Assembly (NCBI RefSeq): GCF_905480005.1
Contig: NZ_CAJQOO010000127.1
Span: forward strand, 1-44,956
From: an uncultured Maricaulis sp.
Lineage (GTDB): Bacteria > Pseudomonadota > Alphaproteobacteria > Caulobacterales > Maricaulaceae
Direction of reading: 5' to 3'
DNA length: 44,956 bases
Both the position numbers and the translations under genes were made by a program. Below, piece by piece: positions 1-44,956 of this stretch (position 1 is the stretch's first letter; every line of letters begins with the position of its first letter). Under the pieces are notes generated by a model, which was not told the origin of the DNA, did not search any database, and saw only the letters and a program-made list of their open reading frames with translations.

Positions 1-725
1 CGGGCGGCGAGCATCGCCGTGAGTCCCATGATGACAAGGCTGCCGAAAACCGGCGGGACCGACAGGTCGGCGATCAGATTGTCCCAGACAAGCAGGACCA
101 TGATGGCCAGCCAGACGAGGATGACCGCCTGAACCATCACCCGCAGCCAGGCCAGTTCCCGGCGTTCGGTGTTGGAGAACTGGTCGTGCAGGGCGCGTCG
201 ATAGGCCCGCAACCGGTTCAGGATCCGCCAGACATACACCGCGGATACCAGATTCCAGCCCAATACCAGGACGAATACACCCAGCACGGCCAAGGCCGCG
301 TGGAGACCGTCTGGCAACTCGCCGGTCGCCAGGATGGCGGCGACGCTTTGCGCCGGCAGCGTCCAGATCAATACGGCATTTGCCAGGGCCAGAACCGGTC
401 CGGCCAGGTGCCAGGCCGAGATCGACCCTCGCCCCACCGGCTCGCGGCGGGTCAGAGCCCGGACATAACCCCAGAACAAAGGCGGAAGCGTGTACAGCCC
501 GACCAGTATCAGGCCGGCCATCAGCGCCAGGCCATCGGGCCGGATGGCGAGGATCACCGGGCTGATGGCGAGGGTGGCGAGCGTGCCAAACAAGCCGGCC
601 AACCAGTTGCGCGGCACGTCGCCGGACTGACCGGTCAACACGACCATCACGCACAGCAATGCCTGGCCGGCGGCGGCCGAAGCGAGAATGAGCGGTAGCA
701 GGTCGGTGACGGCAAGTGCGTTCAT
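1..725 (-). CDS. Membrane-bound AraC-type regulator, N-terminal part (truncated by window edge)
   Basis: Leftward reading frame open from ATG at 725 to the window edge (241 codons, no stop). The protein is strongly hydrophobic with about six to seven membrane segments. It carries SNTERRELAWLR at residues 184-195, a pattern typical of the cytoplasmic segment of integral-membrane AraC-family regulators whose DNA-binding domain lies at the C-terminus. That HTH domain would lie left of the window, so the family call rests on the membrane half. It diverges from the DUF2306-like pair at 855. If the HTH domain were absent it would be just a membrane protein of unknown role. Confidence 0.6.
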   Translation of the reverse strand, partial: MNALAVTDLLPLILASAAAGQALLCVMVVLTGQSGDVPRNWLAGLFGTLATLAISPVILAIRPDGLALMAGLILVGLYTLPPLFWGYVRALTRREPVGRGSISAWHLAGPVLALANAVLIWTLPAQSVAAILATGELPDGLHAALAVLGVFVLVLGWNLVSAVYVWRILNRLRAYRRALHDQFSNTERRELAWLRVMVQAVILVWLAIMVLLVWDNLIADLSVPPVFGSLVIMGLTAMLAA

Positions 726-854
726 ATTGGCGATCGATCTCTGCCTGGTGCTGCTTGTCCGGTGTCCGCGCCTGCAGGATTGGGCGCGAGAGATAACGCG
801 CGTGGCCAGACTGCCACCCTCGCTCTCTGACACAGCCAATATCGGGAATCCAGC

Positions 855-1544
855 ATGTCATCCGAATTGCTTTCACTGTTCCACATCCTGTCCGGCACGA
901 TCTGTGTCGGCGCCGGTGGAGTCGCTTTCCTCGCCCCCAAGGGCAAGCCGGTACACCGGGCCGCAGGCACGGTCTTCCTGGTCTCGATGCTGGCGACAGC
1001 CCTGTCCGGCGCCGTGATCGGGATACTGGAACCGGAACGTCTCCTGATCACCGCCTTCGCCGGTCTTCTGGCCGCCTATCTGGTGCTCACCGGCTGGCGC
1101 ACTGCGCGCTGGCGGAGCAACCGGCCCGGCGGTTTTGAGTGGAATGCGATGGCCGCCATTCTTGCTTGCATGGCCGGATTGGTGACGCTGGCCGTTCTGG
1201 CCCTGCAGTCGGAAAGCGGGCGCCTGCTCGGCTTTGCCGCCGAGGACTATCTGATGCTGGCGATGATGTCGGCCCTGGGCGCGGTCGCCGACCTGACCTT
1301 GCTGATGCGCGGTCCTGTGTCGCGGCCCCATCGCATCGCGCGTCACCTCTGGCGCATGGGTCTGGCCTATTTCATCGCTGTCGGCTCTTTCTTCACCGGG
1401 CCGGGCGCCCGGGTCTTCCCCGAGGCGTTGCGGGAGAGCGGACTGCTATCGGCGCCCGAGGGTATAACGGCCCTGATGATCCTGGTCTTCCTTGTCCGGA
1501 CCCTGCTCAAGCGGTCACCCCGTCACCCGGGAGGAGCGTCATGA
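855..1544 (+). CDS. DUF2306-like multi-pass membrane protein (copy 1)
   Basis: A 229-residue protein with about seven hydrophobic segments and no enzyme motif. Near the N-terminus HRAAGTVFLVSMLATALSG matches the HR-x-x-G start of the second helix in DUF2306-like proteins. The C-terminal half has HLWRMGLAYFIAVGSFF, also typical. Function is unknown; a heme- or cofactor-binding membrane role is sometimes suspected for histidine-containing bundles, but nothing here proves it. Its stop overlaps the start of the next gene (ATGA, 1541-1544), so the two are translationally coupled, and that neighbour is a paralogue. Divergent from the AraC-type membrane regulator. Confidence 0.7.
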   Translation: MSSELLSLFHILSGTICVGAGGVAFLAPKGKPVHRAAGTVFLVSMLATALSGAVIGILEPERLLITAFAGLLAAYLVLTGWRTARWRSNRPGGFEWNAMAAILACMAGLVTLAVLALQSESGRLLGFAAEDYLMLAMMSALGAVADLTLLMRGPVSRPHRIARHLWRMGLAYFIAVGSFFTGPGARVFPEALRESGLLSAPEGITALMILVFLVRTLLKRSPRHPGGAS

Positions 1545-2254
1545 TCAGTGCCATCGGCAATCTGCCGCTCGTCGGACAGCTCCATTTCCTCGTCGGCGTG
1601 ATCTGCCTTCTTGCTGGCGCCACAGCCTTCATGGTTCGGAAGGGCCGCCACCCCCATCGCCTGGCCGGGCGGGTCTTTGCCGTCTGCATGCTGCTGCTTT
1701 GTGCCAGTGGCCTGTATATGAGCCTGTCGCGCTCAATCCTGTTCACGGCCTTCCTCGCCCTGCTGGCCGGGCATGCCGTGACGACCGGCTGGATGGCCGC
1801 CGCCCGGATCACCGGCCTGGCCGAGCGGGTTGCCGCTGGCGCGATTTCCCTTGTTGCAATCGCCTCTGCCGGCTCCGGCCTGTTGGTCGCCAACCTGCCC
1901 TCGGGCACATTGAACGACTTGCCGCCGGTGGCTTTCTACAGCCTTGGCGGCGTGGCGCTCTGGATTGCCGGCATTGATGTGCTGGCGCTGCGGCGCGGGT
2001 CTGCGGATGACCGCCAAAGGCTGACCCGGCATATCTGGCGCATGGGCTTTGCCCTCTTCATCGCCAGCTTCATCTTCTTCTTCGGCAATAACAACGTCCT
2101 GCCGCCCGTCCTGCGCTCGCCGATCGCGCTCCTGGCGCCGGTCCTGACCGTGATCGGCCTGACGCTGTATGCGAGTGTGCGGATGCGCTTCGGCCGCCGC
2201 CCTGCATTCCCATCCAGGATGAAAATGCAGGGACGGCGAAAGGAGGCCGGCTAG
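1541..2254 (+). CDS. DUF2306-like multi-pass membrane protein (copy 2)
   Basis: A 237-residue membrane protein starting at ATG 1541 inside the ATGA overlap with copy 1. The start is preceded by GGGAGGAG at about 1529-1536. It repeats the plan of copy 1: HRLAGRVFAVCMLLLCASG near residue 40 and HIWRMGFALFIASFIFFFG near residue 168, with about seven membrane helices. The copies therefore arose by tandem duplication and may form a heterodimer (inference). It converges on the lysine gene, and the two stop codons share the palindrome CTAG at 2251-2254, leaving no room for a terminator between them. Confidence 0.7.
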   Translation: MISAIGNLPLVGQLHFLVGVICLLAGATAFMVRKGRHPHRLAGRVFAVCMLLLCASGLYMSLSRSILFTAFLALLAGHAVTTGWMAAARITGLAERVAAGAISLVAIASAGSGLLVANLPSGTLNDLPPVAFYSLGGVALWIAGIDVLALRRGSADDRQRLTRHIWRMGFALFIASFIFFFGNNNVLPPVLRSPIALLAPVLTVIGLTLYASVRMRFGRRPAFPSRMKMQGRRKEAG

Positions 2255-4824
2255 ATCACAGCCTCACCGGCCGGTTCGCGCATGTTGTAGCTCGACGCCA
2301 TGACCCGCCCATAGGCGCCGCCATTGGCGATCAGGATAACGTCGCCTTCCTCGGTTTCCGGCATCAGGCGCTGGGCGCCGAGGCGGTCGGCGGTTTCGCA
2401 GATCGGGCCGACAATGTCGGCGATCCAGGCGGGCGCTTCGTCGAGCCGTGTGAGATTGACGATCTCGTGGCGGGCGCCATAGAGGGCCGGGCGGATGAGG
2501 GAATTCATGCCCGTATTGATGCCGACAAAGCGCGCATCCGGCGTGTGTTTGAGCTGGGTCACGCGGGCCAGCAGCACGCCTGACTCGGCCGAGATATAGC
2601 GGCCCGGCTCGATCCAGAGCTGGTATTTCGGATGCGCCGTCTTGAGATCGGTGAGGACCTGGTCGAGCGCATCCATGTCGATCCGGCGCACGCCGGAGGC
2701 CTCGTCGACCGAGAGGCCGCCGCCGAGATCGAGGATTTCGACATCCGGCATGTCGCGGGCGGTCTCCACCAGGAAGAGGCCAACCCGGCGCCAGTGATCG
2801 GGATCGGAAATGCCCGAGCCGGAGTGGACGTGCAGGCCGTTGATGATGGCGCCGGCCCTGGCGGCCAGGGTCTTGGCTTCGGCCAGCTCGTCGGCATGCA
2901 GGCCGAATTTGGCTTCCGGCCCGGCGGTGCGGACATGTTTGTGATGACCTTCCGGGCGCTGGGGATTGATCCGCAGCGTGATCTTGCGGCCCTTGAAAAT
3001 CTCCGGCCAGGCGCGCAGCGGGTGCAGGCCGTCGAGGGTCAGGTGGACCCCCATGTCCAGCGCGTCCGCATATTCCGCCCTTGGCGCGAAATTCGGCGTG
3101 AAGAGGATGCGGTCGACGGGCAGGTCCGGCACCGCCTTGCGGGCCGCCTGGACTTCCTTGATCGAGACGCATTCCACGCCCAGCCCGGCTTCGACCGCGG
3201 TGCGGATCATGTCGGGATGGCCATTGGCCTTCATCGCATACCAGCCGCGATCAAGCCCCTTGAGACCGGCGACGGCGGAGGCGCGGGCCTTCACGGTCTC
3301 GAGGTCATAGACATAGGTGGCGCCATCGACCGGGCAGAGATCGAGCAGGGCCTGACGCCTGGCGCGCCACCAGGTGCCGGTGCCGGGCGGGGCGGTCTCG
3401 GTCAGATTCTCACCGATCTCGCGCCAGGACGGGCCAAAGGTCTTGTCCATCGGCCGCGGCTGGATGAGCTGGTCATGCAGGCGGCGGCAGAGCGGCTTGC
3501 CCTGGTCAGCATCGACTACAACGGTGAGATTGAGGTCATTGGCGGCCTGGGAGACCAGACGCACCGGGTAGTGGGCGAAGGCTTCCATGGCCGGGCCGAA
3601 CTGGGCGAGGAGGGCGCGCACCCCGCGTCCGACCAGGCTGACGGCGGCGCAATTCTCGATGATCTCGACGCGGGCAATCGCGGCGAGATCATCCTCCAGC
3701 GCGCCGAGCACGTCCGGCGTCAGGCCGGGATCATCATCCAGCGAGACCGTGACGGAAGTCTCCGAGGTCGAGACCAGATCGATCGAGACGCCATGGCGGG
3801 AGAAGGGCTCGAACGCCTTGGCGAGGAAGCCCGAGGCGCGCCACATGCCGTCTGTCTCCAGCGTGATCAGACGGACGCCCTGCTTCACGGAAACCGCCTT
3901 GAGGCGCGGCGCGTCTTCCGACGGGGTTTCCGAGATCGTGGTGCCGGACATGTCCGGGCGATGGGTGCACAGGACCTGCATCTCGATCCCGGCCTTGCGG
4001 ACCGGCGAAATTGCACGCGGGTGCAACACGCCGGCGCCCATGGAGGCAAGCTCCTGGGCCTCGGCATAGGCGAGCGAACGGATCTGGCGGGCCGCACCGG
4101 TGAGGCGCGGATCGGCCGAGAAGAAGCCGGGGACATCGGTCCAGATTTCCAGACGTTCGGCGGCCAGCTTGGCCGCGAAATAGCTGGCTGACGTGTCAGA
4201 TCCACCGCGGCCGAGAAGGGCGGTATCGCCATCCTCGCGCCGGGCGATGAAGCCCTGGGTGACGATGACCGGCGGCAGGTCGGCGCACAGGCGTTGCAGC
4301 GCGTCGTCCGCCTCGTGCTCACAATCCACGGCGAGATAGCCGCGCGCGCCGGAGGCGGGCAGGGCGGCGAGTTGGTCGCGGGCATCGAGCCAGATCGAGT
4401 CCAGCCCGCCATGGGCCAGCCAGGCCTGGCCGAGACGGGTCGCCATCAGCTCGCCCTGGGCCATGATGCGGGCCTTGAGGCGCGGACTGGCATCTCCGGT
4501 CAGCGCCAGACCGGCCCGCAGACGCGTCAGGGCCTCGAAATGGGGCGCCAGCAGGGCGTCGCCATTCACACCGAGCTCGGCGGCGAGTTCCAGATGGCGC
4601 GTCTTGATCGCGGCCAGCTCGTCCTCGCCGGCACCACTGACAGCTTTCTCGACCAGCGTGTCGAGCAGGTTGGAGATCGTCGCGATGGCGGAATGGACGA
4701 CGAAGACGCGTTTGCCTTCCGCGCGCACGGCTTCAATCCGTTTGGAGATCACACGCCAATCAGCCAGCGATTTAACGCTGGTGCCGCCAAATTTCAGGAC
4801 GACCCAATTTTGCGCATGTTCCAT
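2251..4824 (-). CDS. lysAC: Bifunctional aspartate kinase / diaminopimelate decarboxylase
   Basis: An 857-residue fusion of the first and last enzymes of lysine synthesis. Residues 1-300 are an amino-acid kinase domain with KFGGTSV (11-17) and GRGGSDTSA (205-213). Residues about 310-460 are ACT-type regulatory repeats that would give lysine feedback control. Residues about 480-857 are a PLP-dependent alanine-racemase-fold decarboxylase with the PLP lysine in YAMKAN (Lys532), HVHSGSGISD (665-674), the GGGLS phosphate loop (701-705), EPGRY (739-743) and the active-site CE (809-810). All key residues look intact in both halves. Similar fusions are known in Xanthomonadaceae. DapE, from the same pathway, is at 41809-42978. 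Confidence 0.93.
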   Translation of the reverse strand: MEHAQNWVVLKFGGTSVKSLADWRVISKRIEAVRAEGKRVFVVHSAIATISNLLDTLVEKAVSGAGEDELAAIKTRHLELAAELGVNGDALLAPHFEALTRLRAGLALTGDASPRLKARIMAQGELMATRLGQAWLAHGGLDSIWLDARDQLAALPASGARGYLAVDCEHEADDALQRLCADLPPVIVTQGFIARREDGDTALLGRGGSDTSASYFAAKLAAERLEIWTDVPGFFSADPRLTGAARQIRSLAYAEAQELASMGAGVLHPRAISPVRKAGIEMQVLCTHRPDMSGTTISETPSEDAPRLKAVSVKQGVRLITLETDGMWRASGFLAKAFEPFSRHGVSIDLVSTSETSVTVSLDDDPGLTPDVLGALEDDLAAIARVEIIENCAAVSLVGRGVRALLAQFGPAMEAFAHYPVRLVSQAANDLNLTVVVDADQGKPLCRRLHDQLIQPRPMDKTFGPSWREIGENLTETAPPGTGTWWRARRQALLDLCPVDGATYVYDLETVKARASAVAGLKGLDRGWYAMKANGHPDMIRTAVEAGLGVECVSIKEVQAARKAVPDLPVDRILFTPNFAPRAEYADALDMGVHLTLDGLHPLRAWPEIFKGRKITLRINPQRPEGHHKHVRTAGPEAKFGLHADELAEAKTLAARAGAIINGLHVHSGSGISDPDHWRRVGLFLVETARDMPDVEILDLGGGLSVDEASGVRRIDMDALDQVLTDLKTAHPKYQLWIEPGRYISAESGVLLARVTQLKHTPDARFVGINTGMNSLIRPALYGARHEIVNLTRLDEAPAWIADIVGPICETADRLGAQRLMPETEEGDVILIANGGAYGRVMASSYNMREPAGEAVI

Positions 4825-4979
4825 GTTGAATTCTCCGTTTCGCAGCCCTTGCAGGGCAACGCGCGTGCATATCCGCTCGCGCGTCGATAGCCAACGCCTG
4901 AATACGATTGTCCTGCGGTTTTGGCAGCCTGCATTTCCGGGAAGCGGCTTTGCCCTTTATCCGGGCGGGAAAATCGGGC

Positions 4980-6458
4980 ATGAGAACGGCGATGAAAAAA
5001 GACTATAAGGTTGCAAGAACACCCGCTGAAGCGGTGGAGCAGCTCGAAGCGCTCTACCAATCGTCCGTTGAACGCCTCCAGACCGCGTTGAAATCCTTCC
5101 TTGATGGCGGACCGCCGCCATCCCATGACGACCGCCAGGCTGGGGCGTTTGTCTATCCCGAACTGCGTGTGACCTATGAGCCGGACGGCCCGCCGCCGCC
5201 GGTCAGCCGCGCCTTCGGCAAATTCACCGATACCGGGCTTTATGCCTCGACCATCACCAAGCCGGCCCTGTTTGCCGACTATCTGATCGAGCAGCTGACC
5301 CTGCTGGCCGACCAGTATGAGATCACCATCGAGACCGGGCCGTCAGAGACGGAAATCCCGTTCTCCTATGTACTCGACGGGGCCGATGGTCTGGATATGG
5401 ACGCGGCCTCGCCGGCCGAGCTGGTCCGTCATTTCCCCTATGCCGACCTGTCCAAGGTCAATGATGACCTGCCCAACGGCCTTAAAGTCATGCAGCAGGG
5501 CGCGGTGAAACCGCTCTCCCTGTTCGAGGCACCGCGGGTCGATTATTCGCTGCAGCGGCTGCGCCACTACACCGGCACGCCCTATGAAGACACGCAGCAA
5601 TTCATCCTCTTCACCAATTACCACCGCTATGTCGACGCCTTCACCGCCTGGGCCATCCGCCAGCTGAAGGAAGACAATCACTACGAATCCTTCTCGGCGG
5701 CAGGCAATGTCAGCGTTGATGCCGACACACCGAACGCGCATGCCGTGGTCGAGGGCGCGCCCTGGCGCCGCTTCCAGATGCCGGCCTACCACCTGAAGGC
5801 TCCGGGCGGTCGCGGCATCACCCTGGTCAATATCGGGGTCGGCCCGTCGAATGCGAAGACGATCACCGACCATCTCGCCGTCCTGCGCCCGCAATGCTGG
5901 CTGATGATCGGCCATTGCGGTGGTCTGCGTCATTCCCAACGCCTGGGCGATTATGTGCTGGCCCACGCCTATCTGCGCTATGACGCGGTGCTGGATGAGG
6001 ACATGCCGGTGGAAGTCCCGATCCCGCCGATCGCGGAAATCCAGATCGCGCTGGAACAGGGCGTGGCCTCGGTCTCCGGTGATAGTGGCGAAACCCTGAA
6101 ATCGCGCCTGCGTACCGGCACGGTTGCCACCTATGCCGACCGGAACTGGGAACTCCGATACGCCGCCCAGGCCAAGCGGATCAACCAGTCCCGCGCTATC
6201 GCCGTGGACATGGAATCCGCCACCATCGCCGCCAATGGCCTGCGCCTGCGGGTGCCCTATGGCACGCTGCTCTGTGTCTCGGACAAGCCGCTGCATGGCG
6301 AGCTGAAACTGCCGGGTGCGGCCAATCTCTTCTACCAGCGCTCGGTCTCCGAACACCTCGCCGCCGGGATCGAGACGGTGGAAATCCTGAAGCGCGATGA
6401 GGGCGCGGCCCTGCATTCGCGCAAGCTGCGAAGCTTTGACGAGCCGCCATTCCGCTAG
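4980..6458 (+). CDS. amn: AMP nucleosidase
   Basis: Hydrolyses AMP to adenine and ribose 5-phosphate in the cytoplasm, linking purine salvage and adenylate control. With ATG 4980 the protein is 492 residues, close to the E. coli enzyme (484). The N-terminal AMP nucleosidase domain begins TPAEAVEQLEALYQSSVERL. The C-terminal nucleoside-phosphorylase fold contains VDMESATIAANGLR and VSDKPLHGELK. An in-frame ATG at 4992 and an upstream one at 4908 are alternatives; 4908 would add 24 unsupported residues. It diverges from the lysine gene, and a long hairpin follows its stop codon. Confidence 0.93.
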   Translation: MRTAMKKDYKVARTPAEAVEQLEALYQSSVERLQTALKSFLDGGPPPSHDDRQAGAFVYPELRVTYEPDGPPPPVSRAFGKFTDTGLYASTITKPALFADYLIEQLTLLADQYEITIETGPSETEIPFSYVLDGADGLDMDAASPAELVRHFPYADLSKVNDDLPNGLKVMQQGAVKPLSLFEAPRVDYSLQRLRHYTGTPYEDTQQFILFTNYHRYVDAFTAWAIRQLKEDNHYESFSAAGNVSVDADTPNAHAVVEGAPWRRFQMPAYHLKAPGGRGITLVNIGVGPSNAKTITDHLAVLRPQCWLMIGHCGGLRHSQRLGDYVLAHAYLRYDAVLDEDMPVEVPIPPIAEIQIALEQGVASVSGDSGETLKSRLRTGTVATYADRNWELRYAAQAKRINQSRAIAVDMESATIAANGLRLRVPYGTLLCVSDKPLHGELKLPGAANLFYQRSVSEHLAAGIETVEILKRDEGAALHSRKLRSFDEPPFR

Positions 6459-6467
6459 GGGCAGGGG

Positions 6468-6496
6468 AGGGACATGTGCCCGAGGCGCGTGTCCCT
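6468..6496 (+). terminator. Strong 3' hairpin after amn (no U-tract)
   Basis: Ten bases after the amn stop, AGGGACATGTGCC (6468-6480) pairs with GGCGCGTGTCCCT (6484-6496) over 13 consecutive pairs, two of them G-U, around a three-base loop CGA. No T-run follows on either strand, so it may be a U-less terminator, a Rho-pause site or an mRNA-stabilising 3' end. Confidence 0.5.
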
Positions 6497-6621
6497 GATC
6501 CGCTTCAAGGCATCGATCGGGGGCTTCCGCGCCGGGCGTGGAACGACCACGCAGCGCCCTTCCTGTTGTTGTCGCCGCGCAAGTCTGGCTAGTGTGGGTT
6601 CAAACAATCCGGAACCCGCGC

Positions 6622-7263
6622 ATGTCGACTGCCACCCCTCCGTCTCTGCCCTCCTGGTTTGGCCGCGCCCTTGTCGAGGGCGTGCTGATCGTCTTTGCCG
6701 TGGTGCTCGGTTTCATTGCCAATGAATGGCGCGAGGATGTGGCCGACCGGCGTGCGGCCGACGCGGCAATGGGGCGGGTGGTCGCCGAGATCGAGGCGAA
6801 TATCGCCGCGCTCCAGGACGTGGTCGGCTATCATGAAGCTGTCGTCGAGCGGATCGGTGCGCAACTGGCGGCGATCGAGGCCGGTGAGGCGCCGGCGGAC
6901 GGGGTCCTGTTCGATGCGGTGATTGCGGTGATGGATCGCGGCGTGAACGCGCCCGGCCTGTCCAGCTTCGCCTGGGAACACGCCCAACAGCATGGCCGGC
7001 TCGATATCCTGCCCTATGAACGCGTCGCGGCTGTGGCCCGGGTCTATGAAATGCAGGGCAATGGCGTCAGTGCCACCTGGCGCCAGATCGTCGAGCTGCT
7101 CTTTGCGGGACCGGAAATCATGCGCGCGGAAGACCTGCGTCCCAGCCTGCGCTTCACCCAGATCGGCTTTGCCGAGCTGGCCTCGCAGGAACGCTTCCTG
7201 ATCAGCCAGTATGAGCGTCTTCTGCTGGAAATGGGCGAGGGCGCGGACGAGACGCAAGGGTGA
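6622..7263 (+). CDS. One-TM protein of unknown function
   Basis: A 213-residue protein from ATG 6622, preceded by a weak GGAA. Residues about 14-34 form a single membrane helix (ALVEGVLIVFAVVLGFIANE), followed by the charged stretch EWREDVADRRAADAAMGRVVAEIEANI, likely helical or coiled-coil. The remainder looks soluble and helical with no recognisable catalytic motif. Single-helix proteins with this TM-EWREDxxDRRA layout are common, unnamed proteins in marine alphaproteobacteria and other marine bacteria. I do not recognise a function. Same strand as amn and the phosphatase, but 163 bases from amn with a hairpin between, so probably its own transcript. Confidence 0.65.
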   Translation: MSTATPPSLPSWFGRALVEGVLIVFAVVLGFIANEWREDVADRRAADAAMGRVVAEIEANIAALQDVVGYHEAVVERIGAQLAAIEAGEAPADGVLFDAVIAVMDRGVNAPGLSSFAWEHAQQHGRLDILPYERVAAVARVYEMQGNGVSATWRQIVELLFAGPEIMRAEDLRPSLRFTQIGFAELASQERFLISQYERLLLEMGEGADETQG

Positions 7264-7347
7264 TCCGTCGGCAGCGTATTCAGCCGTGGACGGAAATTGT
7301 CGGGCTGCAGCCTTGCCGTCGGGCAGGTGATTGCGTACCTCCGATAC

Positions 7348-8118
7348 ATGACTCGCATCACACCCCTCGAAGGCGTCCATAATTTCCGGCACTTTCACGG
7401 CTATGAAGGCCTGGACGGTGCACGTGTGAAGGACGGGCTTTATCGCTCCGGACATTTCTCGCGTGCCAGCGAGATGGACTGGGATCATATCGGCGGGCTT
7501 GGCATCCAGGTCGTCGCCGATCTGCGCAAGCCGCGCGAGCGCACCAATGAACCCTCCAACTGGCCCGATCCGATCGCCCCGCGGGTGCTGGCGTCCGACA
7601 AGGGTGATAGCGGCGAGCCGCCGCATCTGCGCTTTCTTCGCTTGGGTGTGCATACGCCGGAGGGCGTGCATGACTACATGCTGTCCGCCTATCGCCGCAT
7701 CCCGATGGAGAGCGGCAATCAGGATGTGTATCGCGACTCCTATCGCGCGCTGGCGACGGGCGATGCGGAGCGTGGTTTCCTGGTCCATTGCGCGGCCGGC
7801 AAGGACCGGACCGGGATTTTCTGCGCGCTCATTCTCGACGAGCTCGGTGTCGACCGCGACGAGGTGATTGCCGATTATGAGATGACCAATGAGGCGGTCG
7901 ATTTCGACGCCATCATCCCGCGTATCCGCGAACGCATCCAGGCCGAGCACGGCCAGGCCATGGCACCGGAGATGATGCGTATCTTCCTGGGCGTCGACGG
8001 CGACTATCTGCGTCAGGCCTTCGAGACAATGGGCGGTGTGGACCATTATGTGCGGACGCATCTCGGCATTACCGAGGATGAGCGGGCGGCCCTGCGGGCG
8101 CGCTGGCTGACCGGCTAG
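7348..8118 (+). CDS. Tyrosine-protein phosphatase (Y_phosphatase3-like)
   Basis: A 256-residue cytoplasmic protein with the cysteine phosphatase loop HCAAGKDRTG (C148 nucleophile, R154). The N-terminal signature is EGVHNFRHFHGYEG, followed by LYRSGHFSRAS and VVADLRKPRERTNEP, the layout of bacterial tyrosine/serine phosphatases of the Y_phosphatase3 (PF13350) family. Some relatives act on phosphoinositides, so the substrate is open. ATG 7348 is chosen because homology-like sequence begins just after it; an ATG 17 codons upstream would add unrelated residues. It ends 12 bases before pabB and may be cotranscribed. Confidence 0.85.
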   Translation: MTRITPLEGVHNFRHFHGYEGLDGARVKDGLYRSGHFSRASEMDWDHIGGLGIQVVADLRKPRERTNEPSNWPDPIAPRVLASDKGDSGEPPHLRFLRLGVHTPEGVHDYMLSAYRRIPMESGNQDVYRDSYRALATGDAERGFLVHCAAGKDRTGIFCALILDELGVDRDEVIADYEMTNEAVDFDAIIPRIRERIQAEHGQAMAPEMMRIFLGVDGDYLRQAFETMGGVDHYVRTHLGITEDERAALRARWLTG

Positions 8119-8130
8119 GCCTGTCGCCCC

Positions 8131-9420
8131 ATGGCTGGACCGATCCATCAGCATCGCCTCCCATGGCAGAACCCGATTGATGTGTTCGCACCCTGGGCAC
8201 AATTGCCCCATGCCCTGCTCCTGCATGATGGCCGGCATGGCCGGTCGCGGATCTTTGTGGCGCCCGATGAAATAGCGAGTGGTGCGGACCGGGACGCGTT
8301 CGACGCCGTTGCCGCGCGCGGTCGGGTGGATGGCGGGCTGTGGGCCGGTCTGTTTGGCTATGACCTTGCTGCCGCCTTCGAGCGCCTGCCCCATCTCGAT
8401 CCGCGCTGGCCACCGCTCGCCGTGGCCCGTTATCCGGCCTGGATCGAGTTCGACCGTGAGGCCCGGCAGGTCGAGGTCAAGGGCGTTGAAAAGGGAGCCG
8501 TCGCCGACCTGCTCGCGGCAGTCCGCCAGTCAGGCCCGGCGCCGGAAATCCCCGAGACTGATGGCGCGGCGAGCTGGCAGTCGCGCTGGTCGAGCGATCG
8601 GTATCTCGCCGCAGCCAGGCGCGCGCGCGACTATGTTCATGCCGGCGACGTCTTCCAGGTCAATCTCTCCCAGGCCTTCGACGTGACGCTGGACCCGGCC
8701 GATCATCCCTATGCCGTCTTCCGGCGCCTGGCCGAGCAATCCCCGGCCCCGCATGCGGCCTATCTCTGCCTCGATCCCGATCACATCGTGATGACCAATT
8801 CACCCGAACGCTTCCTCCGGGTTTCATCCGGTCATGTCGAAGCGCGGCCGATCAAGGGAACGCGGCGGCGGGCTGCCGATCCGGTCGAGGATCAGCGCCT
8901 GTCCGCGGAATTGTCGGCCAGCGCCAAGGACCGGGCGGAAAACCTGATGATCGTGGATCTCATGCGCAATGACCTGTCGCGGGTTTGCGCGCCGGGCTCT
9001 GTCTCGGTGCCCGTGCTGTGCGAGATCGAGTCCTATGCCAATGTCCATCACCTGGTTTCGGTGGTGGAGGGCGATCTGGCCGAGGGCAGTGATGTGTTCG
9101 ACCTCCTGGCTGCAAGCTTCCCGCCCGGCTCCATCACCGGCGCACCCAAGGTGCGGGCGATGGAGATTATCTCGGAACTGGAAGGCGAGCCGCGCGGCGC
9201 CTATTGCGGTGCGCTGGGCTGGATTGACAGTGAGGGCGGCGATATGGACCTCAATGTGATGATCCGCACGGCCGCGCTGCGCCGTGAGGGGGCAGGCTGG
9301 CGCGCCAGTCTGCGCTCCGGCGGCGGGATTGTCGCCGACAGCGAGCCGATGTCGGAATATGAGGAAACACTGACCAAGGTCTCGGCCCTGCGCCGGGCTC
9401 TGGGAGCGGATGCGGAATGA
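8131..9420 (+). CDS. pabB: Aminodeoxychorismate synthase component I
   Basis: Makes 4-amino-4-deoxychorismate from chorismate and ammonia, the first step to p-aminobenzoate and folate. It is 429 residues, usual for PabB. The C-terminal chorismate-binding domain shows RPIKGTRRR, ENLMIVDLMRNDLSRV and SFPPGSITGAPKVRAMEII. The PIKGTRRR motif and the following pabC favour PabB over anthranilate synthase TrpE. The stop overlaps the pabC start (ATGA, 9417-9420). The glutamine amidotransferase partner PabA is not in the window. The start ATG 8131 has no good ribosome-binding site, consistent with coupling to the gene upstream. Confidence 0.9.
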   Translation: MAGPIHQHRLPWQNPIDVFAPWAQLPHALLLHDGRHGRSRIFVAPDEIASGADRDAFDAVAARGRVDGGLWAGLFGYDLAAAFERLPHLDPRWPPLAVARYPAWIEFDREARQVEVKGVEKGAVADLLAAVRQSGPAPEIPETDGAASWQSRWSSDRYLAAARRARDYVHAGDVFQVNLSQAFDVTLDPADHPYAVFRRLAEQSPAPHAAYLCLDPDHIVMTNSPERFLRVSSGHVEARPIKGTRRRAADPVEDQRLSAELSASAKDRAENLMIVDLMRNDLSRVCAPGSVSVPVLCEIESYANVHHLVSVVEGDLAEGSDVFDLLAASFPPGSITGAPKVRAMEIISELEGEPRGAYCGALGWIDSEGGDMDLNVMIRTAALRREGAGWRASLRSGGGIVADSEPMSEYEETLTKVSALRRALGADAE

Positions 9421-10217
9421 GCGGAATTGCTTTCAAGGATGGCGACTGGATCGAGACTGCCCGCACCGGCTGGGGCCTCGAGGATCGCGGCGGCCTCCTG
9501 GGCGATGGCTTGTTCGAGACGCTGCATGTGATCAAGGGCAAGGCGGTCCGCTTTGACCGCCACATGGCGCGGCTGGCGCGCAGCGCAAGCGAGCTGGGTC
9601 TGCCCGGTCCACGCGATGCCGACGGGATTGCCGAGTTGATTGGCGAACTGGCCGCCCGCAATGCCCTGAAAGATGCGGTCGTCCGCCTGACCCTGACCGC
9701 CGGCGCCGGGCCGCGCGGACTTGAACGGCCGGACGAATTGGTGCCGTCCCTGACCCTGACCGCGGCGCCGCGCAAGGCCCCGCCGGCCAGTGTCGCGCTC
9801 TCCCTCAGCGAAATCCGCCGCTCACCGGCCAGCCTGACCGCACGCCACAAGACGCTGTCCTACATGGACAATGTCCAGGCCCGGCGGCAGGCGCGCGGGC
9901 AGGGGGCAGACATGGCGCTCCTCACCGATACGCGCGGCAATCTGTCGGGCGGTGATTGTGCCAATCTGTTCTGGCTGACGAGCGGGGAGGTCTTTACCCC
10001 GGCCACTGCGTGCGGCGTGCTGGCCGGAACAGTGCGGGCGGAGATCCTTGATTCCATGCCGGTCGAGGCCGGCGCGTTTCCGGTCGATATGCTGGCGGGG
10101 GCGGAGACGGTCTTCGTGACCAATGCAGTCTTTGGCGCGGTGCCGGTCACCACGCTGGACGGACGTCCGGTGGGTTCGGGTGAATTGCCGGCGAAGATCG
10201 CGGCGATCTTTGCCTGA
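9417..10217 (+). CDS. pabC: Aminodeoxychorismate lyase (class IV aminotransferase fold)
   Basis: Splits aminodeoxychorismate into p-aminobenzoate and pyruvate using PLP. The 266-residue protein has the class IV fold: GLLGDGLFETLHVIKGKAVR near the N-terminus, the PLP lysine in ARHKTLSYMDNVQA (Lys145), and LLTDTRGNLSGGDCANLFW in the C-terminal half. Branched-chain or D-amino-acid aminotransferases share this fold, but direct ATGA coupling to pabB makes the lyase the best call. Its TGA (10215-10217) directly abuts the reverse-strand stop of the TadE-like gene (TGATCA at 10215-10220). Confidence 0.87.
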   Translation: MSGIAFKDGDWIETARTGWGLEDRGGLLGDGLFETLHVIKGKAVRFDRHMARLARSASELGLPGPRDADGIAELIGELAARNALKDAVVRLTLTAGAGPRGLERPDELVPSLTLTAAPRKAPPASVALSLSEIRRSPASLTARHKTLSYMDNVQARRQARGQGADMALLTDTRGNLSGGDCANLFWLTSGEVFTPATACGVLAGTVRAEILDSMPVEAGAFPVDMLAGAETVFVTNAVFGAVPVTTLDGRPVGSGELPAKIAAIFA

Positions 10218-10757
10218 TCAGCCGCGCGAGACGACGATCGATCGACGCGGACGCAGATAGAAGATTTCGGAAATATTGAACTGGCTGACACCGAGTTCGC
10301 CGAACATGGTGTCATACTGGTAGTCGACCTCAACCATGATGACCGAGCGGTTGGGCTCCAGAACACCGCCGGGGATGGAGATCGAGCTGCCTTCGGAATA
10401 GGGCGCCATCCCGGTGGCGTCCGACCACTGGACCTCCACCGACCCATCGGAATCCATCATCACCGAGGTGATGCGGATCTCGAGCGGGGTCGGGTCGAAG
10501 GGGGCCACGATGACGGTGCCGGCATTGAGAATGTCGCCGATCTCGTCATCGGTGATCACATCGTCCTGCGCGACCAGATCGGCCAGGGCGCTGGAGATGG
10601 AGGTGATCTTGCGGTCGATGGACAGCGCCAGGCTGATCTCGACCGATCCCAGATAAAGCAGGATCATGAAGGGCGCGATCAGGGCGAACTCCACCGCGGT
10701 GACACCACGGCGATCACCGGCCAGACGGCGCAGGGTGCGGGCGAGCGATTTAATCAT
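10218..10757 (-). CDS. TadE/TadG-like pseudopilin of the Tad pilus
   Basis: A 179-residue protein with a short basic leader, then DRRGVTAVEFALIAPFMILL (about residues 15-34), the TadE-type prepilin pattern in which cleavage after a glycine is followed by a +5 Glu and a hydrophobic helix. The rest is an extracytoplasmic domain rich in beta-like segments. Expected role: minor pseudopilin needed for Flp pilus assembly, processed by CpaA. It overlaps the preceding TadE-like gene by eight bases (10750-10757), so the two are translated as a pair. Which corresponds to TadE and which to TadF or TadG cannot be settled from length alone. Confidence 0.85.
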   Translation of the reverse strand: MIKSLARTLRRLAGDRRGVTAVEFALIAPFMILLYLGSVEISLALSIDRKITSISSALADLVAQDDVITDDEIGDILNAGTVIVAPFDPTPLEIRITSVMMDSDGSVEVQWSDATGMAPYSEGSSISIPGGVLEPNRSVIMVEVDYQYDTMFGELGVSQFNISEIFYLRPRRSIVVSRG

Positions 10758-11307
10758 CGAAGGGCTCGTTCCGGAAAACGGTCGCCGACGTGATCAGGCG
10801 CTGATTATTTTCCATGTTTGACAGGGCGCCGCCGAAATTCGGGGTCATCAGGGACCAGCGGTAGAAGACGCGGACCAGGACAATGTCGCCGGCATCGCCG
10901 GGATCCCAGCCAAAATCGCCTGTATTCAGAGAGCCATCGGCCGCGACCGGGCTCGACTGATCGACATTGTCGAAGTCTTCAAAGACCTGCACGTCGATCT
11001 CCAGATTGTCGCAATCGGCCACGACGGAGATGAGGTCGCAGACTTCCTGGCGGAAACCGGCTTGTGACATGCCGCCGGTCTGGGCTTCGCCGGTGCGTAT
11101 CTTCCGGGCGGCTTCAAGCACCGCGTTCTCCAGCACCGTCCCGGTAAAGAAGACTGCCGCGATTTCGATCATCGCGAAGAGCAAGAAGAAGAACGGGGCC
11201 GCAATCATCGCGAACTCGACTGCCGTTGCGCCATCTTCGGCACGGCAAAAGCGGGCAATGCGCGTGGCTTGCCGCTTGTCTGTCGGGTCTTGAGACGCGC
11301 TGGTCAT
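10750..11307 (-). CDS. TadE-like pseudopilin of the Tad pilus
   Basis: A 185-residue protein with a cytoplasmic N-terminal tail of about 27 residues, then EDGATAVEFAMIAAPFFFLL, the TadE prepilin motif (cleavage after Gly, +5 Glu) and transmembrane helix. Next comes FTGTVLENAVLEAARKIRTGEAQ, the typical post-helix segment of TadE-like proteins. Two cysteines (VCDLISVVADCDN) may form a disulfide outside the membrane. It is the first of a leftward pseudopilin pair and lies 60 bases downstream of the secretin-N-domain gene, so the three genes are likely one operon. Confidence 0.87.
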   Translation of the reverse strand: MTSASQDPTDKRQATRIARFCRAEDGATAVEFAMIAAPFFFLLFAMIEIAAVFFTGTVLENAVLEAARKIRTGEAQTGGMSQAGFRQEVCDLISVVADCDNLEIDVQVFEDFDNVDQSSPVAADGSLNTGDFGWDPGDAGDIVLVRVFYRWSLMTPNFGGALSNMENNQRLITSATVFRNEPFDD

Positions 11308-11367
11308 CGGTTCTGTCCTGAAAACCCGGTCATGCCGGGCCTCTCCCTGATCGATTGGGGGCCGTCT

Positions 11368-11826
11368 TTACTGAGGGGCGTCGCCGGACATCGCCATGTC
11401 GGCAGTGGACAGGCGGCTGCGTTGCTGATCGGACAGCGCTTCGGTGCGCTCCACATCACCGCCGGTGCGCGGGATCTCGTCGCAGACCGCACCGCAGGAC
11501 AGTGTCGACTGGTTCGGGCCGCGGAAGAGGGCGACCTGTCCTTCGACCGGATTGGAGACGACGATGTCGCGCTCATAGATGATCCGGCCGACCCGATCGA
11601 TGGCGATCACATTGGTGCGGCCCTGCAGGCGGCCCGTCACGACAAGCGTGCGGCCGTCATGAACGAGGGCATCGGCGATCGAGGGATTGCCGACCACGAT
11701 GGCCGAGGCCTCGGCGGGGAGGCGGATGACTTCAGCATGCTCCACCGGAACAGCAAGGTCGTGAGCGGCCGCGGGGGCGACGCAGACAATCGCCAGGGTG
11801 AAGGCGGTGGCAATCCGGTTGAACAT
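11368..11826 (-). CDS. Stand-alone pilus assembly N-domain protein (CpaC N-terminal-like)
   Basis: A 152-residue secreted protein with a signal peptide ending near VAPAAAH (about residue 22). It then has one domain of the T2SS/T3SS pilus N-terminal type (PF13629-like): VIRLPAEASAIVVGNPSIADAL and GRTNVIAIDRVGRIIYER. The same arrangement occurs in the first 130 residues of CpaC in this window, so this is a free copy of the secretin periplasmic domain without the pore. A CxxxC pair (LSCGAVCDE) follows the domain. It probably acts in the periplasm with the Tad secretin. First gene of the leftward Tad operon, divergent from flp across about 270 bases. Confidence 0.8.
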   Translation of the reverse strand: MFNRIATAFTLAIVCVAPAAAHDLAVPVEHAEVIRLPAEASAIVVGNPSIADALVHDGRTLVVTGRLQGRTNVIAIDRVGRIIYERDIVVSNPVEGQVALFRGPNQSTLSCGAVCDEIPRTGGDVERTEALSDQQRSRLSTADMAMSGDAPQ

Positions 11827-11907
11827 TTTGGCGCTCCGTGACGCTTCAGGAAACTGGAGGCCATCCTCGCGCGCGCGTCTGAATCTTTTCTAAACGGGGC
11901 TGCATTT

Positions 11908-11944
11908 ATTTGAATGCTTTGGTCGAGAGCGCCGTTATTCAAAT
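11908..11944. repeat. Perfect 8-bp inverted repeat in the flp regulatory region
   Basis: ATTTGAAT (11908-11915) and ATTCAAAT (11937-11944) are exact reverse complements with centres 29 bp apart, in the AT-rich gap between divergent Tad operons. The right arm overlaps the candidate CtrA site. This could be a dimeric regulator site or a looping element; no protein is identified. Confidence 0.4.
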
Positions 11945-11980
11945 GTTAACTATAGCGCACGTTCCGACAAATATATATTT
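11935..11980 (+). promoter_or_regulatory. Candidate CtrA site and AT-rich core promoter for flp
   Basis: TTAT-N7-TTAA(C) at 11935-11950 matches the CtrA consensus TTAA-N7-TTAA at seven of eight positions. It is followed about 20 bases later by an AT-rich block (11969-11980) that could hold a -10 element. The 60 bases 11941-12000 contain only 19 G or C. In Caulobacter the pilin gene is CtrA-activated, so this is a plausible cell-cycle promoter; it is inferred from sequence only. Confidence 0.38.
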
Positions 11981-12096
11981 TGGTAACCACGAATTTTTAC
12001 TCCGCTGAAATCCTTCTCGTGTTTATTGGTCAGCGTTCAGGAGAGGTCGGGACGGATCGGCTCCTGATGGTTGGGTACCTACACGGGAGTAAACAA

Positions 12097-12255
12097 ATGA
12101 AAATGATTTCTCGCTTCTTCAAAGACGAATCCGGCGCTACCGCGATTGAGTACGGCCTGATTGCCGCCCTCATCGCCGTTGTCATCATCGGTGCTGTTAC
12201 GGCACTCGGTACGGGCGTCAGCAACAACTTCAACACGGTTGCCGGCTCGCTCTAA
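12097..12255 (+). CDS. flp: Flp/Fap-type major pilin
   Basis: A 52-residue class IVb prepilin. The leader MKMISRFFKDESG is followed by the cleavage motif G-ATAIEY (Gly13 then Glu18-Tyr19) and one long hydrophobic helix (GLIAALIAVVIIGAVTALG). It ends NNFNTVAGSL, the usual Flp form. CpaA, encoded next, would process it. ATG 12097 is chosen because GGGAG sits seven bases upstream and the leader length is normal; upstream in-frame ATGs lack support. The gene lies between an AT-rich control region and a strong terminator (12283-12319), which fits high-level separate expression of the main pilus subunit. Confidence 0.95.
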   Translation: MKMISRFFKDESGATAIEYGLIAALIAVVIIGAVTALGTGVSNNFNTVAGSL

Positions 12256-12282
12256 AGCGTCCGTCACTCGTGACAAGTTCGG

Positions 12283-12319
12283 CGGGGTCGCTCCATTCGG
12301 AGCGGCCCCGTTTCGTTTT
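12283..12319 (+). terminator. Intrinsic terminator after flp
   Basis: CGGGGTCGCTCC (12283-12294) pairs with GGAGCGGCCCCG (12299-12310), 12 pairs with one G-U, around ATTC, followed by TTTCGTTTT. It lies 28 bases past the flp stop and 55 bases before cpaA, so it should limit read-through from pilin into the assembly genes. Confidence 0.85.
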
Positions 12320-12373
12320 GCCAACCGCTCATTAAGTTTCGCCCGTCACCTTGCCGGTCAGGGAAAGACGGGG

Positions 12374-12880
12374 ATGAGCGCGATGCTGTTGCAGATCACG
12401 ATCTTGGTGCTGGCCGGGCTGATGCTTGCGGCCGCCTTTTTCGACGCCAGCAAATTCATCATTCCAAACTGGTTGGTCGGGCTTGTCCTTCTGACCTTCC
12501 CGATCGCCGCGCTGGCGTCTGGTCTGGGCTGGTCCGAGGCCGGCAATCACCTGCTTGGCGGCCTGGTGGCGCTGGTTATCGGTTTCGCCCTGTTTGCGCC
12601 GGGCTGGATTGGCGGCGGCGATGCCAAATTGTTTGCGGCTGCGGCCCTGTGGTTCGGTTGGCCCGAAATCATCGCTTTTCTTATCCATACCGTGATGGCC
12701 GGGGGCGTTCTGGTTCTTCTCCTTCTGGCCCTGCGCTGGCTGGCGCCGCGCATTCCGGCCCTGGCCGGCAAAATCGAGGGTACGGCGCTGGCGGTAAAAG
12801 CCCCGGTCCCTTACGGAATCGCGATTGCGGCCGGAGTTTTCTGGAGCTTGCCCAAAACCGCTTTCTGGCAGGCCTTTTAG
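12374..12880 (+). CDS. cpaA: Prepilin peptidase CpaA (TadV type)
   Basis: Inner-membrane aspartyl protease that removes the leader of Flp and the TadE-like pseudopilins. The 168-residue protein has about five to six membrane helices. It carries both catalytic aspartates of the A24 family: FFDASKFIIPNW near residue 24 and the GGGDAKLFAAAALWFG motif (GxGD) near residue 80. It lacks the N-terminal methylase domain of classical PilD, as usual for TadV. ATG 12374 follows AGGGAAAG; an ATG three codons later is an alternative. It follows the flp terminator, so it relies on read-through or a local promoter. Confidence 0.92.
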   Translation: MSAMLLQITILVLAGLMLAAAFFDASKFIIPNWLVGLVLLTFPIAALASGLGWSEAGNHLLGGLVALVIGFALFAPGWIGGGDAKLFAAAALWFGWPEIIAFLIHTVMAGGVLVLLLLALRWLAPRIPALAGKIEGTALAVKAPVPYGIAIAAGVFWSLPKTAFWQAF

Positions 12881-12947
12881 GCGTATCTGAGCGGTGTTTT
12901 ACGGGCTCTGAGAAAAGGGGCCGTTAGGGCGCATTCTCCCGATAGCA

Positions 12948-12962
12948 TTAACGCGACTTTGA
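12948..12962 (+). promoter_or_regulatory. CtrA-like box upstream of cpaB
   Basis: TTAA-CGCGACT-TTGA at 12948-12962 matches TTAA-N7-TTAA in seven of eight positions, 58 bases before the cpaB start in the 139-base gap after cpaA. It suggests that cpaB-tadC has its own promoter with the same regulator as flp. Matches of this quality do occur by chance. Confidence 0.27.
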
Positions 12963-12969
12963 GGAATTC

Positions 12970-13017
12970 AGCGTCTCCTAGCACATGTATTCGTGTGCCT
13001 GAGAGGTTCGAGACGCT
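12970..13017 (+). promoter_or_regulatory. Inverted-repeat leader covering the cpaB ribosome-binding site
   Basis: AGCGTCTC (12970-12977) and GAGACGCT (13010-13017) are perfect reverse complements; the right arm ends two bases before the cpaB ATG. An inner pair GCACA/TGTGC (12981-12985, 12994-12998) can stack inside. The GAGAGG ribosome-binding site (13001-13006) lies in the enclosed loop. The structure could control cpaB translation, or the repeat could be a DNA operator. Confidence 0.42.
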
Positions 13018-13019
13018 CA

Positions 13020-13856
13020 ATGAACGCCGTCCGCATCGCCATTCTTGCAGCCGCCGCCATCGCCGCGGTCGCGGTCGCCTTTTTCGTCCGCCAGGCCATG
13101 TCCAGCAACGAATCTCCGCAAGTCGTGCAGGTTGAGGAACGCCCCTCGGTCCGCATTCTTGCCGCCCGCCGCGACGTCGCCATCGGCGAACGAATCAGCG
13201 CGGCCGACTTCTACTGGCAAGCCTGGCCCGATGAGGCGGTCGCGCCAGGATATGTCGTGGAGAACCGTGGTCAGGGCATTGAGGACTTCGCAGGATCGGT
13301 GGTTCGGGCCCCGATCAGCCAGGGCGAGCCGATCACAGGCCGCCGTCTTGTCCAGCCCGGCGATGCCGGCTTCATGGCGGCCGTCCTGACACCGGGCATG
13401 CGCGCGGTTGCCGTACCGATCTCGGCCGAGACCGGCGCCGGCGGCTTCATCCTGCCGAATGATCGTGTCGACGTGATTGTTTCCTTCGAGGAAGAGTCCG
13501 AAGGCCGCCGCGGCTCCAGCCGCTCCTTCGTGGCGCGCACCATTGTCGAGAACGCCCGCGTTCTGGCGATCGACCAATCCTTCGCCAGCGATGACGAAGA
13601 CGAGGTTGCGGTTGGTGAGACTGCCACACTCGAGCTGACCCCGGACCAGGCGCGTGCTGTCTCGGTTGCTGTGGCCCGCGGCGAGATCGCCCTGGTTCTG
13701 CGCAGCCTGACCGACAATACCGGTGACCCGGTCCTGGTCTCCGGCGGCGAGCTGCCGGAAGCCGCAGCCCAGTCCTATGAGGAGCGCCGTTCGAGCTCCG
13801 TCACCCTGATCCGCTATGGCCGCTCCCAGCAAGTTGCGCTGGGTGGCGACGAATGA
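13020..13856 (+). CDS. cpaB: Flp pilus assembly protein CpaB (RcpC)
   Basis: A 278-residue periplasmic protein anchored by an N-terminal helix (about residues 3-24). A SAF-like domain follows (SVRILAARRDVAIGERISAADF), then the RcpC/CpaB region with VLTPGMRAVAVPISAETGAGGFILPNDRVDVI. It is thought to modulate or stabilise the secretin. ATG 13020 is preceded by GAGAGG at 13001-13006, rather far (13 bases), within the inverted-repeat leader. The ATGA overlap with cpaC (13853-13856) couples the two genes. First gene of the long rightward operon. Confidence 0.93.
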   Translation: MNAVRIAILAAAAIAAVAVAFFVRQAMSSNESPQVVQVEERPSVRILAARRDVAIGERISAADFYWQAWPDEAVAPGYVVENRGQGIEDFAGSVVRAPISQGEPITGRRLVQPGDAGFMAAVLTPGMRAVAVPISAETGAGGFILPNDRVDVIVSFEEESEGRRGSSRSFVARTIVENARVLAIDQSFASDDEDEVAVGETATLELTPDQARAVSVAVARGEIALVLRSLTDNTGDPVLVSGGELPEAAAQSYEERRSSSVTLIRYGRSQQVALGGDE

Positions 13857-15328
13857 GGACCGAGATGATGATCCGCACCCTTCTCCTGCTGGCCAGCCTG
13901 GCCGTCAGCGCTCCGGCGGTCGCACAGCCGACCGACACAGAGCGCGGCAATACCATGCAGGTCTATATCCGCGAACCGGGGAATGGTCCGGTCTCGGAAC
14001 ATCTCGATCTGCCCCTGTCCAAGGCCGCCGTGATCCATCTGCCGGTCGATGTCGCCGATGTTCTGGTGACCAATCCCAGCGTCGTCGAAGCCATCGTGCG
14101 CACGCCGCGCCGCGCCTATATCATGGGCATGGGTATCGGTCAGACGAATGCCTTCTTCTTTGATGCCAATGGACAATTGATCCTGGATCTCAATCTGCGC
14201 GTTGAGCGCGACCTGACACCGCTCCAGGAGTCGCTTGATCGCTTCCTGCCGGCCGCGCGGGTCGAGGTCGAGGCCATGAATGATCACATCGTGCTGTCGG
14301 GCCGGGCGCCCAGCGCGGCCGATGCCGACGCGGCGCTGCGCATCGCCCAGCGCTGGGTCGATGATCCGGCCCACATCCTGTCCATGATCACCGTCGAAGC
14401 CCGCGAACAGGTCATGCTGAAAGTCCGGATCGTTGAGATGCAGCGCACCATCGTGCGGCAGCTCGGCGTCAATCTGTCGACGGCCGGCAGCTCCGGCGAA
14501 TTCGGCTTCGACATTGCCACCTCTCCGGACTTCTCGCGCGTCGGTCGCTTCCTGGGCGGTACGTCCGCCGCGATTGACTGGGTCAGCGGCAATACGGGCG
14601 GCGTGGAAAACGTCACCACCCTGTTGCAGGCGATGGAACGCGTCGGTCTGGTGCGAACCCTTGCCGAGCCGAATCTGACGGCGATCACGGGCGAGAGCGC
14701 GAACTTCCTGGCCGGTGGTGAATTCCCGGTGCCTGTCGGACGCGATCGCGACGGCAATATCATCATTGAATACAAGCCCTTCGGTGTCGGCTTGGGCTTT
14801 ACGCCCGTGGTCCTGTCCGAAGGCCGCATCTCGCTGCGCATCTCGACGGAAGTGTCGGAACTGACGAGCCAGGGCTCGCTGACCTTCCAGTCGAACAATG
14901 TCACGGATGACGACGGAAATATCATCGGCACGGTGCCGGGCCTGACCATTCCGGCCCTGAATGTGAACCGCGCCGAGACCACTGTGGAACTGCCCTCGGG
15001 TGGCAGCCTCGTCCTGGCCGGTCTGATCCAGGAAGAGACGCGCCAGAATCTCGATGGTGTTCCCGGTGTCCAGAACCTGCCGGTGCTGGGATCGCTGTTC
15101 CGTTCGCGGGATTACGAGAACCAGGAAACCGAACTGGTCGTGTTGGTGACGCCTTACCTGGTGGACCCGACGAATCCGAACCAGATGCAGACGCCTGCGG
15201 ACGGCTTCCGCAATGCCAGTGAGGCTTCGGCCCTGCTCTTCGGCCGCATCAATCGCGCCTATTCGGTCCCCGGATCGGATACGGGCGAGCGTGGCTGGAG
15301 CGGGCCGGTTGGCTTCCTGTTCGAGTAG
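13853..15328 (+). CDS. cpaC: Tad secretin CpaC (RcpA)
   Basis: Outer-membrane pore for the Flp pilus. The 491-residue protein has a signal peptide ending near SAPAVAQ (about residue 25) and a pilus N-domain (VIHLPVDVADVLVTNPSVVEAI, TNAFFFDANGQLILDL). A BON-like segment follows (VEAMNDHIVLSGRAPSAADA), then a secretin domain from about residue 180 to 440, containing EREQVM-like VEAREQVMLKVRIVEMQRT, LAEPNLTAITGESANFLAGGE and the late VPGVQNLPVLGSLFRS signature. It ends with the usual VTPYLVDP segment. It starts inside cpaB (ATGA), and its stop TAG (15326-15328) is 11 bases before cpaD. Confidence 0.94.
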   Translation: MRTEMMIRTLLLLASLAVSAPAVAQPTDTERGNTMQVYIREPGNGPVSEHLDLPLSKAAVIHLPVDVADVLVTNPSVVEAIVRTPRRAYIMGMGIGQTNAFFFDANGQLILDLNLRVERDLTPLQESLDRFLPAARVEVEAMNDHIVLSGRAPSAADADAALRIAQRWVDDPAHILSMITVEAREQVMLKVRIVEMQRTIVRQLGVNLSTAGSSGEFGFDIATSPDFSRVGRFLGGTSAAIDWVSGNTGGVENVTTLLQAMERVGLVRTLAEPNLTAITGESANFLAGGEFPVPVGRDRDGNIIIEYKPFGVGLGFTPVVLSEGRISLRISTEVSELTSQGSLTFQSNNVTDDDGNIIGTVPGLTIPALNVNRAETTVELPSGGSLVLAGLIQEETRQNLDGVPGVQNLPVLGSLFRSRDYENQETELVVLVTPYLVDPTNPNQMQTPADGFRNASEASALLFGRINRAYSVPGSDTGERGWSGPVGFLFE

Positions 15329-15339
15329 TGGAGTTGGTG

Positions 15340-16026
15340 ATGGTGGCCTACAAAAAGAATATCGGTGCCCTGATCGGTCTGGCGAGCCTCGTCTCGCTCG
15401 GAGCCTGCGCGACACATACGCCGCCGGCGGGACTGAATGTACCGCAAGCCACGGCCGTCGCGGAAACCTACCGCGCCGAATTCGCCGTCGATGAACGTGA
15501 TAATGGCCTGACCTGGGCCCAGCAAAGCGTGCTGGCCTCGGTCGCTGCGGAATACAAGGCGCGCGGCCATGGTCCGCTGGTGATCAGCTATCCCCAGGGT
15601 GCCGCCAATGAGGACGCCGCAATCGGCGCCATCGCCGAGGCCCGCAGCTTTTTCTATGAGCAGGGCATCGACTGGCGCGTGATAACGGGCGGGGCTTATG
15701 ACGCCCGCGGCCAGCGCCATGGCGAGCTGATCTTCTCCTTTACGCGATATGCCGCCCAGGCGCCGCGCGAATGCAATGGCAGCTGGGACAATATGGCGAT
15801 GGAGTTCGACAATCAGCACCACAGCAATTTCGGCTGTGCGATGGCGGTGAACCTGGCAGCCATGGTCGCCGATCCGCGCGATCTCGTCGCGCCGCGCGAC
15901 ATGGAGCCGGGCGATACCGGTCGCCGCCAGACCGTGATTGACGGCTATCGGGCCGGCGAATCCACCGCCAGCGAGCGCAGTGATTACGAAAGCGGCGCGG
16001 TGTCCCGCGTCGCCAGCGGCAATTAG
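15340..16026 (+). CDS. cpaD: Pilus assembly lipoprotein CpaD (RcpB)
   Basis: A 228-residue outer-membrane lipoprotein that accompanies the CpaC secretin. The lipobox LGAC lies at residues 20-23 of the ATG 15340 form. The CpaD domain includes GNxAMxFDNQHHSNFGCAMAVNLAAMVADPRDLVAPRDM-like sequence near residues 145-190; the conserved FGCA..NLA..V..P.DL pattern is clear. ATG 15340 has GGAG six bases upstream; a GTG at 15328 overlapping the cpaC stop is an alternative with four extra residues. It is followed after 12 bases by cpaE. Confidence 0.91.
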   Translation: MVAYKKNIGALIGLASLVSLGACATHTPPAGLNVPQATAVAETYRAEFAVDERDNGLTWAQQSVLASVAAEYKARGHGPLVISYPQGAANEDAAIGAIAEARSFFYEQGIDWRVITGGAYDARGQRHGELIFSFTRYAAQAPRECNGSWDNMAMEFDNQHHSNFGCAMAVNLAAMVADPRDLVAPRDMEPGDTGRRQTVIDGYRAGESTASERSDYESGAVSRVASGN

Positions 16027-16038
16027 GGAGGGCCAGTC

Positions 16039-17556
16039 ATGACCGATGCCAATCGCGCAATGAAGCAAGACCCCTTCCTGGACGGTGATGATCCCTTTCT
16101 GGATGCAGCCGATGTCGAACGCCTTCTGCTCGGTGAAGCGACGCGGGAAGACATGAACCGCGCGCCGGCGCCGCAGGAAACCGCGGATGATCTCGGCGGG
16201 GATGACCCCTTCCTGTCCGAAACTGCGGTCGAGCCGGCAGCGGCTGAGCCGGCCCGGGCGCCGCAGGATCGTGTGATCGACCCGGTTTTCGAAGATCTCC
16301 AGGATGAAGTCGCCGCGATGTCGGTCGGCGAAACCCTGTATGGCGAAGTCGATAGTGACGTGCCGGACCAGCCGGTCCCGCGCATCTCGGTCGGCGCTTT
16401 CTGCGAACGTCCGGAAACCGGCGCCCTGATCCATAATGCCGCCGGTGATCGCCGCCTTGCCAAGGCGCATGTGACGGTCGAGCTGGGTGGTCTGCCAGCC
16501 GCGATCGAGCGTTATCATGACGAGACGACGCCGAACCTGCTGATCATCGAGAGCGGCATGCGAGGGCGCGGCCTGTTTGACCAGCTCGAGGAGCTGGCCG
16601 GTGTCTGCGATCCGGAAACCAAGGTCATCATCGTTGGCGCCGCCAATGATATCAGCCTCTATCGTGAGCTGATGAAGCGGGGCGTCAGCGAGTATCTGGT
16701 GCCGCCCATGACACCGATGCATGTCATCCGCACCATTTCCGAGCTCTTCCTCGACCCGGAACAGCCCTTTGCCGGCAAGTCGATTGCCTTCATCGGCGCC
16801 AAGGGCGGCGTCGGCTCCTCGACCATCGCGCACAATTGCACCTGGGCCATGACCGAGAGCATGCAGTCGGACGCCGTCCTGGTCGATCTCGATCTGTCCT
16901 TCGGAACGGCCGGTCTCGACTTCAATCAGGACCCCGCCCAGACATTGGGCGATGCCCTGGCCGAGCCGGACCGTCTGGATGACGCACTGCTGGACCGCCT
17001 CCTGGTGCGCTGTACCGATCGCCTGAGCCTGTTCTCTGCGCCGGCCACGCTCGACAAGGAATGGGATTTCAACGCCCAGGACTATGAGACGGTGCTGGAG
17101 AAAGTCCGCCGCCAGGCGCCTTATGTGGCTCTCGACCTGCCGCATATGTGGACGCCCTGGGTGAAGCAGACCCTGCTGGCCGCTGATCAGGTTGTGGTCA
17201 CGGTTGCCCCGGATCTGGCGTCCCTGCGCAATGCCAAGAATCTGTTCGATCTCGTGGCCGGTGCCCGTCCCAATGACGAGCCGCCGCGCGTGGTGATCAA
17301 TATGGCGGGCATGCCCAAGCGCCCGGAAATCCCGGTCAAGGATTTCGCCGAAGCGCTCGGGACGCCGCCGACCCTGGTCCTGCCTTTCGAACCGCAATTA
17401 TTCGGCAAGGCCGCCAATAACGGCCAGATGATCACCGAACTCGATCCCAAGTCGAAAGCGGCGGAGGGCTTCTCGCATCTCGCCAGCCTCGTCTCCGGCC
17501 GGACACCGGTGGCGCCGCCCAAACGTTCCTTCATCGCGAAACTTTTCGGAGGCTAG
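16039..17556 (+). CDS. cpaE: Pilus assembly ATPase CpaE (TadZ, MinD/ParA type)
   Basis: A 505-residue protein thought to position the Tad machine at the pole. Residues about 110-235 form a receiver-like domain without a clear phospho-acceptor pocket. Residues about 245-480 form a MinD/ParA ATPase with the deviant Walker A KGGVGSST (255-262) and the DLDLSFGTAGLDF segment. The first 60 residues look disordered and acidic and contain DPFL three times (11-14, 18-21, 56-59). GGGAGGG precedes ATG 16039 at good distance. It lies in the cpaBCDEF-tadBC operon, eight bases from cpaF. Confidence 0.92.
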   Translation: MTDANRAMKQDPFLDGDDPFLDAADVERLLLGEATREDMNRAPAPQETADDLGGDDPFLSETAVEPAAAEPARAPQDRVIDPVFEDLQDEVAAMSVGETLYGEVDSDVPDQPVPRISVGAFCERPETGALIHNAAGDRRLAKAHVTVELGGLPAAIERYHDETTPNLLIIESGMRGRGLFDQLEELAGVCDPETKVIIVGAANDISLYRELMKRGVSEYLVPPMTPMHVIRTISELFLDPEQPFAGKSIAFIGAKGGVGSSTIAHNCTWAMTESMQSDAVLVDLDLSFGTAGLDFNQDPAQTLGDALAEPDRLDDALLDRLLVRCTDRLSLFSAPATLDKEWDFNAQDYETVLEKVRRQAPYVALDLPHMWTPWVKQTLLAADQVVVTVAPDLASLRNAKNLFDLVAGARPNDEPPRVVINMAGMPKRPEIPVKDFAEALGTPPTLVLPFEPQLFGKAANNGQMITELDPKSKAAEGFSHLASLVSGRTPVAPPKRSFIAKLFGG

Positions 17557-17563
17557 AGAGCCC

Positions 17564-19075
17564 ATGTTCGGCAAGCGTGCCGGAGGCCCGACACCCACAC
17601 CCGCACCGATGACGCCGCCGACGGCTGCGCCCAAGGATGAGGCGCGTCCGGAGCCGGCTGCGCGTCGTGAGGGCCAGGCAGCACCGGCGGCCAAGCCTGC
17701 CGCGGCGGCGCCCAAGCCGGTCGCGAAGCCGGCGCCCGGTGCCTATTCCGGACCGAAAGCGGCCAAGCGGACGGCCCGCATTGCCGAAACCGGCGGGCGT
17801 TCCGAAGAATATTACGCGATCAAGACGACGATCTTCAACGCCCTGATCGACACCATTGATCTGGGCCAGCTGGCGCGGCTGGACAATGAGACGGCGGCCG
17901 AGGAAATCCGCGACATCGTGACCGAGATCATCTCGATCAAGAACGTCGCCATGTCGATCGCCGAGCAGGAGCAATTGCTCCAGGATATCTGTAATGATGT
18001 CCTCGGCTTCGGTCCGCTCGAGCCGCTTCTGGCGCGCGATGACATCGCCGACATCATGGTCAATGGCGCCGACCGGGTCTTCATTGAGGTCAACGGCAAG
18101 GTCGAGGAAACGAATATCCGTTTCCGCGATAACGGCCAGCTGATGAATATCTGTCAGCGCATCGTCAGCCAGGTCGGCCGCCGCGTCGACGAGAGCTCGC
18201 CGATCTGTGACGCCCGCCTGATGGACGGCTCGCGTGTCAACGTGATTGCCCCGCCGCTGGCGCTGGACGGTCCGACGCTGACCATTCGTAAGTTCAAGAA
18301 GGACAAGCTGCAGATGCAGAACCTGGTGGAGTTCGGCTCCATCACGCCGGAAGGCGCCAAGGTTCTCTCCATCATCGGGGCATCGCGCTGTAACGTCCTG
18401 ATCTCCGGCGGTACCGGTTCGGGCAAGACGACCCTGCTCAACTGCATGACCGGTTTCATCGAGGAAGACGAGCGCGTCGTCACCTGCGAAGACGCCGCCG
18501 AACTCCAGCTTCAGCAGCCGCATGTGGTGCGCCTGGAGACCCGCCCGCCGAACCTGGAAGGTTCGGGGCAGGTGACCATGCGCGACCTGGTCAAGAACTG
18601 CCTGCGTATGCGTCCCGAGCGGATCATCGTCGGTGAGGTGCGTGGCCCGGAGGCGTTTGACCTCCTGCAGGCCATGAATACCGGTCATGACGGGTCCATG
18701 GGCACGCTGCACGCCAACTCGCCCCGTGAGGCCATGTCGCGGATCGAGTCGATGATCACGATGGGCGGCTATAACCTGCCCGCCAAGACGATCCGCGAGA
18801 TGATTGTCGGGTCTATCGACGTCATTGTTCAGGCTGCCCGCCTGCGCGACGGGTCGCGGAAAATCACCCATATCACCGAAGTGGTCGGGATGGAGGGCGA
18901 TGTCATCGTCACCCAGGACCTCTTCCTCTACGAGATCAAGGGCGAGGACGAGCACGGCGATATTGTCGGCCAGCACGCCTCGACCGGTATTGCCCGCCCG
19001 AAATTCTGGGATCGCGCCCGCTATTTCGGCCTGGAGCGCGAGCTCGCGAATGCGCTCGATGCATCGGAGGCCTGA
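17564..19075 (+). CDS. cpaF: Tad secretion ATPase CpaF (TadA)
   Basis: Hexameric type II/IV secretion ATPase that powers Flp pilus extension, and in related systems retraction. It is 503 residues. The first 75 residues are rich in Pro, Ala and Lys and probably disordered. A CpaF N-domain then runs to about residue 240, and the RecA-like domain carries Walker [10 protein letters not shown] (282-290), [20 protein letters not shown] and the Walker B/His region [31 protein letters not shown] overlapping the cpaE end serves as the ribosome-binding site. tadB follows after five bases. Confidence 0.95.
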
Positions 19076-19080
19076 TTGCG

Positions 19081-20073
19081 ATGAATGAGGACATGATCAT
19101 TGTGCTCGCTGCGGCGGCTGCCTTCATGGCGGTCGGCGGCGTCGGCTGGGTCGTGGCCGGCGCGGCGGGTGATGTGCAATCGAAAAAGCGGATGAACCGC
19201 GCAGTACATGGGGGCCTGCAGCGCGGGCGACGCCATATATCGGCGCTCGACCAGGCCGCCCAACGCAAGCGTCAGGTCCAGGAATCGCTCAAGGATCTGG
19301 AACAGAGGCAGCGCGACCAGCGCAAGAAATCCCTGTCCATCAAGGCCCGCATCCAGCAGGCCGGCATGTCGTTCACGCCAGCCGTCTTCTGGATGATTTC
19401 CGCCGGTCTCGCCGTGGCTGGCTTGTTGATAGCCCTGATCACCGGTCAGAATCTGGCCGTCACCGGCGGCATCACGGTCATCGCCGGCCTCGGCATGCCA
19501 CGCTGGTGGCTGGGCCTGGCGCGTGGCCGTCGGCAGAAGCAGTTCTCGGGCGAGTTTGCCAATGCGCTCGACGTCATCACCCGCGGTGTGAAGTCCGGCC
19601 TGCCGCTGAATGAGTGTCTCAAGATCCTCGCCAAGGAAAGCCCGGAGCCGGTGCGGACCGAATTCGAGAAACTGGTCGAGGGTATCGCTGTCGGTGTTTC
19701 CCTGCCGGACGGTCTCGACCGGATGTGCGAACGCATGCCGCTGCCCGAGCTCAACTTTTTCCGCACCGTGCTGATCATCCAGCAGAAGACCGGCGGTAAT
19801 CTCGCCGAGACGCTGGGCAATCTGTCCATCGTGCTGCGCTCGCGCAAGATGATGCGCGAGAAGATCGGGGCGCTGTCCTCGGAAGCCAAGTCATCGGCCG
19901 CGATTATCGGCTCGCTGCCGCCGGGCGTTCTCGGCATCGTCTATGCCACCACCCCCTCCTATATGGGCCAGATGTTCGTGGACCCGACCGGTCAGCTGAT
20001 GCTGCTCGGCGGTGTGACCTGGATGTTCATCGGCATCATGGTCATGCGCGGCATGATCAACTTCAAGATCTGA
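19081..20073 (+). CDS. tadB: Tad inner-membrane platform protein TadB (CpaG)
   Basis: A 330-residue inner-membrane protein with a type II secretion F domain at about residues 170-295 (FANALDVITRGVKSGLPLNECLKIL, LPELNFFRTVLIIQQKTGGNLAETLGNLS). Membrane helices lie near the N-terminus (about 5-27), mid-protein (about 100-145) and the C-terminal third. Residues 58-86 are charged and coiled-coil-like (KRKQVQESLKDLEQRQRDQR). With TadC it forms the platform on which CpaF works. Its position between cpaF and tadC is standard. Confidence 0.93.
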   Translation: MNEDMIIVLAAAAAFMAVGGVGWVVAGAAGDVQSKKRMNRAVHGGLQRGRRHISALDQAAQRKRQVQESLKDLEQRQRDQRKKSLSIKARIQQAGMSFTPAVFWMISAGLAVAGLLIALITGQNLAVTGGITVIAGLGMPRWWLGLARGRRQKQFSGEFANALDVITRGVKSGLPLNECLKILAKESPEPVRTEFEKLVEGIAVGVSLPDGLDRMCERMPLPELNFFRTVLIIQQKTGGNLAETLGNLSIVLRSRKMMREKIGALSSEAKSSAAIIGSLPPGVLGIVYATTPSYMGQMFVDPTGQLMLLGGVTWMFIGIMVMRGMINFKI

Positions 20074-20080
20074 GGCGGGC

Positions 20081-21076
20081 ATGTTCGGAATCGGCTTCAC
20101 AGAGATACGCGACTTCCTGACCGACCCGCAGAGCCTGATTGCCCTGGTGGCGGCTGTGCTGGTCTTCGCGACCATTGTCACCCTGTCGGCGCCGGCCCTG
20201 AGCACGGACAAGCTCGACAAGCGGATCAAGTCGGTCAACAACCGCCGCGAAGAGCTGCGCCGCAAGAGCCGCGAAGCGATGGAAGCCGTGGCCCGTGGGG
20301 GCAAGGGATCGATCCGCGGCGCGGAGGCCAAGGGCCTGGTGCGCCAGGTCGTGGACGCGCTCAATCTGCAAAAGGCCTTCGAAGATCCGGCCTTGCAGGA
20401 AAAGCTGGCGCAGGCTGGCATGCGCGGCAGCCGTCCGGCCGTAACCTTCTATTTCTTCCGCCTGCTCTCGCCCTTCATCCTGTTCGGGCTGGCGCTGGCC
20501 TATGTCTTCCTGATCAATGATTTCGGCCTGCCGCAAATCACGCGGATCTGCTTTTCCTTCGGGCTGGGCCTGCTGGGCTATTACGCGCCCAATCTCTATC
20601 TCTCCAATCTCGCCGCCAAGCGCCAGCAATCGATCATGGGTGCGTTTCCTGACGCGCTCGACCTGCTGCTGATCTGTGTCGAGAGTGGCATGTCGATCGA
20701 GGCAGCCTTCCACAAGGTCTCCAGCGAGGTCGGGTCGCAATCGATCGAGCTGGGCGAGGAATTGTCCCTGACCACGGCTGAATTGTCCTATTTGCAGGAT
20801 CGCCGGATGGCCTATGAGAATCTCGCCAAGCGCACCAATCACCCCGGGGTGAAGGCGGTTTGTACCTCTTTGATCCAGGCCGAGCGCTACGGTACGCCGC
20901 TGGGGCAGGCCCTGCGTGTCATGGCGAAGGAAAACCGGGACATGCGCCTGGCGGCAGCCGAGAAGAAGGCGGCCTCCCTTCCGGCCAAGCTGACCGTGCC
21001 GATGATCATCTTCTTCCTGCCGGTCTTGTTCGTGGTCATCCTCGGTCCGGCCATTATCCGCTTCAATAGCATGTGA
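20081..21076 (+). CDS. tadC: Tad inner-membrane platform protein TadC (CpaH)
   Basis: A 331-residue partner of TadB with helices near residues 15-35, 120-170 and 305-325. Its T2SS F domain contains FPDALDLLLICVESGMSIEAAFHKV and THHPGVKAVCTSL-like TNHPGVKAVCTSLIQAERYG. A charged cytoplasmic stretch at residues 45-75 (KRIKSVNNRREELRRKSRE) matches that of TadB in position. GAGGCGGG lies just before ATG 20081. Last recognised member of the rightward Tad operon; a 62-base gap follows. Confidence 0.93.
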   Translation: MFGIGFTEIRDFLTDPQSLIALVAAVLVFATIVTLSAPALSTDKLDKRIKSVNNRREELRRKSREAMEAVARGGKGSIRGAEAKGLVRQVVDALNLQKAFEDPALQEKLAQAGMRGSRPAVTFYFFRLLSPFILFGLALAYVFLINDFGLPQITRICFSFGLGLLGYYAPNLYLSNLAAKRQQSIMGAFPDALDLLLICVESGMSIEAAFHKVSSEVGSQSIELGEELSLTTAELSYLQDRRMAYENLAKRTNHPGVKAVCTSLIQAERYGTPLGQALRVMAKENRDMRLAAAEKKAASLPAKLTVPMIIFFLPVLFVVILGPAIIRFNSM

Positions 21077-21138
21077 CGAATCCGTTCTGGCGCGCTACTT
21101 GAATAGCACCATGCATGTTGAACAGGTGGACACAGTCC

Positions 21139-21639
21139 ATGTTTTCCGGGCGCAAGACAGCCGACCAGCTCCGTGACGAGATCCGCAATGCGGATGCCGC
21201 CGTGGGCGAAGCGATGAGCGCGCTCGCCATCAATGATGTCGCGACTGCGCGTCAGGCGCTTTCGGCTGCGCCGCGGACCCATTTCGTCGACATGGGCTGG
21301 AAGGTCGGGCTTGCCGGCGCGATGATCGAGCTCAAGGCCGGCAAGATGAAGGCCGGCCTGCAGAAGCTGATCGCCGTCTGTTCGCGTCTCGATGACACTG
21401 ACCTGTCCCGCGACGACAAGAATTATCTCCGCCTCTATGCCCTCTACCGGGGCAGTGACGCGTCGAAGGATGGCCGCGCGCCGGTCGAGTTGCGTGAGCT
21501 GGTCGAGGATTTCCGCTTCGACCACACGCTGGTGACGCCGCTCTTGCGCAAGGACTTCCCGCTCAAGGCGCTTGATGAGGCCGAGCCGGCACCGCCGCCC
21601 CCGCCGCCCCCACCGCCCGTGCCGAGTGATGCCGACTGA
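21139..21639 (+). CDS. Unknown soluble protein with polyproline tail, downstream of tadC
   Basis: A 166-residue protein I do not recognise. It is mostly helical and charged (TADQLRDEIRNADAAVGEAM, ALAINDVATARQALSAAPR), reminiscent of TPR-like helical pairs. It ends with nine consecutive prolines followed by VPSDAD. ATG 21139 is chosen because AGGTGG lies nine bases upstream; ATG 21115 would add eight residues and has no ribosome-binding site. It follows tadC on the same strand, so a role with the pilus is possible but only suggested by position. Confidence 0.65.
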   Translation: MFSGRKTADQLRDEIRNADAAVGEAMSALAINDVATARQALSAAPRTHFVDMGWKVGLAGAMIELKAGKMKAGLQKLIAVCSRLDDTDLSRDDKNYLRLYALYRGSDASKDGRAPVELRELVEDFRFDHTLVTPLLRKDFPLKALDEAEPAPPPPPPPPPVPSDAD

Positions 21640-21720
21640 ATATTTCTATTCCGCCGCGCTGCGCTTTCAGTATGGTTTCCGGAGGGGCGAGGCGATTTTT
21701 CGGTAGAACGGGATCACTCC

Positions 21721-22155
21721 ATGAAAATCACGCGCGAGTTCGCGCTCTATTGGGGCACGGTCCTGTTATGCGGATACGGGGCGGTCACCTATGGCCGCTG
21801 GGGCCTGCTCGAACTGCTTGTCAGGACCGGCACCTGGCCGTCCGACTGGTTCGAATTTGATGCCTATGGCTATGTCGCCAGCATGTCGGTCTTGCAGGAA
21901 GTCGTCTTCGTGCTGGCCACGCTCTGCGCCCTGACGGCCTTTGCGCTGCTAGTGCTGCGCTCACGCTGGTCGGCTGCGATGTATGGCGCCTTCTTCCTCG
22001 CATCCATGGTCGACTGGCTGTTGCTCGTCGGCAATCCGTTCATCGGCATGGGGCTGAACGGCTATTTCGGGATCACGGTCAATCTGATCGCCCTGTCGGC
22101 GGTCATCATGATCACCTCGATGGGCTTGCTGAAGGGGCGACCGGCCCGGCGCTAG
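21721..22155 (+). CDS. Four-helix membrane protein of unknown function
   Basis: A 144-residue protein with four predicted membrane helices (about 8-27, 55-80, 86-108, 114-135) and a short basic C-terminus (KGRPARR). There is no catalytic motif. Small four-helix proteins of this look occur in many alphaproteobacteria without assigned function. A GG-rich stretch and ATCACTCC precede the ATG, with no strong ribosome-binding site. It converges with the TPR lipoprotein gene, the stop codons sharing CTAG at 22152-22155. Confidence 0.6.
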   Translation: MKITREFALYWGTVLLCGYGAVTYGRWGLLELLVRTGTWPSDWFEFDAYGYVASMSVLQEVVFVLATLCALTAFALLVLRSRWSAAMYGAFFLASMVDWLLLVGNPFIGMGLNGYFGITVNLIALSAVIMITSMGLLKGRPARR

Positions 22156-22946
22156 TTCTCGCGCACCGCGTCATAGCGGCGATTGGTGGTCAGCATGGCG
22201 CGGATATAGGCCATGTTGGCCTCGGCCATTTGCGGAGACACATCGACGCGGGCCAGTTCCTCGGCTTCGGCGAAACGGCCCTGGAGGGCGATCACGAGCG
22301 CCAGATTCTGGCGCACCGTCGCGTCCGCGCCCGGGCGCACCATCGCCTCGCGCAGCATGCGCTCTGCTGTGTCAGCCTCGCCGGCAGTGACGTAGGACAT
22401 GGCCATATTGGACAGGATGGACGGTTCGCCAGGGGCGAGGTTCAACGCGTCACGGAAGGCATTGCGGGCGGCTTCGCTCTGCCCGGCCTGTTCCAGGGCA
22501 ATGCCCAGCGCATTGTGGGTCTGCCAGCGACCGCTATCAATCTGGGCGGCCCGGCGCAGCGATTCGATCCCGGCGGCACCGCGCCCACCGGCGGCAAGCG
22601 CACTGCCATGGGCCAGAAGGACATCGGCATTGTCCGGATAGAGCGCCAGCGTCTGGCGGGCGACCTCGCTTGCGCGCTGGTAATTGCCGAGCTGGCGCAG
22701 GGCGCGGGACAATTCCAGCGCGGCTTCCAGATCCGACGGGTTGAGATCATGGGCTTCGGCCCAGAAGGCGGCCTGGGTGAGCAGGTCCTGGCTGCGCACG
22801 GCCTGTCGCTCGCTGGCCGAGGCCGGCACGATCGTGTTGGCATTCATCGTGTCGATGACGGCCTGTTCCTGTTCGGTCGGTGCCGTCGTCGCACAGGCTG
22901 CCAGAAACAGGGCGCCAAGCGGGGCGAGAAGGATGTGTTTGCGCAT
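22152..22946 (-). CDS. TPR lipoprotein, TadD-like
   Basis: A 264-residue lipoprotein with lipobox LAAC at residues 15-18. It is followed by several tetratricopeptide repeats (NPSDLEAALELSRALRQLGNYQRA, RWQTHNALGIALEQAGQSEAARNAF, GEPSILSNMAMSYVTAGEADTAERML). TadD is the TPR lipoprotein of Tad loci, needed for outer-membrane secretin assembly; location beside this Tad cluster supports that role. ATG 22946 is chosen because it gives a normal lipoprotein signal; ATG 22973 adds nine unsupported residues. Divergent from the aminopeptidase gene. Confidence 0.8.
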   Translation of the reverse strand: MRKHILLAPLGALFLAACATTAPTEQEQAVIDTMNANTIVPASASERQAVRSQDLLTQAAFWAEAHDLNPSDLEAALELSRALRQLGNYQRASEVARQTLALYPDNADVLLAHGSALAAGGRGAAGIESLRRAAQIDSGRWQTHNALGIALEQAGQSEAARNAFRDALNLAPGEPSILSNMAMSYVTAGEADTAERMLREAMVRPGADATVRQNLALVIALQGRFAEAEELARVDVSPQMAEANMAYIRAMLTTNRRYDAVREN

Positions 22947-23048
22947 GGTAAAAGCCGGACCACTGTTGAGCATGTCTTGAATCTGGGCTGCGCCGGTCAA
23001 GAATGGGTTAATCCATCCGACTGAACCGGACTTGCAAAAGGATATGTC

Positions 23049-24413
23049 ATGACCGCCCTGATTGCCGCCGCCACCAATGCCCGGATACTGCGCCTTGTCG
23101 GCGAGGCTGACGCGGCCTCCGCAATCGCGGCGCTGCCCGCGGATCAGCGTTCGCTGGCAGCCGGATTCAAGGGCAAGCCCGGCCAGATCGTACTGCTGCC
23201 CGATGGCGGTGACGCCCAGGCGCTGTACGGGATCGGCAAGGGCGGTGATGCCTTCGTGCTGGGCGGCGCGGCGCTGACCCTGCCGCAGGGCGCGTGGCAG
23301 CTGGAAGGCCTGCCTGCCGATATCGATCCCACACTGGCGACCACGGCCTGGGCACTCGGTAGCTACAGTTTCACTATCTACAAGCCGGCCGCGCGCGAAC
23401 CGGCCCAACTGGTCGCGCCCGAGGGGGCGGATCTCGACGAGGCGAAATCAATCGCCGCAGCCGTTCATCTGACCCGCGATCTCGTCAATACGCCCGCCGA
23501 TCGCATGGGGCCGGAGGGGCTGGAAGCGGCTTTCCGTGATCTCGCCGAGACGTTCGGAGCGACAGTGCGTGTGACCCGCGGCGATGACCTGCTCGCGCAG
23601 AATTATCCCATGATCCATGCCGTTGGCCGGGCGGCCGGCGAGGCGCCGCGCCTGCTCGAGCTGGAATGGGGTGATGAGCGCCATCCGCGTCTTGCCCTTG
23701 TCGGCAAGGGCGTGTGTTTCGACACGGGGGGGCTCGACCTGAAGGCGGCGCAATTCATGCGCCTGATGAAGAAGGATATGGGCGGCGCGGCCAATGCGAT
23801 GGGGCTGGCCCGCATGGTGATGGCCGGCAATCTGCCCGTGCGCCTCCACCTGCTCGTGCCCGCGGTCGAGAATGCGGTCGGGGCCGGGGCTTTCCGCCCG
23901 GGCGACATCCTCGACAGCCGGCAGGGGCTCACTGTCGAGATCGACAATACCGATGCCGAGGGGCGTCTGGTGCTGGGCGACGCCCTGACCCGCGCGACCG
24001 AGGAGGAGGTCGATCTCCTGCTCGATTTTGCCACGCTGACCGGCGCAGCCCGCGTCGCCCTGGGGCCGGAAGTCGCCCCTTTCTATACTGATGACGACGC
24101 GGTCGCGGAGAGCTTGGCCCGCAGTGCCGGCAAGGTCGCCGACCCGCTTTGGCGCATGCCGCTGTGGGATGGCTATGAAAGCGAGATGGACGGTGACATC
24201 TCCGATCTCGTGAACAGTGCCGCCACACCGATGGCCGGATCGATCACGGCTGCGCTCTTCCTGCGCCGTTTCGTCGGCGAGGCCAGCTGGGTGCATTTTG
24301 ACATTTTCGCCTGGAATCCGAAGGCGCGTCCGGGGCGTCCCAAGGGCGGCGACATGCATGCCGCCCGCGCCGTTTACCAAATGCTCAAGGAGCGCTTCCA
24401 GAATAAGGGCTGA
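23049..24413 (+). CDS. M17 family leucyl aminopeptidase
   Basis: A cytoplasmic two-metal aminopeptidase of 454 residues. The C-terminal catalytic domain carries all metal and catalytic positions of the family: Lys220 and Asp225 in VGKGVCFDTGG, Lys232, Asp243 in MKKDMGGAA, and NTDAEGRL with Asp302, Glu304 and Arg306. The N-terminal domain is the less conserved M17 cap. Likely roles are peptide turnover and recycling. Specificity cannot be read from sequence. Weak ribosome-binding site (AAAGGATATGTC). It is followed by the MarR gene after 33 bases and may be cotranscribed with it. Confidence 0.92.
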   Translation: MTALIAAATNARILRLVGEADAASAIAALPADQRSLAAGFKGKPGQIVLLPDGGDAQALYGIGKGGDAFVLGGAALTLPQGAWQLEGLPADIDPTLATTAWALGSYSFTIYKPAAREPAQLVAPEGADLDEAKSIAAAVHLTRDLVNTPADRMGPEGLEAAFRDLAETFGATVRVTRGDDLLAQNYPMIHAVGRAAGEAPRLLELEWGDERHPRLALVGKGVCFDTGGLDLKAAQFMRLMKKDMGGAANAMGLARMVMAGNLPVRLHLLVPAVENAVGAGAFRPGDILDSRQGLTVEIDNTDAEGRLVLGDALTRATEEEVDLLLDFATLTGAARVALGPEVAPFYTDDDAVAESLARSAGKVADPLWRMPLWDGYESEMDGDISDLVNSAATPMAGSITAALFLRRFVGEASWVHFDIFAWNPKARPGRPKGGDMHAARAVYQMLKERFQNKG

Positions 24414-24446
24414 TCAAGCCGATCGGACTGATTCTTGGAGACCGGT

Positions 24447-24848
24447 ATGCCGTCACAGGCGATGACATCGCTTGAGATGATGAGACGCGTGTCAGCGGAC
24501 GCGGTGCGAGGCGCCGCGGCCGACCTGACCGCGCGTCAATTTGCGCTGCTTCTGGCCATCTTCATGAAACCGGGCCCGCATGCCATTCGCGATCTTGCGC
24601 GCCAGCTCGACCTGCCCAAGCCAGCGGTCACACGGGCGCTGGACGTGCTCGAACGCCAGGGCTTTGTCAGGCGCAAGCGGGACCGCGCCGACAAGCGGGA
24701 TGTTTCGGTGCATCGCACTGTAAAGGGGGCGGTTTTCCTGTACGATTACGGCGAAACCGTCGCTCATCGTGCCGAGGAAACGCGTACATGTCCCAGCTGG
24801 ATCCCCGCCTCACAGCCGCCCGCCCGGACCTCGCATCCGCTGAATTGA
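24447..24848 (+). CDS. MarR-family transcriptional regulator
   Basis: A 133-residue DNA-binding protein. The winged helix covers about residues 28-100: LTARQFALLLAIF, IRDLARQLDLPKPAVTRALDVLERQGFVRRKRDRADKRDVSV. The recognition helix (KPAVTRALDVLERQG) and wing (KRDRADKRD) are clear. ATG 24447 follows GGAG seven bases upstream. The last 20 residues are Pro-rich and overlap the NlpC/P60 gene by 61 bases in another frame, so this tail may not be functional. Lying between a peptidase and a cell-wall hydrolase, it may control them; the ligand is unknown. Confidence 0.85.
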   Translation: MPSQAMTSLEMMRRVSADAVRGAAADLTARQFALLLAIFMKPGPHAIRDLARQLDLPKPAVTRALDVLERQGFVRRKRDRADKRDVSVHRTVKGAVFLYDYGETVAHRAEETRTCPSWIPASQPPARTSHPLN

Positions 24849-25639
24849 AGGGCCAGGTCGAGGCAGAGCGCTTCGTCGAGCCGGTCGATCACCAGGCGAT
24901 CTGTGCTGCGGTGCCGATCCGCAAGGCGCCTGACCCGTCTGCCGCCATGGATGACCAATTGCTGGCCGGTGATGTCTTTGCCGTGCTCGAACAGCGCGAG
25001 GGCTGGGCCTGGGGGCAATCGCGGGCCGATGGTTATGTCGGCTGGGTCGAGATGGCCTGTCTGTCGCCGGACCTGCGGCCCGTCGATCGCAAGGTCACCG
25101 TCCTGCGCACCTATGCCTTCTCAGAGCCCAGCATCAAGTCGGTGCCCAATCACCTGCTCAGCCTGAATGCCGGTTTCGCGGCGGGGCGCCGCGAGGGGCG
25201 CTTTGTCGAGGCTGTCGGTCTGGGTTGGGTGATCGAGGCGCATGCGGCACCGCTGGAGGCAATGGCCGGTGATTTCGTCGCGGTCGCCGAAGCCTTCCTC
25301 GGAGCCCCTTATCTGTGGGGGGGCAAGGAGAGCCTGGGGCTGGATTGCTCCGGCCTGGTCCAGATGTCGCTGCAGGCATCCGGTCAGGCGATCGGGCGGG
25401 ACGCCGATCAGCAGGAGGCCGCGCTCAAGGCCGTCTGGCGTGACGTGACAGACAATCCGGAGCGTGAGCGCGGGGATGTCGTCTTCTGGCCCGGCCATGT
25501 CGGGATCATGACCGATAGCGAGCATTTCCTGCACGCCAATGCCTCGACGATGGATGTGACGCTGGAACCCTTCGCCGAAGCCGAGGCGCGCATACGGGCG
25601 GCGGAGAATCCTGTTCGGGCCATCTATCGGCAGCCCTGA
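24788..25639 (+). CDS. NlpC/P60 peptidoglycan endopeptidase with SH3 domain
   Basis: A 283-residue cysteine peptidase likely cutting peptidoglycan stem peptides. SH3-type segments occupy about residues 38-150 (QREGWAWGQSRADGYVGWVE). The NlpC/P60 domain runs from about 160, with Cys187 in LGLDCSGLVQ, His237 in WPGHVGIM and His249 in FLHANAS. No signal peptide is visible, which is common for this alphaproteobacterial form, so it may act on recycled muropeptides in the cytoplasm (inference). The start ATG lies within the MarR gene, 61 bases before that gene's stop. Confidence 0.9.
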   Translation: MSQLDPRLTAARPDLASAELKGQVEAERFVEPVDHQAICAAVPIRKAPDPSAAMDDQLLAGDVFAVLEQREGWAWGQSRADGYVGWVEMACLSPDLRPVDRKVTVLRTYAFSEPSIKSVPNHLLSLNAGFAAGRREGRFVEAVGLGWVIEAHAAPLEAMAGDFVAVAEAFLGAPYLWGGKESLGLDCSGLVQMSLQASGQAIGRDADQQEAALKAVWRDVTDNPERERGDVVFWPGHVGIMTDSEHFLHANASTMDVTLEPFAEAEARIRAAENPVRAIYRQP

Positions 25640-25660
25640 TCGGCACGCGCAAAACCCGCT

Positions 25661-25696
25661 GACAAAGAAAGATCCCCGGACAAAGAAAAAGCCCCG
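25661..25696. repeat. Tandem 18-bp repeat at the cytochrome c terminator
   Basis: GACAAAGAAAGATCCCCG (25661-25678) is followed immediately by GACAAAGAAAAAGCCCCG (25679-25696), 16 of 18 identical. The second unit contributes the U-tract and part of the stem of the leftward terminator, so the terminator end appears duplicated. Confidence 0.75.
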
Positions 25697-25713
25697 GACG
25701 ATGTCCGGGGCTT
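25684..25713 (-). terminator. Intrinsic terminator of the cytochrome c gene
   Basis: On the minus strand AAGCCCCGGAC (25713-25703) pairs with GTCCGGGGCTT (25699-25689) around a three-base loop, followed by TTTCTTTG. It begins 24 bases past the cytochrome stop. The plus strand ends in only two T after the stem, so it mainly works leftward. Confidence 0.88.
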
Positions 25714-25737
25714 GATCATGTCGCGATGGCGAAAGGG

Positions 25738-26403
25738 CTATTCGCCGCCTTCGGTGTCCTGCTGGGCTTGTTCAGCCATGTCGTCAGCGGCTTCGTCCAT
25801 GCTGCCCATGGCGTCTTCCACGGCTTCGGCCGGGGCGTCGACCGGCAAGGGGGCCGGAAGCGGCATCGGATTGTCCGACAGGGAGCGCATATAGGCGATC
25901 AGCTCGAGGCGGGTGTCGTCATTGCCGAGACCGCGGTAGGACATCGCCGTTCCGGACGCATAGCCGGACGGGTTCTCGATGAAGGCGTCGAGCGCTTCAT
26001 AGGTCCAGGCACCATCCAGGGATTGCAGCGCTGCGGAGTAGCTGAAGCCGTCGCGCGAGGCGATGTCTGTTCCGACAACACCCCAGAGGTTCGGGCCAAC
26101 GCCATCGGCGCCACCTTGATCAAAGCTGTGGCAAGCGGCGCAGCGGCGGGCTGCGCGTTCGCCGGCACCGATATCAGCGGCAGCCAGAACCAGACCGTAA
26201 TCGGTCGGGCCTTCGACGATCACTTCGGTGGTCGCGCCAGCGCCGATCGCGGCCCAGTCAACCGGGTAAGCGGTGTTCTCGGCCGTCAGCTCATGCGCAG
26301 CGTGGGAAGGAACCAGCATATGCCCCAGTTCCATGATCGCCAGGACCGCCAATACTGTTGCCAGCACGACGCCGGCAACCTTGTTCCAGAAGAGTTCGCC
26401 CAT
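25738..26403 (-). CDS. Membrane-anchored cytochrome c (CycM/c552-like)
   Basis: A 221-residue protein with an uncleaved N-terminal helix (VAGVVLATVLAVLAIMELG, about residues 9-27). It has one class I cytochrome c domain: heme site CAACH at 88-92 followed by VGPNLWGVVG, and an axial-Met region near GTAMSYRGLGND. The C-terminal 45 residues are acidic and low-complexity. Such anchored cytochromes carry electrons from the bc1 complex to terminal oxidases in alphaproteobacteria. ATG 26403 is preceded by GGGGG; a TTG six codons upstream is less likely. It lies 146 bases downstream of nudC. Confidence 0.9.
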   Translation of the reverse strand: MGELFWNKVAGVVLATVLAVLAIMELGHMLVPSHAAHELTAENTAYPVDWAAIGAGATTEVIVEGPTDYGLVLAAADIGAGERAARRCAACHSFDQGGADGVGPNLWGVVGTDIASRDGFSYSAALQSLDGAWTYEALDAFIENPSGYASGTAMSYRGLGNDDTRLELIAYMRSLSDNPMPLPAPLPVDAPAEAVEDAMGSMDEAADDMAEQAQQDTEGGE

Positions 26404-26549
26404 GGACGCCCCCAAATTCAATCAGGTTGAAAATCGATCCGTGTTTGGCACGCACCGCGCCATCAGGCAACACCGCAACGCGCTCAGATACTGCGGTAAC
26501 ACGACGCACGGGCGAAACCCGTCCGGTTTGGCGGTCTGCCATCGGCTGG

Positions 26550-27470
26550 CTAGATCGCCTCGTCGGCCCAGAGTTCGGCCAGTCGGCGGGCAATGGCGAT
26601 GGAGGGCGGCATGGCCGCGTCGGGATGGCGCCCGGCCAGCATGTCGCGCACCTCGTCGCGGCTGAACCAGCGGGCCTGTTCCAGCTCGTGCGGATCGATG
26701 GTCACCGTGGCATCCAGAATGGGCGCGACGAGGCCGATCATCAACGAGGAGGGGAAGGGCCAGGGTTGCCCCATCACATAGCGGATGCCGGCAATGTCGG
26801 CCTTGACGCCCGCCTCTTCCTCGAGTTCGCGGGCGCAGGCTTCTTCCAGTGTCTCGGCGGGTTCCACAAAGCCGGCCAGGGCCGACCACATGCCTTCCGG
26901 CCAGGCTTCCTGGCGACCGAGAAGGCAGCGGTCTCCGTCCACGGCCAGCATGATCACGACCGGGTCGACGCGCGGATAGTGTTCGCTTTCGCAGCTGTCA
27001 CAGACCCGGCGCGCGCCGCCCGACTTCACACGGGTTGCTGCGCCGCAGGTCGCGCAAAAGCCATGGCGACCGTGCCAGGCATGCAGGGCCTTGGCCTGGG
27101 CGTAGATCGCCGCCTCATCCTGGCTCAGGGCCATCGCGGCCTGGCGCGCGGGCAGAATTTCGGCATCCAGCGGCAATTGGTCGGCACTGGCCAGGGTGAC
27201 CGCGAAACACGGACTGCCCTTGTAGTGACCCAGGAAGAGCGCGGTGGACATGTCTGCCTGTGGCGCGATCTCGGTGCGGCGGAACCAGTATAGCGCCGTG
27301 CCGCCTTGCAGGGCCGGGTCGCCGTCCAGCGTGACCAGCCACCAGCCGTCATCACCGGTCAGCAGATCCGACAGGGCCGCCTCATCGCGTCTCAGCAGGT
27401 CGCCACGGTCCAGCGGGGATCCGGCAAACACCAGCGGGTCACGGCCGGCGAGGATGGAGCGATCATTCAT
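26550..27470 (-). CDS. nudC: NAD(H) pyrophosphatase / RNA decapping hydrolase NudC
   Basis: A 306-residue Nudix enzyme that splits NADH to NMNH and AMP and can remove NAD caps from RNA. It has a zinc ribbon with four cysteines (FCATCG and VCDSCE, about residues 135-158), the Nudix box GFVEPAETLEEACARELEEEAGV, and the NudC-specific SQPWPFP-type element, here GQPWPFPSSLMIG. ATG 27470 is chosen since homologous sequence starts there. An upstream extension in the same frame overlaps the divergent promoter region and is not credible. It is divergent from the 79-residue gene. Confidence 0.92.
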   Translation of the reverse strand: MNDRSILAGRDPLVFAGSPLDRGDLLRRDEAALSDLLTGDDGWWLVTLDGDPALQGGTALYWFRRTEIAPQADMSTALFLGHYKGSPCFAVTLASADQLPLDAEILPARQAAMALSQDEAAIYAQAKALHAWHGRHGFCATCGAATRVKSGGARRVCDSCESEHYPRVDPVVIMLAVDGDRCLLGRQEAWPEGMWSALAGFVEPAETLEEACARELEEEAGVKADIAGIRYVMGQPWPFPSSLMIGLVAPILDATVTIDPHELEQARWFSRDEVRDMLAGRHPDAAMPPSIAIARRLAELWADEAI

Positions 27471-27615
27471 GGGCAATATCCGAACGCGGTGTGGTCTGGG
27501 TGCAGGCATAGATACGTTTGACCAGGCCTTCAACATGGCGTGCGTCCGGACGGCTGATGTCCGCCTCTTGCTTTTGAGAATGAGTCGCAATTATATGGGT
27601 GCAGGAGGTATCGAT

Positions 27616-27855
27616 ATGGCTTGTAATTTTCATGGCAATGCCCGCGACGTGGCCGCGGCACCCGAAGCGGCGGCCCACGCCCGGATCGCGGTCAGTGACT
27701 GGCTCGAAACCCAGGCCCGGGTGATCGGATACTGGCGTGATGTCCTGGTCGCGGCGGGCGGAAATCTGGCCCTGATCGAGGCCCTCGACGATCATGCCCG
27801 CTTCCTCGCCGCGGCTTCGCATCGGGGCGAGGGCGATTTCCTGCAGACCCAATGA
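27616..27855 (+). CDS. Small conserved-looking protein of unknown function (79 aa)
   Basis: A 79-residue protein, mostly helical, with two cores: AAAHARIAVSDWLETQARVIGYWRDV and NLALIEALDDHARFLAAASHRG. I do not recognise the family. The start is well supported: AGGAGG lies six bases before ATG 27616. Three upstream in-frame ATG codons lack such a site. It lies between nudC (divergent) and the SRP RNA; its stop is about ten bases before the SRP promoter. Confidence 0.7.
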   Translation: MACNFHGNARDVAAAPEAAAHARIAVSDWLETQARVIGYWRDVLVAAGGNLALIEALDDHARFLAAASHRGEGDFLQTQ

Positions 27856-27864
27856 CGCCACGCC

Positions 27865-27893
27865 TTGCACGCCAGCCTCAGGCACGCGATATA
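27865..27893 (+). promoter_or_regulatory. Promoter of the SRP RNA gene
   Basis: TTGCAC (27865-27870) and GATATA (27888-27893) are separated by 17 bases. A start six or seven bases downstream would fall at the predicted RNA 5' end (27898-27900). The fit between spacing and RNA end supports it. Confidence 0.5.
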
Positions 27894-27897
27894 GGGG

Positions 27898-27996
27898 GCG
27901 GAAGATCGGCGGTGGACGAGCGCCTCGCCAACCCGGTCAGATCCGGAAGGAAGCAGCCGTAACGAGTTTTGCTCGGGTCGCTGTCCGGTCTTCCAC
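27898..27996 (+). ncRNA. ffs: Small signal recognition particle RNA (4.5S RNA)
   Basis: Contains the nearly invariant domain IV core GGTCAGATCCGGAAGGAAGC (27935-27954), which binds the protein Ffh and supports co-translational targeting. The outer stem pairs GGAAGATCGG (27900-27909) with CCGGTCTTCC (27985-27994), ten pairs with one G-U, and ACCCG pairs with CGGGT nearer the loop. Size about 99 bases is normal for the bacterial small type; exact ends are estimated. The location just before dnaX is conserved in related bacteria. Confidence 0.93.
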
Positions 27997-28062
27997 TTTA
28001 CTCCGCCCCGCAGGCTCCGGCGACGGACGGCGGCCCTGGAACACCCGACCCGATGAGCTGTC

Positions 28063-29859
28063 ATGGATGATACGCCGCTCCCGACTGATGCCGACGGAGC
28101 GGGCGACGTCCTGATGCCCGGGCTCGATCTGCCCACGGACGGCCCGACACCGGGCTACCAGGTCCTGGCGCGCAAATATCGCCCGCACACCTTTGAAGAC
28201 CTGATCGGCCAGGACGCCATGGTGCGGACCCTGACCAATGCCTTTGCCGCCGGCCGCATCGCGCACGCCTACATGCTCACCGGCGTTCGCGGCGTCGGCA
28301 AGACCACCACCGCGCGGCTGATCGCCCGCGCGTTGAACTTCCAGACCGACGAGATTGATGCGCCGTCGATGACACTGGGCGAAACCGGCCGTCATTGTGA
28401 GGCCATCGCCCGCTCGGCCCATGTCGATGTCATGGAGATGGATGCCGCATCGCGGACCGGTGTCGGCGATATCCGCGAAATCCTCGAAGGCGTCCGCTAT
28501 GCCCCGGTCTCGGCGCGCTACAAGGTCTACATCATTGATGAGGTCCACATGCTCTCGACCTCGGCCTTCAACGCCTTGTTGAAGACGCTCGAGGAACCGC
28601 CGGAGCATGCCAAATTCATTTTCGCGACGACGGAGATCCGCAAAGTCCCGGTGACGGTGTTGTCGCGTTGCCAGCGTTTTGACCTCAAGCGGATTGATCG
28701 CGAAGTCCTGACAGATCATCTCGAGCGCATTTGCGGGCTCGAAAAAGCCTCGGTCGAGCGCGATGGCCTGTCCCTGATTGCCCGCGCCGCCGAGGGCTCG
28801 GTGCGTGATGCGCTCTCCCTGCTGGACCAGGCCATTGTCCAGGGCAGCGAGGCCGATGGCCCGGTCAGCGCGCCGCAAATTCGCGACATGCTGGGCCTGG
28901 CGGACCGGGCCCGCGTGCTCGACCTGCTCGAACAGACCCTGACCGGCAAGACGGCTGATGCCCTCGCCGAGCTGGAATCCCTGCATGATGCCGGCGGCGA
29001 CCCCGTCGTGATCACGCGTGACCTGCTGGACTATGTCCATGCCACGGCGCGCGTGAAGGCGGCCGGTCCCGAGGCTGATCTGGGCGAGGCTGCCGACACG
29101 GTGGCCCGGATCGTCACCCTCGCCGAAAGCCTGTCCCTGGGGCAGCTGACCCGGATGTGGAAAATACTCCTGACAGGTCTTGATGATGTCCGCGCTGCGC
29201 CTGATGCGCTGGCGGCGGCCGAGATGACGGTTCTGCGCCTGGCCTCGGCCGCGGCCCTGCCCCCGCCAGAGGACGCGGCCCGATTGCTCGCCGGCATGCC
29301 GCGCGCATCCGGTCCGACGGAGGCGCCGGGAAAGCCTGAGCCGGCCGCCGCGCCGGCCGAGCCGGCGGCTGCCGAACCGGTTACACACCATCGCGCCCTC
29401 AACGCGCCGGAAGCCGCCAGCTCTGTCGAGCAGGATGCGCCGGCCATTTCCGGTCCCCAGACCTGGGAAGCGCTGATGGCGATGCTGCGCGAGAAGCGCG
29501 ATATTGCCCTGCAATCGGACATGGAACGCCATGTCCGTCCGGCCGCCTTCAAGCCAGGCTCATTCAGCTTCCAGCCCCTTGAGGACGCCCCGCGCGACCT
29601 CGCCCAGCGCCTGTCGCGCCGCCTTCTGGAATGGACCGGTGAACGCTGGATGATCCTGGCGGATGCGGGTCTGAAGGGCGGCGAGACCTGGCATGAGCGC
29701 AAGCAGCGGCTGAAAGCCGAACGCCTCGAGGCGGCGCGTCATGACCCGGCGGTCACCGAAGCCCTGCGGCTCTTCCCCGGCGCCGAGATCGTCGCCGTGC
29801 GCGACCCGGAGCCGCGCGATGACACAAACAACACGGAAACAACGGAGAAACGCGCATGA
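28063..29859 (+). CDS. dnaX: DNA polymerase III tau/gamma subunit
   Basis: Clamp-loader ATPase that also links the polymerases. It is 598 residues. Walker A GVRGVGKTT (74-82), DEVH (159-162), the SRC-like motif near VTVLSRCQRFDLK and the sensor regions are present. The four zinc cysteines of E. coli DnaX are absent and replaced by MTLGETGRHCEAIARS (one Cys left), as is usual in alphaproteobacteria. Residues about 395-460 are Pro/Ala-rich, followed by the tau-like C-terminal domain. No A-rich slippery sequence for gamma production was noticed. The ATGA overlap with ybaB (29856-29859) and the closeness to recR form the standard operon. Confidence 0.95.
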   Translation: MDDTPLPTDADGAGDVLMPGLDLPTDGPTPGYQVLARKYRPHTFEDLIGQDAMVRTLTNAFAAGRIAHAYMLTGVRGVGKTTTARLIARALNFQTDEIDAPSMTLGETGRHCEAIARSAHVDVMEMDAASRTGVGDIREILEGVRYAPVSARYKVYIIDEVHMLSTSAFNALLKTLEEPPEHAKFIFATTEIRKVPVTVLSRCQRFDLKRIDREVLTDHLERICGLEKASVERDGLSLIARAAEGSVRDALSLLDQAIVQGSEADGPVSAPQIRDMLGLADRARVLDLLEQTLTGKTADALAELESLHDAGGDPVVITRDLLDYVHATARVKAAGPEADLGEAADTVARIVTLAESLSLGQLTRMWKILLTGLDDVRAAPDALAAAEMTVLRLASAAALPPPEDAARLLAGMPRASGPTEAPGKPEPAAAPAEPAAAEPVTHHRALNAPEAASSVEQDAPAISGPQTWEALMAMLREKRDIALQSDMERHVRPAAFKPGSFSFQPLEDAPRDLAQRLSRRLLEWTGERWMILADAGLKGGETWHERKQRLKAERLEAARHDPAVTEALRLFPGAEIVAVRDPEPRDDTNNTETTEKRA

Positions 29860-30179
29860 AGGACCTGATGGGCCTGATGAAGCAGGCGCAGGCCATGCAG
29901 GAGAAGATGACCGAGGCCCAGGCCCGGCTCGACGAGACGCAGGTTGTCGGAGAGGCTGGCGCCGGCCTGGTCAAGGTCGTGCTGACCGCCAAGGGCGACA
30001 TGATCTCGGTTGATCTCGACAAGAGCATCATGGATCCGGAGGAGCCGGAAATCCTCGAGGATCTGCTCAAGGCCGCCCATGCCGACGCCCGTCGCAAGGG
30101 CGAGGCCGCACAGCAGGAAGTCCTGAAGGACGCTGCCGGTGGCCTGCAATTGCCGCCCGGCATGCAGATGCCCTTCTAG
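29856..30179 (+). CDS. ybaB: YbaB/EbfC family nucleoid-associated protein
   Basis: A 107-residue dimeric DNA-binding protein. The N-terminal helix has the typical Met/Gln pattern ([18 protein letters not shown]) and the beta core has [27 protein letters not shown]. It ends in a Gly/Pro/Met tail (PPGMQMPF). It starts inside dnaX and is 14 bases before recR, matching the dnaX-ybaB-recR arrangement found across bacteria. The family affects nucleoid structure and gene expression; the exact role is unclear. Confidence 0.94.
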
Positions 30180-30193
30180 CGCCCGGCCCGCTG

Positions 30194-30799
30194 ATGAAAT
30201 CCGCCTCCGCCGGCCCCGAGATCGAAAGACTGATTACCCTGCTGGCCAAGTTGCCGGGCCTCGGCCCGCGCTCGGCGCGGCGGGCGGCCCTGCACCTGCT
30301 CGGCAAGAAGGACGCATTGATGCGCCCACTCGCCGATGCGCTGGCCGATGCCGCGGACAAGATCCGCGCGTGCGCCGAGTGCGGCAATCTCGATGTCGCA
30401 GACCCGTGCACGGTCTGTGCGGCCCCCAACCGGCTCGAGAACGCCATATGTGTCGTCGAGACAGTGGGTGATCTTTGGGCGCTGGAACGGGCCGGCGCAT
30501 TCAAGGGCCGCTATCATGTCCTTGGCGGCGTGCTGTCGGCGCTGGATGGGGTGCGTCCGGAAGACCTCAATATCGCCAAGCTGGTCGAACGGGCTGCGCG
30601 CGAGGAGGTCAGCGAGATCGTCCTCGCCCTCAATGCCACGGTCGATGGCCAGACGACGGCGCATTATCTCGCCGACCGGATGACGGATTGTTCTGTCTCC
30701 ATCACTTCACTGGCGCGTGGCGTCCCGGTCGGTGGCGAGCTTGACTATCTTGATGACGGCACCCTGGCCGCCGCCTTTCGCAGCCGCTCAAGCGTCTGA
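30194..30799 (+). CDS. recR: Recombination mediator protein RecR
   Basis: A 201-residue protein that, with RecO and RecF, loads RecA at gaps. An N-terminal helix-hairpin-helix segment ([18 protein letters not shown]) is followed by the four-cysteine zinc finger ([16 protein letters not shown]), a Toprim domain ([19 protein letters not shown]) and a C-terminal Walker-B-like segment ([31 protein letters not shown]). Length and motif order are standard. Third gene of the dnaX operon. Confidence 0.96.
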
Positions 30800-30879
30800 A
30801 TACGCTGACTATTGCCGATTTCCCCTGTTCAAGGGACAAAATCGATCTACCCTCTTCCAGGCTTTCGGAGGAGAGGGGC

Positions 30880-31608
30880 GTGGACACAGCACCGGATCAT
30901 TCGAATTTGGACATGCCGCCGGACCGGGTGACACGTCGCGCCTTTATCCTGTTTTTCTGCGTCGGCCTGTTCATGGTCTCCCTCGTGCTCGCGGCCATCA
31001 CGGCCGTCAAGATCCAGGCTTTCCATTTCGGGCCGCTGACAGTTCTTGTGCCGGCCGGCACCATCGCCTTCGGTCTGACCTATCTGGCAACGGATGTGAT
31101 CTCGGAAGTCTGGGGCCGCGGCTATGCGCTCTGCGTCGTCTTCTCGGGCCTGCTGATGCGCTTCCTGATCCTCATCCTGCTGCTCTATGCGATGCATGCC
31201 GAGGATGTGATCCCCTTCATCACGGTCGGCGGGAACTGGACAGAGACCCAGCAGGCGGCATTCGTCGAGGTTTTCTCGTCCGGCAATCGCACGAATTTCG
31301 CCGGCATGGTCGCTTTCGGCGTCAGCGCGCTGGCAGATGTCCTGATCTTCCATCATTTGCGTCAAAGGGATGCCGGCAAGAACCGGCTCTGGCTGCGCAA
31401 TAATATCTCGACCATGGTGTCGCAGACGGTCAACAGCGCCATCTTCATCTCGGTCGCCTTTGCCGGCGTCCAGACCTGGTCGGTGATTGGCAGCCTGATC
31501 CTCGGCCAGGTGATCGTGAAGCTGTCGGTGGCTGCCTTTGACACGCCGATCGTCTATCTTTTGCGCAATATCGCAGAAGGACGGAAACTGACCGATCTTC
31601 GCGGCTAG
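30880..31608 (+). CDS. yhhQ: VUT/YhhQ-type queuosine precursor transporter
   Basis: A 242-residue membrane protein of the VUT (DUF165) family, with about six helices. It shows YLATDVISEVWGR near residue 70, with acidic residues within a helix, and the C-terminal NSAIFISVAFAG and FDTPIVYLLRNI. YhhQ imports queuosine precursors (preQ0/preQ1) for tRNA modification; here that is inferred from family. The start is GTG 30880 because GGAGGAG lies eight bases upstream; an ATG 11 codons later lacks such a site. No preQ1 riboswitch was recognised in the 80-base leader. Convergent with the sugar dehydrogenase gene. Confidence 0.88.
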   Translation: MDTAPDHSNLDMPPDRVTRRAFILFFCVGLFMVSLVLAAITAVKIQAFHFGPLTVLVPAGTIAFGLTYLATDVISEVWGRGYALCVVFSGLLMRFLILILLLYAMHAEDVIPFITVGGNWTETQQAAFVEVFSSGNRTNFAGMVAFGVSALADVLIFHHLRQRDAGKNRLWLRNNISTMVSQTVNSAIFISVAFAGVQTWSVIGSLILGQVIVKLSVAAFDTPIVYLLRNIAEGRKLTDLRG

Positions 31609-31624
31609 TCCGGAGCGGGCCTGG

Positions 31625-32752
31625 TCAGGGAATGACGGGGGTTAGGCGCAACAGGGCACCATCGCGATCATCGGTCAGCAGGTAGAGATAGCCGTCTGCG
31701 CCGTTGGCCACATCGCGAATACGAGCGCCGAAATCGTCCAGCAGGCTTTCCGTCGCGATGATGCGGTCCCCCTCGATTTCCAGCCGCACCAGCCGCTCAC
31801 TGACGAGTCCGCCGACGAAGGCGTCTCCCTGCCAGTTCTCGAAGGCGTCGCCAGTATAGAAGGCGAGGCCTGACGGGGCGATGGACGGGTCCCAATACCA
31901 GACCGGCTGTTCCAGGCCCTCGCCATGGGTGGCGTCCGAGATCGGCGTGCCGTCGTAATTCATGCCATAGGTGACCAGCGGCCAGCCATAATTGCGCCCG
32001 GGATTGATCAGATTGATCTCGTCGCCGCCACGCGGGCCATGTTCGTGCGCCCAGACCGAACCGGTTTGCGGATTGAGGGCGATGCCCTGGACATTGCGGT
32101 GACCATAGGAATGGATTTCCGGCAGGGCGCCGCTCAGGGACACGAAGGCATTGTCGAAGGGCACGCTGCCATCCTCATTGAGGCGAATAATCGTCCCGAG
32201 ATGATTGCCGAGATTCTGGGCCTCCTGGCGATAGAGCCCGCCTTCCCCGAGGGTCAGCAATAAAGTCCCGTCCGCCAGGAAGATGACGCGGCCGCCAAAA
32301 TGCATGCCGCGATCCTTGTCGACATTCACACGAAACAGGGTCTCAACCGCCTCGAGTTCGGTCGCATCGGCGTTCAGTCGACCGCGGGCGAGGGCCGTGT
32401 GATTGCGATCGCCGCGCCCGGCGCTGTAGGCGAAATAGAGCAGCCGGTTGGTCTCGAAATCCGGATGCACAGCGAGGCCGAGAAGGCCGCCCTGACGAAT
32501 GGCCAATATGTCCGGGAGGCCGGTGATGTCCGCTTCGCGCAGCGCGCCGTCCTCGATCAGGCGCAGCCGGCCGGGCCGTTCGGACACCAGCATATTGCCG
32601 TCCGGCATGACGGCGATCGACCACGGATATTCCAGCCCGTCAGCAACGGTCTCGACGATGAAGTCGGCCTGCTGCGTCTCGAATATGGGATCTTGCGCCT
32701 CACCCGGCGCGGTCAGGGCAATCATGGCGGCCAGCGCTGCGAAGACGCGCAT
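31625..32752 (-). CDS. PQQ-dependent sugar dehydrogenase (YliI-like, periplasmic)
   Basis: A 375-residue secreted beta-propeller of the soluble aldose sugar dehydrogenase family (PQQ cofactor). The signal peptide MRVFAALAAMIALTAPGEAQ is followed by GLEYPWSIAVMPDGNMLVSERPGRL, RQGGLLGLAVHPDF, SYGHRNVQGIALNPQTG, WAHEHGPRGGDEINLI and NYGWPLVTYG, all typical. It would oxidise sugars outside the inner membrane; substrate unknown. ATG 32752 is preferred since AGAGGG lies nine bases upstream; ATG 32773 gives seven more residues. Divergent from nothing; it converges with the YhhQ gene. Confidence 0.9.
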   Translation of the reverse strand: MRVFAALAAMIALTAPGEAQDPIFETQQADFIVETVADGLEYPWSIAVMPDGNMLVSERPGRLRLIEDGALREADITGLPDILAIRQGGLLGLAVHPDFETNRLLYFAYSAGRGDRNHTALARGRLNADATELEAVETLFRVNVDKDRGMHFGGRVIFLADGTLLLTLGEGGLYRQEAQNLGNHLGTIIRLNEDGSVPFDNAFVSLSGALPEIHSYGHRNVQGIALNPQTGSVWAHEHGPRGGDEINLINPGRNYGWPLVTYGMNYDGTPISDATHGEGLEQPVWYWDPSIAPSGLAFYTGDAFENWQGDAFVGGLVSERLVRLEIEGDRIIATESLLDDFGARIRDVANGADGYLYLLTDDRDGALLRLTPVIP

Positions 32753-32855
32753 CGTGTTATTCCCTCTCTTCATCGGGACCGAACACGAGACTAGCGCACT
32801 TGCGCGCCGACGGCAGGGGCGACGGCATCAAAACCTGCAGATTCAGGAAACATCG

Positions 32856-33974
32856 TTAAAGCGCGATGGATCCTGCGAAGCTCGCGAGGCGCGGAGCCAG
32901 CTGTGGCTGGAAGGCGCTGACCTGGGCCCAGCGTCGACGCAAGCGACCCGGCAATTCGCCAAGTTTCCCCGGGGCCCGTTCCGCCATCTGTTCGGTCATC
33001 TCCCAGGTCCGTATGCCAAGGGCTGCCAGGCCCGGCGCCAGAACGCGCCCGGGCGCGAGCGCCGCGGTGTCGTTGGCGTAGTATTTCTTGTAGTGATCGC
33101 CACCACTGCCCAGATCGATCCGGCGCAGGCCGCGTTCATGCGCCTGTTCCATCAGCCCGTGCAGCAAAAGCAGGCCCGGCGAATAGCGCGACAAGTCCGG
33201 ATCATAGGCCGGGAACCAGGAATGGTAGATGTCCGCGCCCACAAGACCGAACTCGACGGCGGCCAGTCGATCACCGAACCAGAGCGCGGCGGTCAGGCCG
33301 GAAAACTCCTGCCCTTCACGGCGACGCAGGTCGCGCAGTACGCGCTGGACCCAGTCGATACCGAAGACGTTGAGCTTGCCGGTCTCGCGATACTGTTTCT
33401 GCTTCCATTCGGCGAGGGCGTTGAAGGCGGTTCCGTCCGGATCACCGAGCGTGACACGCATTGGTCCGAAATCGCGCTCTGCGGCACGGGCTCGCCGCGC
33501 CGCTTTCTTGAAATGATCCTTGTGGAGCGCCTTGCGGTCCTCGAGGAAGGCCGCGCCATCCGTGCCAAGGTCCGCGATATGGCTGTAGGCGGTGGCTGTT
33601 GCTGATGGATCGGTGCTTGCGGTCGGCTGGTGCCAATTGTCGAAGACCAGAGCAGAGCCGCCGGCAGCACGGACCAGCGCCTTGCGGGCAATGCGGCTCG
33701 GCTCGGCGGCAATCACGCCCTGATAATCGCTCATCGGTGCGCCGACCGGGCGGACAATGCCGCCATGGGCGGTGTGGTGCGGGAAGAATCCGATCGTTTC
33801 GCCATTCTCCTCGATCACGGCGACGCGCACATCCGGGCGGGTCCGGGCCACGGTTTCAGCGAATTCGAACCGGAAATAGGGGCTGATGAGCTTGCCATTC
33901 GGGCACGCCCACTCATTCCACTGCACGATTTGCTTCGCGGAAATGTCCTCGATTGAAACGATTTGCGTTCGCAC
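32856..33974 (-). CDS. CelD/BcsL-type GNAT acetyltransferase
   Basis: A 372-residue protein of the Acetyltransf_6 (CelD-like) family related to FemAB folds. The diagnostic parts are DHFKKAARRARAAERDFGPMR (about residues 155-175), FNALAEWKQKQYRETG, YHSWFPAYDPDLSRYSPGLLLL and RIDLGSGGDHYKKYYA. Relatives act in exopolysaccharide or cellulose modification, but no polysaccharide genes lie here, so the substrate is unknown. The start GTG 33974 is chosen because GGGAGGG lies six bases upstream; a TTG at 34007 is possible. Divergent from rmuC across a 187-base gap in which I see no clear element. Confidence 0.83.
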   Translation of the reverse strand: MRTQIVSIEDISAKQIVQWNEWACPNGKLISPYFRFEFAETVARTRPDVRVAVIEENGETIGFFPHHTAHGGIVRPVGAPMSDYQGVIAAEPSRIARKALVRAAGGSALVFDNWHQPTASTDPSATATAYSHIADLGTDGAAFLEDRKALHKDHFKKAARRARAAERDFGPMRVTLGDPDGTAFNALAEWKQKQYRETGKLNVFGIDWVQRVLRDLRRREGQEFSGLTAALWFGDRLAAVEFGLVGADIYHSWFPAYDPDLSRYSPGLLLLHGLMEQAHERGLRRIDLGSGGDHYKKYYANDTAALAPGRVLAPGLAALGIRTWEMTEQMAERAPGKLGELPGRLRRRWAQVSAFQPQLAPRLASFAGSIAL

Positions 33975-34161
33975 TTTGTCCCTCCCGACACGTTCCCCCC
34001 TTTCCAAGCAAGGTGCGGGCCGTTTTGGGGGCTGGGCCTTGATTGGGGTGACCAGTTTTGTCTGCGGCGCGTGACACGCTGTCGGCGGAGGCGGTCTGCC
34101 AGCTGGCCGCTGCGACCCGACTCATCCAGAATGTCCTGCAATCAGGAAGGCGACAGACACC

Positions 34162-35616
34162 GTGACCCTCACCGATATCTCCCCGGAAACCTGGCTTGTT
34201 CTGGCCGGAATGGCCGTCCTTCTTGGCGTGATGCTCGTGATCTGGCTGCGTCCGCGCGGCGCGGCGTCCGAAGCCGGCCCGGATCCGGAGCTGGAACGGC
34301 TGCGTGCGGAGCGCGATGACTGGCGCATGCGTCAGGAAGAGGGGGCGGCGGCGCTGGCTGCGGCACGCGAAGCGCTGGCGCGCCTGGAAGGCGTAACCGC
34401 CGAGCGAGACGGTCTTCGCACCAAGCTGGAAACGGTGACAGAGGAGCGCAACAGCCTCAATGCCCGTCACGAATCCCTGAAGACCGAGCATGACGCCACC
34501 CAGCGCCATCACGGTGAGAAACTGGCTGAGCTCGAAAAGGCGCGCGAGCGTCTCAGCGAGCAATTCAAGCTGACGGCGAATGACATACTCAAGGCGTCCG
34601 GCGCCGAGTTGAACAAGCAGAGCACGGAGAATCTGCAGACCCTGCTCAAACCCCTGCGTGAGCAATTGTCGGAATTTCGCACCAAGGTCGAGACCGATGC
34701 CAAGGAGCGTCATGGCCATGCCGGCGAGATCAAGCAATTGATGGAAACCGTGCGCAAGGATGCGGCGCGGATGTCGGATGATGCGCAGAAGCTGGCCAAT
34801 GCGCTGCGCTCCTCGTCCAAGGTCCAGGGCGATTGGGGCGAGATGGTTCTGGCGAGCATTCTCGAGCGCGCCGGCCTGCGCGAGAATGAGCACTACGTCA
34901 CCCAGTCGACCGAGCGCAATGAAGAGGGCGCGCTCCTGCGTCCCGACGTGATTGTGAAAATGCCGGGCGACCACCAGCTGGTCATCGATTCCAAGGTCTC
35001 GCTCACCGCTTTCGAGCGGTGTGTGAATGCCGAGGATGACGAGGCTCGCAATGCGGCTTTGAAACAGCACCTCGCCTCGGTTCGGGCGCATATCAAGGCG
35101 CTCGGCGAGAAGGATTATGCCAAGCTCTATGAGGGCGTGAATTTCACCCTCATGTTCATTCCGCTGGAAGGTGCGGCGTCGCTCGCCCTGCAGAATGATC
35201 CCGAATTGTCGAGCTATGCCTGGGACCGCAATGTCATGATCGCGACGCCGACCACGCTGATGATGGCGATGCGGACGGTCGGCAATCTGTGGACGATCGA
35301 CCGCCAGAATCGTCATGCCATCGACATCGCCGACCGAGCCGGAGCGCTCTACGACAAGTTCGAGGGGTTTGTCGGCGACCTGGAAACCGTCGGCAAGCGG
35401 ATCGATGGCGCGAAGGATGCCTGGGCCGCGGCCAAGGGCAAGCTGGTCGAGGGACGCGGCAATCTCGTGCGCCAGACCGAAATGCTCAAATCACTCGGTG
35501 CCAATGCCCGCAAATCCCTGCCGGCCGAGTATCTCGATGCGGCCGGTGCGGAGGAGGCAGAGACCGACGACACGCCCAAGCCTGCTCTGACAGCTCCGGA
35601 AGCGGTCGATTCTTGA
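34162..35616 (+). CDS. rmuC: DNA recombination protein RmuC
   Basis: A 484-residue protein. The N-terminal membrane helix ([20 protein letters not shown], residues 10-29) is followed by a long coiled coil (about 40-200). A PD-(D/E)XK-like RmuC domain follows, with [44 protein letters not shown] and [21 protein letters not shown]. The Asp...Glu-x-Lys-like residues in LRPDVIV and VIDSKVSL are consistent with a nuclease core. The family limits recombination between inverted repeats; mechanism unclear. The start is GTG 34162 with AGGAAGG upstream. def follows after 31 bases. Confidence 0.93.
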
Positions 35617-35647
35617 TCCTTTAAGCGTGCACGACTATCTAGGGTTC

Positions 35648-36172
35648 ATGGCTGTTCTTGAAATCCGCACCGTTCCCGATCCCGTCCTCAAAGAGGTGTC
35701 GCAACCTGTTGAGAAGGTTGATGATGATCTCCGTCAGCTGATGGATGACATGCTGCAGACCATGTATGCCGCGGACGGCATTGGCCTGGCCGCCATCCAG
35801 GTCGGCGTGCCCAAGCGTGTCATCGTGATGGATCTCGCCGGCCCCGACGAGGAGCCGCAACCGCGCTATTTCGTCAATCCGGTCCTCTCGGATCCGTCTG
35901 ACTCGCTGAAGCCCTATGAAGAGGGCTGCCTGTCCGTGCCGACCGTGTTTGACGAGGTCGAGCGCCCGGACCGGATCCGCATCCAGTTTCTCGATTATGA
36001 CGGGAATGAATGCGAGGAGATCGCCGAGGACATGTTCGCGGTCTGCATCCAGCACGAGATGGACCATCTCGAGGGCGTGCTCTTCATCGACTATCTCTCC
36101 CGCCTGAAGCGCCAGCGTGCGGTCCAGAAGGTGAAGAAGATCGAGAAGTCCAAGGACCGCGACGCGGCCTGA
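35648..36172 (+). CDS. def: Peptide deformylase
   Basis: Removes the formyl group from new N-termini (metal-dependent). It is 174 residues with all three motifs: GIGLAAIQ (44-51), EGCLS (92-96, metal ligand Cys94) and HEMDH (136-140). ATG 35648 fits the usual N-terminus ([15 protein letters not shown]); an ATG seven codons upstream is possible but unusual. It has a long charged C-terminal tail ([14 protein letters not shown]). Its usual partner fmt is 3.4 kb away, beyond an unrelated block. Confidence 0.96.
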
Positions 36173-36194
36173 CCCTGGCAAGAGAATTGGTCGC

Positions 36195-36740
36195 ATGCAC
36201 AGTTTTGAGTTTGACCTCGACGTTGACGAACAAATGGCTGTGTCTCGCCGCCTAGGCAGTCGTATGGTGCGACCGGTCTCACGATTTCTCATGTTCGTAG
36301 TGATGTTTGTGGTCGGCGCTGGGCTGATGATGGCCTCGTTTGGGCTGGCGTTTATCAGCCTGCAGTTCATCGGATTGGAGGACTTCGCTTTCTTGCTCGC
36401 CCTTCCATTGTTTTTCCTCTGTTGGGGAAAGGTCGGAGTCCGTGTCTGCCAAGCCTTCATGCGCCGAGTGACAAATGCTCAAGACCATCAGGGCGAGCGC
36501 GTTGATGTCACGGTCTCCGATGCCGGCGTGACTTGGGCGACTCCCGGCGCGCGGACTGAACTCGAATGGCGGGCCGTTGAAGCCGTCTATGACGAGCGCG
36601 AAGCCGTCATGTTTCGGACCGGGGGCCTATGCTACTACATTCCCAGTCGACTTTTCTCGAGCCCGGCTGCACGGGCTGATCTGATTGAGATGTGCCGATC
36701 AGCCCTTGGCCCGGTTGCACTCAAGCGTAGCCACCTCTGA
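36195..36740 (+). CDS. YcxB-like two-helix membrane protein
   Basis: A 181-residue protein. The N-terminal soluble part (HSFEFDLDVDEQMAVSRRL) is followed by two helices (about 30-53 and 58-82). A C-terminal domain with DVTVSDAGVTWATPGARTELEWRAVEAV and GLCYYIPSRLF is the layout of YcxB-like proteins (unknown function). GC is low for this window: 100 of 180 bases in 36241-36420. It lies directly after def with 22 bases between, but differs in composition from its neighbours, so it may have been acquired (inference). Confidence 0.72.
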   Translation: MHSFEFDLDVDEQMAVSRRLGSRMVRPVSRFLMFVVMFVVGAGLMMASFGLAFISLQFIGLEDFAFLLALPLFFLCWGKVGVRVCQAFMRRVTNAQDHQGERVDVTVSDAGVTWATPGARTELEWRAVEAVYDEREAVMFRTGGLCYYIPSRLFSSPAARADLIEMCRSALGPVALKRSHL

Positions 36741-36893
36741 TCCTGTCATGCCCGTCAGTCATTTCGTGAGCCATGCCGGATTTCGCGGCGAGCAAACCAG
36801 ACTAGCTGAAATCCAACACCCAAGGGCATTGGAACGATGCGTAGCGTCCTGCTGCGCCGCGTAGTCTTTGCTGAGTGCCATGCGGGATTGACC

Positions 36894-37868
36894 CTAGCCT
36901 CGCCCGTGAGGCTCCGCAAAATTGATCAGCGGTCCGGCCGGCACGATCCTGGTCGGATTGATCGTCCCGTGGCTGGCATAATAATGCTTCTGGGCATGCT
37001 CGAAATTGCACGTCCCGGCGATGCCGGGCTGCTGGTAGAGATCGCGCGTATAGGCCCACAGATTGGGGTAATCGACCAGGCGCCTCAGATTGCATTTGAA
37101 ATGCCCGAAATAGACCAGGTCGAAGCGCAGGAGTGTCGGCAGGAGACGCCAGTCCGCCTCGGTTGGCGTGTCGCCGGTCAGATAGCGCGTCCGGCCCAGT
37201 AAATGCTCGAGATGGTCAAGCGTTTCGAAGAGCGGGAAGACCGCTTCTTCATAGGCCGCCTGGCTGGTCGCGAAGCCGGATCTGTAGACGCCGTTATTGA
37301 CCGTCTCGTAGATACGTTCATTGAGGGCATCAATGTCAGCCCGCTTGTCGTCCGGATAGTAATCGCCCGCTTTCGCGCCGACCGCGTCGAAGGCCGAATT
37401 GAACATGCGGATGATCTCGGCGCTCTCATTGGAGACGATACGCCCGGTCTTCCTGTCCCACAGGACGGGGACGGTGACGCGGCCTGAATACTCCGGCTCG
37501 GCTGCCAGATAGACCTGATACATCAGGTCCTTGCCCTGAAGCTGATCGCCGACAATTCCGTCCTCGTCGCGCGCGAAGGTCCAGCCCTGTTCGGCCATGT
37601 TCCAGTGCACGACCGAAACCGGGATCATTGCGTCCAGCCCTTTCAGCGCGCGGTAGATCAGCGTGCGGTGTGCCCAGGGGCAGGCATAGGAGACATAGAG
37701 GTGATAGCGGTCCGGCTCGGCCTTGAATCCAGCGCTGCCGGTCGGGCCGGCGGCTCCGTCCGGCGTCACCCAATTGCGCAACTGGGCCTCCGAGCGTTCG
37801 AAACGCCCGCCGGACGTGTCGGTGTCATACCAGGTGTCATGCCAATGGCCGTCGACGAGCAGACCCAT
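36894..37868 (-). CDS. yqjG: Glutathionyl-hydroquinone reductase (Xi-class GST, YqjG-like)
   Basis: A 324-residue cytoplasmic enzyme that removes glutathione from glutathionyl-hydroquinones. The N-terminal thioredoxin-like domain carries the CPWA site (Cys63) in YVSYACPWAHRTLIYRALKGL, followed by VPVLWDRKTGRIVSNESAEIIRM. The helical C-terminal domain includes NNGVYRSGFATSQ, EADWRLLPTLLRFDLVYFGHFKCN and QQPGIAGTCNFEHAQKHYYASH, all typical of Xi GSTs. It lies 76 bases downstream of pirin on the same strand and probably shares its transcript. Upstream of its stop side lies a 153-base gap with nothing I can name. Confidence 0.93.
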   Translation of the reverse strand: MGLLVDGHWHDTWYDTDTSGGRFERSEAQLRNWVTPDGAAGPTGSAGFKAEPDRYHLYVSYACPWAHRTLIYRALKGLDAMIPVSVVHWNMAEQGWTFARDEDGIVGDQLQGKDLMYQVYLAAEPEYSGRVTVPVLWDRKTGRIVSNESAEIIRMFNSAFDAVGAKAGDYYPDDKRADIDALNERIYETVNNGVYRSGFATSQAAYEEAVFPLFETLDHLEHLLGRTRYLTGDTPTEADWRLLPTLLRFDLVYFGHFKCNLRRLVDYPNLWAYTRDLYQQPGIAGTCNFEHAQKHYYASHGTINPTRIVPAGPLINFAEPHGRG

Positions 37869-37944
37869 GGTCTCTCCGATCAGATTGCTGTGGGGAAGGG
37901 TTCGGCCCCGCCCGGCATTATCGCCGGGCAGGTCCGGGGGGATG

Positions 37945-38796
37945 TCAGAACTTGCCGGCCTGGAAGTCGCGCACCGCCTGGTGCAGTTCCGCTTCGGTAT
38001 TCATGACGAAGGGGCCGTAGCGGGCGACCGGTTCATTGATAGGCTTGCCCGCCACCAGCAGCAGGCTGGCGCCTTCGGGCCCGGCCTTCAGCTCGATCCG
38101 GTCGCCATCTTCCAGCACGCCGAGATCGGGATCATCAACACGGCCTTCGCCGGATGAGACAGACCCCTTGTAGACCGCGATGAAGGCGGTGTGATCGGGA
38201 TCGATATCCTCTTCCAGCCGGGCGCCGGGTTCGAGCACGATGTCGATCAGGGTGGGCTGGATGGCGACGGATTTCGCCGGACCGGTCACGCCGGTCGAGC
38301 TCGATCCGGCGAGCACGCGCAGGCGCGCCCCCGAACGGGTCTCGACGGGCACTTCGCTCTTGTCAAACTCCTGATAGCCGGGGTCGGTCATCTTCAAAGC
38401 GCCCGGCAGATTGACCCAGAGCTGGAAACCCCAGAGCCGGCCATTATCCTGTTCGGGAATCTCCGAATGTACGATGCCGCGACCGGCTGTCATCCACTGG
38501 ATGCCGCCGCCTTCGATGACGCCGGCATGGCCCTTATTGTCGCCGTGGCGCATCTTGCCATCGAGCATGATGGTCACGGTCTCGAACCCGCGATGCGGGT
38601 GGTTCGGGAAGCCGGCCATGTAATCGGCGCTGTCGTCCGAGCGAATCTGGTCCAGCATGAGGAAGGGGTCGAGCTCCATCAGGCCGCGATGCCCCAGCAT
38701 CCGGGTGAGCTTGACGCCGGCCCCGTCCGAGGTCGGAAGGCCGCGCGAGACCTTGGTGATCCGGCGCGTCCTGGTGAGGGTATCGGTCGCGGTCAT
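37945..38796 (-). CDS. Pirin family protein
   Basis: A 283-residue bicupin. The N-terminal cupin has the pirin metal-site pattern PNHPHRGFETVTIMLDG, HADNKGHAG-like HGDNKGHAGVIEGGGIQWMTAGRGIVHSE and WGFQLWVNLP. The C-terminal cupin has DPDHTAFIAVYKGSV and a final GPFVMNTEAELHQAVRDFQAG. Bacterial pirins are often quercetin dioxygenases or redox sensors; activity is not proven here. Adjacent to YqjG, suggesting a shared quinone or phenolic stress role. A multi-half-site operator candidate lies 76-114 bases before the start. Confidence 0.92.
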   Translation of the reverse strand: MTATDTLTRTRRITKVSRGLPTSDGAGVKLTRMLGHRGLMELDPFLMLDQIRSDDSADYMAGFPNHPHRGFETVTIMLDGKMRHGDNKGHAGVIEGGGIQWMTAGRGIVHSEIPEQDNGRLWGFQLWVNLPGALKMTDPGYQEFDKSEVPVETRSGARLRVLAGSSSTGVTGPAKSVAIQPTLIDIVLEPGARLEEDIDPDHTAFIAVYKGSVSSGEGRVDDPDLGVLEDGDRIELKAGPEGASLLLVAGKPINEPVARYGPFVMNTEAELHQAVRDFQAGKF

Positions 38797-38871
38797 GAAG
38801 CTGCGTTCCTGTCCTGTGCCCGCTTGGGTGTTGTTTCACCTGGCAATGTAGGGATTTTCTCTGCGAGTGCC

Positions 38872-38910
38872 ATGGAAACTGGCGAAAGAGATTGTTTCCA
38901 TTGTGGAAGC
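38872..38910 (-). promoter_or_regulatory. Operator candidate with three half-sites, upstream of pirin-yqjG
   Basis: ATGGAAAC (38872-38879) and GTTTCCAT (38894-38901) are perfect reverse complements, and TGGAAGC (38904-38910) forms a second near-palindrome with GTTTCCA around TTG. The spacing suits a LysR-type regulator occupying recognition and activation sites. It lies between divergent pirin and lipoprotein genes. The regulator is not in the window. Confidence 0.55.
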
Positions 38911-38946
38911 GATCAGGCAGGCTGTCGGTAGTTTGAGGAGTGAATC

Positions 38947-39519
38947 ATGCGCTTGGCTGTCCTGTTATCCCTGCCCCTGGCTCTCGCGGCCTGTTCGAAC
39001 GAACGACCGGCTGCCGAGGCGGATCTGTTTGACCGGCTCTCGGCCCTGTGCGGCCAGGCGTTTGAAGGCCGGGTCGTCAGCGATGATCCCCGGGATGCCG
39101 ATTGGGCATCACAGGTTTTGACCATGCATGTGCGGGAATGCTCGGCGTCGGAAATCCGCATTCCCTTGCATGTTGGCGAGGACCGTTCGCGGACCTGGGT
39201 CATCACCCGCGAGGCGGCCGGTCTTCAGCTCAAGCATGATCACCGCCATGAAGACGGCAGCGAAGATGTTCTGACCCAGTATGGCGGCATGACCATCACG
39301 GCGCCCACCGAGACGCGCGCCGAATTCCCGGCTGACCAGTTCTCCCGGATGCTGTTCGATCGCGAAGGTATTGCCGCGTCGATGGCGAATGTCTGGTCCA
39401 TCACGCTGGCCGAAACCCGCTTCACCTATGCGCTGGATCGCCCCGACCGTCACTTCGAGGCCGAGTTTGACCTGACCGTGCCGGTTGATGCGCCGCCGCC
39501 GCCCTGGGGCGCGGAATAA
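38947..39519 (+). CDS. Putative lipoprotein of unknown function
   Basis: A 190-residue secreted protein with lipobox LAAC (residues 13-16) right after a short signal peptide. The mature part begins with LFDRLSALCGQAFEGRVVSDD and continues with LTMHVRECSASEIRIPLHVGED, TWVITREAAGLQLKHDHRHEDG and LTQYGGMTITAP. It has two cysteines that could form a disulfide. I recognise no domain name. ATG 38947 is preceded by GAGGAG eight bases upstream. Divergent from pirin, it may share the operator region. Confidence 0.8.
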   Translation: MRLAVLLSLPLALAACSNERPAAEADLFDRLSALCGQAFEGRVVSDDPRDADWASQVLTMHVRECSASEIRIPLHVGEDRSRTWVITREAAGLQLKHDHRHEDGSEDVLTQYGGMTITAPTETRAEFPADQFSRMLFDREGIAASMANVWSITLAETRFTYALDRPDRHFEAEFDLTVPVDAPPPPWGAE

Positions 39520-39568
39520 CCGCAAACCGTCTTGACGGCAGGGCCGTGTTCGCGCTCAAACCCGCGGC

Positions 39569-40498
39569 ATGACCTTACGCCTTGCCTTCATGGGCACGCC
39601 GGATTTCGCGGCGCGCTCTCTCGCTGAAATCGCTGCCGCCGGCCATGAGGTCGCGCGGGTCTATACCCAGCCGCCGCGTCGCCGGGGGCGGGGGCAATCC
39701 GAGCAGAAGACGCCGGTTCACCAGCTCGCCGAAATACTGGGTATCCCGGTGTCGACGCCAGAGAGCTTCCGCGACCCCGCGGTGATCGAGGACTTCGCCA
39801 GCCTCGACCTCGATCTGGCCGCGGTTGTCGCCTACGGCCAGATCCTGCCGCAAGCCGCGCTTGATGCGCCGCGTCTGGGCTGTCTCAACCTGCACGCCTC
39901 CCTGCTGCCGCGCTGGCGCGGTGCCGCGCCGATCCAGCGTGCGATCATGGCCGGCGACACGCTGACGGGTGTCCAGCTGCAACAGATGGAGGCAGGTCTC
40001 GATACCGGTCCGATCCTGTTGTCGGAGACCGTTCGCATTGCCCCGGCCGAAACCGCATCCAGCCTGCACGACAAGCTGCGCGATGCCGGTGCGCTGATGT
40101 GGCCGCGTGCTCTGTCGGCGCTGGAACGCGGATCGCTGGAAGCCGTGCCGCAATCCGATGAGGGCGCGACCTACGCGAAGAAGATTTCCGCGACCGAGGC
40201 CCGCATCGACTGGACCCGCGCGGCCGGCGAGCTGTCCGCCCATATTCGTGGCCTGTCGCCCTTTCCCGGCGCCTGGTTCGAACTGCCGACCGAAAAGGGT
40301 CCGGTCCGGACCAAGGTATTGATGGTCGAGGCGGTCGACGGCGCAGGTGCGCCCGGGACGGTTCTTGAGGGTTTGACCGTGGCCTGCGGCGACGGCGCCC
40401 TGTCGCTCACCCGTCTGCAGCGCGAAGGCAAGGGCGCCATGGATGCGGCGACCTTCCTCAATGGCAATCAAGTCCCGGCCGGGATGGTGCTGGGCTGA
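39569..40498 (+). CDS. fmt: Methionyl-tRNA formyltransferase
   Basis: Formylates Met-tRNAfMet using 10-formyl-tetrahydrofolate. It is 309 residues. It has [12 protein letters not shown] at the start, the catalytic triad Asn107 and His109 in [18 protein letters not shown] and Asp145 in [10 protein letters not shown], and the C-terminal tRNA-binding domain with [26 protein letters not shown]. No clear ribosome-binding site. The stop TGA overlaps the truA ATG (TGATG, 40496-40500). Normally next to def in relatives; here separated. Confidence 0.96.
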
Positions 40499-41241
40499 TG
40501 CCGCGCTACAAGATCACCATCGAGTATGATGGCCGTCCTTTCTCGGGCTGGCAGCGTCAGGACAATGCGCCCTCCGTCCAGGAATGCCTCGAGCGCGCGG
40601 CAACCAGGCTGGATGGGGCACCGGTCCTCGTCTATGGCGCCGGTCGGACCGATAGTGGTGTGCATGCGCTGGCCCAGGTGGCGCATCTCGACCTCACCAA
40701 GGCGCTGACCGCGGACAAGGTGCGTGACGCCATCAATTACCACCTCAAGCCGGAACCGGTCGCGGTGACCGAGGCCGAGCCGGTGGGTGACGAATTCCAT
40801 GCCCGCTTCTCGGCCAGCCAGCGCCATTATCTCTATCGCATGATCGATCGCCGGGCGCCGCTGACGCTGGATCGGGGACAGGTCTGGCGGGTGACGCGAA
40901 AGCTTGATGCCGAGGCCATGCATCATGCCGCCCAGGCGCTGGTCGGGTCGCATGATTTCACGACTTTCCGCGATGCCCATTGCCAGGCCGAGAGCCCGGT
41001 GAAGACGCTCGATGCGATCTCGGTCTCGCGTTATGGCGAAGAGGTGCAGCTGACCTGTTCGGCGCGCTCCTTCCTGCACCGCCAGGTCCGCTCCATGGTC
41101 GGCTCCCTGGTCGAGGTCGGGGTCGGCAAATGGTCCGCCCGGGATTTCAAGGATGCGCTCGACGCGGCGGATCGCAGCCGCTGCGGCCCGGTCGCCCCGG
41201 CCGATGGCCTTTATCTGACCGCGGTCGATTATCCCGCCTAG
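40498..41241 (+). CDS. truA: tRNA pseudouridine synthase A
   Basis: Makes pseudouridine at positions 38-40 of tRNA anticodon arms. It is 247 residues, with catalytic Asp52 in [20 protein letters not shown], the N-terminal [12 protein letters not shown], and C-terminal [36 protein letters not shown] and [18 protein letters not shown]. All family positions look intact. Start and stop overlap with fmt imply coupling. It converges on the membrane-protein gene with a seven-base gap. Confidence 0.96.
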
Positions 41242-41248
41242 GCCGGTC

Positions 41249-41812
41249 CTAGTTTGCGGCGAATGCCTGGCTGATTGCGACAAGAATGATATTGGACACC
41301 AGCAGCGGGACGGCAGCGGTGAAGGCCGCCGTGATGGTCGGCAGGCCCAGTGTCACATAGGCAATGCGCCAGTGAACGAGGATGCGCAGATAGCCATAGA
41401 GGTAGAAGAGGAAGTCGCGCAGCTCGGCATTGATGACGCCGATCACCTGCAAGGACAGGATGGCGGCGATCACGCCATAGAGCCAGACGACACCCCAATT
41501 ATGCACCACGACCCAGGGCAGGAAACGGTGTTGCGCCCCGACAATCATCACGGCGAGCGCGGCTGCGATGGGGAAGCTGACCCAGGTCGCGAGGACGACC
41601 GAGAACTGGATAAAGGCGTCGATCCGCACGCCGAGAAACTCGCGTTCAAAATAGATCAGGATCACCAGCGGCAGCGCCAGGAGCAGGCCGCCGAAAGACC
41701 GCCAGAAACCGGTCAATGAGACATCGAAACAGGCCTCGCCACCCGGGCGGAAAGTGAGGAGACGCAAGGCCCCCTGCATGCCGAGCCAGCCTTCTGCGAT
41801 CAGCCTTATCAT
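41249..41812 (-). CDS. Membrane protein downstream of dapE, unknown function
   Basis: A 187-residue protein with about five helices (near 35-55, 65-90, 100-125, 145-160, 160-185). I recognise no motif. It resembles Yip1-like small membrane proteins only in general helix layout. The start ATG overlaps the dapE stop (ATGA at 41809-41812), so it is translated with dapE. Last gene of a leftward four-gene run. Confidence 0.65.
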   Translation of the reverse strand: MIRLIAEGWLGMQGALRLLTFRPGGEACFDVSLTGFWRSFGGLLLALPLVILIYFEREFLGVRIDAFIQFSVVLATWVSFPIAAALAVMIVGAQHRFLPWVVVHNWGVVWLYGVIAAILSLQVIGVINAELRDFLFYLYGYLRILVHWRIAYVTLGLPTITAAFTAAVPLLVSNIILVAISQAFAAN

Positions 41813-42978
41813 GCGGGTGGGCTCCGGAAATAACCATCCAGGATGCGGGTATAGATCCGCGTCAGTGTCTCGATATCGCTGATCGCCACGCGCTCATCAA
41901 CCTGGTGCATTGTCGCGCCGACCAGGCCGAATTCGGCAACCGGGGCGTAGAGCTGGATGAAGCGGGCATCACTGGTGCCGCCGCCTGTGGTCAGGGCCGG
42001 GCGACGTCCGGTCTCGGCTTCCACACCGTCCTGCAACAGGGTGGTGAAAGGTCCGGCCGGAGTCAGGAAGGCTTCGCCGGTGACATGAATGTCGACATCG
42101 ATATGCCCATCGAAATTGAAGTCGACGAGGGTGGCTTCCTCGCGGATCCACTCGCTCAACGCATCGCCGGTATGGGCGATATTGAAGCGGATATTGAAAC
42201 GTGCCGAAGCGCTAGCGGGAATGACATTGGTGGTCGGATTGCCGACATCCACCGAGGTCACTTCCAGATTGGAGGGCTGAAAGGGCGAGACGCCGTCATC
42301 CAGCTTGCGCGCCAACAGGCGGCCGAGCAGGTCGAGCAGGGGCGGGATCGGGTTTTCCGCGCGCTCGGGATAGGCGACATGGCCCTGGCGACCGGTGACG
42401 GTCAGCGTGCAATTGAGCGAGCCGCGCCGGCCGGACTTGATCGTATCGCCCAGCGCGTTCGGATTGGTCGGCTCGCCGACGAGGCAATGATCGAATGTCT
42501 CGCCCTCTTCGGCGAGCGCCTTGAGGACAGCCTTGGTGCCATGGATGGCCGGGCCTTCCTCATCGCCGGTGATCAGGAAGGCGATTGAACCGTCGGGCTC
42601 GCCGGCCGTGTCCAGATAGCGGCGGACCGAGGCGACCATGGCGGCGATCGCGCCTTTCATGTCAGCGGCGCCGCGCCCCCACAAAAACCCGTCCTCGGCC
42701 GCTTCGGCGCCGAAGGGTGGTTTCTGCCAGTCATCCGCCGCGCCAGGCGGAACCACATCGGTATGGCCGGCAAACAGGAAGCAGGGCGATGCAGTGCCGC
42801 GCCGGGCATAAAGATTGTCGACCTCGCCGAACGGGTAGCGCCGGCAGGCAAAACCCAGTTGTTCCAGCGCCGCCTCCAGCACGCCAAGCGCCCCGGCATC
42901 GGCCGGGGTGATGGACGGGCGCCGGATCAGGGCCTGGGCCAATGGCAGCGGGTTGGTGAGATCGTCAGTCGTGCTCAT
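41809..42978 (-). CDS. dapE: Succinyl-diaminopimelate desuccinylase
   Basis: Hydrolyses N-succinyl-LL-diaminopimelate in lysine and cell-wall precursor synthesis. It is 389 residues. The M20 metallopeptidase residues are His72 and Asp74 in GHTDVVPPG, Asp106 in GAADMKGA, Glu140/141 in ITGDEEGPA, and a late TTGGGTSDARF segment. ATG 42978 is chosen for a typical N-terminus; ATG 43008 adds ten residues. With the fused aspartate kinase/DAP decarboxylase at 2251-4824 it indicates the succinylase pathway. Confidence 0.95.
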   Translation of the reverse strand: MSTTDDLTNPLPLAQALIRRPSITPADAGALGVLEAALEQLGFACRRYPFGEVDNLYARRGTASPCFLFAGHTDVVPPGAADDWQKPPFGAEAAEDGFLWGRGAADMKGAIAAMVASVRRYLDTAGEPDGSIAFLITGDEEGPAIHGTKAVLKALAEEGETFDHCLVGEPTNPNALGDTIKSGRRGSLNCTLTVTGRQGHVAYPERAENPIPPLLDLLGRLLARKLDDGVSPFQPSNLEVTSVDVGNPTTNVIPASASARFNIRFNIAHTGDALSEWIREEATLVDFNFDGHIDVDIHVTGEAFLTPAGPFTTLLQDGVEAETGRRPALTTGGGTSDARFIQLYAPVAEFGLVGATMHQVDERVAISDIETLTRIYTRILDGYFRSPPA

Positions 42979-43014
42979 AGGGCAAACATAGCCAGTTCGC
43001 GCCTCCAAGCCAGA

Positions 43015-43491
43015 TCAGGGACGCAGCGATTTTTCCATGGCGAAGCGTCTGAACGCGACGCCGCGGATCGCGACCTCTTCCTGTTCGGTGACCGCATAGC
43101 CCATGGCCGCGAATGCGGGCTGCGCCATCAGGCTGGCATGGACGTGCAGACGTGTCTGCCCGGTCCGGCGCGCTTCCTGCTCGATGGCATCATGCAGGGC
43201 CCGGAACACGCCCTTGCCCTGCCAGTCGGGCCGGATGTAGGCGAAATCGACATAGTCGGGCGCCTCGAGAGTCATGAAACCGACAAGCGTGCCAGCCTGT
43301 TCGGCGATCATGACCGTCTGGCTGGCGAGGCGCGTATCCCAGTCGGCACCCTTGCGGGGTTCCGGCACCCAGGCAGCCTGCTGTTCGGCCGTGTAACGGC
43401 TCGGCCCGTTGCGGACCGCGTCATGCATGACGTCGCCCAGACCAATATTGTCCGCGGCCTCGCCGCGACGAATCCGGATGGCTGTGTCCAT
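43015..43491 (-). CDS. GNAT family N-acetyltransferase
   Basis: A 158-residue protein of the GNAT fold. The acetyl-CoA-binding region is VDFAYIRPDWQGKGVFRALHDAIEQEARRTG (V/I-x-P-x-x-Q-G-K-G, about residues 85-115). It ends LMAQPAFAAMGYAVTEQEEVAIRGVAFRRFAM. The substrate is unknown. It lies 36 bases before dapE and 17 after the 113-residue gene, all on the minus strand, so it is probably in one operon. Confidence 0.87.
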   Translation of the reverse strand: MDTAIRIRRGEAADNIGLGDVMHDAVRNGPSRYTAEQQAAWVPEPRKGADWDTRLASQTVMIAEQAGTLVGFMTLEAPDYVDFAYIRPDWQGKGVFRALHDAIEQEARRTGQTRLHVHASLMAQPAFAAMGYAVTEQEEVAIRGVAFRRFAMEKSLRP

Positions 43492-43508
43492 GCTGATATC
43501 CGGCAGGC

Positions 43509-43850
43509 TTAGTGCGAGCGACCGTGGGTCTCGCGATAGCGCTCCATCGAGACCGAGATCTTGAAGGTCTCGCGATATTTCGGGGAGCCGACCGGACGCG
43601 GCGGCTTCTGCGAGGTCAGGGCCAGGATGCGTTCCAGCGTGTCGTGCGCGGCACCGGACTGGCCCGCCCCGATATAGGCGTGCAGCTCGACCAGCGCGTC
43701 GGACAGCGGGTCGCCGCCGCGGACGATGAAGTAGGGCTCGTCCGAGCCCATGCGGTGCAGGATGTCGAATTCGGACGGATTGTCAGCCGAGCCATATGGT
43801 GCGGCCGGATCCTTGGCGGCCGGCTTGTCCTTGGTCATGTCGTCGCTCAT
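43509..43850 (-). CDS. Small soluble protein of unknown function (113 aa)
   Basis: A 113-residue protein from ATG 43850, preceded by AAGGGG six bases upstream; ATG 43880 adds ten residues. The N-terminal 25 residues are charged and likely disordered (SDDMTKDKPAAKDPAAPYGSA). The core is NPSEFDILHRMGSDEPYFIVRGGDPLSDALVELHAYIG. It ends basic (SMERYRETHGRSH). I do not recognise the family. First gene of the leftward run ending in dapE and the membrane protein. Confidence 0.65.
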   Translation of the reverse strand: MSDDMTKDKPAAKDPAAPYGSADNPSEFDILHRMGSDEPYFIVRGGDPLSDALVELHAYIGAGQSGAAHDTLERILALTSQKPPRPVGSPKYRETFKISVSMERYRETHGRSH

Positions 43851-43976
43851 GGCGCGCCCCTTGATTGATGTTTGTGCCATGTGACCAGATTCGAGGGCAA
43901 AGCGGTAGCGGCGGATCAGCGCAGCGTTGCTGTCGGGGCGATGGCGATCCGGCGCGGCGCGCGCTAGACAGGGGGG

Positions 43977-44956
43977 ATGTCATCCATCGCCCCCAAGAAA
44001 ATCGCCATAATCGGTGCCGGCCCGTCCGGGCTGATCGCGGCCGAGCATCTCGCCACCATTGGTCACGCCGTCGAGGTCTTCGAACGCATGCCGACACCGG
44101 GGCGAAAATTCCTGATGGCCGGACGGGGCGGGCTCAACCTGACCCATTCCGAACCGCTGCCCGGTTTCCTTGGCCGCTATCGCGAGGCGGGCGACTGGCT
44201 GGGCCCGGTGATCGTGCAGCATGATCCCGCAGCATTGCGGTCCTGGGCCGACACTCTTGGCCAGGCGACTTTCATCGGTTCGTCGGGGCGGGTCTTCCCG
44301 GAAGCGATGAAGGCCTCGCCCCTGCTTCGTGCCTGGCGGGCCCGGTTGGAGGACTTGGATGTCGCCCTGCATCTTCGCCATGACTGGACCGGCTGGAATG
44401 AGGCCGGTGCGCTGACATTCGACACACCCGAAGGCCCCGGGACTATCGAGGCGGATGCCACGCTGCTCGCGCTTGGCGGGGCCAGCTGGCCACGTCTCGG
44501 CTCGGATGGCGGCTGGGCCGAACGCCTGGCTGAAAAAGGGGTGGAGACAGTGCCCTTCTCCGCCTCCAATTGCGGCGTGGAAATGGCCTGGAGCCCGATC
44601 ACGCAGGACCGTTTTGCCGGTGCCCCCCTCAAGTCAATTGCGCTGAGCCTGGGTGAGGAGCGTGTCGCGGGCGAGGCGATGATTGCGCGTTACGGCCTGG
44701 AAGGCGGGGCTGTCTATGCCTTGTCGGGCCCCATCCGTGAACACCTGGCGGCCGGCGAGGCGGTGACGCTTTCGCTCGATATCAAACCCCATCGCGATCA
44801 GGCCGATCTGGCGCAATGGCTGGGTCGTGCCCGCAAGGGGCAATCCCTGACCAATACGCTTCGAAAGGCCGGCCTGACACCGCAGGCCGTATCGGTCCTG
44901 CGCGATGCGGTTCCCGATTTGCCTCGCGATCCGGACGCCCTCGCCGCGCTGATCAA
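43977..44956 (+). CDS. NAD(P)/FAD-dependent oxidoreductase (HI0933/BaiN-like), 3' end outside window
   Basis: Open frame of 326 codons from ATG 43977 to the window edge. The N-terminus holds a Rossmann FAD site KKIAIIGAGPSGLIAAEHLA (GxGxxG), followed by GRKFLMAGRGGLNLTHSEPL, the signature of the HI0933-like flavoprotein family, in particular the TIGR03862-like group. ALGGASWPRLGSDGGWAERL and LEGGAVYALSGPIREHL follow. Function is unconfirmed for most members. GGGGGG lies directly before the ATG. It diverges from the 113-residue gene. Confidence 0.87.
   Translation, partial: MSSIAPKKIAIIGAGPSGLIAAEHLATIGHAVEVFERMPTPGRKFLMAGRGGLNLTHSEPLPGFLGRYREAGDWLGPVIVQHDPAALRSWADTLGQATFIGSSGRVFPEAMKASPLLRAWRARLEDLDVALHLRHDWTGWNEAGALTFDTPEGPGTIEADATLLALGGASWPRLGSDGGWAERLAEKGVETVPFSASNCGVEMAWSPITQDRFAGAPLKSIALSLGEERVAGEAMIARYGLEGGAVYALSGPIREHLAAGEAVTLSLDIKPHRDQADLAQWLGRARKGQSLTNTLRKAGLTPQAVSVLRDAVPDLPRDPDALAALI

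Follow-up and report, generated by a model that had tools for sequence, protein, structure and literature searches.

A conserved palindrome upstream of the Maricaulis pirin gene as the probable operator of a dispersed LysR-type regulon

A 23-bp imperfect palindrome, ATTGTTTCC-ATTGT-GGAAGCGAT, occupies positions 38891..38913 of the window (no strand assigned), that is, of the whole analysed stretch of 44,956 nucleotides from an uncultured Maricaulis sp. With a probability of roughly 0.8, it is a binding site of LysR88, a CrgA/YafC-like LysR protein of 296 aa encoded at another place in the same genome (G000:C189:365-1252), which would activate pirin-yqjG, azoR and yceI and limit its own expression. 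The regulator is probably LysR88 because the motif is shared by the upstream regions of pirin, azoR and yceI and by the start of the LysR88 gene, and because LysR88 belongs to a clade of LysR proteins encoded divergently from pirin genes. As a regulatory site it is of an ordinary kind, and the dispersed regulon proposed behind it is well supported. The nearest named relatives of the window are Maricaulis species, where pirin is up to 95% identical. A search of open-licence papers turned up none that describes this operator or, for Maricaulis, a LysR-azoR-pirin regulon.

The pirin gene (37945..38796, minus strand, 283 aa, Pfam PF02678 and PF05726 above cut-off) is separated by an intergenic gap of 150 bp, counted from start to start, from a divergent lipoprotein-like ORF of 190 aa (38947..39519, plus strand). 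Downstream of pirin, at a distance of 76 bp on the same strand, follows a gene for a yqjG-like glutathionyl-hydroquinone reductase (36894..37868, minus strand, 324 aa), which has GST domains, is 63% identical to E. coli YqjG and is probably co-transcribed with pirin. It adjoins pirin in eight of the ten named Maricaulis loci; in the other two, L003 and L004 (M. maris and M. parjimensis), yqjG was not found within 10 kb around pirin, yet the operator is kept. The lipoprotein-like ORF, to which a Pfam search assigned no family, adjoins pirin in all ten loci. In the window the site lies 56 bp before its ATG, and the ORF is a possible further target. The initial annotation had proposed a three-half-site operator for the pirin/YqjG pair in a divergent promoter without a local regulator. 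The strings it relied on, ATGGAAAC (38872-38879), GTTTCCAT (38894-38901) and TGGAAGC (38904-38910), are indeed all at these positions and fall between the starts of pirin (38796) and of the lipoprotein-like ORF (38947), and no regulator gene adjoins the site. The palindrome reaches past the 38872-38910 span, to 38891-38913.

The rarity of the repeats gives a mixed picture. The ATGGAAAC-N14-GTTTCCAT inverted repeat is no more than expected by chance; the window contains 32 perfect inverted repeats whose arms are 8 bp long and whose loops span 3-20 bp, and five simulated sequences contain 17, 32, 25, 21 and 18 of them. The tighter arrangement GTTTCCA-N3-TGGAAGC with up to two mismatches occurs at one place in the window (two matches, one per strand) versus 0.24 expected, and 6 of 100 shuffles also reach two matches. 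The pattern KTTTCCA-N3-TGGAARC, within one mismatch, has one other place in the 3.07-Mb genome, as has the reversed control pattern. The whole 39-bp three-part pattern, which was defined post hoc, had no chance match in 100 shuffles. It is conservation that raises the tight palindrome above chance. Chance repeats without function would readily explain the N14 inverted repeat, which is of a kind found by chance in the window, but the tight palindrome and its spacing are conserved across Maricaulis, leaving this explanation with a practically negligible probability.

When 11 upstream regions of Maricaulis are aligned, the block CTTCC-N5-GGAAACAAT-N3-TTTC is conspicuous, although not free of departures, and the TTCC-N5-GGAA core recurs in the aligned pirin upstream regions. 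A wider comparison covered 15 pirin upstream regions (the window, ten named loci and four further genomes, some of them near copies) and located TTTC at a fixed place beside the core in all 15. In the window, this element lies three bases past the palindrome on the pirin side (38884..38887, minus strand; GAAA on the plus strand), an offset that is the same in 15 of 15, and it is perhaps part of a second LysR subsite. A lack of conserved half-sites upstream of orthologous pirin genes had been named beforehand as an outcome that would speak against an operator; the conserved core favours the site. The string at 38872-38879 fared differently, as none of 13 relatives has it at that position and L004 has GTTTCCA, but 10 bp away, and it was dropped as an operator part. 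Since the relatives lack this string at that position and the core of the palindrome is conserved, the operator corresponds to 38891-38913; two of the three proposed half-sites form the conserved palindrome, whereas the third falls away.

The suggestion that the arrangement fits a LysR-type site is borne out. A T-N11-A motif is present inside the imperfect dyad (ATTGTTTCCATTGTGGAAGCGAT, with the T at position 6 and the A at position 18). The palindrome would, on an inferred promoter, lie at about -64 relative to the pirin transcript start, and LysR activators usually have their recognition site around 65 bp upstream of the activated transcript start. This position follows from a -10-like hexamer of the pirin promoter, TACATT in the window (38845..38850, minus strand) and TATCTT in most relatives, whose spacing is kept in 15 of 15: a hexamer of the form TA[TC]NT[TG] begins at a distance of 63 or 64 bases, counted from where the site starts, with 15 matches in the 15 pirin upstream regions. 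Taking this hexamer as the -10 element would put the transcript start near 38838 and the centre of the palindrome at about -64; this start is deduced from sequence, a promoter scan of 38600-39150 having given no full sigma-70 promoter.

The same spacing bears on the possibility that the palindrome is not a LysR operator at all but the site of another regulator family or an ECF sigma -35 element. GGAAAC resembles the -35 elements of ECF sigma factors, and in pirin and azoR the plus half of the site shows the stronger conservation. However, most sequences retain the left arm TTCC, the constant hexamer lies 63-64 bases from the site start and not 16-17 from GGAAAC, and dyads of the same kind occur at LysR gene starts outside the genus. 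The ECF-sigma reading was dropped on spacing, and a non-LysR origin of the site is very unlikely.

The motif recurs elsewhere in the genome and genus. Searching 19 genus genomes for TTCCRNNNTGGAAACAAT with up to two mismatches yielded 208 matches as compared to 46 for the reversed pattern; the corresponding numbers for the own genome are 11 and 3. Neighbourhoods among the matches listed first suggested azoR and yceI as targets, which were then tested with loci picked by a protein search of the 19 genomes, finding azoR in 17 and yceI in 18 of them. A symmetric matrix derived solely from pirin sites, 13 in number, was used to score the upstream regions of azoR, yceI and two LysR genes in the 19 genomes. 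All 17 azoR upstream regions scored 13.1-28.2 at -106 to -136, with reversed controls at 5.5 or below. For yceI, 16 of 18 reached 10.0 or more at -100 to -123, against control scores no higher than 2.8; of the remaining two, one scored 8.4 at -100 and G013 had none. AzoR and YceI were identified by the Pfam families Flavodoxin_2 and YceI; in NCBIfam, AzoR matches azoreductase models best, with all scores below the cut-offs. As a control, 355 genes called in Maricaulis loci, a set rich in regulon loci, had a median best upstream score of -0.9, and scores above 10.6 came exclusively from regulon genes and from neighbouring or overlapping calls with the same intergenic region.

Some further matches were recorded. 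An mraZ-like gene heading a cell-division cluster has sites of the same form about 150-300 bp upstream in two genomes, with 2 and 1 mismatches (L126 and L127, G000:C2:36997-37014 and 37078-37095; L102, G009:C21:21281-21298), and in G006 a Dps-like gene, which converges with a gene for an LsrB-like LysR, is preceded at about 75 bp by a site with two mismatches (L118, G006:C13:95164-95181). Three matches of the own genome that fall within genes or at their ends (L129, L130, L132) were attributed to chance or to conservation of the coding sequence. The strict form TTGTTTCC-N5-GGAAACAA matched in two of 385 genomes of the class, both times inside called ORFs, and did not help to name the regulator. 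The names LsrB, OxyR, MraZ, Dps, DoxX, LigB and MATE for ORFs at the loci are assigned by sequence likeness.

As for the regulator, a search of the own genome gave ten LysR-type HTH matches, one being a fragment copy of another. Among the nine own LysR proteins, LysR88 is the sole member of a clade (support 99/97) that includes 37 LysRs encoded divergently from pirin; the clade comprises 60 rows, namely these 37, 22 Caulobacterales rows and LysR88, and the long-branch warnings of the tree program concern other rows. Orthologs with at least 72% identity are present throughout the genus except in G007, a 65% complete genome. In 17 of 18 upstream regions of LysR88, the best motif match is at exactly -21, over the ribosome site and start codon. 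The scores of this autosite range from 1.3 to 21.2, are low in many species and are to be read against one reversed control that reaches 9.1. Its GGAA arm coincides with the Shine-Dalgarno sequence, its left arm is lost in G003, and upstream of it lies a GATAAAT-like element that is common among the aligned LysR88 upstream regions. When 235 ATG starts were scored at -21, 12 LysR88 orthologs filled 12 of the top 13 places; the other place belongs to a mis-called pirin start in L009, and no further gene scores above -2.6. The LysR88 gene adjoins or diverges from a DoxX-like gene in 4 of 18 Maricaulis loci and from a LigB-like gene in 7 of 18 (L188-L191, L180, L183, L185 and L186 have such neighbours), and these neighbours are missing there in the window's own genome.

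It is conceivable that the sites belong to a LysR regulon as described but are bound by another LysR, that is by the LsrB-like LysR84 (G000:C113), by an unseen protein or by a paralog. LysR84 came under suspicion via the site before the Dps-like gene in G006, which is near the LysR84 ortholog, and a partial TTCC-N5-GGG is present at -28 to -30 upstream of LysR84 in 6 of 19 genomes (best score 9.4), making the LysR84 control not wholly clean. In addition, the genome is 94% complete, and other Maricaulis species have further CrgA-like paralogs. However, upstream regions of LysR84 score -3.6 to 9.4 and without a fixed place, as opposed to the fixed -21 position at LysR88, for which reason LysR84 was rejected as the regulator, and LysR88 alone of the nine own LysRs is in the pirin-divergent clade. 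We therefore consider a different LysR as the binder unlikely and retain LysR88.

The geometry of the sites would be that of an activator at pirin, with the centre at about -64, and of a repressor at the LysR88 gene. We infer that LysR88 occupies the sites around -64 of pirin-yqjG, azoR and yceI and that it would recruit polymerase there once induced, probably by a quinone or a related electrophile. Since the autosite covers the ribosome site and the start codon, binding of LysR88 at -21 should block its own expression, which could work on transcription or on access to the start codon. The proposed regulon would comprise pirin-yqjG, azoR and yceI, in some species the DoxX-like and LigB-like genes, and perhaps the gene for the lipoprotein.

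Outside the genus, the picture is one of a common regulator clade and a related dyad. A total of 80 pirin loci were examined, 70 of which are outside Maricaulis. None of these 70 pirins was seen to have the exact Maricaulis palindrome upstream, the best match being 11 of 14 (L032). Within 1.6 kb of pirin, 39 LysR genes are divergent from it, of which 37 fall into the LysR88 clade and two (L037, L061) group with YhaJ, a grouping for which the tree program warns of long branches. Over 71 loci (the 70 plus L073), azoR is upstream of pirin in 29, located between pirin and the divergent LysR gene in 28 cases and beside pirin in one more, and yceI is found 0.7-0.9 kb past the pirin end in three; yqjG is near pirin in 12 of the 70 non-Maricaulis loci. 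A dyad of the form ATTGTT-N9..11-AACAAT, first noticed by eye in nine of those loci, is matched in at least 10 of 12 positions near 35 of the 37 LysR starts as compared to 0 of 37 for the reversed control, of which 7 of 37 reach 9. It lies no more than 50 bp from the LysR start in 33 of 37, and at -21, as in Maricaulis, in L016, L036, L041, L047 and L056. A -21 site in LysR88 and in five gammaproteobacterial pirin-linked relatives suggests that it may be an old autoregulatory device.

Closer to the genus, 7 of 17 order relatives of LysR88 (L235-L241) have TTCC- or CC-N5-GGAA just before the start, as judged by eye, and the ten others, including L234 with 68% identity, are without such a site by the same inspection. 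At the level of the family, 7 of 17 non-Maricaulis pirin matches come with a site that scores 14 or more, where controls do not exceed 3.0, and ten have none. Two loci from another family of the order, L240 and L241, contain a LysR88 relative with GGAAACAAT just before its start; an FMN-reductase-like and a LigB-like gene lie near it. L273 (G437:C3:365354-366199) is a second pirin, 41% identical, with a divergent LysR-like ORF and a ATTCGTTCC-N5-GGAACGGT-like dyad upstream.

The initial annotation had also likened the locus to the E. coli stress module with the LysR regulator YhaJ and had called for a search for a YhaJ-like gene. No such gene was found among the nine own LysR proteins of the 94% complete assembly, the best by score being 26.6% identical over 248 residues. 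The likeness is sound as far as pirin and YqjG here and the DoxX/LigB-like genes beside the regulator in some Maricaulis are concerned, whereas the box differs and so, most likely, does the regulator. The YhaJ box is given as TCA-N7-TGA (PMC5031710) or as TCAAATTTTTTGAAGA (PMC11739112), and the site here is TTCC-N5-GGAA. Control of the pirin-yqjG pair by a YhaJ-type LysR, as in E. coli, could be argued from the similar gene content and from L037 and L061, where a YhaJ-clade LysR is encoded divergently from yqjG-pirin. It is nevertheless extremely improbable in view of the weak best own match, the placement of YhaJ in another clade than LysR88 and a box that is not the motif found here. L037 and L061 are worth recording in their own right, as they suggest that these genes are served by LysRs of two clades.

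Pirin and YceI occur widely, and their bacterial roles are poorly fixed. The putative operator ties both to AzoR and YqjG and provides a ready reporter. Together with the clustering of the same genes elsewhere beside a LysR of the LysR88 clade, this link makes a role in quinone or electrophile defence a direct prediction. On balance, we favour the view that in Maricaulis and some of its sister genera the place of YhaJ is taken by a CrgA/YafC-like LysR, which serves a dispersed quinone/electrophile regulon, the fixed -21 autosite being an old device. This would represent a gene cluster spread into a regulon, with a non-YhaJ LysR doing similar work.

Among known regulators, CrgA controls the quinone reductase gene mdaB and itself. 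In the searches made, LysR88 has CrgA and YafC of E. coli as its closest named LysR relatives, matching the CrgA structure 3hhg with an E value of 2.6e-35, and scores 193.8 bits with the YafC equivalog model NCBIfam NF040888, below its cut-off of 470; the likeness is one of the proteins. The structure 3hhg is that of CrgA from Neisseria meningitidis, and a CrgA-named protein of P. aeruginosa SJTD-1 is described as binding mirror-like sites and responding to acyl-CoA (PMC6422896). Two further P. aeruginosa LysRs resemble the proposed LysR88 in their control of pirin genes, and the accessible text of the respective reports defines no operator (PMC2796861, PMC5527654). BexR changes pirin genes, in that an operon of FMN reductase and pirin rises when it is overexpressed (PMC2796861). 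PA3225 acts as a repressor, its deletion raising a pirin gene (PMC5527654), unlike the activation proposed for LysR88. When Pseudomonas fluorescens In5 is in contact with Rhizoctonia solani, genes for azoreductase, pirin, LigB, YqjG and DoxX are reported to rise together (PMC5557065), which fits a co-expressed module and names no regulator.

The E. coli YhaJ regulon likewise has a LysR over dispersed promoters with pirin-type targets and is tied to quinol-like compounds (PMC5031710). Its targets named in that report are yqjF, ybiJ, yhaK, ygiD, yhhW and yceP; two of them, yqjF and ygiD, are of the DoxX-like and LigB-like types found near LysR88, whereas azoR, yqjG and yceI are outside these six, and LysR clade and box are others. 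The LysR-azoR-pirin clusters of Burkholderiales and Gammaproteobacteria share with Maricaulis the LysR clade, the targets and an ATTGTT..AACAAT dyad near the LysR start. There, however, the genes are adjacent and many dyads have N10, as compared to dispersed genes and N11 between the arms in Maricaulis. Thus, genes that often form a cluster in other proteobacteria appear to be dispersed in Maricaulis, with a common operator that would hold them together as a regulon.
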